In this document: positions 1-46,179 of the stretch, one piece after another
Layout of the letters: each line of letters begins with the position of its first letter
How positions within the stretch are numbered: position 1 is the first letter of the stretch
DNA from: Desulfurivibrionaceae bacterium
Lineage (GTDB): Bacteria; Desulfobacterota; Desulfobulbia; Desulfobulbales; UBA5123
Assembly (NCBI GenBank): GCA_030145325.1
Contig: JAQYVW010000018.1
Span: forward strand, 1 to 46,179
Length of the DNA: 46,179 bases
Direction: 5' to 3'
The notes under the pieces: generated by a model
The model's input: only the letters and a program-made list of their open reading frames with translations
Database searches by the model: none
What the model was told of the DNA's origin: nothing
Made by a program: the position numbers and the translations under genes

Positions 1-54
1 CTTGGTTTAATAAAAATAAAAGCCTCGTTGGTCACGCAAGAACGGGAGGATAGA

Positions 55-153
55 ATGATTTATTCATTAACAACCTATTGTCAAGGCGGTGACCTGTTTA
101 TCCAGATGATATCTTACGTATTTTTATTGCGACAACAAGTGGTCAGAAAATAA
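55..153 (+). CDS. Possible 32-codon leader ORF upstream of mgtE
   Basis: An ATG at 55 follows a strong ribosome-binding sequence (GGGAGGA, 44-50, four bases before the start). It opens a 32-codon frame with a hydrophobic C-terminal half that ends at TAA 151-153. I recognise no family. It could be a small membrane peptide, a leader peptide of the mgtE region, or chance. The mgtE promoter proposed at 258-287 lies downstream, so it would not be on that transcript. The rest of 1-333 shows no other coding signal. Confidence 0.25.
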   Translation: MIYSLTTYCQGGDLFIQMISYVFLLRQQVVRK

Positions 154-257
154 AAACACGGCGTCCTTGTCACAACGTTTATCAACAAAACGAGCCGAAC
201 CTACCCACCGAATGTTGATCCTTTAAATATGGGGTGGATTATGGCTAAAAGGATTAG

Positions 258-287
258 TTGACCTTTGGGATAAATTAACGATATACT
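258..287 (+). promoter_or_regulatory. Putative sigma70-type promoter of mgtE
   Basis: TTGACC (258-263) and TATACT (282-287) are separated by 18 bases. Each matches the -35 and -10 consensus at five of six positions. A second TATAAT at 300-305 has no convincing -35 box. Transcription would start near 294, about 40 bases before the gene. I saw no M-box-like Mg2+ riboswitch in this short leader. Confidence 0.5.
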
Positions 288-333
288 GTTGAACTTCGCT
301 ATAATCTGAACTAATGCACAGGGCTGGGGATAT

Positions 334-1725
334 ATGATGAATCGAGGCACCAAGCGCGAACTCATAGGTAACGAAGGGATGGTGATTCTAGATACCGTTC
401 GGCGTTTGAACCGGCGAAGTGCGGTTGATCATCTTCTCAAACTGGTTAACAAGACCCATCCTGCTGATATGGCGTGGGTTTACCGCCATCTTAATCCCAC
501 TGAACGTCAGAATATTTTTGGGATCATTGCCCAGACCCCCATGGTTGGCGAGTTTTTGAGTGAGCTTGATGATGCATTGATGCTGGAGGTGGTGGACGAT
601 CTGCCACCACGGTTCATGGTTACCATCGTTAATGAAATGGCCTCCGATGACGCCGCCGATCTTCTCGAAGCTCTTCCTGAAGAATTTGCCAACAAGATTC
701 GCGATCTCATGCACACCGATGATCGCAAGGAAGTCGATGACCTCCTCCAATATCATCCCGAAACTGCGGGTGGGCGGATGTCGCCCGACTTCATGGCCCT
801 CGATGAAAATTTGAGCGTTGGCGACGCCATTAAGCGGGTTCAGGAGCGTAGCGAAGAGATGGAAATGGCCTTCTATCTCTATATCACCCTTGGTGATGAT
901 AATCGCCTGGCCGGGGTGTTGTCTCTGCGTGAGCTGTTGATGCATCCTTCATATCGATTACTGAAAAATATCATGAATCCCAAGGTGCTGGCGGTAGGTA
1001 CCGATACTGATCAGAATGAAGTAGCGCATATCGTCTCGCAGTACAATATTCTGGCGGTACCGGTGGTGGATTCATCCTACCAGTTGGTGGGGATCGTCAC
1101 CGTCGACGATATTATTGACGTGATTCGTGAGGAAGCCACCGAGGAATTCCTACAGATGGCCGGTGCTGGTAAGGATCGCGAGATTCTCCTCAAGCCCACC
1201 ATGAAAAACGCCATGCTTCGTGCTCCCTGGCTCATGGCGACCTGGTTCGGCGGGGTGATCAATATTTTCGTGATCAACCATTTCCATGGCGAACTGCAGC
1301 AGGTATTAGCCCTTGCTTCCTTCATGCCCATTATCGCCGGGATGGGCGGTAACATTGGCAACCAGTCCAGCACCATCGTGGTGCGCGGAATCGCCACTGG
1401 TCGAATTAATATTCAGCAGGTAGGGAAGCTTATTTTTAAAGAGATGCGGGTGGGACTGCTGTTGGGAAGTTTTTTTGGCGTTTTCCTTGGTTTTTTTGCC
1501 CACTTTGATAATCTTGGCGGCCCGGTTTTGTTCGGACTAGTGGTGGGGTTGTCGATCCTTTTTTCCATGACCCTAGCCGCCACCGTCGGCACCATGGTGC
1601 CATTGATTCTGCGGCGGTTGGACATTGACACTGCCATTGCCACCGGCCCCTTTGTCACTACCACCATCGATACCTTGAGTATCGCTACCTTTTTTATAAC
1701 CGCTAAATTGGTTCTGAATCTCTAG
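334..1725 (+). CDS. mgtE: Magnesium transporter MgtE
   Basis: This is an inner-membrane Mg2+ channel gated by cytoplasmic Mg2+ binding. The 463-residue product has the family's normal length and order: an acidic N domain (about 30-140), a CBS pair (about 145-270) and a C-terminal membrane domain (about 295-463). The membrane domain contains the conserved PIIAGMGGNIGNQS stretch (332-345) and the pore segment ATGPFVTTTIDT (435-446), whose final Asp corresponds to the ion-selecting Asp of characterised MgtE. ATGs lie at 334 and 337. GGGGA at 326-330 is better spaced for the second, so the first Met may be absent. The downstream protease gene begins two bases after the stop, so the two are probably cotranscribed. 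Confidence 0.96.
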   Translation: MMNRGTKRELIGNEGMVILDTVRRLNRRSAVDHLLKLVNKTHPADMAWVYRHLNPTERQNIFGIIAQTPMVGEFLSELDDALMLEVVDDLPPRFMVTIVNEMASDDAADLLEALPEEFANKIRDLMHTDDRKEVDDLLQYHPETAGGRMSPDFMALDENLSVGDAIKRVQERSEEMEMAFYLYITLGDDNRLAGVLSLRELLMHPSYRLLKNIMNPKVLAVGTDTDQNEVAHIVSQYNILAVPVVDSSYQLVGIVTVDDIIDVIREEATEEFLQMAGAGKDREILLKPTMKNAMLRAPWLMATWFGGVINIFVINHFHGELQQVLALASFMPIIAGMGGNIGNQSSTIVVRGIATGRINIQQVGKLIFKEMRVGLLLGSFFGVFLGFFAHFDNLGGPVLFGLVVGLSILFSMTLAATVGTMVPLILRRLDIDTAIATGPFVTTTIDTLSIATFFITAKLVLNL

Positions 1726-1727
1726 GC

Positions 1728-2849
1728 ATGACGTACTCTTACTCTAGCCCTTCGCCAAAACGACGGATATCGTCGTTATTGATCCTTCTGCTGATTCTTG
1801 TCGGTCTCTGGTTGCTTTTCGGACGGCATGACTATCAGTTACGTTCACCGGAGCCGCCGCGGGCGATTACTGCCCGTGGTGATCTGGCCGCTGACGAGCA
1901 GAACACCATCGAGTTGTTTAGGGCCGCTTCACCGTCTGTTGTTTATATCACCAATATCGAATTACGCCGGAACCTGTTCAGCCTTAATGTGGCCGAGATC
2001 CCCAAGGGTACCGGGTCCGGATTTGTCTGGGATAAGGCGGGGCGGATTGTCACCAATTTTCATGTCATTGAGGATGCCAACAGTGTTGAGGTGACTCTGG
2101 CCGATCATTCTACCTGGAAAGCTTCGCTGGTGGGAGTTGCACCCGACAAGGATTTGGCTGTTTTGCAGATCCAAGCTCCTGCCGATGCTCTCTTTCCTCT
2201 GGCCATTGGTGAATCCCATAACTTACTGGTTGGCCAAAAGGTTTTTGCCATTGGCAATCCCTTCGGCCTTGACCAGACCATTACGGCTGGGATTGTCAGT
2301 GCCCTGGGGCGTGAGATCAAGTCAGTCACCGGTCGCACCATTCAGGGGGTTATCCAGACCGATGCGGCCATTAATCCCGGTAACTCCGGGGGGCCACTGC
2401 TGGATAGTTCCGGACGGTTGATCGGGGTTAATACCGCTATCTATAGTCCCAGTGGTGGCAGTTCCGGGATTGGGTTTGCCATGCCGGTTGACGAGGTCAG
2501 CAGTTTAGTGCCGGAGATCATCACTTATGGACGGGTGATCAGGCCCGGACTGGGGGTATCCCTAGCCAATGAAAGCATTACACATCGACTGGGAGTTACC
2601 GGGGTACTGATTGTCAAGGTGCATTCCGGCGGCAGCGCGGCCAAGGCCGGCTTGCATGGGATTAGGCAGCAAGGCAGCGAGATTGTTCTTGGTGACATTA
2701 TTACCGCCATTAATGGCGTGAAAGTACTTACCTACGATAAACTGCGCAATGAACTGGACCGGTATAAAGTTGGGGAGGAAGTGGAGTTGGAAATCGTTCG
2801 GGATGGCAAGAAGATCCTGGTGCAAGTAACCTTAGAGGAGGTTGCTTAG
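1728..2849 (+). CDS. DegS/HtrA-like membrane-anchored serine protease
   Basis: This is a periplasmic trypsin-fold protease of the HtrA family, involved in envelope stress and protein quality control. The N-terminus has one membrane anchor (about 15-31). The catalytic triad is visible as H112 (TNFHV), D142 (KDLAVL) and S220 (GNSGGP). One PDZ domain follows (about 270-373). With 373 residues, a single PDZ and an uncleaved anchor it resembles DegS more than DegP. A DegS role in sigma-E signalling cannot be inferred, because no RseA or RseP gene is near. It starts two bases after mgtE, and its end overlaps the next reading frame by eight bases. Confidence 0.9.
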   Translation: MTYSYSSPSPKRRISSLLILLLILVGLWLLFGRHDYQLRSPEPPRAITARGDLAADEQNTIELFRAASPSVVYITNIELRRNLFSLNVAEIPKGTGSGFVWDKAGRIVTNFHVIEDANSVEVTLADHSTWKASLVGVAPDKDLAVLQIQAPADALFPLAIGESHNLLVGQKVFAIGNPFGLDQTITAGIVSALGREIKSVTGRTIQGVIQTDAAINPGNSGGPLLDSSGRLIGVNTAIYSPSGGSSGIGFAMPVDEVSSLVPEIITYGRVIRPGLGVSLANESITHRLGVTGVLIVKVHSGGSAAKAGLHGIRQQGSEIVLGDIITAINGVKVLTYDKLRNELDRYKVGEEVELEIVRDGKKILVQVTLEEVA

Positions 2850-4224
2850 GCATATTTTGACTTGGTGGACACGAGCATTACGGAGTCTGATTTCAACGGG
2901 CGAGGATGAGCAGCTTGATCTCTTTCGCATCTTCCCATCCTTCCGTCGTTTTTTGGCGGCCAGGCAACATTACGCCTATTTACGGACCTTTGGCGATGTT
3001 CTTTTTGCGGTGGTGGTTATCTCCGGTTTTTTCGGACCGCAAAATGTGACTCACAATGTCGCCGTTTTTCTGACCTGGGGATTGCTCTGGCCAGGGATTG
3101 TCTTGTCATGGTTTTTCGTTGGCAGGATGTGGTGTGGCATCTGTCCATTTCCGGGCCTCGGGGTTTTTCTGCAACGCAAAGGGTTGACCCTATCGTTGCC
3201 GGTGCCGCATCTGCTCAAAAAATACGGGGTGTACACCTCGGTTATCCTTTTAGCCCTAATCATTTGGATTGAGGAGGTGGCGGCCCTTGATTATTCTCCG
3301 GCTGGAACTTCCTGGCTTGTCCTCTCCATTGTTGCCGGAGCAGCATTGTTCAGCATTCTTTTCCCTGGTCAGGCCTGGTGTCGGCATCTCTGTCCATTGG
3401 GCAGGATCAGTGGCGCTGCTGCAACTTTATCTATCACCGAATTCCGTCCCGATCATAATAAATGCCGTGGTTGTGAAACCTTTGCTTGCCAGAAAGGCAA
3501 GAACGGCAAAAATGGTTGCCCGGTGTATTTGGGCGCCTACAATGTTAGAAACAACCTGCACTGTTTGGTTTGTGGTCATTGTTTACCGTTTTGTCATCGC
3601 GACTCTCCACAGTTTTTGCTTCGCAATCCCTATGCCGAGTTGATCCGTAACAAAGGCCGCTACATTACCTGTACCTACATCGTTCCTTTTCTGATTGGCT
3701 CACAGTTGGCCCGTTTTCTGCGAGAAAAACCCCTCTATCGAGAGGTGGTCGAGCTGGCTAATTTCGGTCCTTATTCTGAAGCGGTGATTTTCAGTCTTTT
3801 ACTGGTGATAGGATTTTTGTTTATCCTAGGAGTGATAAGGTTTGGCACCCATTTATTCGGGATTAGCGAGGATCCGTTGTTCGGTCGTTTTGCGCCGCTG
3901 GTGCCAATCTTTATTCCCATGGCCTTTACCGGCGAACTTGTCTACCGGATGAACTATTTCGCCAACGGGGTTGGTGATTTTATTCCCACCTTTGGTCGTC
4001 AGATCGGGTTTGATTTTCTGGGGATATTTGCCTTTACCATCCCAGATTTTCCGGTGCAGATTCTTTCGGCCTTCTTTCTTTTGAACGGTGCCATTGCCGG
4101 ATGTTATATCTTCTGGCGTCTCTGCCTTGAGGATTTCGAGGGTCTAGTGTCGTTTAAGAATTTCCTCGGCATCAATCTTCTCATCGGCGGACTGCTCCTC
4201 GCCTATCTGGCTGTTTTATTCTAA
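2842..4224 (+). CDS. Membrane 4Fe-4S binding protein, NosR/NapH-like
   Basis: This polytopic membrane iron-sulfur protein resembles the ferredoxin-like halves of NosR, NapH and CcoG, which pass electrons between the quinone pool and periplasmic or membrane reductases. Two Cys-Pro motifs close membrane helices (C98/C101-P and C180/C184-P). Two 4Fe-4S sets follow: C208, C211, C216, C226 and C241, C244, C247, C251. The last 200 residues hold several further hydrophobic segments. No FMN-binding domain is seen, so it is not full NosR. The frame opens at TTG 2842, but a GAGGAGG sequence at 2835-2841 abuts it directly, so the true start may be TTG 2857. Overlap with the protease suggests translational coupling. 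The electron partner is unknown. Confidence 0.8.
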   Translation: MLRHILTWWTRALRSLISTGEDEQLDLFRIFPSFRRFLAARQHYAYLRTFGDVLFAVVVISGFFGPQNVTHNVAVFLTWGLLWPGIVLSWFFVGRMWCGICPFPGLGVFLQRKGLTLSLPVPHLLKKYGVYTSVILLALIIWIEEVAALDYSPAGTSWLVLSIVAGAALFSILFPGQAWCRHLCPLGRISGAAATLSITEFRPDHNKCRGCETFACQKGKNGKNGCPVYLGAYNVRNNLHCLVCGHCLPFCHRDSPQFLLRNPYAELIRNKGRYITCTYIVPFLIGSQLARFLREKPLYREVVELANFGPYSEAVIFSLLLVIGFLFILGVIRFGTHLFGISEDPLFGRFAPLVPIFIPMAFTGELVYRMNYFANGVGDFIPTFGRQIGFDFLGIFAFTIPDFPVQILSAFFLLNGAIAGCYIFWRLCLEDFEGLVSFKNFLGINLLIGGLLLAYLAVLF

Positions 4225-4233
4225 GCACGGCGA

Positions 4234-5301
4234 TTATTCGATCCTCTTGCTCTTGCTTTGTTCGCTTCCTTCACTGTTCCGGGCCTGTTCTTTGAGCCTC
4301 GCAAGTTCTCGCATGCTCTTGGCTGGGTCTGATTCGTCCCTGATTTCCTGGCCCATGATCTCTTCCAAGATGTCTTCAAGGCTGATGACGCCGGTAAAGC
4401 TGCCGTATTCATCCACCACCACAAAAAGGTGGCGACGGCGTTCGAAAAATTCGTGGAGGGTAGTGTTCAGCGGCGCGGCTTCCGGGACAAAATGAACCGG
4501 GTGCATCAAGGCGCTTAGTGGTCGTTGCCCTTTTCCCTCGGCAGAGCTCAAGAGCACGTCTTTTCTGAGGACAATACCAACAATATCGTCTGGATCCTTG
4601 TCGTAAACAGGTACTCTGCTGTGCAGATGCCAGTCTGCCTTGGATTTTATCGCCTCGTCCACGGTTAGTTGGTCGTGCATGGTAAAAGTGACGGTGCGTG
4701 GGGTCATCGCCTTTCTGATCACCTTGTTTTTAAGGGAAAGAATGTTTCTGATCACCTTTTCCTGCTGCGGGTCGATGGCTCCGGTTTTTCGGCTCATTCC
4801 AGCCATGGCTTCCACCTCTTCAGCCGAGACCAGTGCTTCTGAACCGTGACCAAAAATCAGTCGGGTCAGGACTTGAATGAACCAGGTGATGGGGGTCATA
4901 AGTTTGACCAATCCATACAATGGCAGAGCTATCCACGGGGCCAATTTACCGTAGTAGGCAACACCGGCGGTCTTGGGCATTATTTCTGAAAAGATGAGGA
5001 TGGCCAAGGTGAAAACGATGGAGAAAAGGCCCAGATGTTTATCTCCGAATACGATGGCGGCTGAGGCTCCAGCCACGGCCGCCCCCATGGTGTTGGCAAT
5101 GGTGTTGAGGGTAAGGATCGAGATTATTGGTTGGTGGATATCCTTTTTTAGTTTTTTTAGGATGCGTCCGGATAGTTTTCCTGAGCGAGACAATACTTCT
5201 ATCTGACTTAAGGGGATTGAGTAGAGTACGGCCTCAAAAATGCTGCATAGGGCGGAAATGGAGATGGCCAAGCCCACGGCAATGATCAGTTGAGATGTCA
5301 A
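4234..5301 (-). CDS. CNNM transmembrane and CBS-pair protein
   Basis: This belongs to the CNNM/CorC family, linked to Mg2+ or Co2+ efflux; older annotations call such proteins hemolysins. A CNNM (DUF21) membrane domain with four hydrophobic segments covers about 1-170. A CBS pair lies at about 200-325, including the VPVYDKDPDDIVGIV and FVVVDEYGSFTGVIS stretches. The usual C-terminal CorC_HlyC domain is missing and is replaced by a short charged tail. The start is TTG at 5301, supported by GGAGGA seven bases upstream. The gene converges on the 4Fe-4S gene with a nine-base gap. Together with mgtE it suggests a divalent-cation neighbourhood. The substrate is unproven. Confidence 0.88.
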   Translation of the reverse strand: MTSQLIIAVGLAISISALCSIFEAVLYSIPLSQIEVLSRSGKLSGRILKKLKKDIHQPIISILTLNTIANTMGAAVAGASAAIVFGDKHLGLFSIVFTLAILIFSEIMPKTAGVAYYGKLAPWIALPLYGLVKLMTPITWFIQVLTRLIFGHGSEALVSAEEVEAMAGMSRKTGAIDPQQEKVIRNILSLKNKVIRKAMTPRTVTFTMHDQLTVDEAIKSKADWHLHSRVPVYDKDPDDIVGIVLRKDVLLSSAEGKGQRPLSALMHPVHFVPEAAPLNTTLHEFFERRRHLFVVVDEYGSFTGVISLEDILEEIMGQEIRDESDPAKSMRELARLKEQARNSEGSEQSKSKRIE

Positions 5302-5470
5302 GCTGTCTTCCTCCGTTGTAAAAATAGCGCAAGGGATTACGTCGTCTGATTCAATAGTTATTTCAGGACTGGTTGATTAAGTTTAATCTGTACATGAAAA
5401 ATGGGGGCAAGACAAACTGTTTCAGCCGCCTTGCCTGCATGGATAGGTTCGTAGTATTGTATTTGCCAGT

Positions 5471-5495
5471 CGGGCAGGTTTGCGCCCGTTTTTTT
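5471..5495 (+). terminator. Intrinsic-terminator-like hairpin in the pepA leader
   Basis: CGGGC (5471-5475) and GCCCG (5484-5488) form a five-base-pair stem followed immediately by seven T. It points toward pepA and ends 55 bases before the start codon, with no plus-strand gene upstream that it would serve. A further hairpin, GGCAAG (5406-5411) with CTTGCC (5430-5435), precedes it. This arrangement resembles an attenuator leader. Confidence 0.5.
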
Positions 5496-5550
5496 GTGAT
5501 GACTAGCCAACGGGTACAAACAATTCCTGCTGCAAAATAAGGAGATCTTG

Positions 5551-7044
5551 ATGAAACTTACGGTTGTAAAAACGGCTTCGCTGCAAAGTAAAAATGATTT
5601 GATGGTTTATTTTGTTACCCAGGCGCTAAAGAAAAAAGCGCCGCTCTGTGCGGATAAAGATGTTGCCGGAATGATTGGCCGCGCCTTTACGGCTGGGGAT
5701 TTTGCCGGTAAGGAAGGTCAGACCTTTCTGTATTATCCTGAAAAAATCGGTAAAGGCGGGGTGGCCAGGATCTTGGTGGTAGGCCTCGGCAAGGATGATC
5801 CCAGTCGGGAGATCGTTCGTAAAGCGGCGGGTTCGGTGGCGGCTTGTGCCTTGAAAACCAAAGCGGAAAAATTGTTGTTGATGGTTCCTGAGCTTACCGG
5901 GATGAGCGGTGAAGAGGTTGGCGAATGTTTGGCCGAAGGGATGATCCTGGGTGGTTATCAGTTTCTTAAGTATAAAAGCAAGCAGAAGGATGATGAAAAA
6001 CCGGGACAAATCAACGCGGTTTCATTCTTTGCCCTTCAGGAGCAAGGGGCGGTGCGGCGGGGCATGAAACGTGGACAGGCGGCAGCCACCGCTGCATGTG
6101 CGGCCAGGGATATGGCCAATGAGCCTGGTAACTTTTGGACACCCAGTCATTTTGCTGAATATGGTCAAGGGTTAGCGGATAAATATGGTTTTCGGTGTAA
6201 AATTCTTGATAAATCAGCAATGAAACGCTTGCGCATGGGGGGAGTTCTAGGGGTCAACCAGGGTTCTGTTGAGCCTCCCAAGATGGTGGTGCTTGAATAT
6301 CGAACCGGCAAGAAGGTGCCGACCTTACTCTTGGTGGGCAAGGGGTTGACATTTGATTCCGGTGGAATCTCCCTGAAACCCTCTAACGCAATGGGTGACA
6401 TGAAGTATGACATGTGCGGTGGCGCAGCAGCCCTTGCCGCCATGGCGGCAGTGGGTGAGGAGCAACCCAAGGGGTTGGATGTGGTGGCCATTGTTCCCTC
6501 CACCGACAACATGCCTGGCCCCGGAGCAATCAAGCCCGGCGATGTTATTACTCAGTACGGTGGTAAAACCGTGGAGGTGTTGAACACCGATGCCGAGGGA
6601 CGCCTGATTCTTGCCGATGCCCTGGCTTACGGGATCGAAAAGTTTAAGCCCGCCGCGGTTGTGGATCTGGCCACCCTCACCGGGGCAGTTATTGTTGGAC
6701 TGGGTCATCATCGTAGCGGCTTATTGAGTAATGATGACAAGCTGGTGGAGAAATTGCTCACTGCCGGTGAACGCAGCGGTGAACCGCTCTGGCAGTTGCC
6801 GTTGGCGCCTGAATACAGTAAGCAGATGAAGTCAACGGTGGCGGATCTCAAGAATATCGACAAACGTGATGGTGGCACCATCACCGCCGCCGCTTTTCTA
6901 CAGGAGTTTGTTGGTGAAACCCCATGGGCGCATCTCGATATTGCCGGCACGGCTTGGAACTTTACCGAAAAGTCATATATCCCCAAGGGGCCTTCCGGCA
7001 TTGGGGTGCGTCTGTTGATGGAATTGATTCGTAATTGGCGGTAG
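5551..7044 (+). CDS. pepA: Leucyl aminopeptidase (M17 family)
   Basis: This cytosolic dimetal aminopeptidase removes N-terminal residues, preferentially Leu, during peptide turnover. The 497-residue length is normal. The M17 signature NTDAEGRLILADAL is present. The metal and active-site residues are visible as K264, D269, D287, D347 and E349, in the same order and spacing as in E. coli PepA. ATG 5551 is chosen over an in-frame TTG at 5548, because AAGGAG (5539-5544) lies six bases from the ATG. The gene ends 17 bases from the convergent kinase gene. E. coli PepA also binds DNA; nothing here tests that. Confidence 0.97.
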   Translation: MKLTVVKTASLQSKNDLMVYFVTQALKKKAPLCADKDVAGMIGRAFTAGDFAGKEGQTFLYYPEKIGKGGVARILVVGLGKDDPSREIVRKAAGSVAACALKTKAEKLLLMVPELTGMSGEEVGECLAEGMILGGYQFLKYKSKQKDDEKPGQINAVSFFALQEQGAVRRGMKRGQAAATAACAARDMANEPGNFWTPSHFAEYGQGLADKYGFRCKILDKSAMKRLRMGGVLGVNQGSVEPPKMVVLEYRTGKKVPTLLLVGKGLTFDSGGISLKPSNAMGDMKYDMCGGAAALAAMAAVGEEQPKGLDVVAIVPSTDNMPGPGAIKPGDVITQYGGKTVEVLNTDAEGRLILADALAYGIEKFKPAAVVDLATLTGAVIVGLGHHRSGLLSNDDKLVEKLLTAGERSGEPLWQLPLAPEYSKQMKSTVADLKNIDKRDGGTITAAAFLQEFVGETPWAHLDIAGTAWNFTEKSYIPKGPSGIGVRLLMELIRNWR

Positions 7045-7061
7045 TTTAGGTGGGGTAAAAC

Positions 7062-9287
7062 TTACTGGTCGTCATTGCCGGAGAGTACTTCTTGAATAAC
7101 CCTGAGCAGGGTTGCCGCCTTGTAGGGCTTTGGCACCACGGCCTTAAAACCGTGATTGGCGAAGTCAGCCATGGCGGCATCCATGGAGTAGCCACTGGAG
7201 ACAATCGCTTTTACTGCCGGATCTATTTCCCTTAGTTTTTGGATCGCTTCTTTACCACCCATGCCGCCGGGGATGGTGAGATCCATAATCACCACATCGT
7301 ATGGTTTCCCTTCTTGTAACGCTTTTCGGTAGCTGTTAACGGCCTCTTGCCCATCGGTGCTCACCGCCACCTCAAAATCATGGCTGGTTAGCAGCTCGCT
7401 GGTCAGTTCACGGATCATTTCGTCGTCGTCCATGACCAAAATCTTGCCGGTCTGTTTGATCCTGGTATCCGGGGCTTCCTCTCGTAGGTCTATCACTGGT
7501 GCGTCAGAGGCGGCAAGGTAGAAGATGAAAGTTGCGCCTCTATTCTTTTTTGATTCGGCATGGATATAGCCATCATGCTTTTTGATGACGGCATAGCAAG
7601 AGGCAAGTCCCAGACCGCTGCCGGTTTTCTTGGTGGAAAAATAAGGGTCGAAGATCTTTTTGATGTCTTTTGGGTTGATGCCAGGACCGGTGTCCTGAAC
7701 GGTTATCTTGATATAACGGCCCGGTTTAAGCGGCACTTTCTTGCTATTGCTGATCTTGGCATTCTCGGCCCGGACAGTGATGGTGCCACCCTTGACCATG
7801 GCCTGATCGGCATTGATCACCAGGTTATTAATAACCTGCGCGATCTGCCCTTCGTCGATTTCCGTGGCCCAGAGTTCCTCGGCAATTTCGAAATCGCATT
7901 GGACATTGGAGCCACGGAGGGCAAAGAGGGCAGTTTCTTTAAGGAAATCGGTGATGGCGGCCGTTTTTTTCACTGGGGCGCCGCCTTTTGAAAAGGTTAA
8001 CAGCTGTTGGGTAAGATCACGAGCCCGCATGCAGGCTTTTTCCGCTCTGGATAGTTTTTCCACCACCGGCGTACCTGAATCTGCCGTCATCTTGGCCAGG
8101 GTGATATTGCCGAGGATGCCGGTGAGCAGATTGTTGAAGTCATGGGCAATGCCACCGGCAAGAATACCTAGAGATTCGATGCGGCGAGCGTTAAGAAGTT
8201 CTTCTTCCACTCTTTTTTCGGCAGTGATGTCACGAAAAACCATGACCACGCCGATAATTTCCTGATCATGATCGTAGATCGGCGCCGCATTGGCCGAGAT
8301 TAGGCGTTCATAACCGTCGCGGGCGATGAGAACTGTATCGTCGGTAATGGCGATGCTTTTCCCTTCCACCATCACGTCTCTGGGAAGATTAATGCAGCTG
8401 GAGCGTTTTTTCTCATCAACAATCCAAAAAACCTCGCAAGAAGGTTTAGCGTGTGCTTTTTGTTGTGTCCAGCCGGTTAGTTTTTCGGCGATGCGGTTCA
8501 TCAAGACGATATTGCCATCCACATCGGTGGTGATAACCCCTTCGGCAATACTGCGCAAAGTGACGGCCAGTTGTTCTTTTTCTGCGGCAATGGCGTTGGC
8601 AGCCTGTTTCTGAAAGGTTATATCGTGATAGAGAAGAACACCGTAAACAACCTTGCCCTCCTTGTTTTTCACTGGAGTGGCGACAATGTCGAAGAAGCGT
8701 TCACGTACCGGCCAGTCAGGGAAGTGCACGGGCTGGCCGCTGTCGAGAACCTTGCGGAAAGGGCATTCCTGTTGCAGACGGCTGTCGCGGCAAACAATTT
8801 CATGGCAGGAGGTGCCTTTCCATTCACCCTTAAAATCCGTAAATAGGCGCTGGGCATGATCGTTATACGCCTGAATATGCATGTTTTCGTCAACCACCAG
8901 CACGCTACAGCCCACCGCATCAAAGATCGCCTTGATCTCTTCCATGGTCAGTTCAAGTTTCTTGTTAGTTTCCCGCTGGTGTTCGAGGATTTGGATGAAG
9001 GATTCGGCCACCACGCCAATGGGATCCATGGTGATGAGGATATCGTCTTCCAGTTCTTCCGGCTTCAGGGGGATGGTGCCGATAACATCAAGCAACTGGT
9101 TGGTTTTTTTGCGGATGTAGTGATTAGCCTTGCTATTTTTACAAAGCAAGGCACGATTTGCAAGGATCAGCGAGTTGATGCTGTCCAGCAATTCCCCAAC
9201 ATCACCAGCGCTGTCAAGATTCGGTAACGGTGCATCCAGATCTTGACTTGCCTTGCGGATCGCCTTGATTAATTGTTGGTATTTCAT
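7062..9287 (-). CDS. PAS-domain hybrid sensor histidine kinase with receiver
   Basis: This is a soluble-looking hybrid kinase of 741 residues without obvious membrane segments. A helical N-terminal region (1-115) is followed by two PAS domains (about 120-230 and 240-355), a HisKA domain with phospho-acceptor H382 in AHDFNN, and a HATPase domain (N-box N492, DTGPG at 532-536, GSGLGLA at 556-562). The C-terminal receiver has acidic residues D620-D622, phospho-acceptor D669 and K720. Its start overlaps the tusA stop as ATGA, so it is translated with the sulfur genes upstream and may respond to sulfur or redox state. No DNA-binding output is attached and no separate regulator adjoins it. The ligand is unknown. 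Confidence 0.93.
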   Translation of the reverse strand: MKYQQLIKAIRKASQDLDAPLPNLDSAGDVGELLDSINSLILANRALLCKNSKANHYIRKKTNQLLDVIGTIPLKPEELEDDILITMDPIGVVAESFIQILEHQRETNKKLELTMEEIKAIFDAVGCSVLVVDENMHIQAYNDHAQRLFTDFKGEWKGTSCHEIVCRDSRLQQECPFRKVLDSGQPVHFPDWPVRERFFDIVATPVKNKEGKVVYGVLLYHDITFQKQAANAIAAEKEQLAVTLRSIAEGVITTDVDGNIVLMNRIAEKLTGWTQQKAHAKPSCEVFWIVDEKKRSSCINLPRDVMVEGKSIAITDDTVLIARDGYERLISANAAPIYDHDQEIIGVVMVFRDITAEKRVEEELLNARRIESLGILAGGIAHDFNNLLTGILGNITLAKMTADSGTPVVEKLSRAEKACMRARDLTQQLLTFSKGGAPVKKTAAITDFLKETALFALRGSNVQCDFEIAEELWATEIDEGQIAQVINNLVINADQAMVKGGTITVRAENAKISNSKKVPLKPGRYIKITVQDTGPGINPKDIKKIFDPYFSTKKTGSGLGLASCYAVIKKHDGYIHAESKKNRGATFIFYLAASDAPVIDLREEAPDTRIKQTGKILVMDDDEMIRELTSELLTSHDFEVAVSTDGQEAVNSYRKALQEGKPYDVVIMDLTIPGGMGGKEAIQKLREIDPAVKAIVSSGYSMDAAMADFANHGFKAVVPKPYKAATLLRVIQEVLSGNDDQ

Positions 9288-9559
9288 GCTTGCTCGTTGG
9301 GGGGAAGTGGGTGGCCGACGAGGATCTCGTAATATCCTTTTTGCTTGCTTACCTGCACATCATAGCCCATGTTTTTGACTGCATTGGGGATGGTTGCCGT
9401 GGAATGGCGGTGGTCAGTCATGATTTTGATGATTACCTGTCCCTCTTTGAGGGCATTTCTGTGTAGGTTAAGTTGTTGCAGGGTGACCAAGAGGGTGGAA
9501 GGGCAAACCTGTCCTCTAGTGTCGATCATAATTTCTTTTGCGGTGCTGATTTCGGTCAT
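9284..9559 (-). CDS. TusA-family sulfur carrier protein
   Basis: This small cytosolic sulfur carrier of the TusA/SirA/YedF family accepts sulfane sulfur on a conserved Cys. C19 lies in the family motif DTRGQVCPSTLL near the N-terminus, and the fold length (91 residues) is typical. An upstream ATG at 9565 is only one base from AAGGA (plus-strand 9566-9570). The ATG at 9559 is six bases from it and is preferred. That ribosome-binding site overlaps the stop of the YeeE gene, and the tusA stop overlaps the kinase start, so all three genes should be coupled. The pairing with YeeE indicates thiosulfate or sulfane-sulfur assimilation. It could instead be a YedF-like protein. Confidence 0.9.
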   Translation of the reverse strand: MTEISTAKEIMIDTRGQVCPSTLLVTLQQLNLHRNALKEGQVIIKIMTDHRHSTATIPNAVKNMGYDVQVSKQKGYYEILVGHPLPPNEQA

Positions 9560-9568
9560 TATCATTCC

Positions 9569-10702
9569 TTATCGGCAGGAACAGTTATTTTGTTTGCTGA
9601 GAAGTTGGAAGAGAATTTTTCCGCCCACCCAAGTGCCCAAGGGCAAACCAAGTAGAAAAAGCAAGCTGCGGATGGCGAAGATGGGGATTCCCCCCATCAG
9701 ATGCCAAATGTTGCAGCCAGCCCCCATGCGGCAAGCAAAGCCCATGATGGCACCGCCCAGAAGGGCGGTAATTAATTGTTGGCCGGGTACCTTGTAGCGA
9801 ATGGCGAATTCCCCAAGCATAACGGCAGAGAATGCGCTACCGCCGGTGATGCCGATGATCAGCGGAAACTGGATGTCCCATATGCTATCCAAGGCCGGGC
9901 CAGCGCCGCCGCGCAAGGGGGTGTCGAGGAGTTGGTGGAAAACATTGAGGGGTACGCCTTGAAAGTAGGCGACGCCACTGACATGCTCGGGGATGAAGAG
10001 GTTCTCGATGATGGCCGCAATCTTGGTGTAGGTGGTGCTGATCCCCAACGGCATCCCGAGGAGAACATAGGAAATCGTACCAAGCAAGGAGATGATGAGG
10101 GCTGCTTTCCATGGTTGAATGTAGCCTGCGACCACGGAGTCGTTGTCCCAGAGATGTTGTTGTCGCCAATGGTGAAGAATGAAGATGGCCGGGACGGCAA
10201 CCACTGCGACCATTACGGTGGGGTTGATGCCCAGTAACTGCGGCACGGTAACGGCGTCGGCAAGGATGGTCGCTTTAGTGAAAGCCGCCCAACTCGGGTG
10301 GATTTCTGGATACAGGCCACTGCCGACAAGCAGACCGACGAAGGCAAAAATGCTGGTGACGCTTCCTGATCCCATCTTGTAAAGGGTACCCACCACGCAG
10401 CCACCGGCAAGGACCATGCCGATGCCGAAGACAACACCGCCGATGAGGTTGGCAAGGGAAGGTTTGCCGATCAGGGGAAAGGGGTAAAAGGGTAGCGCCC
10501 CAGACTGGCGCAAGACTTCAAACAGGATCATGGTGACCACGATCTGGAGGAAGAGAGCGCGGATCATGAAGGTATGACGGAACATTATTGCGTCGCGGAA
10601 CATGCCGGCAACGCAATAATCTGCGCGGTGCATGACAAGACCGGCGCTAATGCCGATAACGAGAGAAATGGTGAAAATCAGGGTCGTTGGCTCGATATGC
10701 AT
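9569..10702 (-). CDS. YeeE/YedE family thiosulfate or sulfur transporter
   Basis: This polytopic inner-membrane protein has 377 residues. It belongs to the YeeE/YedE family, whose characterised members take up thiosulfate through conserved channel cysteines. Matching Cys motifs are visible near the N-terminus (HRADYCVAG, C30), in the middle (AGGCVVGTLYKMGSG) and near the C-terminus (CRMGAGCNIWH). Many hydrophobic segments cover the length, and the protein ends in a Cys pair (NNCSCR). It is the first gene of the yeeE-tusA-kinase cluster, four bases or less from tusA. The exact sulfur species transported is inferred from the family. Confidence 0.9.
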   Translation of the reverse strand: MHIEPTTLIFTISLVIGISAGLVMHRADYCVAGMFRDAIMFRHTFMIRALFLQIVVTMILFEVLRQSGALPFYPFPLIGKPSLANLIGGVVFGIGMVLAGGCVVGTLYKMGSGSVTSIFAFVGLLVGSGLYPEIHPSWAAFTKATILADAVTVPQLLGINPTVMVAVVAVPAIFILHHWRQQHLWDNDSVVAGYIQPWKAALIISLLGTISYVLLGMPLGISTTYTKIAAIIENLFIPEHVSGVAYFQGVPLNVFHQLLDTPLRGGAGPALDSIWDIQFPLIIGITGGSAFSAVMLGEFAIRYKVPGQQLITALLGGAIMGFACRMGAGCNIWHLMGGIPIFAIRSLLFLLGLPLGTWVGGKILFQLLSKQNNCSCR

Positions 10703-10852
10703 ATCTGTCCCAAAGTAAGGCTTGGTGACCGTCGTCTACCTAAACGATTAAAACATAAGGGAAATGCATATTCAATTACAATTTACGGCATAAACCTGCA
10801 CGTAGGTATGGTTAAGCTTTTTGCCTGGGTGGAATAATAGTTTTGGCCATCA

Positions 10853-11422
10853 TCAGGCCTGTACATCAACCACCGTCCCGCCACCAAGTTCCTGAATCTT
10901 GGCATCAATCATGCTCAGGGCCTTTTCCATGGTCTGGTAGCTGATTTCCGGTAATTTGCCTCCCCAGATCTTTTCTGCTTCATTAAAGCCTCGGTTGATG
11001 CCTTCTCTGCCAGCCTGCAATCTTTGCAGGTCATCACCGCCGCCTTTGATAACAAAATCGGCAAGGCGTTGCGCAGTCTGATCAACTCCGAAATAACCGT
11101 CTTCAGCCACCAGATCGGTTGCTTCCTCAGGAGTCAGTTCGGTGAGTGGTCGACCGTTGTATTCAAGTTGCTCAAGATCGAAACCCTGTGCTGCCGCGCG
11201 TTCCTTGATTCCGCTTTGCCAGGCAAAGGTTTTCTTCGCTTCGGTCGCGGTACTGAGCAGCGACTCCATGCGTCTGGCTTTGATCCCAGCGACCACCTCA
11301 TCCATACGTTTTGCGTTGGGGGGGGCTTCGCCCTTCTTTTTGGTGGCCATCTCCTGCATGAATTGCGTTTGCTGTGTTTTTAATGCTTGTGTCGGTGATG
11401 AGGTCTGGTTGATGCTGGTCAT
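10853..11422 (-). CDS. Conserved hypothetical protein, coiled and charged
   Basis: This 189-residue soluble protein lacks a signal peptide or membrane segment. It begins with a polar Gln/Thr-rich stretch and is otherwise helical and charged. The C-terminal part contains LQAGREGINRGFNEAEKIWG followed by KLPEIS. I associate this type of sequence with Desulfobacterota proteins loosely labelled hydrogenase-4 component G, but no hydrogenase gene is nearby and I would not assign that role. A strong GGGAGGA ribosome-binding site precedes ATG 11422. It lies 118 bases downstream of yejF on the same strand. The AT-rich gap may carry its own promoter. Confidence 0.8.
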   Translation of the reverse strand: MTSINQTSSPTQALKTQQTQFMQEMATKKKGEAPPNAKRMDEVVAGIKARRMESLLSTATEAKKTFAWQSGIKERAAAQGFDLEQLEYNGRPLTELTPEEATDLVAEDGYFGVDQTAQRLADFVIKGGGDDLQRLQAGREGINRGFNEAEKIWGGKLPEISYQTMEKALSMIDAKIQELGGGTVVDVQA

Positions 11423-11540
11423 TGTCTTCCTCCCGGCCTAAGGTGATCTCTTTTAAAGAAGCATATAAGTATAATATAGGGACTACATGGATGATATGAA
11501 AGCTTAGAAGTGATTTTTTTTATGCGGTGAGGTGAATATT

Positions 11541-13145
11541 TCAAGAACCATTGGCCACGGCCAGATCAAAGGCAGCGGCAAACAGGGTTTTGGTATAGGG
11601 ATGTTGCGGGTCTGTGAAGATTTGTTGAGCCGGGCCTGCTTCAACGATGCGGCCATTCTGCATCACCGCGATGTCGTCAGCCAGAGCGCGGACGGTACGC
11701 AGGTCGTGGGAGATAAAGATGTAGGTCATTTGGTAGGTTTCCTGCAATCGTTTAAGCAGGGCGATGATCTGGGCTTGGACGGTCATGTCCAGAGCGCTGG
11801 TGGGTTCATCTAATATCACCAGTTTGGGACGCAGGGCCACAGCGCGACCAATGGCGATTCGCTGTCGCTGGCCGCCGGAGAATTCGTGGGGGTAGCGGTC
11901 AGCCATGGCCGGATCCAACCCCACTTCTGTCAAGGTGTCCTCGACGATCTGTCTGCGCTCGGCTCGGTTGCCACCGATGTTGTGCACTTGTAACCCCTCA
12001 GCGATGATCTGCTCGATGGTCAGTCTTGGCGATAATGAGGAAAAGGGGTCTTGAAAAACCACCTGCAGTTCCTTCCTGAGCGGACGCATCTCCTTGTTGG
12101 AGCAGGTCAGCAAGTCCCGACCCTTATAGACGATACTGCCCCGGCAGCCGGTGAGCCGCAGGATACACATCCCCAGGGTGGTCTTGCCCGAACCTGATTC
12201 GCCGACAATCCCATAGGTGGTTCCTTCACGAACGGTGAGGCCCACCCCATCCACCGCCTTTATCGTTCCCACCGTCCGTCTCAGGAAACCGGCCTTGATG
12301 GGGAAATGGCATTTTAGATCGTTCACTTCCATTATCAGTGGCCGCTCTGCCTTGGCGGCGGCCTTGCCTTTGGGGACGCTATTCAGCAGCTTGATGGTGT
12401 ATGGATCTTGCGGGTTGTTCATCACCGTTGCGGTGGGGCCTGTTTCGACGATTTTCCCTTGATGCATGATATGCACATGATCCGCGATCTTGCGCACCAT
12501 GTTGAGGTCATGGGTGATCAATAGCACCGCCATGCCCAGTTCTTGTTGAACATCCTTGATTAGTTCGAGGATCTGGGCCTGAATGGTGACGTCAAGGGCG
12601 GTGGTGGGCTCATCGGCGATCAATAGCTTCGGTTTACAGGCCAAGGCCATGGCGATCATCACCCGTTGCCGCTGGCCGCCGGAGAGTTGATGGGGGAAAC
12701 TTGCCAGCCGTTGTCCTGGATCAGGGATGCCAGTGCGATCTAGCAGTTCTATGGCCCGAACTCTTGCCTGTTCCTTGCTTAGATTTTGATGAACGATAAG
12801 GGGCTCCATCAACTGATCGCCCACCGAATAGACAGGGTTCATGGAGGTCATGGGTTCCTGGAAGATCATGGCGATGCGGTTGCCACGAAGCTTACGCAGG
12901 GCAGGCTTGGGAAGATGAAGGAGATCTTGACCAGCAAATAAAATCTCGCCGCTGTTCGTAACCGAGGCCACCGTCTCCAGCAAGCGCAGGATGGAGAGGG
13001 CGGTCACCGATTTGCCGGAACCTGATTCGCCCACCAAAGCCATGGTTTCGCCCTCGGCCATGGCAAAGGAAACCCGATCCAGCACCTGCTCGGGGCCGGA
13101 TTCGGTGGCAAAGCTTACGGAGAGGTTTTTTAGTTCAAGAAGCAT
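11541..13145 (-). CDS. yejF: Peptide ABC transporter, fused double ATP-binding subunit (YejF-like)
   Basis: This cytoplasmic ATPase energises the peptide importer encoded upstream. Two complete ABC domains are fused in 534 residues. The first (about 1-260) has Walker A GESGSGKS, signature LSGGQRQR and Walker B LLIADEPT. The second (about 270-534) has [16 protein letters not shown] and LVILDEPT. The fused form is typical of YejF and of GsiA/DdpD-DdpF-like systems. Neighbouring genes encode the YejE- and YejB-like permeases and a YejA-like binding protein, which fixes the assignment. An 83-base spacer with a perfect inverted repeat separates it from yejE. Confidence 0.93.
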
Positions 13146-13169
13146 GTTTTTTCAGGGTTAGAGGTTAGG

Positions 13170-13222
13170 GGACTGAGGTTAGAATACTGAGGGCTGAGTG
13201 ATTGAACCTCGCACCTCAGTCC
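13170..13222 (-). repeat. Perfect 10-bp inverted repeat between yejE and yejF
   Basis: GGACTGAGGT (13170-13179) and ACCTCAGTCC (13213-13222) are exact complements with a 33-base loop that itself holds further TGAGG and CTGAG repeats. The stem would form in the yej transcript. No U-tract follows on the coding strand, so it is not a normal terminator. It could act as an mRNA processing or stability element. Confidence 0.6.
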
Positions 13223-13228
13223 TTGACT

Positions 13229-14257
13229 TTATACCTTCCTTGGATCAAAGGCCTCACGCAACGCTTCGCCGATGAAAATTAACAAAATCAGGGTGCCCAC
13301 CAGAACGACAAAGGTGGATAGTGATAGCCACCAGGCTTCGATATTACTCTTGCCTTGCGCCAGCAGTTCTCCCAGTGATGGGGTGGGCGGCGGCACCCCC
13401 AGGCCCAGGAAATCAAGGCTGGTCAGGGCCAGAATGGAGCCGGACATCCGAAAAGGGAGAAAGGTGATCACCGGGGTCATGCCATTGGGCAGTAAATGTC
13501 GGTACATGATGGTAAAGTTGCCAACTCCCAGAGCTTTGGCCGCTTTGATATAGTCCAGGTTGCGGCCTTTCAGGAATTCGGCCCGTACGTAGTCGCTTAA
13601 ACCCATCCATCCAAACAGCGAGAGTAGAATGAGAAGGAGGGTAATGCTGGGCTTGAAGATCGCCGCGAAGATAATCAAGAGATATAGCTCCGGCATGGCG
13701 CCCCACACTTCGATAAAACGCTGGATGGCGAGATCTGTTTTGCCGCCGAAATACCCTTGGATTGCCCCGGCGATGATTCCCACCACGGTGCCGATGATTG
13801 TCAGGGCCATGCCGAAGAGAACCGAGAGTCTGAAGCCGTAGATCAGCCTTGCCAGCACGTCTCGGCCCCGATCGTCGGTACCCAGCAAGTTGACCTTGGT
13901 GGGCGCTGATGGCACCGGCACGGTGAGTTCGGTATTTATTGATGAAAAACTGTGTGGGTTGGGCGGAAACAAGGCCCAGTTACCGTCGGCGGTGATCTTG
14001 TCAAGGATATATGGGTCGCGGTAGTCGGCCTCGGTGGCAAAGTCGCCGCCAAAGGTGGTTTCCGGATACTCTATGAAAATAGGGGTGTATAAGTCGCCAT
14101 GGTAAGAGATCAAGAATGGTTTGTCGTTGCTCAACCCCTCGGCAAAGAGGCTCAAGGTGAAGAGAATCGTAAACAGGATCAGGCTGTAATAACCGCGCCG
14201 GTTCTGCTTGAAACGACGCCAGCGCCGTTGCCAAAGGCTGTTGGTTTGCCCCTTCAT
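13229..14257 (-). CDS. yejE: Peptide ABC transporter permease (YejE-like)
   Basis: This inner-membrane permease of the BPD_transp_1 (DppC/OppC) family is one half of the translocation pore. It has one N-terminal membrane segment, a long periplasmic region, and a core with the cytoplasmic-loop signature around EFLKGRNLDYIKAAKALG, which contacts the ATPase. The larger periplasmic insert before the core fits YejE better than plain DppC. ATG 14257 overlaps the yejB stop by one base (TGATG). A GTG three bases earlier is also possible. The C-terminal EALREAFDPRKV is typical of the family. Confidence 0.92.
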   Translation of the reverse strand: MKGQTNSLWQRRWRRFKQNRRGYYSLILFTILFTLSLFAEGLSNDKPFLISYHGDLYTPIFIEYPETTFGGDFATEADYRDPYILDKITADGNWALFPPNPHSFSSINTELTVPVPSAPTKVNLLGTDDRGRDVLARLIYGFRLSVLFGMALTIIGTVVGIIAGAIQGYFGGKTDLAIQRFIEVWGAMPELYLLIIFAAIFKPSITLLLILLSLFGWMGLSDYVRAEFLKGRNLDYIKAAKALGVGNFTIMYRHLLPNGMTPVITFLPFRMSGSILALTSLDFLGLGVPPPTPSLGELLAQGKSNIEAWWLSLSTFVVLVGTLILLIFIGEALREAFDPRKV

Positions 14258-15312
14258 CACTGCGACTCCATGCCGTCAAAGGTGATCCGGGGGTCAACCA
14301 TCACGTAGCTCAAATCAGAAAGCAGGCGGGAGATCAGGCCGATGATGGTGAAGAAGTAGAGGGTACCCAAAACCACCGGGTAGTCGCGATTGAGGATTGA
14401 CTCGTAAGCAAGCAACCCCATCCCATCCAATGAAAAAATCGTTTCAATGAGTAGGCTGCCGGTGAAAAAGGCGGTGATAAAGGAGCCGGGAAAGCCGGTG
14501 ATGATGGGGATGATGGCGTTTCGGAAGATATGTCGGTAGAGAACCCGGTTTTCCTCCAGCCCTTTGGCTCGGGCGGTGAGGACATACTGTTTGTGGATCT
14601 CTTCCAGAAAACTGTTCTTGGTGAGTAGGGTCATCACTGCCAGGCTACCCAAGGTGCTGGAGATGATGGGGAGCACCATGTGCCAGAGGTAGTCGAGGAT
14701 TTTACTCATTAAGGGGAGATCGCCCCAGTTGTCGGAAACCAATCCGCGCAAGGGGAAGATGGACCAAAAACTGCCGCCGCCAAAGAGAACGATAAGGGCG
14801 ATGGCCAGCACAAAGCCAGGGATGGCGTAACCGATGAGAATGAAGGAACTGGTGGCAACGTCGAAACGAGAGCCGTCCCGCACTGCTTTAGCAATCCCCA
14901 GTGGGATGCAGGTTCCGTAAACGATTAGAAACGACCACAACCCCAGCGACATGGACACCGGCAGCTTTGAGATCACCAGATTCACTACGCTTTGGTGGTG
15001 GTAATAAGAATCGCCGAAATCAAAGACCAGATAGTTTTTCATCATCCGCAGGAAGCGCGCCACCGGCGGCTTGTCGAAACCGTAAAGTTTGCGGAGCTGT
15101 TCCACTCGTTCGGGGTCAAGGCCTTTGTCGCCTTGGTAGAGGTCGGCGGAGGTGCTGATTCTTACTTCACCACCGCTGTGGCCCTTTAGTTGGGCAATCA
15201 TCCGCTCCACCGGCCCACCCGGTACGAATTGGGTGACGGTGAAGGTGATGAGCATAATCCCAAACAGGGTGGGGATCATCAACAATAAACGGCGGAGGAT
15301 ATAGGCGGCCAT
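14257..15312 (-). CDS. yejB: Peptide ABC transporter permease (YejB-like)
   Basis: This is the second permease half, of the DppB/OppB family. The N-terminus AAYILRRLLLMIPTLFGIML and the following FVPGGPVERM motif are characteristic. The C-terminus ends with YVMVDPRITFD, as in the family. About six hydrophobic segments are visible over 351 residues. An insert of about 40 residues after FVPGGPVERM is typical of YejB compared with DppB. The gene lies between the binding-protein gene (120-base gap) and yejE (one-base overlap), so it belongs to one operon. Confidence 0.92.
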   Translation of the reverse strand: MAAYILRRLLLMIPTLFGIMLITFTVTQFVPGGPVERMIAQLKGHSGGEVRISTSADLYQGDKGLDPERVEQLRKLYGFDKPPVARFLRMMKNYLVFDFGDSYYHHQSVVNLVISKLPVSMSLGLWSFLIVYGTCIPLGIAKAVRDGSRFDVATSSFILIGYAIPGFVLAIALIVLFGGGSFWSIFPLRGLVSDNWGDLPLMSKILDYLWHMVLPIISSTLGSLAVMTLLTKNSFLEEIHKQYVLTARAKGLEENRVLYRHIFRNAIIPIITGFPGSFITAFFTGSLLIETIFSLDGMGLLAYESILNRDYPVVLGTLYFFTIIGLISRLLSDLSYVMVDPRITFDGMESQ

Positions 15313-15432
15313 GGTTTCCGTGTTCAGTGGTTTTCAGAGGAGTTGCTGCTTACTTTAGCGTTCTTCGTGGGTGGCGACAATGCATTTTAGATGTTCACTC
15401 ACTCCTCATCCTTCACGCCTCACACCCAGGAA

Positions 15433-17235
15433 TTACTTCAGCCACCAGGTCATCAGGATTTGATCCGGGCTGTAGTAGAGGGGCATGGTTTGGGGTTGAT
15501 TGAAGATGTTCCAGTAGGTTACGCGGTGTTTGGCCGAGTACCAGTTGGGGACTACGTAATGGTTATGCCAGAGCACGCGGTCTAAGGCGTGGCAAGCGGC
15601 GGTGATTTCCACCTGTTTCTCGGCGTAGATGATCTTCTCGACCAACTTGTCCACCACCGGGTTTTTGATGCCGATGATATTGTTGGAGCCTTCCTGGTCG
15701 GCGCTTGATGAGTGCCAGTAGTTGCGTTGCTCATTGCCAGGTGACTGTGACTGGCCGAAGACGTTGACGGTCATGTCAAAATCGAAACTTCTTAAGCGGC
15801 GGTAATAGAGGGCTGAGTCGATGGTGCGGTAGGTGGCGGTGATGCCCAGTTTGGCAAGATTCTGGGCGTAGGGGGCGATCACTCGCTCGAAGGAAGGCGA
15901 GGCCAGCATGATGTCAAAGGTTAAGGGTTGGCCTTCTTTATTGGTGAGTTTGCCGTCTTTAATCGCCCATCCGGCCTGATTGAGAAGTTTTTTGGCTTGG
16001 CGCAGGTTGCCGCGTAGGGAGTTTGGCTTGGTGGTGGAAGGCGCAAGCAGTGGTTTGGTGAAAACTTCCAGCGGTAGTTGGTCTTTAAACGGGGTCAGGT
16101 ACTCAAGTTCAAGGCCAGAGGGCAATCCTTGTGCAGCCAAGGGCGAATTGCTGAAGAAGCTGTTTGAACGGGTGTACTGATTAAAAAATAGGGTGGCGTT
16201 GGCCCATTCAAAGTCAAAGGCCAGAGACAACGCTTCTCGCACCTTCAGGTCTTTGAACAATGGCCGCCTGAGGTTCATCACAAACCCCTGCATGCCAGCG
16301 TCGTTGTGATGGGTAAGCATCTTTTTGACCACGCGGCCATCCTTGAATTTGGGACCGCTGAGATCGCGAACCCACTGTTTGGCCATATAAACGGCCATGA
16401 AATCGAAGTCATGGGCCTTGAAAGCCTCCACCGAGACAATCTGATCCTTATAGTACTTATAGGTGATCCGGTTATAGTTGAACATCCCCCGGCGGACATT
16501 GAGATTCCTTGCCCAGTAATCTGGGTTTCTTTTGTAACTGATTGATTTGCCGGGGTTAACCTTGTCGACAACATAGGGGCCGGAGCCAATGGGCGGGGTC
16601 AGGGTCGGTGAGTCAAAAGGGTGTTTGGTGTAAAAGGTTTTGGAGAAAACCGGCATGCCACTGGCGATCATGTGCAACTCGCGGTTGCGCCGGGCAAAAT
16701 GAAAACGCACCCGGTGTTTATCAAGCACTTCGGCGCCACTGATATCCTGAAAATAGGCATGATAGAAAGGGTGGGCGGCCTCACTTTTAAGGGTATCCAG
16801 TGAGAATTTCACATCTTCCGGGGTAATGGGTGTCCCGTCCGAGAATCTGGCTTTTTCGTTGATGGTGTAGGTCACTGACAGTTTGTCATCAGCCAGAACA
16901 ATATCTTTGGCGATGAGACCGTAAGCGGCAAAGGGTTCGTCCAGGCTGGGGGTGGCCAAGGTTTCAAAGACCAGTTGGTTCAGTCCCGCCGGTTCTTGGC
17001 CCTTGAGGGTGAAGGGATTCATCTTGTCGAAACTGCCCATCCCGCTCAAGACCAGATCGCCGCCTTTAGTTGCCGCCGCCGAGGTGTAATCGAATTGCTT
17101 AAAATCGGCTGGATACTTAAGAACTCCGTCAATACTCACCCCATGGGCTGCTTGGCTAGAGTTGACGGCACCGGAAAGCAAGCTGATCATTAAAGTAAAG
17201 ATTAGAATGGTGGTAGGGAAACGGTTCTTTGCCAT
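15433..17235 (-). CDS. yejA: Periplasmic peptide-binding protein (YejA-like)
   Basis: This solute-binding protein of the SBP_bac_5 family (OppA/DppA/YejA) delivers peptides to the permease pair encoded downstream. It has 600 residues. A signal peptide is evident: KNR, then a hydrophobic core (TTILIFTLMISLLSGAV), then a likely cleavage after SSQA. The start is ATG 17235, because GGAG lies eight bases upstream. A longer TTG frame at 17256 would run through that site. The family stretch FSDGTPITPEDVKFSLDTLK lies about 130-155 residues in. Family members take up oligopeptides, including some peptide antibiotics; the substrate here is unknown. Confidence 0.94.
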   Translation of the reverse strand: MAKNRFPTTILIFTLMISLLSGAVNSSQAAHGVSIDGVLKYPADFKQFDYTSAAATKGGDLVLSGMGSFDKMNPFTLKGQEPAGLNQLVFETLATPSLDEPFAAYGLIAKDIVLADDKLSVTYTINEKARFSDGTPITPEDVKFSLDTLKSEAAHPFYHAYFQDISGAEVLDKHRVRFHFARRNRELHMIASGMPVFSKTFYTKHPFDSPTLTPPIGSGPYVVDKVNPGKSISYKRNPDYWARNLNVRRGMFNYNRITYKYYKDQIVSVEAFKAHDFDFMAVYMAKQWVRDLSGPKFKDGRVVKKMLTHHNDAGMQGFVMNLRRPLFKDLKVREALSLAFDFEWANATLFFNQYTRSNSFFSNSPLAAQGLPSGLELEYLTPFKDQLPLEVFTKPLLAPSTTKPNSLRGNLRQAKKLLNQAGWAIKDGKLTNKEGQPLTFDIMLASPSFERVIAPYAQNLAKLGITATYRTIDSALYYRRLRSFDFDMTVNVFGQSQSPGNEQRNYWHSSSADQEGSNNIIGIKNPVVDKLVEKIIYAEKQVEITAACHALDRVLWHNHYVVPNWYSAKHRVTYWNIFNQPQTMPLYYSPDQILMTWWLK

Positions 17236-17282
17236 CTGGCTGACTCCGGGGTGCAAAGTGAAGGGAAGGAATGAGGGGTTAT

Positions 17283-18899
17283 TTACTTGGGGCGGAAACC
17301 GGTGACGGCGATTTCAAGGGTGTTACCAATCATCCCTGCCAGCAGAACCAGAATTGCCAAGTCATGTTCATTGAAGTCGACATTATGTTTATTGAATAAT
17401 TCCACCACCCCGAGGCATGAACCGGTGAGGTAGAGAGGTACGGCAATGGCTGAACCTGATTCTCTACCGATGGTGGCTGCCAGCTGTTGGTCGGAAACCA
17501 TGGTTGGTTTGCCATGGCTGAAAACCCATCCCGCCAGCCCCTTGTCAACGGGAACAAGATCGCCTCGTTGCATATCCTTGTTGAGACCACTGGGCATCAT
17601 CACCACCAACCCCTGTCGATCCGGGCTGGCAAGAAGAATGGTTCCAGCCTCGCAATGGAACATTTCGGTGATCATTTCCATGATCTGCCCCAGCAGCCAG
17701 GGGTTTATATGTAGGTGCTGGAGTAGGAGGGAGATTTCAAGCATGGTGCGCCACTCTGCACCGGTAAGCTTGTTGGCGAGATCCGGCGGCAGGAACTGCG
17801 ATAATAATCCTTTCCGCAAATCAGCAGGCGAGATGGCCTTCATTTCAATGAGGATATCTCCCAAGCCTTTGTTGGGGAGTTGTTGGTCAACCCATTGTAG
17901 AAGAAGATCGTTCATCTGGCGGGGTTCAATGCGGGGGGTGTTGCGTTGTTGACCCAGCGCCTTTTTGATCTGCTCATCACTGACCACGCCCAGATCTTCC
18001 AAAATTTCACCTAAGCGACGACGCTGACCAGCTTTACCGATCAGGTGGGCGGTGAGGTTGGCGGTGATGTTTTCAAAATAAAGATTTCGCCCCTCACCGA
18101 AAAAGGCGATTAAAAATTTGTCCATCCGCCCGAGATCCTTAAGGCGGGGCAAGACGAAATTTTCGTAGAAACCGATGGTTCCATCGATCATTTCCTGAGC
18201 GGAATTAAAGAGATAGACACCACGCTGGGAAAGGCTATCACGGCCTTCGAATTCGTATGCCTCCTCAAATTCGTCAAACAGATTACTGATTCGTTTCATG
18301 TAATCGATGTCGGCCATCTGAGCGACCAGATCGGCGGTGGCGACCATGCAGGCCACCGCTTCTTCGGTACGATTTGCAAAGAGGCCGGTGAGGTTGGGGC
18401 GTTGGTGAAATTCGGTGAGAGAAATGGTTTTGGCGGTAATGGAAATCGCCTGGGCAGGCCAGTGCTTATCGGTTAGGTATTTTTCGGCAATGGTCATACT
18501 ACGCGGGACGTGGGTGTAAGTGTATTTGCCGCCGTAACCGGCATCATCCCCTTTTTCTTTCATGAACCCAGCATCATGGAAGGATGCCGCCGCCACCCCG
18601 CTCAAAAAAAGGTGCTCCGGGATGGGAGTGTTGCCTTGGGACTTTTGCCAACCGGAGATCATTCGAGCGGTGGCCAAGGCCACGTCCAAGGCGTGGTCAA
18701 GGGTGTGATAACCAACCTGACATGACTCATAGTCTGGCCATTGGCCTGCGAAAAGGCGGGTTAGGTCAGCAAAGAGGTTCTTGGTCAAATCCAAGGCCCC
18801 AGGGTAATCAGAGGCCGTTATCTCCAGGATAAGCTCAATGGTTACTTGCCGGGAAGCTTGTAAAGACTCGCTGGTATAGTCGATTCTGGTCATCGTCAT
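17283..18899 (-). CDS. HD phosphohydrolase, MshEN-like and GAF domain signalling protein
   Basis: This cytosolic signalling protein has 538 residues. The N-terminal half is HD-like: YHTLDH (64-69, H65 and H69), FHDAGF (107-112) and later ATADLVAQMAD (187-197) give the metal-ligand pattern of class I cyclic-nucleotide phosphodiesterases more than of HD-GYP. The middle carries RLGEILEDLGVVSDEQ (295-310) continuing to QQ at 317-318, close to the c-di-GMP-binding MshEN motif. A weaker second copy lies at 345-368. A GAF domain occupies about 385-530. The gene is 47 bases upstream of yejA on the same strand and could lead its operon. The substrate and ligand are inferred from motifs only. No strong ribosome-binding site is seen; ATGs occur at 18899 and 18893. 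Confidence 0.8.
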   Translation of the reverse strand: MTMTRIDYTSESLQASRQVTIELILEITASDYPGALDLTKNLFADLTRLFAGQWPDYESCQVGYHTLDHALDVALATARMISGWQKSQGNTPIPEHLFLSGVAAASFHDAGFMKEKGDDAGYGGKYTYTHVPRSMTIAEKYLTDKHWPAQAISITAKTISLTEFHQRPNLTGLFANRTEEAVACMVATADLVAQMADIDYMKRISNLFDEFEEAYEFEGRDSLSQRGVYLFNSAQEMIDGTIGFYENFVLPRLKDLGRMDKFLIAFFGEGRNLYFENITANLTAHLIGKAGQRRRLGEILEDLGVVSDEQIKKALGQQRNTPRIEPRQMNDLLLQWVDQQLPNKGLGDILIEMKAISPADLRKGLLSQFLPPDLANKLTGAEWRTMLEISLLLQHLHINPWLLGQIMEMITEMFHCEAGTILLASPDRQGLVVMMPSGLNKDMQRGDLVPVDKGLAGWVFSHGKPTMVSDQQLAATIGRESGSAIAVPLYLTGSCLGVVELFNKHNVDFNEHDLAILVLLAGMIGNTLEIAVTGFRPK

Positions 18900-19362
18900 A
18901 ATCTGATGTTTTGTGCCTGCATTGTCGATACAATTTTACGGTATCGCAGAATAGTGAGCAATTACAAGGTCGGGCGGTCATCTGGTTGCCCTATATGCAA
19001 CCTTAAATTGGCGATGGCCTGAGCACAAGAAATGAATGAGCTAATTTATTCTTTCCTGTTGCAGAGGTCAAATAAAAGTTTGAGTGAAATAGGTTGCTTT
19101 GCCCACGAAAGGACTATGGCTTTGTTATATACTTGTAAACAACGGCTACCTTTCGCTAACATTGCGGCGGTAAAGACAGACGTTTACGAAGGTTGAGAAG
19201 GGTGGTTTGTTAATTTTTTATTTGACCTTGGCGACGAGGCTGTTTAAAAGATCATCAATTAATAACACTTGTTGAACTGTCTGAAATATTACAGAGACGA
19301 CACGTTTTGACCGTGCGTCCCTTATCGGGGCGCTGTTATATTTTACAGGAGGTTTATGTATC
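18900..19362. other. Divergent intergenic region between HD-GAF gene and leuC
   Basis: This 463-base region has no convincing gene. It holds a small hairpin, GGTTGC (18984-18989) with GCAACC (18997-19002). Nearer leuC, a bulged stem lies between GACGACACG (about 19292) and CGTGCGTC, with no T-tract. A possible leuC promoter pairs TTGACC near 19220 with TAAAAG 17 bases later. AGGAGG (19347-19352) is the leuC ribosome-binding site. Confidence 0.4.
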
Positions 19363-20646
19363 ATGGGTAAAACCATCGCCCAGAAGATTTTTGATGCCCA
19401 TCGCCGGGATAACCCATCGGAGCAGAACGTGGTTCTGGATCTTGATGTGGTCATGTGTCATGAGATTACCACCCCCATCGCTGTCACAGACCTGGAAGCG
19501 CGGGGCATGGATCGAGTCTTTGATCCCGATAAGCTGAAAGTGGTGATTGATCACGTTACCCCTTCCAAGGATTCCAAGACCGCCCTGCAAGCTAAAATCC
19601 TCCGGGATTGGGCCCGTCGCCACAAGATCAAGGATTTCTTCGATATTGGCGATAACGGCGTTTGTCATGCCCTCTTTCCTGAAAAGGGCTTTGTGCGCCC
19701 CGGTTACACGGTGATCATGGGCGACTCCCATACCTGCACCCACGGGGCTTTCGGTGCCTTCGCAGCCGGGGTGGGCACCACTGATCTTGAAGTGGGAATC
19801 CTGAAAGGGGTCTGTTCCTTCCGCCTGCCGGAAACCATGCGGATCAACGTTACCGGCACCATGCCGGCTGGGGTATACGCCAAAGACGTGATTCTCAAGA
19901 TCATCAAGGAACTCACGGTCAACGGTGCCACCGATATGGTGATGGAGTTTGTCGGCCCGGTGGTTGAGCAGATGTCCATGGAATCACGGATGACCCTCTG
20001 TAATATGGCCATTGAAGCGGGCGGCACCTGCGGGGTATGCATGCCGGATCAGGTTACCGCTGAGTATCTCTGGCCTTTTATTCAGGACGACTACCCCAAT
20101 ATCGATGCCGCCATCAACGATTTTGCCAAATGGCATTCGGACGACGATGCCGTTTTCGCCAAGGAGATGAACATCGATGTTACTGATCTGGTTCCTCAGG
20201 TCACCTTTGGTTACAAGCCCGACGAGGTGAAGGATGTCACCGCTATGCAGGGCACCCCGGTGGATCAGGTCTATATCGGTTCCTGTACCAATGGTCGCAT
20301 TGAGGATCTGCGCGAGGCGGCCAAGATCTTGAAGAATCATAAGATTGCTGCCACCGTGCGCGGTATTGTTTCACCCGCCACCCCTAAGGTATATTCCCAA
20401 GCCATGGAAGAGGGGATCATCAAGATCTTTATGGACGCTGGCTTCTGCGTCACCAATCCCACCTGCGGCGCCTGTTTGGGGATGAGTAATGGGGTCTTGG
20501 CCGAGGGCGAGATCTGCGCCTCCACCACCAACCGTAATTTCAACGGTCGGATGGGCAAGGGCGGCATCGTCCACCTGATGAGCCCCCTGTGCGCCGCTGC
20601 CACCGCCGTGGCCGGCCACATCACCGATCCGCGGAAAATGCTGTAA
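19363..20646 (+). CDS. leuC: 3-isopropylmalate dehydratase/homoaconitase family large subunit
   Basis: This is the catalytic, 4Fe-4S-bearing subunit of an aconitase-family isomerase. The three cluster ligands are C308 (GSCTNGR), C368 and C371 (TCGACLG). The substrate and active-site stretch GDSHTCTHGAFG (121-132) is intact. At 427 residues it is the short archaeal-type subunit rather than the roughly 470-residue enterobacterial LeuC. In leucine synthesis it would convert 2- to 3-isopropylmalate with LeuD, encoded 30 bases downstream. The same short type includes homoaconitase, methylmalate and dimethylmalate dehydratases. No other leucine gene is in the window, so the pathway assignment is provisional. 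Confidence 0.85.
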   Translation: MGKTIAQKIFDAHRRDNPSEQNVVLDLDVVMCHEITTPIAVTDLEARGMDRVFDPDKLKVVIDHVTPSKDSKTALQAKILRDWARRHKIKDFFDIGDNGVCHALFPEKGFVRPGYTVIMGDSHTCTHGAFGAFAAGVGTTDLEVGILKGVCSFRLPETMRINVTGTMPAGVYAKDVILKIIKELTVNGATDMVMEFVGPVVEQMSMESRMTLCNMAIEAGGTCGVCMPDQVTAEYLWPFIQDDYPNIDAAINDFAKWHSDDDAVFAKEMNIDVTDLVPQVTFGYKPDEVKDVTAMQGTPVDQVYIGSCTNGRIEDLREAAKILKNHKIAATVRGIVSPATPKVYSQAMEEGIIKIFMDAGFCVTNPTCGACLGMSNGVLAEGEICASTTNRNFNGRMGKGGIVHLMSPLCAAATAVAGHITDPRKML

Positions 20647-20676
20647 TCCGGTCTCTGACCGTTAACGGAGGAAGTT

Positions 20677-21195
20677 ATGAAAGAATTCGGCGGTCCAGCC
20701 CTTTTTCTGGACAGAAATGATATTAATACCGACGAGATCATCCCGGCCAAGTATCTCACCGAGAATACCAAGATGGCCCTCCAACCCTATATGCTGGAAG
20801 ACCTGAAATTGGGCGGTTTTGACCCCAACTCCGACACCGCCCATGAGGCGGCGGTGATCATCACCCGCGCCAACTTTGGTTGCGGCTCTTCCCGCGAACA
20901 TGCGGTGTGGGTTTTTGAGGTTAATGACATCAACGTGGTGATTGGTCAGTCCTTCGCCCGTATCTTCCGGCAGAACATGTTCAACTGCGGGATGCTGGCC
21001 ATCGAGTTATCCAAGGAAGACCTGAATATCCTCTTCTCCTTGGGTGACGCGGTGACCGTGGCTGTTGATGTTGAGAACGGCAAACTCATCGCCAAAGGAG
21101 ACAAGGAAGCCTCTTTTGACTTCACCCTGAACTCCTTTGACAAGGATCTGGTCATGGCCGGTGGTTGGCTGGCCTATGCCGATAAGAATTATTAA
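20677..21195 (+). CDS. leuD: 3-isopropylmalate dehydratase family small subunit
   Basis: This swivel-domain partner of the large subunit has 172 residues. It has DINTDEIIPAKYLT near the N-terminus and the conserved FGCGSSREHAVW motif in the middle. In the family, the loop after the IPAxYL segment helps select the substrate. Here it reads YLTENTKM, which I cannot match to either the classic isopropylmalate or homoaconitate form. GGAGGAAG precedes the ATG, and the gene follows leuC closely, so they form one operon. No clear terminator follows; a set of inverted repeats lies in the next 180 bases. Confidence 0.85.
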   Translation: MKEFGGPALFLDRNDINTDEIIPAKYLTENTKMALQPYMLEDLKLGGFDPNSDTAHEAAVIITRANFGCGSSREHAVWVFEVNDINVVIGQSFARIFRQNMFNCGMLAIELSKEDLNILFSLGDAVTVAVDVENGKLIAKGDKEASFDFTLNSFDKDLVMAGGWLAYADKNY

Positions 21196-21328
21196 GCAAG
21201 ATAGACGCTGGATTATGTAAGCCCGGCATAAGATGAAGTTTTGCAAAACGTTGCTTAACTAGTGTCTGTCCGTGAAACCGGGGGTTGCTAAGGCCTGCCT
21301 CTGTTTTGTCCATAGCATATCATAAAAA

Positions 21329-21375
21329 GGGGCTGTTCAGTGTAAGCTGGATTGCCCCTTCTTGCATTTACACTG
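21329..21375. repeat. Interleaved inverted repeats downstream of leuD
   Basis: GGGGC (21329-21333) pairs with GCCCC (21354-21358), and CAGTGTAA (21338-21345) pairs with TTACACTG (21368-21375). The two stems overlap, so they can form only alternatively or as a pseudoknot. On the minus strand the first stem is followed by five T. Upstream, GTTTTGCAAAAC is a perfect palindrome at 21238-21249. No transposase remains nearby. Confidence 0.45.
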
Positions 21376-21455
21376 GTGGCCCAACTGACTTGTCGGTGAC
21401 CCTGAAGTAACAGAGTTTCTTTGACATCAAAGGGTCTGAGCGATAAAAAAACAGT

Positions 21456-23948
21456 ATGGAAACAACAAATCTCGAACTGCAACTTGTCGCTGATTATATC
21501 AAGAACACCGACACCTCGGTTTTTCTAACCGGTAAGGCTGGCACCGGAAAAACCACATTCCTGCGGTCCTTAAAAGAGAATACCTCCAAACGGATGATTA
21601 TTACTGCGCCCACCGGGGTGGCAGCTATCAATGCCGGTGGCGTAACCCTGCATTCGTTTTTTCAGATGCCTTTTGGGCCTATGGTTCCGGGCAGTGAGGC
21701 CTACGGGACTGATCGGCAGCGGCGGTTTCGAAAGGAAAAGAAAAATATTATCGTCAGCCTTGATCTCTTGGTGATCGATGAAATCAGTATGGTGCGAGCT
21801 GACCTCCTTGATGGGGTGGACACGGTCTTGCGCCGTTATCGCCGCAACGATCAGCCTTTCGGGGGCGTGCAACTACTCATGATTGGTGATCTGCATCAGC
21901 TGCCACCGGTGGTGAAGGATGATGAATGGCGTCTGCTGCGCGATCATTACCAGTCGCCTTATTTTTTCAGTTGCCAAGCTCTGGCTAAAACCCCATTGGC
22001 GACCATTGCCCTGAAACACATCTATCGGCAATCCGATAATCATTTCATCCAACTACTCAACCGGGTGCGGGATAATAACCTTGATGGGCAAAGTTTGGCG
22101 GAACTCAATCAGCGTTATCAACCCAAGTTCTCCCCCAGCGATAAAAATCAGGGTTACATCACCCTCTGTACTCACAATCGACAGGCCGATACCATCAACC
22201 AGGCCAGGCTGAAGGAGGTGGCGGGTAAGTCGCGCAGCTTTCAGGCCCTGATCGAAGGTGATTTCCCTGAATACGCTTATCCAACCCAGGCCTCTTTGGA
22301 GCTCAAGAACGGTGCCCAGGTGATGTTTGTGCGTAACGACTCTTCTCCCGAAAAGCTCTACTATAACGGTAAAATCGGCAAAATAACCCGCATTATCAAC
22401 GAGACGATCTGGGTGCAATGTGAAGGTGACAGGGAGGAGATCAAGGTTGAGCCGGTTACTTGGGAGAACATCAAGTATCAGCTGGATCAGGAGAGCAACG
22501 AGATCACCGAAGATAAGGTCGGTTTCTTTATTCAGCATCCCTTAAAGCTTGCTTGGGCAATAACCATCCACAAGAGTCAAGGCTTGACCTTTAGCAGGGT
22601 GGTCATTGATGCTGGGGCAGCGTTTGCCCATGGTCAGGTATACGTGGCCTTGAGCCGCTGCAAGACCTTGGAAGGGATTGTTCTCAGTTCGCCAATCTCT
22701 TTGCAAGCGGTGAAAACAGACCGTACGGTCATGCAATTTACGGAGCTGGCGATCCAAAATCAGCCCACTCCTGAACAGTTGATCGTTGCCAAAACTTCCT
22801 ATCAGCAACGATTGCTCAGTCAATGCTTTGATTTTAAGCCTCTAAGCTTGCGCCTCTACGGTTTACTGAACATTCTGGCGCAGAACGGACAGGTCATCAG
22901 GGTATCGGGGGGAGGCGATCAGGATGAATTGCGCGACCGAGCCGTGAAGGAAATCTTCGTTGTGGGTGAAAATTTTAAACGGCAACTGAGCAAGCTCTTT
23001 GTTGCCGGGGGGCTGCCTGAAGAGGATGAGGTCTTAAAGGAACGCACCATTAAGGCTTCAGCCTATTTTCAAGAAAAGCTTGAGACCATTCTGGGGCCGT
23101 TGGTCACAGAGATAATCATTGAGTCCGATAACCAAGAGCTGCGGAAACGGTGCCAAGAAGCGATCAAACAACTGCAAAAGGAATTCATGGTCAAGCTGGC
23201 AGTGGTGAAATCCTGCCGGAACGGCTTTGATCTTCATCTTTACCTGCGGGCAATCTCAGCCGCCGAGGTCCAATCGGTATCAGTGGCTAGATCGAAAAAA
23301 CAATCATCGCAGTACCTGGAATCAGATATCGATCATCCTGAACTTTTCCAAGAATTAAAGGACTGGCGCAGCAAGCAAGCAGCCGTGGAAGAAGTTCCCC
23401 ATTACCGGATTCTCCATCAGAAAATCCTGATCCAGATTGCCGTCACCTTGCCCAACGATTTGACCTCATTAAAAATGATCAAGGGTCTGGGGAAAAGGAC
23501 TGCTGAAAAATATGGGGCCCCGTTGCTTGCCATGGTGGTTGCTTATCGCCAAAAACATAAGATTAAGGACGTGACCCTGCCAAGCCCCAAAACCATGTCC
23601 GGGACGCAAAACCATGGTGAAGCAAACAGCAAAACGAAGCCGCCAGGAGAGACCAAGCAAATCAGTTTTGATCTGTTGCAAAAGGGTCTGACCATGGCCG
23701 AAATTGCCAAAGAGCGGGGATTAAATATCTCAACCATTGAAGTGCATTTGACAGCCTTTGTTGCCAATGGAGAATTGGCAATCGACAAACTGCTATCCAA
23801 TGAAAAACAACAGCTAATCGAACAGAAAATCGCTGAAAGAGATGGGCAGACCTACGGTCAAATAAAAAAGGGTCTGGGTGATGATTATTCCTATGGTGAA
23901 ATAAAACTGGTTCTGGCCCATCTCCAGGCAAAAGAGTCTCAGGTTTAA
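21456..23948 (+). CDS. Pif1/RecD-like superfamily 1 helicase with HRDC and HTH modules
   Basis: This ATP-dependent DNA helicase has 830 residues. Walker A is GKAGTGKT (26-33), Walker B is LLVIDEISMV (104-113, D108/E109), and the late helicase motif AITIHKSQGLTF lies near 370. These match the Pif1/RecD2 branch, moving 5' to 3' in known members. The C-terminal third adds an HRDC-like domain (roughly 625-700, with LKMIKGLGKRTAEKYG) and a helix-turn-helix (roughly 735-785, TMAEIAKERGLNISTIEVHL) of the kind that ends RecQ proteins. This puts RecQ-type accessory modules on an SF1 motor. No good ribosome-binding site precedes the ATG. It stands alone, and its role in repair or replication restart is inferred. 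Confidence 0.88.
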   Translation: METTNLELQLVADYIKNTDTSVFLTGKAGTGKTTFLRSLKENTSKRMIITAPTGVAAINAGGVTLHSFFQMPFGPMVPGSEAYGTDRQRRFRKEKKNIIVSLDLLVIDEISMVRADLLDGVDTVLRRYRRNDQPFGGVQLLMIGDLHQLPPVVKDDEWRLLRDHYQSPYFFSCQALAKTPLATIALKHIYRQSDNHFIQLLNRVRDNNLDGQSLAELNQRYQPKFSPSDKNQGYITLCTHNRQADTINQARLKEVAGKSRSFQALIEGDFPEYAYPTQASLELKNGAQVMFVRNDSSPEKLYYNGKIGKITRIINETIWVQCEGDREEIKVEPVTWENIKYQLDQESNEITEDKVGFFIQHPLKLAWAITIHKSQGLTFSRVVIDAGAAFAHGQVYVALSRCKTLEGIVLSSPISLQAVKTDRTVMQFTELAIQNQPTPEQLIVAKTSYQQRLLSQCFDFKPLSLRLYGLLNILAQNGQVIRVSGGGDQDELRDRAVKEIFVVGENFKRQLSKLFVAGGLPEEDEVLKERTIKASAYFQEKLETILGPLVTEIIIESDNQELRKRCQEAIKQLQKEFMVKLAVVKSCRNGFDLHLYLRAISAAEVQSVSVARSKKQSSQYLESDIDHPELFQELKDWRSKQAAVEEVPHYRILHQKILIQIAVTLPNDLTSLKMIKGLGKRTAEKYGAPLLAMVVAYRQKHKIKDVTLPSPKTMSGTQNHGEANSKTKPPGETKQISFDLLQKGLTMAEIAKERGLNISTIEVHLTAFVANGELAIDKLLSNEKQQLIEQKIAERDGQTYGQIKKGLGDDYSYGEIKLVLAHLQAKESQV

Positions 23949-24206
23949 GATTGGTAGACCATCTTTATGGTTACTTGCGATGTTGCTTGGGATGATCGGA
24001 CCTCGCCACCGCTAATACTGCTGGAACTATGAGCGCATCTATGCTAATTGATGATATTGTCCAAACTTCAGAAAATCGATCTTGAAAATGTATCCATGCC
24101 TCATGTCCATCTGATCACGGCGGAAAGTTTCGTGTCATCAATAACGGGCAACATTCAAACCGAAAGTTTTCACAAAAATAACTGCATGAACAAGGAGAGC
24201 TGAACA

Positions 24207-24899
24207 ATGGAGTACTCACCCGAAATTAAATCAATGGTCTGCGTGGCGAAAGGACCGAACAACGGCCCTTCGCCCATTCCCCAGGAAGGGGCTTGGGTGC
24301 AGGCCAAGGAAATCAGTGATATCTCAGGGCTCACCCACGGCGTGGGCTGGTGCGCTCCCCAGCAGGGGGCGTGTAAACTCACCCTCAACGTTAAAAATGG
24401 GATCATCGAAGAAGCCCTGATCGAAACAATTGGGTGCACGGGGATGACTCATTCGGCTGCCATGGCCGCCGAAATTCTTTCTGGCAAGACCATTCTTGAG
24501 GCGCTAAACACCGATTTGGTATGTGACGCCATCAACGTTGCCATGCGGGAACTGTTTCTACAGATCAGCTACGGTCGGACCCAGACCGCCTTTTCTGAAG
24601 GGGGGCTGCCGGTGGGCGCTGGCCTTGAGGACCTTGGCAAGGGACTCAGAAGCGTTATCGGCACCATGTACTCCACCAAGGCCAAAGGGCCGAGGTATTT
24701 AGAAATGGCCGAAGGGTACGTTACCAAGTTGGGACTTGACGATAACGAAGAAATCATCGGCTACGAGTTCGTCCGCATGGGACCAATGATGGAGATGATC
24801 GCCAAGGGCACTGACCCCAAAGAGGCACTCGCCAAGTCTACAGGCACATATGGCCGGTTGGCGGATGCGGTAAAAACCATCAACCCGAGACACGAATAG
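24207..24899 (+). CDS. NifU/IscU-like iron-sulfur scaffold protein
   Basis: This 230-residue scaffold has the IscU-like core: an early Cys in GWCAPQQGACK, then IETIGCTGMTHSAAMAAEIL, which corresponds to the Cys-bearing segment of NifU. It lacks the ferredoxin and C-terminal Nfu domains of the full NifU encoded at 44424-45263. AGGAG (24193-24197) lies nine bases before the ATG. The GGGtGRT gene follows after 18 bases. These two families are repeatedly found together in anaerobes, but I know of no established joint function. A transcription start site is not obvious in the 258-base region upstream. Confidence 0.88.
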   Translation: MEYSPEIKSMVCVAKGPNNGPSPIPQEGAWVQAKEISDISGLTHGVGWCAPQQGACKLTLNVKNGIIEEALIETIGCTGMTHSAAMAAEILSGKTILEALNTDLVCDAINVAMRELFLQISYGRTQTAFSEGGLPVGAGLEDLGKGLRSVIGTMYSTKAKGPRYLEMAEGYVTKLGLDDNEEIIGYEFVRMGPMMEMIAKGTDPKEALAKSTGTYGRLADAVKTINPRHE

Positions 24900-24917
24900 G
24901 AAGTAGGAGAGACATAA

Positions 24918-25916
24918 ATGGCACTTTTTGAAAGTTATGAACGAAGAATAAACCAGATCACTCCTCTTCTTGAAGAATACGGCATCGCCTCCCTGGAAGA
25001 TGCCGAAAAGATTTGCAAGGACAAGGGGTTGGACATCTATGAGCTGGTCCGCGAAGTGCAGCCGATCTGTTTTGAAAACGCCTGCTGGGCCTATATTACC
25101 GGCGCCGCCATTGCCATCAAGAAAGGGCAGGTTGTGGCCTCGGATATTGCCAAAACCCTTGGTCTGGGGCTGCAGTCTTTTTGCATCCCCGGTTCGGTGG
25201 CCGATGATCGCAAGGTGGGCATCGGCCACGGTAACCTTGCTTCCATGCTGCTCCTTGAAGAGACCGAATGTTTTGCCTTTGTGGCTGGCCACGAATCTTT
25301 TGCCGCCGCCGAGGGAGCCATCGGCCTAGCCCGTTCCGCCAACAAGGCCCGTCAGAAACCCTTGCGGGTAATCCTGAACGGACTGGGCAAGGACGCGGCC
25401 CAGATCATCTCCCGGATCAACGGTTTCACCCATGTCCAGACCAGCTTTGATTACGCTTCCGGTAAGCTGACCATCGTCAAGGAGACTCCGTACTCCTCTG
25501 CCGAACGGGCCAAGGTCAAGTGCTATGGGGCTGATGATGTGCGCGAAGGAGTGGCCATCAATCATCATGAGGGGGTGGATGTTTCCATCACCGGCAACTC
25601 CACCAACCCCACCCGTTTTCAGCACCCGGTGGTGGGCACCTACAAGAAGGAATGCCAGCAGGCCGGAAAGAAGTATTTCTCAGTGGCCTCGGGCGGAGGC
25701 ACAGGCCGTACCCTGCATCCCGACAACATGGGTGCCGGACCCGCCTCTTACGGGATGACCGACACCATGGGCCGCATGCACTCCGATGCCCAGTTCGCAG
25801 GCTCCTCATCGGTGCCAGCCCATGTGGAAATGATGGGCCTCATCGGCATGGGTAACAATCCCATGGTGGGGGCCTCGGTGTCCGTTGCCGTTGCTGTGGA
25901 ACAGGTCATGAAGTAA
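24918..25916 (+). CDS. GGGtGRT family protein
   Basis: This cytosolic protein of 332 residues is named after its motif, visible here in SVASGGGTGRTLHPDNMG, about three quarters along. The sequence is rich in Gly and Ala and contains no membrane segment or signal peptide. The family has no firmly established activity. Its constant partner is the Fe-S scaffold gene immediately upstream, which suggests a role in cluster or cofactor handling. The N-terminal EERGIASLEDAEKI-like helical region precedes several conserved Cys (for example in VQPICFENACW). AGGAGAG precedes the ATG, and a perfect terminator closes the operon 16 bases after the stop. Confidence 0.9.
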   Translation: MALFESYERRINQITPLLEEYGIASLEDAEKICKDKGLDIYELVREVQPICFENACWAYITGAAIAIKKGQVVASDIAKTLGLGLQSFCIPGSVADDRKVGIGHGNLASMLLLEETECFAFVAGHESFAAAEGAIGLARSANKARQKPLRVILNGLGKDAAQIISRINGFTHVQTSFDYASGKLTIVKETPYSSAERAKVKCYGADDVREGVAINHHEGVDVSITGNSTNPTRFQHPVVGTYKKECQQAGKKYFSVASGGGTGRTLHPDNMGAGPASYGMTDTMGRMHSDAQFAGSSSVPAHVEMMGLIGMGNNPMVGASVSVAVAVEQVMK

Positions 25917-25932
25917 GGCTGAAACAAAAAAA

Positions 25933-25967
25933 GATCCGAGCTTGTTAAAGGCTCGGATCTTTTTTTT
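25933..25967 (+). terminator. Intrinsic terminator after the scaffold/GGGtGRT operon
   Basis: GATCCGAGC (25933-25941) and GCTCGGATC (25951-25959) form a perfect nine-base-pair stem with a nine-base loop, followed by eight T (25960-25967). A run of A precedes it, so it could act in both directions. Confidence 0.95.
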
Positions 25968-26044
25968 GTACTTAACGGTTCTGCCCTGATGGCGAAAGAG
26001 CTCAAAATGTCGTTTTGCAAGACCTGACCCCGGAGGAGGGATTT

Positions 26045-26452
26045 ATGAAGATCGACATTGCCGGTAAGCCGCCGGCGGATATATTTCGGGACCGGGGCAA
26101 GCATCTCCGGGCCTCCATTGTGCTTTTGGCTTTGGCGGTTTGCGGGCTGATCTTGATTGCCTATGGGATTCTTTCGGAAGCGCAGCAGAGTGAAATGCTG
26201 GAAAACGTGGCCTTGGGGCTTTTGGTGGGGCCAGCGGTGCTTTTTACTTATTACGGCACCAAGATGAATGATTACAAGGGGTTGTCTGACGGTCAGGTGA
26301 AGGAGTTAGCGGGCTTTAAACGGAAACATGCCGAGATCGCCGCCTACTGCGCCCTGGTGGCGAAACAGGATCGGCAGCCCATTCATGCCGAGTATGAGGC
26401 CTTTGTGGAGTGGGATGAGAATGTCACCCACCAAAAGGAACAGGCGCAGTGA
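26045..26452 (+). CDS. Small membrane protein of unknown function
   Basis: The product has 135 residues. Two membrane segments are visible (ASIVLLALAVCGLILIAYGI and NVALGLLVGPAVLFTYYG), followed by a polar cytoplasmic-looking tail with a helical, charged end. I recognise no family. ATG 26045 is preferred over an upstream TTG at 26015, because GGAGGAGGG (26032-26040) lies four bases from it. The K+ channel gene begins about 50 bases downstream, so the two may be cotranscribed. A link to the channel is only positional. Confidence 0.75.
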   Translation: MKIDIAGKPPADIFRDRGKHLRASIVLLALAVCGLILIAYGILSEAQQSEMLENVALGLLVGPAVLFTYYGTKMNDYKGLSDGQVKELAGFKRKHAEIAAYCALVAKQDRQPIHAEYEAFVEWDENVTHQKEQAQ

Positions 26453-26499
26453 TCAGGAGATTTTCAGGCAACTCTTTACGTTAAGGAACCTAAACCAGC

Positions 26500-27324
26500 T
26501 TGGTGACCATGGACAAGAGCCAGCCCCAAGGCCTGCGTGCCCGACTGCACGAGATTATCTTTGAAGCCGACACCCTGGCTGGCAAGGGGTTTGACGTGCT
26601 GCTGATCGTCAGTATTATTGGCAGCGTCATAACGGTCATCCTTGAGAGTGTCGGCAGTTTTCGGGCCAGCTATGGCCTGTATCTCTCGGCGGCAGAGTGG
26701 TTTTTCACCATCCTCTTCACCGGCGAGTATCTGCTGCGCCTGGCCTGTGTCGGTCGTCCGCTGCGCTACGCCACCAGTTTCTTCGGCATCGTTGACCTGC
26801 TTGCCGTCATCCCCACCTATGCCAGTGTTTTTATCCCCGGCAGCCAGTCGCTGGTGGTGATCAGAACCCTGCGCTTGCTGCGCACCTTTCGGGTTTTCAA
26901 ACTGAGCGCCTATCTCGGCGAGGCCACTGTCATCATGACCGCCTTGCGGGCCAGCTCCAAGAAAATCTCTGTCTTTCTCTCCGCCGTTCTGACCATTGTC
27001 ATCATCATCGGGTCGCTGATGTACGTTGTCGAGGGGGAAGCACATGGCTTTTCCAGCATCCCCACCGGCATTTACTGGGCCATCGTCACCCTGACCACCG
27101 TGGGCTACGGCGATATCTCACCCCACACCCCCTTCGGCAAGGCACTGGCCTCCATGGTGATGATCATCGGCTACGCAATTATCGCGGTTCCCACTGGGAT
27201 TGTCAGCGTTGAGATGGGGCAGGCGATGGAAAAGACCGTAACCACTCAGTCCTGCCGGCAATGTTCATCCGAAGGGCATGATAAGGATGCCCGATTCTGC
27301 AAGTACTGCGGCGCCGATCTGTAA
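26500..27324 (+). CDS. Voltage-gated-type potassium channel with C-terminal zinc ribbon
   Basis: This six-helix ion channel of the Kv/KvAP type has 274 residues. The voltage-sensor helix carries regularly spaced Arg (VIRTLRLLRTFRVFK). The pore has the K+ selectivity filter TVGYGD. After the last membrane helix a short soluble tail contains two Cys pairs (CRQC and CKYC, separated by about 14 residues), consistent with a zinc ribbon. Three starts are possible: TTG 26500, GTG 26503 and ATG 26509. AAGGA at 26483-26487 is nearest to the TTG, so the N-terminus is uncertain by three residues. Such channels set membrane potential; the trigger for gating here is unknown. Confidence 0.92.
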   Translation: MVTMDKSQPQGLRARLHEIIFEADTLAGKGFDVLLIVSIIGSVITVILESVGSFRASYGLYLSAAEWFFTILFTGEYLLRLACVGRPLRYATSFFGIVDLLAVIPTYASVFIPGSQSLVVIRTLRLLRTFRVFKLSAYLGEATVIMTALRASSKKISVFLSAVLTIVIIIGSLMYVVEGEAHGFSSIPTGIYWAIVTLTTVGYGDISPHTPFGKALASMVMIIGYAIIAVPTGIVSVEMGQAMEKTVTTQSCRQCSSEGHDKDARFCKYCGADL

Positions 27325-27552
27325 GAGAGAAGAGGGCGAAGCAAAGTAACGGAGGGTGCCTGGGTTATTGCTTTGTTGGAACCAAATCGATGCCGTAGTG
27401 CCAGTCAGTACCGCAACTCTTTCGCTGAACAATTCCCCTTCCTTTGATTGGTTGTTGGCAAGACAATGTGTTTGACGGCAATTAATTAAGGTGGCCCCGG
27501 AATACGGTGGCAAGATGTTGGTTTGGGTGGGTAATGAATATATTTCGGTTTT

Positions 27553-30500
27553 ATGCCACAAGGGGTTACGAGTCCAATGATATTTACATTGTCACGCCGC
27601 TTGAGAGTCAGAGACGATGGTAGCGGAAAAAGCAGAGACAGAGAAGGTACGTTTGCCGAGTTCGAGACCGAGGATGCGATTATTCTTCTTGGCGACCCCG
27701 GAATGGGCAAAACAACCTTTTTTAGGGATGCTTCAAAAAAGAATTCTACGACTGTCCGTAATTTCCTGATCGACCCTCATAATACGACGAGTGATTCTTT
27801 ATTCCTTGATGCACTTGATGAATACAGGATTGTTGCAAGCGGGCAAGATGCCAGCGCCGAAATTGCCAAGGCTCTTTGTGCCTTGAAGAAGCCTAAATTC
27901 AGGTTGTCGTGCAGGGCTGCGGATTGGTTTGGCTCAACTGATCAAGAAGTTTTTAGGGCCGCCAGTGCATCCGGGCGAGTTGTGGTTCTTGAACTCTGTC
28001 CACTCTCGCGAAATGAAATACTAAATGCCGTGCAAGGAGTTGTTCCAGACCCGGTTGTTTTTCTGGAAGAAGCAGAAGCAGCAGGGCTCGGGAATCTCCT
28101 TGGTAACCCTCAAACGCTTGAACTTTTTGCGCTGGCTTGGGGAACCGACAAGAAACCTCGGAATAAGTTTGAGGCATATGAAACAGGTGTTTCTGGACTG
28201 ATTAAAGAGGCGAACGACAACCATATTTCACGCGGTGAAACCAGCTCGGATCCTAGTGATTTGCGAAAAGCTGCAAGTGCAGCCGCCTCCATTATACTTC
28301 TTTCTAACTCTGTTGGTGTTTCGCGCGCAGAGTCGGCGGATGGCGATGGTTATTTTATGCTTTCCATTGTGCCGCATCCGAACAAAAAGGATCTTGATGC
28401 TGTTGTGAAGCGGCGGCTCTTTATTTCCTCGGCGGTGGATCGGTTTGAACCGATTCACCGCACAATTATTGAGTTCTTAGCGGCTGAAGATTTATCTAAT
28501 CGCATCGCAAACGGCCTCCCGATTGATCGTGTGATGGCTCTAATATGCGGTGTTGATGGAAGACCAGTTTCTTCGCTCCGAGGTCTCTTTGCCTGGTTGA
28601 TGTGCAGGCTTGAACATCTCGCAGAGGATTACGTCGAGCGTGATTCCTATGGTGTTGCTACTTACGGTGATGCAAGCGTATTGCCACCAGGCGCACAATG
28701 CGCAATCTGGACAGGCCTTAAGAAGCTTCGCGATCCATGGTTTCTCACGAAAAAGGGTGATAGCGCTTCGTTCCGTGATCTTGCGAATCAAAATACGGCC
28801 AAGATCATAAATGAACTTCTCCACGACCCGGCAACTGGAGTTCATTTGAAAATTGCCGTACTTGAAGCAATCGCAAACAGTTCAGAGCAGATAGGGCTGG
28901 GTACGATAATTCGAGACATGGTGTTGGATAAGCGGAACAATTTAGTGCTGAGAACGACTGCATTAAAAGCATTTTCCATATCGGTTCAAAGCGATTGGAT
29001 TTTGATGGAAGCGCTTGATGTTGAGCTTGCTCAGGCAACCGATGACCTAGCTGCCTCTGAAGTGCGAGTGGATCTTCTCCTTCTGACACGATCATGTGGC
29101 TGTTTGACCCGACGGTTGCTTTCAATTTTGAAACAGGTAGTTGTTTCTAAGGAAGAACGGCGTGTGATTGGACGTTTTTATCCGCTGGGTGATCTGCCAT
29201 CCGGTGCCGACTTAGATGTGCTTCTTGATAATGCATCATTAGTGTTAGCCGCCACCAATGAGGATCGTTTTGAACTCCGAGGACTCTACGATAAGTGGTT
29301 ACAACGCCGCCTTGAGGACGTCGCACCCATCACATCCTCGCAACTCTCCGGTTGGCTTCTAAGTTTTAAAAGCCGCAAGCAAGATTCAAATACTTTGGCG
29401 TTTTTGGAAATACGATTTGAACAAGAATCACGGCTATTTGAAGAGATTTTTGAACTGTTTGTTAAGAACGTGCCAAACAAGCAACGGTCATTAAGGCTCT
29501 TCCTCGATCACGATCTTTGGCAACTGTTGCCAGCGACAGTATGGCCCGTTCTCCCATATGAATTTTTTTTGGCTCGTGCCGAGAAGGAGAGGGATCCGGA
29601 ACATGCGGCATACTTCATCCGTATGTATCATTCTTGGTTTCCGCTTGAGGGTGCATCCGTTTCCTTAGCGGAAGCAGGGTTTGAGTTATTGGAACGACGT
29701 CATGATGTTGCAAAGGAGGTTGGGGATTGGAGAAGTTGCAAACTCGAAAAATATCAAAAAAAACGTTTTGAAAAAAAGCGTCGCAAGGATGCGGTAGCTC
29801 GCGCTAAACATGCGGTGACTCGCGATCAGGATATTGCTTGCTTTACTCCACGCTTAACGACAATCAGAGAAGGGGGAGAGGAACGTCTACTTGCATGGGC
29901 AGCTGTTATTTATCTAGGTTTTTTTCGTGACGAAAAGGACATTCCTGACGCGCGGGAGCGTCTAGTCATCAAGACAAATGAAGAGATCGCAGATGCTGTT
30001 ATTATGGGGTTCAGTCGCTACGCCGAAAATCTTTGTATTCCAAAAAAAGAGGCAGTCATCGAAAGCTCGTTGGCAAACAGCATTCCTGATACTCATACTT
30101 TATTGTGTTTGTCCGTGTACTTGCGATACAAGGCCGGCATGTCTGTACCTGAAGAGGCGCTGCCGCCTTGTGTTGCGGCAGTGGTTATGGCCGTGCACGT
30201 TGGAGACATGGTGCCTGGTTACGAGGAAATGCTGACAGCATGGCTTATTCATGAAGTACATCAGCATCCAGCCATTGTTGAAGCTGTTCTCAGCGAAATA
30301 TGGCTTTCTGTTGCGACGCATAATAAAAAAGGAACTCTACCTAAATTTTATGAACTTAGCCGTGACCAAGGTTCCCGGCCAGTTCTCGCTTCGTTGTCCG
30401 CTAATGTTTTAAAGTCTGGGATTATTGAGGATTATGACACCGTTGAAAAACTTGTGTCAGTTCTTTTGGATCATGATCGGCGGGCCGCCATGGTAATCGG

Positions 30501-31632
30501 TGAGACCGAACTGGCTAGAACTGAATTGTCAGCGAAAACGCGCGCTGTCTGGAATACAGTTCTTTTCATGATTGATCCGGCCAAGTATGCGGTTCCTTGG
30601 CAACTTCTCATGTCGAAAGCAGATGCTTCAGTTATGTGGGCAACCATTGATACCCTACGAGGGGATAGTTACTCAAATATAGAACCTTTCATCCTCACGT
30701 CGTCACAACGTGCAGATGTTGTCATGTCGGTAGGCCAAAGATTTGCTAATGTTGGACATCCAATTGGCAGTTGGAGAGGTAGCCAAAATGATTGGCAAGC
30801 GGCGGAATTTGTCGCCAACCAGATAAAGCTCTTAGCTGCCGATAGCTCAGCAGACGTTACTCTTCAGTTTGAAAAATTGGAGAATGAAGCTGGTCTGGAA
30901 AGTTATCGAGATTTGATCAGACATCAGAGGGCGCAGTACGAAAAACAGCAGCGAGAGTCTCACTTTACATTCGCGTCGCCCGAGAGAATCGTTCAAGCAA
31001 TCAGCAATCACATACCAGCTACTCCAAGCGACCTCTTGGCTTTCATAGTCGATCATCTTAGAGTTCTTTCCTTCGAACTGGCGAGAACACAAAGAGAAAG
31101 ATACCGAGCCTATTGGAACGAAAAAGGGCGTGATTTAATTAAACCGAAACGTGAGGAAGTGTGCTCTGGGTTTCTGGCGGAGGATTTACTGCACAGGGTT
31201 AAGGCACAAAGTCTTATCGTGACGGTGGAACACCACATGATTGCAGATAAGGAATGTGATCTAATGGTTTTGCAGGGAAACGACCGGCTCTTGCCTATAG
31301 AAGTAAAGCACCACTATAATCCAGAACTTTGGACAGCTTGGCGGACGCAACTTGATCACCTATACATACGAGAAGCAAAGACTGGGGGGCTCGGGATCTA
31401 TCTTGTTCTTTGGTCAGGGGAGGCAAAGGACCGGAAGATGCCGAAACTTCCAGAAGGTCTCAAGCGGCCAACCAGTGCTATTGAACTCAGTAGGGCGCTC
31501 AAATCACTCATACCAGAAAAAGATCAAGGTCGACTGCGGGTTGTTGTGGTGGATATTTCGGCCCCTAAGCCACACAGAGGAACCACAGATAAGCACAACT
31601 TAGGGAAACCGGGACAGATCTATTTTCTCTAA
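27553..31632 (+). CDS. Large STAND/NACHT-like NTPase with C-terminal PD-(D/E)XK nuclease motif
   Basis: The protein has 1359 residues. The N-terminus is a P-loop NTPase of STAND/NACHT type: Walker A GDPGMGKT (47-54), Walker B LFLDALDE (83-90) with D86 and the D89-E90 pair, a sensor-like FRLSCRAADW (116-125), and a winged-helix-like end containing EPIHRTIIEFLAAEDL (299-314). Residues about 330-1200 are mostly helical and probably repeat-like, with a Lys/Arg-rich stretch at 731-752. The C-terminus has D1236, then E1250-V-K1252 and Q1266, the spacing of a PD-(D/E)XK nuclease core. Such NTPase-plus-nuclease fusions are typical of antiphage defence. Sampled lines are 38-45% GC against 55-67% in neighbours. 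The start may be ATG 27577 (residue 9). No family name is claimed. Confidence 0.85.
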   Translation: MPQGVTSPMIFTLSRRLRVRDDGSGKSRDREGTFAEFETEDAIILLGDPGMGKTTFFRDASKKNSTTVRNFLIDPHNTTSDSLFLDALDEYRIVASGQDASAEIAKALCALKKPKFRLSCRAADWFGSTDQEVFRAASASGRVVVLELCPLSRNEILNAVQGVVPDPVVFLEEAEAAGLGNLLGNPQTLELFALAWGTDKKPRNKFEAYETGVSGLIKEANDNHISRGETSSDPSDLRKAASAAASIILLSNSVGVSRAESADGDGYFMLSIVPHPNKKDLDAVVKRRLFISSAVDRFEPIHRTIIEFLAAEDLSNRIANGLPIDRVMALICGVDGRPVSSLRGLFAWLMCRLEHLAEDYVERDSYGVATYGDASVLPPGAQCAIWTGLKKLRDPWFLTKKGDSASFRDLANQNTAKIINELLHDPATGVHLKIAVLEAIANSSEQIGLGTIIRDMVLDKRNNLVLRTTALKAFSISVQSDWILMEALDVELAQATDDLAASEVRVDLLLLTRSCGCLTRRLLSILKQVVVSKEERRVIGRFYPLGDLPSGADLDVLLDNASLVLAATNEDRFELRGLYDKWLQRRLEDVAPITSSQLSGWLLSFKSRKQDSNTLAFLEIRFEQESRLFEEIFELFVKNVPNKQRSLRLFLDHDLWQLLPATVWPVLPYEFFLARAEKERDPEHAAYFIRMYHSWFPLEGASVSLAEAGFELLERRHDVAKEVGDWRSCKLEKYQKKRFEKKRRKDAVARAKHAVTRDQDIACFTPRLTTIREGGEERLLAWAAVIYLGFFRDEKDIPDARERLVIKTNEEIADAVIMGFSRYAENLCIPKKEAVIESSLANSIPDTHTLLCLSVYLRYKAGMSVPEEALPPCVAAVVMAVHVGDMVPGYEEMLTAWLIHEVHQHPAIVEAVLSEIWLSVATHNKKGTLPKFYELSRDQGSRPVLASLSANVLKSGIIEDYDTVEKLVSVLLDHDRRAAMVIGETELARTELSAKTRAVWNTVLFMIDPAKYAVPWQLLMSKADASVMWATIDTLRGDSYSNIEPFILTSSQRADVVMSVGQRFANVGHPIGSWRGSQNDWQAAEFVANQIKLLAADSSADVTLQFEKLENEAGLESYRDLIRHQRAQYEKQQRESHFTFASPERIVQAISNHIPATPSDLLAFIVDHLRVLSFELARTQRERYRAYWNEKGRDLIKPKREEVCSGFLAEDLLHRVKAQSLIVTVEHHMIADKECDLMVLQGNDRLLPIEVKHHYNPELWTAWRTQLDHLYIREAKTGGLGIYLVLWSGEAKDRKMPKLPEGLKRPTSAIELSRALKSLIPEKDQGRLRVVVVDISAPKPHRGTTDKHNLGKPGQIYFL

Positions 31633-31773
31633 AGAATTCCTTATCCCTCTCGCTTAACGACACATTGCCTTATGTAGCGCATTCTTGACAATAGCCATTA
31701 AGGTAGCCATCTTTAATAGTGAGTGCCGCTTGAAGTGGTACATAGCATAAAGTTCATCTCCGAGGGTGGGATC

Positions 31774-32048
31774 ATGCATAAACAATTCTCCATTGTCGAA
31801 GCAAAAAACAAACTGCCCGCGATTATCCATAGCGTTGAGGTAGGCTCTGCCGTTGAGTTGACCCGGCGGGGGAAACCTGTTGACATGGTTATGTCAACAG
31901 CGGAATATGAACGTTTGACCCATCCCAAAGAAGGATTTCTGTAGGCTTTGACCACGCTCTGCGAGAACTTGCGGCCTAACGACATTATCGTTCGGATTCA
32001 GATTTCGAGGGTCTTCGAGATGATTCAGAGGGGCGGGAGGTTGTTTAG
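31774..32048 (+). pseudogene. Broken Phd/YefM-family antitoxin gene
   Basis: ATG 31774, preceded by a GAGGGTGGG ribosome-binding sequence, opens a frame matching Phd/YefM antitoxins: FSIVEAKNKLPAIIHSVEVG, then ELTRRGKPVDMVMSTAEYERL. It stops at TAG 31942-31944 after 56 codons. The expected C-terminal tail of such antitoxins follows in another frame at 31995-32048, reading DSDFEGLRDDSEGREVV and then a stop. A premature stop plus a frameshift therefore separates the DNA-binding part from the toxin-binding tail. No PIN or RelE toxin gene follows; the next gene, on the opposite strand, ends 10 bases later. The short intact part might still be made. Confidence 0.8.
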
Positions 32049-32058
32049 TTACATGGTT

Positions 32059-32928
32059 TTACAGTCTGCGATAGTGTTCTGGGGTGAGGGATACATCCCC
32101 GGCCAGGGCGGCGTCGATCATTGCCAGCACCTGTTCCTTGTCGCGACCAAGGCGGGCGTTGATTGCCAGGTAGTTGGAGGCGTGGTTGCTTTGGAGTTGC
32201 ACTCGATCCAAGCTGAGATGCTCGACCATGGTGCGGAGTTCTTCAAGCAAACCGGTGGGAGAGGGGAGGGTGAAGCGGCCGCTGTGTGCGTCATTATAGA
32301 GGGGCGTGTTGGGGAGGAGCATCAAACTCAACACCCCGATCTGGTTCGGGCCCATGGCGGAAAGTACCTGGCCGGTGACCATGGCGTGGGCTTGAGAATC
32401 CCTTTCGCCACCGATCCCCAGGAGAACGGTGACGGAAAGAAAAAGCCCGGCCTCGCGAACCCTGCGGCCGGCTTCGATGATCCGACCACTGTCATTGCCC
32501 TTGCGGATGGCGGTAAGGGTGGGATCATGGCCGCTTTCGAGACCCATATATACCCGATTGAGACCCAGCTTTTTTAACTCTTGGAGTTGTGCAACGGACT
32601 TGGCGCGGATAGCTTTGGCGTTGCCGTAAAGACTGACCCGCTTGACCCAGGGTAGTTGCTTGCGGATTTTTGTCAGCAGCGCAACCAGTCGATGTTGAGG
32701 AAGAATGAGAACATCGCCGTCGGCGAGAAATACCCTTTTCTGGCGCTGACAGTACAACGCGGCAAAGGCGAGGTCTTCCTCCACCGTTGCCGCGTCCTTG
32801 ATTCGGAAGGTTTCATCCTTGTACGCCCCGCAGAAGGTACAGCGGTTATGCGAACAGCCCACCGTTACTTGCAGGATGATGCTGTCCGCCTCGCTGGGTG
32901 GGCGGATGACGTTTCCTTCGTAGTGCAT
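32059..32928 (-). CDS. Radical SAM protein, Elp3/B12-independent type
   Basis: This cytosolic radical SAM enzyme has 289 residues. The cluster motif GCSHNRCTFCGAY (C25, C30, C33) has four residues between the first two Cys instead of the usual three, as in a widespread uncharacterised subgroup. The rest shows the radical SAM barrel with GLESGHDPTLTAIRKGN and VTVLLGIGGERDSQ. No extra cluster or substrate domain is evident. The start ATG overlaps the serC stop by one base (TGATG), so translation is coupled to serine biosynthesis. The substrate is unknown. Confidence 0.88.
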   Translation of the reverse strand: MHYEGNVIRPPSEADSIILQVTVGCSHNRCTFCGAYKDETFRIKDAATVEEDLAFAALYCQRQKRVFLADGDVLILPQHRLVALLTKIRKQLPWVKRVSLYGNAKAIRAKSVAQLQELKKLGLNRVYMGLESGHDPTLTAIRKGNDSGRIIEAGRRVREAGLFLSVTVLLGIGGERDSQAHAMVTGQVLSAMGPNQIGVLSLMLLPNTPLYNDAHSGRFTLPSPTGLLEELRTMVEHLSLDRVQLQSNHASNYLAINARLGRDKEQVLAMIDAALAGDVSLTPEHYRRL

Positions 32929-34010
32929 CAGCTGTTCTTTTTCTCAAACTCCTGCATGAAGGCGACCAGATCGATCACGCCTTGTTTGGGGAAGGCGTTG
33001 TAGATTGAGGCGCGGCAGCCACCCACCGAGCGATGCCCCTTGAGACCGTCAAGGCCCACCGTAGTGGCCTCCTTGACAAACTGCGCTTCCAGTTCCGGGG
33101 TGGGGAGGTTGAAGGTAACGTTCATGGGCGAACGGGAATCAACCTGAGCATGGCCCCGATAGAACTCACTACTGTCAATGGCAGCGTAGAGCAAGGCGGC
33201 CTTCTCCTGGTTTAACTTTTCCATACCCTTAACGCCGCCCTGTTTCTTGAGCCATTTCAGGACCAGCCCCACGCAGTAGATGCCAAAGCAAGGCGGAGTG
33301 TTGAACATGGAGCCCTTGTCGGCGTGGGTTTTATAACGGAACATGGTGGGCACCGTCGCCGGGGCGCGATTCAGCAGATCTTCGCGAACGATGGCGATGG
33401 TGACCCCGGCTGGACCCATATTTTTCTGGGCGCCGGCAAAGATGATCCCGAAACGGCTGATATCCAAAGGCCGGGAAAGGATATCTGAAGACATATCGCA
33501 GACCAGCATCTTGTCGGTCTTGGGGAACTCGTGGAACTGGGTGCCGTAGATGGTGTTGTTGGAGACCAGATAGAGAAACTCGGAGGCTGGGTCAACAGTG
33601 TAATCACTGTCTTTAGGGACATGATTATAGGTGGAGTCCGCGCTGGAATAAGCAACCTTGATATCGCCGAAGAGCTCTGCTTCTTTGATTGCCTTCTTGG
33701 CCCAGACCCCGGTGTTAAGGTAGGTGGCGGTCTGGCCGGGGGCGAGGAGGTTCATGGGGACAAAGGCGAACTGGCTGGAAGCTCCACCTTGCATGAACAG
33801 TACCTTGTAATTAGCCGGAATATCGAGCAACTCCCGAAGTAGGCTTTCGGCTTCGTCGGTAACTGCCATGAACTCCTTGGAGCGATGACTCATCTCGATG
33901 AGACCGATGCCTTTGTCATTAAAATTGACGATATCTTTGGCGGCCTGGGCAAGAACCTCTTGGGGCATGGTACCCGGGCCGGGGCTGAAATTGTAAATGC
34001 GTTCCGGCAT
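32928..34010 (-). CDS. serC: Phosphoserine aminotransferase
   Basis: This PLP enzyme makes 3-phosphoserine from 3-phosphohydroxypyruvate and glutamate, the second step of serine synthesis; it may also serve pyridoxal phosphate synthesis. The 360-residue length is normal. The N-terminus YNFSPGPGTMPQEVL and the PLP Lys K196 in FAGAQKNMGPAG are diagnostic. AGGAGA lies six bases before ATG 34010. The upstream leader has a strong promoter and two terminator-like hairpins, which suggests control by transcription attenuation. A radical SAM gene is coupled downstream. serA is not in the window. Confidence 0.96.
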   Translation of the reverse strand: MPERIYNFSPGPGTMPQEVLAQAAKDIVNFNDKGIGLIEMSHRSKEFMAVTDEAESLLRELLDIPANYKVLFMQGGASSQFAFVPMNLLAPGQTATYLNTGVWAKKAIKEAELFGDIKVAYSSADSTYNHVPKDSDYTVDPASEFLYLVSNNTIYGTQFHEFPKTDKMLVCDMSSDILSRPLDISRFGIIFAGAQKNMGPAGVTIAIVREDLLNRAPATVPTMFRYKTHADKGSMFNTPPCFGIYCVGLVLKWLKKQGGVKGMEKLNQEKAALLYAAIDSSEFYRGHAQVDSRSPMNVTFNLPTPELEAQFVKEATTVGLDGLKGHRSVGGCRASIYNAFPKQGVIDLVAFMQEFEKKNS

Positions 34011-34023
34011 TGTCTTTCTCCTG

Positions 34024-34054
34024 AAAAAAAGCCGACCTTTTTAGTTTAGGTCGG
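34024..34054 (-). terminator. Terminator-like hairpin directly before the serC ribosome-binding site
   Basis: Read on the minus strand, CCGACC and GGTCGG (plus positions 34049-34054 and 34032-34037) pair, then one C and seven T follow (34024-34030). The T-tract ends only a few bases before AGGAGA of serC. It lies downstream of the serC promoter and no minus-strand gene precedes it, so it sits inside the serC leader. Confidence 0.65.
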
Positions 34055-34068
34055 TGTCAGTAAATAAT

Positions 34069-34099
34069 AAAAAAGGGACGAAAACGGTTGCCTTCATCC
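34069..34099 (-). terminator. Second, promoter-proximal terminator-like hairpin in the serC leader
   Basis: On the minus strand GGATGAA (plus 34093-34099) pairs with TTCGTCC (plus 34076-34082) with one G-U pair, and six T follow (34069-34074). The loop contains an additional short GG/CC pairing. It is weaker than the hairpin nearer serC. Confidence 0.45.
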
Positions 34100-34122
34100 G
34101 GTGACTGTTTATAAAGAGGGCT

Positions 34123-34151
34123 ATTATAGTCAGATTGACTGAAGCTGTCAC
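34123..34151 (-). promoter_or_regulatory. Strong sigma70-type promoter of serC
   Basis: On the minus strand GTGACA (plus 34146-34151) and a perfect TATAAT (plus 34123-34128) are separated by exactly 17 bases. Transcription should start near 34116, giving a leader of about 105 bases before the serC start codon. Confidence 0.75.
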
Positions 34152-34171
34152 TTACTTATCCCCTATTTTTA

Positions 34172-35119
34172 ATGATGCCTTTGCACTTTCCAGCCATCGC
34201 CATTATCGGCCCCACCGGAGTGGGTAAAACCGCGCTGTCCCTGACCGTGGCGCAACGATTTGATTGTGAAATCATCTCGGTTGATTCCATGCAAGTCTAT
34301 CGCCACATGGATATCGGCACCGCCAAGGCCAGCCCGGCGGAACGGGCTTTGGTTCCGCACCACCTCCTTGATGTGGCCGACCCCACGGAGGAATATAGCG
34401 TTGCCCGTTACCTTGCTGATGTGGCCATGGCTGTTGATGGGATTCGGCAGCGGGGTAGGATGCCACTGCTGGTAGGGGGGACCGGCCTTTACCTGCGAGG
34501 GTTGAAAGAAGGGCTTTTTGAGATGGCGCCATGTGACGAATCCATCCGCCAGGGTCTGCAGGATCGACTACAGAAAGAAGGAGGCGAAGCTCTTTATCTT
34601 GAACTTGGCCGAATCGATCCACCAACGGCGACCAGGATTCACCCCAATGACACCTATCGCCTCCTACGAGGCCTTGAGATCTACCATTCCACCGGATTAA
34701 GCTGGTCTGAGCACTTGGCAAAGGGCCGACAAGCTGCCCTCTTACCGGAGATGTTGAAAATCGGCCTTACCTGGGAGCGGGAAAAGCTCTACCAACGGAT
34801 CAATCTCCGGGTGGGACAGATGGTCGAGGAAGGGGTGTTGGCTGAGGTGCAATCCCTTCTTGCTCAAGGTTACGGGCCAGAATTAAAATCCATGCAGGCC
34901 ATCGGCTACCGGCACATGGTTGAATTTCTGCGCGGCGACCATGACTGGCCTGAAACCCTGGAGTTATTGGCCCGCGACACCAGGCGTTACGCGAAGAGGC
35001 AATATACTTGGTTCCGGCGCGATAAGGCTATCCATTGGTTTGAGCCGGTTCAAAAAGAGGAAATCTGTAAATTGATCAGTGACTATCTCGCCAACCTCGA
35101 AGAGGCAGACAAATCATGA
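34172..35119 (+). CDS. miaA: tRNA dimethylallyltransferase
   Basis: This enzyme transfers a dimethylallyl group to A37 of tRNAs reading UNN codons, making i6A, which MiaB (39505-40842) then methylthiolates. The 315-residue product has the P-loop IIGPTGVGKTALS at the N-terminus, DSMQVYRHMDIGTAK next, and the C-terminal YAKRQYTWFRRD motif. ATGs at 34172 and 34175 are both possible. It is transcribed divergently from serC across 161 bases, and its end overlaps the phosphatidyltransferase start by four bases (ATGA), so the two genes are coupled. Confidence 0.97.
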   Translation: MMPLHFPAIAIIGPTGVGKTALSLTVAQRFDCEIISVDSMQVYRHMDIGTAKASPAERALVPHHLLDVADPTEEYSVARYLADVAMAVDGIRQRGRMPLLVGGTGLYLRGLKEGLFEMAPCDESIRQGLQDRLQKEGGEALYLELGRIDPPTATRIHPNDTYRLLRGLEIYHSTGLSWSEHLAKGRQAALLPEMLKIGLTWEREKLYQRINLRVGQMVEEGVLAEVQSLLAQGYGPELKSMQAIGYRHMVEFLRGDHDWPETLELLARDTRRYAKRQYTWFRRDKAIHWFEPVQKEEICKLISDYLANLEEADKS

Positions 35120-35673
35120 ATGTTGCCAATGGTATAACCTTGCTCCGGATTCTATTGATTCCGGTGCTGGTCATCTTCTTGATTGAGAATGAAGCGCGGT
35201 TCGCTTTCCTGGTCTTTATTGCTGCCGGGGTCAGTGACGGTCTGGACGGTTTTGTGGCCAGGGTTTTTAAACAGAAGACCCTGGTTGGCGCTTATTTGGA
35301 CCCCATTGCCGACAAGCTATTACTGAATACGGCCTTTGTGACCATGGCAGTGCTGGATATTCTGCCGGCCTGGTTAGCGGTGCTGGTGGTGAGTCGTGAT
35401 GTGATAATCGTTGCCGGTATCGGCGTCTTACGACTCTTTGAACGCCCCCTTGAGATTCGGCCCAGTATGATCAGTAAAACCACCACCTGCCTGCAGATCT
35501 GCTTGGTGGGAGTTTTTCTTGGCCACCAGTATTTTCCTATCCTAGTGGAATTTGACCAACCCTTGATTTATTTGACCGCCATCTTTACTCTGCTCTCAGG
35601 ACTCCATTATGTAGCGGTTGGTTTTCGGGTTCTTGTTGAACACACTGAGCCCCACAGCCCAAGTGGCAAATAA
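35116..35673 (+). CDS. CDP-alcohol phosphatidyltransferase (PgsA-like)
   Basis: This inner-membrane phospholipid-synthesis enzyme has 185 residues. The CDP-alcohol signature is complete: DGLDGFVAR, then G, then DPIAD with the last two Asp. Several hydrophobic segments cover the rest. The length and the N-terminal NVANGITLLRILLIPVLVI fit phosphatidylglycerophosphate synthase, which acts on CDP-diacylglycerol and glycerol 3-phosphate. Cardiolipin or other CDP-alcohol transferases share the signature, so the substrate is inferred. It overlaps miaA by four bases and is followed by recJ after about 50 bases. Confidence 0.88.
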   Translation: MNVANGITLLRILLIPVLVIFLIENEARFAFLVFIAAGVSDGLDGFVARVFKQKTLVGAYLDPIADKLLLNTAFVTMAVLDILPAWLAVLVVSRDVIIVAGIGVLRLFERPLEIRPSMISKTTTCLQICLVGVFLGHQYFPILVEFDQPLIYLTAIFTLLSGLHYVAVGFRVLVEHTEPHSPSGK

Positions 35674-35726
35674 CTACCCAAAAGCGGCAAGATAAAGATC
35701 ATTCCAAGTTTAAATCTAGAAAATCC

Positions 35727-37466
35727 GTGACTAAAAAAATTCAAAAAGAATGGCGCTATCGCCCTGCTGAAAACCCTGGTCTGGCCGCAAAACTGGCCAC
35801 AAGTCTCGGGATGCCTGAGGTTATCGGCTCCTTGCTTCTGCAACGGGGCATCGATTCCCACGCCGCAGCCAAGTCATTTCTCTGGCCGACTTTAGCCGAA
35901 TTACCGTCACCTCTCTTGATGAAAGGGATGGACAAAGCGGTTCAGATTCTCGGTGAAGCGATTTGTGAGCAACGGCAGATTATCATCTACGGTGATTATG
36001 ATGTTGACGGGGTCACCGGGATGGCGGTTCTGGCCTTGTTCTTGAAAGATTTGGGGGTAAGCTGCCACTGTTGCCAGCCGCATCGACTTCAGAACGGATA
36101 TGGTTTCAGCGCGGATCTCATTAAGAATGCGACGAAAGATGCAGTTCTGGTTACGGTTGATTGCGGGATCAGTGATGTGGCTGAGGTCGCTCGCGCCAAG
36201 GAGTTGGGGTTGTCGGTAATCGTTACCGACCACCATCAACCGCCCAGCGAATTACCCGCTGCCGACGCTATTCTCAATCCAATCCAGCCAGGCTGTGAGT
36301 TTCCCTACAAGCATCTGGCCGGGGTAGGGGTGGCTTTTTATCTAGCCATGGGGCTGCGGGGTCACCTGATGAAGAAGAATTTCTTCAAAGAAGACTGCTC
36401 AGCGCCTAATTTAAAGTCTTTTCTCGATCTGGTAGCCATCGGCACCATTTGTGACATGACGCCGCTGACCGGAGCGAACCGGATCATGACCATTGCTGGG
36501 CTTGAGATCCTTGCCTCTAATAAACGACCGGGATTGCAATACCTTTTGCAGATTGCGGGTATATCCGGGCACCATGTCTCCGCCGAAGATATCGGCTACC
36601 GGGTTGGGCCGCGCCTTAATGCGCCGGGGCGACTTGGTGATGCTGGTCTAGCCCTTAAACTCCTGATGAGCGAGGACGCCATCGAGGCCAAGGAACTGGC
36701 TCAAATGGTTGACGGAATCAACCAGGAAAGGCAGGAGCTTGTTAGGCTGGTTGCCGAGGAGGCCAAGGGAAGGGCGGCCAAACTGGTTGAATCCGGCGCT
36801 AATTCATTGGTTTTACATGGAAAAGATTGGCATGGAGGGGTTGTTGGGATCGTTTCCTCGCGACTGGTGGGTGATTTTCATCGACCAACCATTCTTCTTA
36901 CCTATAACAAAAAAGGACTTCTGAAGGGCTCAGGGCGTTCGATACCTGGCTTTGATCTGCACCAAGCCCTTACAGACTGTGCTGAGTTACTGGAAAGTTA
37001 CGGCGGACACACCGCAGCGGTGGGTTTGTCGCTCCAGCCGAAAAATCTGGATAATTTCATTGCCAGGTTTGAAGAAATAGTGTCCCGGCGCCTGGATAAG
37101 GAGGCGCTACAGCCATTATTATGGATTGATCAAGTTGTCAGTGGCAAAGAATTGAACCACGAGGGCTTCGTAAAAGGGTATCAAAGACTGGCGCCGTTTG
37201 GGATGGGTAATCCAGCCCCGGTGTTTGCGCCAGCCGCTGAGATACTTCTTGGTAATGCCAAAGTGGTTGGAGGTGACCATTTGAAATTTACCGCCACCTT
37301 CAGTGGTGTCAACTGGAGTGGGATTGGTTTCGGTTTTGGTGGTTTTCTTGCCAAGACCGAAGGACGTTCAGCGCTTCCTGCTTTCACTGTTCAGCAAAAT
37401 TTCTTCCGAGGCCGCGAGGAATGGCAACTGAACGTGGTTGACATTTTGCCACCCACAAGTACCTGA
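35727..37466 (+). CDS. recJ: Single-stranded-DNA-specific exonuclease RecJ
   Basis: This 5'-3' single-strand exonuclease acts in recombination and mismatch or base-excision repair. The 579-residue length matches E. coli RecJ. The DHH-family metal motifs are present in order: IIIYGDYDVDGVTG, VTVDCGISD, VIVTDHHQP and later FLDLVAIGTICDMTPL. The DHHA1 part includes GRSIPGFDLHQAL and SYGGHTAAVG. The start is GTG 35727, with no strong ribosome-binding site, so some translational coupling to the upstream gene is likely. It ends the miaA-phosphatidyltransferase-recJ cluster. Confidence 0.96.
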   Translation: MTKKIQKEWRYRPAENPGLAAKLATSLGMPEVIGSLLLQRGIDSHAAAKSFLWPTLAELPSPLLMKGMDKAVQILGEAICEQRQIIIYGDYDVDGVTGMAVLALFLKDLGVSCHCCQPHRLQNGYGFSADLIKNATKDAVLVTVDCGISDVAEVARAKELGLSVIVTDHHQPPSELPAADAILNPIQPGCEFPYKHLAGVGVAFYLAMGLRGHLMKKNFFKEDCSAPNLKSFLDLVAIGTICDMTPLTGANRIMTIAGLEILASNKRPGLQYLLQIAGISGHHVSAEDIGYRVGPRLNAPGRLGDAGLALKLLMSEDAIEAKELAQMVDGINQERQELVRLVAEEAKGRAAKLVESGANSLVLHGKDWHGGVVGIVSSRLVGDFHRPTILLTYNKKGLLKGSGRSIPGFDLHQALTDCAELLESYGGHTAAVGLSLQPKNLDNFIARFEEIVSRRLDKEALQPLLWIDQVVSGKELNHEGFVKGYQRLAPFGMGNPAPVFAPAAEILLGNAKVVGGDHLKFTATFSGVNWSGIGFGFGGFLAKTEGRSALPAFTVQQNFFRGREEWQLNVVDILPPTST

Positions 37467-37483
37467 TTTAATTATATTAAACA

Positions 37484-37518
37484 AAACTATACATAATATA
37501 CATTATGCGACATAGTTT
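37484..37518. promoter_or_regulatory. Nested AT-rich palindrome upstream of purB
   Basis: AAACTAT (37484-37490) and ATAGTTT (37512-37518) enclose CATAAT (37492-37497) and ATTATG (37502-37507), forming a nested dyad. It lies 112 bases before the purB ATG in the 163-base gap after recJ. It could be an operator or part of the promoter. It does not resemble the enterobacterial PurR box. A GCCC/GGGC hairpin follows at about 37569-37587. Confidence 0.4.
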
Positions 37519-37629
37519 AAATATGTCTGGGCGGTTGTGCTTTCGCCCCCCACTTGGTAAAAGGAATTGCCCTTGGCTTATTTGGGCACTGACAAATAAA
37601 AAACACTCAGGAACGCAGGGAGAAAAATA

Positions 37630-39075
37630 ATGAATCGTGACATCTATCAGGAACCACTCGTTAGTCGTTATACCAGTCGTGAGATGCAGGAACTCTTTTC
37701 AGAACGCACCAAGTTTGAAACCTGGCGGCGCTGCTGGATCGCCCTGGCCGAGGCTCAACATGAGCTTGGCCTTAATGATCTAGTAACCACTGAAATGATC
37801 GAGGAAATGAAAGCGCACGCCACTGATATTGACTTCGATGTCGCCGCCGCCAAAGAGAAAGAGATTCGCCACGATGTCATGGCCCATGTCTATGAATTTG
37901 GGCGCAAATGTCCCACCGCTGAGCCCATCATCCATCTCGGCGCCACCTCTCAATTTGTGGGCTGCAACACCGACCTTCTTATTCAAAAGCAAGCCTTGGC
38001 CTTGATTAAGAAGTCGCTGGTTAACGTCATCAACAACCTGGCTGGGTTTTGTCGTGAACACAAGGGGTTACCTACCCTTGGCTACACTCATTACCAGCCT
38101 GCCCAGCCCACCACGGTGGGCAAACGTCATACCCTCTATATCCAGGATCTGCTCATGGATCTGGATTACATTGAGGCCTTGGAAAAGCAGGTTAAGGCCC
38201 GTGGCGCCAAGGGTACCGTGGGCACCCAGGCCACCTTCATTGAGCTCTTCCATGGTGACCATGACAAGGTTAGAAAACTTGACCAACTGGTGGCCACGAA
38301 ACTTGGCTTCGATGACCTTTTCGACGTAACTGGGCAGACATACACTCGGAAGCTAGATATGAAAACAGGGGAAACGCTGGCCGGAATCGGTTCATCGGCG
38401 CACAAGTTTGCCGTTGACCTGCGGCTGCTTTCCAACCTTAAGGTACAGGAAGAGCCATTTGCCAGTAAGCAGGTTGGCTCCTCGGCCATGGCCTATAAAC
38501 GGAACCCCATGCGTTCTGAGCGAATGACCGGTCTTTCCCGCAAACTTATGGGGTTGGCCGCAGACTTCGGGGCCACCTATGCCAACCAATGGTTCGAGCG
38601 CACCTTGGATGACTCTGCCATCCGCCGGATGGACATCCCCCAGGCCTTCCTGCTTGCAGATGGCATCTTAAAACTCTACCTTAACATCACCAGCGGAATG
38701 GTTGTTTTTCCGAAACAAATTGGCCGTTACCTACGTCAGGAACTGCCCTTCATGGCCACCGAGAAGATCCTCATGGAAGCGGTTGAATTGGGCAAGAGTC
38801 GCCAGGAGATGCATGAGGTGGTTCGTGATCATTCCGTGGCTGCCGGCAAGGTGGTTAAAGAGGATGGCCTTGATAACGACCTTCTCCAACGTTTGGCCGA
38901 CGATGAGCGGATGCCCTTCTCCCTTGCTGAACTCAATGATTTGGTTGGCGACGGCAGTCAATTCACCGGTCGGGCCGAGCAACAGACCGAAGAGTATTTG
39001 GACGAAAAGGTTCTCCCTCGCCTTGCCGGTTACAAAGAGCTGGTGGGTGAGATGGACAGCGCTCTCTCGGTATAA
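37630..39075 (+). CDS. purB: Adenylosuccinate lyase
   Basis: This enzyme cleaves succinyl-AICAR and adenylosuccinate in purine synthesis, releasing fumarate. The 481-residue product has the fumarase/aspartase superfamily signature GSSAMAYKRNPMRSE, and the His-bearing TSQFVGCNTD and TLGYTHYQPAQPTTVGKR segments. AGGGAGA (37617-37623) is six bases from the ATG. It is monocistronic, with a palindrome upstream and a strong terminator downstream. The longer form, with an extra C-terminal part compared with the Bacillus enzyme, is normal for one PurB branch. Confidence 0.96.
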   Translation: MNRDIYQEPLVSRYTSREMQELFSERTKFETWRRCWIALAEAQHELGLNDLVTTEMIEEMKAHATDIDFDVAAAKEKEIRHDVMAHVYEFGRKCPTAEPIIHLGATSQFVGCNTDLLIQKQALALIKKSLVNVINNLAGFCREHKGLPTLGYTHYQPAQPTTVGKRHTLYIQDLLMDLDYIEALEKQVKARGAKGTVGTQATFIELFHGDHDKVRKLDQLVATKLGFDDLFDVTGQTYTRKLDMKTGETLAGIGSSAHKFAVDLRLLSNLKVQEEPFASKQVGSSAMAYKRNPMRSERMTGLSRKLMGLAADFGATYANQWFERTLDDSAIRRMDIPQAFLLADGILKLYLNITSGMVVFPKQIGRYLRQELPFMATEKILMEAVELGKSRQEMHEVVRDHSVAAGKVVKEDGLDNDLLQRLADDERMPFSLAELNDLVGDGSQFTGRAEQQTEEYLDEKVLPRLAGYKELVGEMDSALSV

Positions 39076-39102
39076 GTTGACGTTCTTGGCTCATTTTGCC
39101 AT

Positions 39103-39137
39103 GGGGAGTGCGCGCATGATTGCCACTCCCCTTTTTT
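39103..39137 (+). terminator. Intrinsic terminator of purB
   Basis: GGGGAGTG (39103-39110) and CACTCCCC (39124-39131) form a perfect eight-base-pair stem followed by six T (39132-39137), 28 bases after the purB stop. Confidence 0.95.
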
Positions 39138-39195
39138 GTTGATCCCCACTACCTTGAGTTCTGGCGATCTCCTTTCTTGAACAGCGAGATGGTTT

Positions 39196-39426
39196 GTGGT
39201 AAAAATGACTGAATTTGCGCGATTACCGTTACGAATGGCCCCGGATCGTATTCACTTCCTGAAGTTTATCCTTGAAGGCTACGACAACCTGGCCATGCAG
39301 TCCACCGTGGATGCCCGCCAGGGGATGGTGGAGATTCGTTATCCGTTGGCCATGGAGAAAGAGGTTTTGGCAGTGCTTGACAGCCTATCCCCTGCCCTGG
39401 GCGAGCCCCCTGCCGCCTTGGACTAG
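39196..39426 (+). CDS. DUF4911 domain small protein
   Basis: This small soluble protein has up to 76 residues. The stretch FLKFILEGYDNLAMQSTVD followed by GMVEIRYP matches DUF4911, a short family frequent in Desulfobacterota and relatives and of unknown function. The frame opens at GTG 39196; an in-frame ATG at 39205 is equally possible, since neither has a clear ribosome-binding site. It lies between the purB terminator and miaB (78-base gap), and DUF4911 genes are often next to miaB-like genes. A role in tRNA modification would be pure association. Confidence 0.75.
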   Translation: MVKMTEFARLPLRMAPDRIHFLKFILEGYDNLAMQSTVDARQGMVEIRYPLAMEKEVLAVLDSLSPALGEPPAALD

Positions 39427-39504
39427 CATCACTTTTAGCGCCTAGCTGCTTGTATTTCCGTAGCTATTAAACTTTCAACATCTATATCAAAAACCGGATA
39501 ACTG

Positions 39505-40842
39505 ATGCATCCAGAAAGACTCGCATATATAGAAACCTTCGGCTGCCAGATGAACGAGCGTGACTCGGAGATCATGGCTCAGCTCCTCGCCCAAGAGGCT
39601 TATGCCCGCACCACCGACCTCAAACAGGCCGACGTTGTGGTGGTCAACACCTGCTCCATCCGCGACAAGGCCGAACAGAAAGTCTACAGTCTGATGGGAC
39701 GGGTACGGATGCTGAAAGAGGAGAAGCCCGCTCTGGTGGTGGCCATAACCGGATGCGTGGCCCAGCAAGAAGGGAAAAAACTCATCGACCGGATGCCCTT
39801 TGTGGATCTGGTGGTGGGGCCCCAGCATATCTATGAACTACCAGATTTGGTAGTTAAGGCCGCAGCCGGTCAGAGGGTGGCTGTTGAGCAGTCAAATGCC
39901 TTTGTCATCCCCCCTTTCCTACCAGCCATGGAGAGTGGATCGACCTACCGGCGGTTCGTCACCATCATGCAGGGTTGTAACAACTTCTGTACTTACTGCG
40001 TGGTGCCGTTCACCCGAGGACGAGAGGTTAGCCGCAGCCTGGATGATATCCTGGCCGAGGTCAATCACTTGGCTAAAAACGGGATCAAGGAGGTGACCCT
40101 GATTGGTCAGAACGTCAACTCATACGGTCTTGATCATGATCAGGCCACCCGGAAGACCTTTCCGGAGTTGTTGCGGGCAGTGGCCACGATTGATGGCATC
40201 ACCCGCCTTCGCTTCACCACCTCCAACCCCAAGGATCTCTCTCAGGAGTTGATGGATTGCTTTGCCGATTTGCCCAAGCTCTGCGGTCATTTCCATCTAC
40301 CGGTGCAGTCGGGATCCAATAACATCCTGAAAAGGATGAACCGCAAGTATACCATTGAAACCTACCTGGATAAGGTTGATGGGCTACGTAAGGCACGCCC
40401 GGATATTGCCCTTACCACCGATATCATCGTCGGCTTCCCCGGTGAAAGTGAGGAGGATTTTGAGGCCACCATGGATTTGGTGGAGACGGTTCGCTACCAC
40501 GCGGCTTTTTCGTTCAAATACTCAGACCGTCCCCACACCAAATCCGCTGATTTCCCGGATAAGGTGGCCGAGGAGGTGAAGAAGGAGCGGTTGGCTCGAT
40601 TGCAAAAACGGCTGCAGGAGATTTTCGATGAACGTAACCGCGAGTACGAGGGGCAAGATCTGGAGGTGATGGTGGAAAGTACCGGCCGCAACAAGGAGAA
40701 CCAGTGGACCGGTCGCGCCAGCGCCAACCATGTGGTAAACTTTACCGGCGAAGGAACCTTTGTCCAAGGCCAACTGGTCAAAGTACACATCGACCACGCC
40801 TGCAGCCATTCATTACGCGGGCGATTGATTGGTGTAACTTGA
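39505..40842 (+). CDS. miaB: tRNA-2-methylthio-N6-dimethylallyladenosine synthase
   Basis: This radical SAM methylthiotransferase converts i6A37, made by MiaA, to ms2i6A37. The 445-residue protein has the N-terminal MTTase cluster ligands C14, C50 and C84, the radical SAM motif GCNNFCTYC (C158, C162, C165), and a C-terminal TRAM domain (about 378-443). The sequence ETFGCQMNERDSE near the start distinguishes MiaB from RimO. miaA lies 5 kb upstream on the same strand. A structured repeat element follows within four bases of its stop. Confidence 0.96.
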   Translation: MHPERLAYIETFGCQMNERDSEIMAQLLAQEAYARTTDLKQADVVVVNTCSIRDKAEQKVYSLMGRVRMLKEEKPALVVAITGCVAQQEGKKLIDRMPFVDLVVGPQHIYELPDLVVKAAAGQRVAVEQSNAFVIPPFLPAMESGSTYRRFVTIMQGCNNFCTYCVVPFTRGREVSRSLDDILAEVNHLAKNGIKEVTLIGQNVNSYGLDHDQATRKTFPELLRAVATIDGITRLRFTTSNPKDLSQELMDCFADLPKLCGHFHLPVQSGSNNILKRMNRKYTIETYLDKVDGLRKARPDIALTTDIIVGFPGESEEDFEATMDLVETVRYHAAFSFKYSDRPHTKSADFPDKVAEEVKKERLARLQKRLQEIFDERNREYEGQDLEVMVESTGRNKENQWTGRASANHVVNFTGEGTFVQGQLVKVHIDHACSHSLRGRLIGVT

Positions 40843-40845
40843 GGT

Positions 40846-40985
40846 AACTACTGCGCACAGGGTACCAAATTTGCTGCGTTAGCGCCCTGCTCACCTACCG
40901 ATGTATCCGGGTGGGCCACCTATTCACGGGATGATACCTCGAAGGTCTCGAGGAAATAAGATTGCGACCCTGTGAGTAGTTACAA
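40846..40985. repeat. 140-nt element with long inverted-repeat ends
   Basis: The left end GTAACTACTGCGCACAGGGT (40846-40865) and the right end ACCCTGTGAGTAGTTAC (40969-40985) are complementary, except for a three-base GCG bulge on the left. The interior carries more dyads: GGTACC beside the left end, GGTGGGCCACC near 40912, and CTCGA/TCGAG near 40940. The whole could fold into one long branched hairpin. It contains no reading frame of note. It resembles a dispersed palindromic repeat or a small non-autonomous transposable element. Confidence 0.65.
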
Positions 40986-41023
40986 ATTTAGTACCATTAA
41001 CAACTTAAAGAGGCAGCACCAAG

Positions 41024-41674
41024 ATGATTGATCTGCATACCCACTCCCTCTTCAGCGATGGCGAACTGGTTCCAGCCGAACACTTGCGCCGGGTGGAAGT
41101 CCTTGACTATCAAGCCATCGCCATCACCGATCACGCCGATTCCTCCAACCTGGATTGGATCATCCCCCGGATTGTCAAAGTGGCAGCCGATCTTAATCGG
41201 CATTCGAAAACCCAGTTAATCCCCGGCATTGAACTCACCCATGTGCCACCGGAGATGTTTGCGGAACTGGTTACCGAGGCGCGAGAACTTGGGGCCAAGG
41301 TGGTAGTTGGGCATGGTGAAACCGTTACTGAGCCGGTCAAGCCCGGCACCAACCGGGCAGCACTGCTGGCCGGAGTTGATATCCTCGCTCACCCAGGTTT
41401 TATTAGCAAGGAAGATGCCGAGCTTGCCGCCGAACGCGGCATCTTCCTTGAACTTTCCGGTCGCAAAGGCCACTCAATCACCAACGGTCACGTTGCCAAA
41501 ATGGCAGAGGCTGCGGGCGCCATGCTCTGTGTAGATGCCGACGCCCATGGCCCCGGCGATTTCCTCACCGCCGAGATGGCCAAAACCGTCGCTCTTGGCG
41601 CGGGTCTTTCCATGGAAGCATACATAACTCTTCGGAAGAATATGGCCGCTTTTGTAGACAGGATTAACTCATGA
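41024..41674 (+). CDS. PHP-domain metal-dependent phosphoesterase, HisK-like
   Basis: This PHP-family hydrolase has 216 residues. Metal-binding motifs are visible: DLHTHSLFSDG at the N-terminus, AIAITDHADSSN next, PGIELTHVP, and the later VVGHGETVTEPV, ILAHPGFIS and DADAHGPGDF. The family includes histidinol phosphatases and nucleases or phosphoesterases of RNA and nucleotide metabolism. The size and a single PHP domain give no substrate. It follows miaB after the 140-base repeat element. No histidine gene is present, so hisK is not assigned. Confidence 0.85.
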   Translation: MIDLHTHSLFSDGELVPAEHLRRVEVLDYQAIAITDHADSSNLDWIIPRIVKVAADLNRHSKTQLIPGIELTHVPPEMFAELVTEARELGAKVVVGHGETVTEPVKPGTNRAALLAGVDILAHPGFISKEDAELAAERGIFLELSGRKGHSITNGHVAKMAEAAGAMLCVDADAHGPGDFLTAEMAKTVALGAGLSMEAYITLRKNMAAFVDRINS

Positions 41675-41906
41675 TATATTAATTCCTCGCAAGCATTACC
41701 CCCTCTCTCAATTTCCCGACCTCACCTAAACCGAAGGCCATTCGGTCCTCACACCAGAATCCTTATTACCATATGTGAAAATACAGGTTCGCCCTTATGG
41801 CAATAAAGGTAATACCGGGTGTATGATATTAACTACGAGGAGTAAGCGTTTAGCTTATTTGCCTGACGCTGAGTTGGTATCGTGGTTGACAGAAAGAGGT
41901 ATAATC

Positions 41907-42218
41907 ATGGAACGATTGAATTGCTGGGAAGTAAAACAATGTGGGCGCGGACCTAACGATAACTCGCAGCCGGTATGTCCTGCCGCGAGTCCCGGTAAGT
42001 TCGACGGGATAAATAAAGGCACCTATGCAGGCCGATTCTGCTGGGCTGTTGCCGGAACTTTTTGCAAAGGATACGAGTCACAAGGAGCATTCGCAGAAAA
42101 ATTCCGTAACTGCCTCGCCTGCAATTTTTTGCAGCAGGTTGACATTGAGGAAGGGAGATTCTTGATTCTCACCCCTTACGAAGTGGAGCCAGACTCTCTT
42201 GAGACGAATTATAAGTAA
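41907..42218 (+). CDS. Two-CW domain, cysteine-rich small protein
   Basis: This 103-residue Cys-rich soluble protein starts with NCWEVKQCGRG and contains FCWAVAGTFCKG and NCLACNFL. The repeated Cys-Trp pairs define the two-CW domain family, common in anaerobes and often appended to signalling or chemotaxis-like proteins. The role may be metal or Fe-S binding, but it is not established. ATG 41907 is chosen because GAGG in AGAAAGAGGT (41891-41900) lies seven bases upstream; the longer open frame back to 41775 is not needed. No clear partner adjoins it; nifS/thyA genes converge from the right. Confidence 0.75.
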   Translation: MERLNCWEVKQCGRGPNDNSQPVCPAASPGKFDGINKGTYAGRFCWAVAGTFCKGYESQGAFAEKFRNCLACNFLQQVDIEEGRFLILTPYEVEPDSLETNYK

Positions 42219-42266
42219 AAAAAACCCTGTTGTTGACGAACTGTTTCGGTGAAGCTGTTTACCACC

Positions 42267-43130
42267 CTACACTGCCACCTCAAACTTAATCCCTGGCGCA
42301 GGGTTATAGTTTTCCAGAGTAAAATCCTCAAAACGCAACTCATCCAGTGGCTTATCGGCGATTATCACCTGCGGAAGTTTCTGCGGTGTTCGCTCAAGCT
42401 GTTTATTTAGCCCTTCGACGTGGTTCTCATAAATGTGGGCATCAATGATGGTATGGGCAAAATGACCAGGCTCGTAGCCAGTTTCCTTGGCCAGGATTGT
42501 TGTCAGCAACGAGTAGCAAGCGAGATTAAACGGAATCCCCAGAGCTATATCCCCAGATCGTTGGGTGAGATGACAATTCAATTTCCCATCACTGACGTTG
42601 AAACAAAATGAGTAATGACAGGGTGGCAATCTGCTTTCTGCGGCATTACCGGGGTGCCATGCCGAAACAACCAACCTCCGACGGTTGGGGGTGGCAGGAT
42701 TAATCTTAATCTCTTTTAAGATATCAATTATATACTGGATTTGGTCAAAGACCGGCTGGCCAGTCTCCTTGTCCTCCGAAACCCATTTCTTCCCCCAATT
42801 TTCGCCATCAATGCCCGAAGTCGGCACTGGGTATCTCCGCCAGAATCTGCCATAGGCGGTTTCCAGCCTACCTTCCTCATCCGCCCAGTCATCCCAGATG
42901 GAAGTAACTTTCTTGAGATTCTTGATATGGCTTTCACCTGACAGATACCAAAGAAGTTCATGTACTAGGGCATTAAAATTAACTTTTTTGGTGGTTAAGA
43001 GGGGGTAACCTTCCTGAATATTCACCTGGTAATGATAAGAAAAACAGCTGATAGTCGAGACACCAGTCCGGTTTTCCCTGGAAGTTCCGTTGTTCAAAAC
43101 ATATTGAACCAGGTCTAAATATTCCTTCAC
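42267..43130 (-). CDS. thyA: Thymidylate synthase
   Basis: This enzyme converts dUMP to dTMP with methylene-tetrahydrofolate. The 287-residue product contains the catalytic Cys C171 in LPPCHYSF, the folate and dUMP segments QRSGDIALGIPFN and HIYENH, and the N-terminus MKEYLDL shared with E. coli ThyA. GTG 43130 is preferred to TTG 43136, because GGAGGAG lies six bases from the GTG but directly abuts the TTG. It is 70 bases downstream of nifS on the same strand. No dihydrofolate reductase gene is near. Confidence 0.96.
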   Translation of the reverse strand: MKEYLDLVQYVLNNGTSRENRTGVSTISCFSYHYQVNIQEGYPLLTTKKVNFNALVHELLWYLSGESHIKNLKKVTSIWDDWADEEGRLETAYGRFWRRYPVPTSGIDGENWGKKWVSEDKETGQPVFDQIQYIIDILKEIKINPATPNRRRLVVSAWHPGNAAESRLPPCHYSFCFNVSDGKLNCHLTQRSGDIALGIPFNLACYSLLTTILAKETGYEPGHFAHTIIDAHIYENHVEGLNKQLERTPQKLPQVIIADKPLDELRFEDFTLENYNPAPGIKFEVAV

Positions 43131-43200
43131 GCTCAACTCCTCCCCAATACTTGATATGCTGCTGGCTATTTCTCAGAACACCCTGCCGTGGATCTGACGG

Positions 43201-44427
43201 CTATGAACAACTACACTTGCATTGACCACCGCCAACCTTGCCGACATGTTCACCCTTCCAGAACGGTGACATCTCCCGCAGATTGGCGATAATCGGCGGC
43301 ACCTTTTCGAGGATGTAATCCACCTCTTCCTCGGTGTTATAAACACTGAGGCTAAAGCGGATGGAGCCATGGGCGGCGGTAAATGGCACTCCCATGGCAC
43401 GCAGGACGTGCGACGGTTCAAGGGAGCCAGAGGTGCAGGCTGATCCAGATGAAGCGCAGATCCCAAAGCGGTCGAGGTGGAGCAGAATTGCCTCACCCTC
43501 AACATATTCAAAGCTGATATTACAGGTATTGGGAAGCCGCTCGGTCTTGTGGCCATTCAAGATGGCACTAGGGACAGAAGAAAGCAGCCCCTCCTCAAGT
43601 TTGTCGCGCAGAGCCTTGACCCGACTGTTCTCCTCCGCCATCTTTTCTCCGGCAAGGGCACAAGCCTTGCCCAAACCTATGATAGCCGCAACATTCTCAG
43701 TGCCGCCGCGACGACCATGCTCCTGATGACCACCAATCATAAATGGTACAAAGGGTGTTCCCTTGCGAACATAGAGGACTCCGATACCCTTAGGGGCATG
43801 CAGTTTATGGCCAGATATGGAAAGAAAATCAATGGGTACCTCGGCAAGATTAATAGGAACCTTGCCCACCGCCTGCACCGCATCGGTATGAAAGAGGATG
43901 CCGCGACTCTTGGCGATTGCCGCCATCTCTGCCACCGGAAAAATGACCCCAGTTTCGTTGTTAGCCCACATGACGCTGACAATGGCAGTCTCGTCAGTAA
44001 GGCTCTCTTCGTATTGCTTGAGGTCAATGGTGCCATCATCTGCCACCGGCAACATGGTGACCTTATGTTTATGGCCGGTGAGGGTGTCAAGATGTTCACA
44101 TAGATTCTTCACTGCTGGATGCTCAACCCTGGTGGTGACAATATGACGTTTTTGCGGAAATGACTGTAACGCCGAAAGGATTGCAGTGGAGTCACTTTCT
44201 GTCCCGCAACTGGTAAAGACCAGCTCTTCGCTGTTAGCGCCAATCAGGGTCGCGATCTGCTGCCGGGCCTCAGCAAACTTTACCCCTACCTGCCCACCAA
44301 AGGTGTGCATGCTGGAAGGGTTACCGTATAGTTCAGAATAATATGGCAGCATCGCCTCCAACACCTCCGGGGCTACCCGGGTGGTGGCATTGTTATCCAT
44401 GTAAACAACCTTGTCGATGCTGCTCAT
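43201..44427 (-). CDS. nifS: Cysteine desulfurase NifS
   Basis: This PLP enzyme mobilises sulfur from cysteine as a persulfide for cluster assembly on NifU. In 408 residues it has H103 stacking on PLP, D182, PLP Lys K208 (SISGHKLHAPKG) and the catalytic Cys C331 in SGSACTSGS. Its start overlaps the nifU stop by four bases, so the scaffold and desulfurase are made together. The C-terminus ends in QCKCSCS, a three-Cys tail (C403, C405, C407) that I do not recognise as a standard NifS feature. No nif nitrogenase genes are present, so it is the general Fe-S machinery. Confidence 0.95.
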   Translation of the reverse strand: MSSIDKVVYMDNNATTRVAPEVLEAMLPYYSELYGNPSSMHTFGGQVGVKFAEARQQIATLIGANSEELVFTSCGTESDSTAILSALQSFPQKRHIVTTRVEHPAVKNLCEHLDTLTGHKHKVTMLPVADDGTIDLKQYEESLTDETAIVSVMWANNETGVIFPVAEMAAIAKSRGILFHTDAVQAVGKVPINLAEVPIDFLSISGHKLHAPKGIGVLYVRKGTPFVPFMIGGHQEHGRRGGTENVAAIIGLGKACALAGEKMAEENSRVKALRDKLEEGLLSSVPSAILNGHKTERLPNTCNISFEYVEGEAILLHLDRFGICASSGSACTSGSLEPSHVLRAMGVPFTAAHGSIRFSLSVYNTEEEVDYILEKVPPIIANLREMSPFWKGEHVGKVGGGQCKCSCS

Positions 44428-45263
44428 CCCTTCTCCTCCTCAACGACCAATGTATCAAGCACCTGCTCACGCAATTTCTTTTCCACATACTCTTTAAGTG
44501 TCGTTTGCGACTTCTTACAAGTGCCGCACGCGCCCCGCAGGGAGACCAGGACAAAGTCACCATCCACATCAACCAACTCGATATCGCCCCCGTCCTTCCG
44601 AAGAGCTGGCCTGACTTCACGCTCCAGCACATCTTCAATCAGCTTTATCTTCTGGATATTGGTGAGCCTTTTGGGTTTTTCGGCAACCTTTTCTTCCTGC
44701 CGCAGATCTTTACGAACTTCAAGGATTAACTCCAACAGACGATCATGACATTTGGCACAACCACCGCCAGCCTTGGTGAAATTGGTTACCTCTTCAACGG
44801 TGCGCAGGTTGCTCTCTTGCACGGCGCGACGAACTTCCAGATCAGTTACCCCGAAACACTCACAAACAACCTCGCCTTGCGCCATGGGGATGGGAATGCC
44901 ACGATAGTTAGCAATGGCAGCCTCTAAGGCCTCACGGCCCAGCACCGAGCAATGCATCTTTTCCTTGGGCAACCCACCGAGATAATCAGCAATATCCTCA
45001 TTGGTGAGTTTTGCTGCCTCATCAAGGGTGAGCCCCTTAATCATTTCGGTGAGGGCTGAGGATGAGGCAATGGCACTGGCACAACCAAAGGTTTTAAAAC
45101 TGGCATCAGCAATCTTACCGTTTTCATCTAGAGAGAAGTAGAGGGTCAGGGCGTCACCACAGGCAAGAGAACCAACTTCCCCGACCCCGGCCGGATTATC
45201 TATTTCGCCAACGTTGCGCGGGTTTAAAAAATGATCCTTAACCTTATCTGTATATTCCCACAT
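44424..45263 (-). CDS. nifU: Iron-sulfur cluster scaffold NifU (full length)
   Basis: This three-domain scaffold has 279 residues. The IscU-like domain has C35, D37, C61 and C105. The central ferredoxin-like domain carries a permanent 2Fe-2S centre on C134, C136, C169 and C172. The C-terminal Nfu domain has C246 and C249 (ACGTC). The start MWEYTDKVKDHFLNPRN at 45263 is typical of NifU; the longer frame to 45374 would add 37 unrelated residues. It heads the nifU-nifS operon. The leader can form two alternative hairpins at 45314-45345. It is distinct from the short scaffold at 24207. Confidence 0.95.
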   Translation of the reverse strand: MWEYTDKVKDHFLNPRNVGEIDNPAGVGEVGSLACGDALTLYFSLDENGKIADASFKTFGCASAIASSSALTEMIKGLTLDEAAKLTNEDIADYLGGLPKEKMHCSVLGREALEAAIANYRGIPIPMAQGEVVCECFGVTDLEVRRAVQESNLRTVEEVTNFTKAGGGCAKCHDRLLELILEVRKDLRQEEKVAEKPKRLTNIQKIKLIEDVLEREVRPALRKDGGDIELVDVDGDFVLVSLRGACGTCKKSQTTLKEYVEKKLREQVLDTLVVEEEKG

Positions 45264-45313
45264 GAGTATTATTCGACCTCTCGCGCTGTATTTTAGGTAG
45301 TTGTTGTGTAAAG

Positions 45314-45345
45314 CCAGAAAGCTTTTTCTGGAAAAAGAGCTCCAG
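45314..45345 (-). promoter_or_regulatory. Mutually exclusive hairpins upstream of nifU
   Basis: CCAGAAA (45314-45320) pairs with TTTCTGG (45325-45331), and CTGGA (45328-45332) pairs with TCCAG (45341-45345). The two stems share bases 45328-45331, so only one can form. They lie 51 bases before the preferred nifU start. The sequence does not look like an IscR site. If nifU started at 45374 instead, the region would be coding. Confidence 0.4.
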
Positions 45346-45374
45346 TTAAGCGAAACAAGATAATTTTTTGACAC

Positions 45375-45689
45375 TCAAAAAGCAACAGTTAATCACCTCT
45401 GTTGACGGACTCGCCCCGGATATTAAGACACAAAAGAGACTTAAAAAAAAAGGAGTTATATCATTTTTGAGATGAACGTCAGCGCCTTAAGCAAGGATTG
45501 CAGTGAGCAGGATATCTAACTTTGCTGCCACTACCTATGTTGCGGAGTCATTATAGGAAATGCTGAGACTCCGATATTAACTATTTCCCCCCCAAGGCAC
45601 TTCCTGCGGGGCGCCGGCGGTAAATTTTTTCGCAGGCCTCAGAGTCTGGTGACCTCGTCGGCCTGATCTCGAACAAAAATCCAAATTTC
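45375..45689. other. Intergenic region between nifU and the GGDEF gene
   Basis: These 315 bases contain no gene I can support. A run of nine A followed by GGAGTTATATC (from about 45441) and an unspaced 15-codon frame at 45472 have no convincing ribosome-binding arrangement. The stretch from 45600 is GC-rich with a CGCCGGCG palindrome. I see no clear terminator for the diguanylate cyclase gene. Confidence 0.4.
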
Positions 45690-46179
45690 TCAAGACGCTT
45701 TATAGACTTGAAACTGATTCCTGCCGTTCCGTTTAGCAGTATAAAGTGCCGCATCTGCCGCCGCGACAAGCTCGTCAACGGAAGAAGCATGAGTAGGATA
45801 CGCGGCAATACCGATACTCGTGGTTTTGTGAATGGAACGCTCACTGTCGATAACAAAATTAAACTCGGAGATATACTTCAACAAACGATCGGCAATGGGA
45901 AGCGCCTCAGCCAGTTCAATATCCGGCAAAAGGATGGCAAACTCTTCACCACCATAGCGACAAGGGATATCTCCTCTTCGAACACTGACCCAGATCAGTT
46001 CACCGATACTGGCCAGAATACGATCTCCCACCGGATGCCCATAGGTATCATTGACCTCTTTAAAATGATCGAGATCAAGCATCAATAGACAGAAAACCTT
46101 GCCCTCTTGAGCTACGGCTTTATCTTGTAATTCCTTAACCTTTACGAAAAAATGCCGTTTGGTGTAAAGGCTTGTCAAC
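45690..46179 (-). CDS. Diguanylate cyclase GGDEF domain, C-terminal fragment at window edge
   Basis: This is the end of a diguanylate cyclase, which makes cyclic di-GMP from two GTP. The visible 160 residues are a near-complete GGDEF domain: LTSLYTKRHF at the left edge, LDLDHFKEVNDTYGHPVGD, the active-site RYGGEEFAILLP, and the C-terminal AAADAALYTAKRNGRNQ. No RxxD inhibitory site precedes GGEEF (the position reads WVSVRRGD). The gene begins outside the window, so its sensory domains are unknown. It is partial only because the window ends. Confidence 0.93.
   Translation of the reverse strand, partial: LTSLYTKRHFFVKVKELQDKAVAQEGKVFCLLMLDLDHFKEVNDTYGHPVGDRILASIGELIWVSVRRGDIPCRYGGEEFAILLPDIELAEALPIADRLLKYISEFNFVIDSERSIHKTTSIGIAAYPTHASSVDELVAAADAALYTAKRNGRNQFQVYKAS

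Follow-up and report, generated by a model that had tools for sequence, protein, structure and literature searches.

A large gene resembling eruA lies on the forward strand in the window (the whole stretch of DNA that was analysed; Table 1), alone, with an ion-channel gene on one side and a radical SAM gene on the other. The genes around it have ordinary metabolic and cellular functions, and no defence island was found in the 46,179 nt of the window. Elsewhere (21456-23948, forward strand), a gene encodes a PIF1-like helicase that carries HRDC and HTH_40 domains. Several PADLOC helicase models match it weakly to moderately, and it is probably an ordinary helicase. The eruA-like frame is intact, with no stop across 1359 codons. 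The nearest complete relative (L002), on a proteobacterial MAG contig, encodes a protein that shares 63% identity with it over the whole length, and the copy in L122 is 56% identical. Because both proteins begin at methionine 9 of the window frame, codon 9, at position 27577, is probably the conserved start and would yield a protein of 1351 residues. Codon comparison with L002 indicates purifying selection: dN is ~0.27 and dS ~1.3-1.6 (1.6 by NG86), with a dN/dS near 0.17-0.22, and differences by codon position were 53% for the third and 26% and 20% for the others.

Table 1. Predicted features of the eruA-like gene (window coordinates; residues numbered from the first listed codon).
Feature	Residues	Position	Strand	Basis
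eruA-like gene	1359 codons as listed, 1351 if codon 9 starts	27553..31632	+	full-length NF058535 match, 792.9 bits
Likelier start codon	M9	27577..27579	+	start site of relatives L002 and L122; purine-rich stretch upstream
NACHT/STAND NTPase with winged-helix-like end	~42-319	27676..28509	+	invariant columns; Foldseek NLRC4/NLRP3, E 1e-6 to 2e-4
NTPase motifs	Walker A 46-54, Walker B 82-90, sensor-like R121		+	invariant columns
All-helical solenoid, presumed sensor	~320-1066	28510..30750	+	AlphaFold2 DSSP; Foldseek; lowest conservation vs L002
PD-(D/E)XK nuclease domain	~1201-1341	31153..31575	+	E1201, E1226, D1236, E1250-x-K1252, Q1266-x4-Y1271

Downstream of the gene we found a Phd/YefM-type antitoxin gene (31723-31944, forward strand; Pfam E 1.6e-7). 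Where a toxin gene would be expected next, there is a short, interrupted frame (31945-32051; ...SDSDFEGLRDDSEGREVV). We take this frame to resemble the end of a PIN toxin; 31723-32051 is probably a decayed toxin-antitoxin pair. The gene of the L122 relative (7356-11353, reverse strand) is broken: its reading frame changes near residue 1070, not far from where the solenoid joins the nuclease. The change may reflect gene decay, an assembly error or a natural split. No evidence was seen that it is a programmed split of the nuclease, and we have kept it as a broken gene or an assembly error. The window gene could itself be a decayed copy that has lost its function, as the apparent toxin remnant nearby and the broken relative in another genome might suggest. 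However, its frame is full length, every catalytic residue is present and its dN/dS against L002 is that of a constrained gene, so that we consider this explanation the least probable of those weighed here.

The preliminary description could not place the protein in a named family. This did not hold: the NCBIfam model NF058535 ("NACHT domain-containing antiphage protein EruA", release 20) matches it over the full length (792.9 bits, E 8e-238, profile positions 13-1318 of 1318), and the family has thus largely been characterised already under another name, though through a match below the curated cut-off. Indeed, the equivalog cut-off of NF058535 is set at 1000 bits, which both the window protein and L002 (841.3 bits) miss. 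We therefore call the window protein a divergent EruA homologue and not EruA in NCBI's sense; its identity to members above the cut-off is ~19-26%. The match to the sister family HyoA (NF058534) is partial and reaches 92.2 bits, with a cut-off of 1200. Pfam gave sub-threshold P-loop matches (NACHT, E 0.1), and a PADLOC-DB search with the protein returned nothing convincing and matched no Avs model, which explains the missing family placement in the earlier reading. The DefensePredictor paper (PMC13092281) uses neither Eru nor Hyo as a name, and the name EruA is also borne in the literature by an unrelated E. coli regulator.

In the phylogenetic tree, the window protein emerged within a 16-member EruA clade (support 100/100), separate from the clade holding HyoA. 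This clade mixes members on both sides of the cut-off: L088 (805 bits) grouped with full support with L004 (1033 bits) and L089 (1032 bits), and L039 reached 1359 bits. The EruA cut-off does not delimit a clade. The window protein and L002 form a sub-branch of their own, with the L122 copy also close, the tree settling the split of the EruA clade from HyoA and not the branch order within the former. From its sequence, the window protein is best described as a divergent homologue of the antiphage protein EruA, the word "antiphage" being taken from the NCBIfam name. Since the family already bears that name, the gene represents no new kind of system.

We examined residue conservation across 26 aligned members of the EruA and HyoA clades. 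In the N-terminal part, G52 and K53 of the Walker A motif, D86, D89 and E90 of the Walker B motif and R121 are identical in all 26, and G50 is kept in 24. AlphaFold2 modelling of residues 1-1065, using the window protein and its relatives, gave a model of moderate quality (mean pLDDT 72), in which an alpha/beta P-loop domain is followed by a winged-helix-like hairpin and helix element at ~278-319. When this model was compared with the PDB by Foldseek, NLRC4 and NLRP3 made up the top 13 matches (E 1e-6 to 2e-4). Solved structures searched by sequence, using phmmer with the protein and hmmsearch with the family profile, returned only chance P-loop matches. Sequence and model together thus predict a P-loop, a DE-ended Walker B, a winged-helix-like domain and a NACHT fold, the hallmarks of STAND/NACHT proteins, and the STAND NTPase with a winged-helix-like end that had been proposed at the N-terminus is borne out.

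The helical middle, also proposed earlier as the presumed sensor, appears in the model as ~740 residues of unbroken helix after the winged-helix-like element, and importin/CAND1-type helical solenoids rank after NLRC4 and NLRP3 in the Foldseek search. This part is the least conserved relative to L002 (57% identity, compared with 67% for the NTPase and 74% for the C-terminal end), a pattern as expected for a putative sensor.

The nuclease motif initially read at the C-terminus (D1236, E1250-V-K1252 and Q1266) was correct but incomplete, as E1201, E1226 and Y1271 must be added to it. E1201, D1236, E1250, K1252, Q1266 and Y1271 are identical in 26 of the 26 aligned proteins; such invariance of NTPase and nuclease residues is far beyond chance. 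The AlphaFold2 model of residues 1040-1341 (pLDDT 81) has an alpha-beta-beta-beta-alpha-beta topology, the canonical core of the PD-(D/E)XK superfamily, with D1236 and E1250-x-K1252 on neighbouring strands and Q1266 and Y1271 on the next helix. The best Foldseek matches were mostly PD-(D/E)XK proteins (McrC at the top, with Can2, NucS, SfsA, EndoMS and EcoRV among the others) and also included Mrr/PD-(D/E)XK phage proteins; all were weak, none falling below E 0.001. The C-terminal end is thus predicted to be a PD-(D/E)XK nuclease that keeps its catalytic residues, and fold prediction agrees with the earlier assignment at both ends of the protein.

The McrC match brings up the main rival explanation, direct restriction, whereby the solenoid would bind foreign, modified or unusual DNA and ATP turnover would permit the C-terminal nuclease to cut locally, leaving the host unharmed. 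McrC is the nuclease of an NTPase-driven restriction system, a solenoid and a nuclease at one end could hold DNA, and one relative lies within a type I restriction cluster. Nevertheless, the NTPase resembles in Foldseek the NACHT domains of NLRs and not McrB or helicases, and no DNA-recognition domain is recognisable in the window protein. We consider direct restriction unlikely, and favour an NLR-like antiphage protein.

We also looked at the distribution of the family. About five EruA-like genes, full length or fragmentary, were found among 258 genomes of the same order, and none in the two same-genus genomes or the single same-family genome; when E. coli genomes were searched for distant DNA similarity to the Pantoea relative, no match emerged. 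Relatives are carried on plasmids of Rhizobium, Bradyrhizobium, Vibrio, Pantoea and Burkholderia, and in prophages with adjoining Mu-like head or tail genes (L087 and L088), the viral contigs being prophage-like by selection. An EruA gene above the cut-off (L120) lies in an HsdS - Ppl-like - HsdR cluster, and other relatives lie near HsdM, SIR2 and Schlafen-like genes. The preliminary description had called for a survey of homologue neighbourhoods; the homologues appear to be mobile and often adjoin defence genes. In L120, the gene between HsdS and HsdR that adjoins the EruA gene encodes a 911-aa TrlF/Ppl-like ATPase (974-3706), and a TrlF-family gene precedes the eruA-like gene of the Pantoea relative (L035). 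In three members of the clade (L004, L089 and L022), an AAA_14/DUF4143 ATPase gene is found directly upstream, that of L004 being a strong match to the PADLOC candidate PDC-S01; no such partner accompanies the window gene or several of the relatives on plasmids. The pairing may mark a two-gene subtype.

The window gene has a GC content of ~47%, compared with 51-57% around it, and sits at the border of a region whose synteny is kept in the same-family genome (G003); in G003, the genes that come after the radical SAM gene are different ones. Both features are compatible with acquisition of the gene. Comparison with a same-genus genome did not reveal an empty insertion site, as the match to the neighbouring aminotransferase stopped early; the flanks contain no tRNA, nor any direct repeats that could pass for target-site duplications. 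The solitary position of the gene between its ion-channel and radical SAM neighbours might instead suggest a housekeeping or repair nuclease that is coupled to a NACHT switch and plays no part in phage defence. However, the gene is missing from the same-genus and same-family genomes, its relatives travel on plasmids and prophages and the family is named antiphage, all of which makes such a role very improbable.

How does the predicted antiphage protein compare with known systems? It shares with EruA full-length homology, domain order, catalytic residues and clade, and differs in its score, low identity and separate sub-branch. HyoA, although of a separate clade (100/100), likewise has a NACHT domain, a helical middle, the PD-(D/E)XK domain last and the same invariant residues. 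bNACHT25 and bNACHT32, of clade 6 bNACHT, also combine NACHT and PD-(D/E)XK in one antiphage protein, but their nuclease is N-terminal and their sensor C-terminal (PMC12169576), the reverse of the window protein. Similarly, Avs (AVAST) proteins combine a STAND NTPase with a repeat-rich sensor and an effector that is often a nuclease, but their effector is normally N-terminal. Last, NLRC4 and NLRP3, the animal NLRs best matching the N-terminal part among solved structures, have an N-terminal effector-recruiting domain, C-terminal leucine-rich repeats and no nuclease. The N-terminal effector and C-terminal sensor of clade 6 bNACHT and Avs proteins are thus not found here: the NTPase begins at about residue 40 and the nuclease occupies 1201-1341. 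The reversed order noted in the preliminary description is therefore confirmed by fold prediction, but it is not unique to this gene, being common to EruA and HyoA.

All together, we propose, with a probability of about 0.78, that the window gene encodes an NLR-like protein of the EruA clade that defends against phages as a single-gene system, in which sensing by the solenoid would lead to NACHT assembly and DNA cleavage by the nuclease. The solenoid would recognise a phage-derived or infection-induced signal, and its binding would relieve NACHT autoinhibition, allowing nucleotide exchange, ATP binding and oligomerisation. NACHT clustering would then bring the C-terminal nuclease domains together to cleave phage and/or host DNA, which would stop phage production and abort the infection, probably at the cost of the cell. 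In bNACHT25, which has the same two enzyme types, the PD-(D/E)XK nuclease is required for defence and DNA is degraded on activation (PMC12169576).

For genome annotation, the EruA cut-off overlooks clear clade members that retain all catalytic residues. The residual interest of the window gene lies in the reversed NLR order of EruA and HyoA, an arrangement that departs from the rule generally given for STAND proteins. With the nuclease last, the window protein and these families offer a clean test of whether NLR activation requires an effector at the N-terminal end. More tentatively, EruA and HyoA might constitute a distinct and widespread reverse-order branch of NLR-like immune proteins, where NACHT assembly at the N-terminal end would control, via the solenoid sensor, a nuclease ~1,150 residues away. 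If so, their activation must differ from the standard mode, with an N-terminal effector clustered above a NACHT ring.
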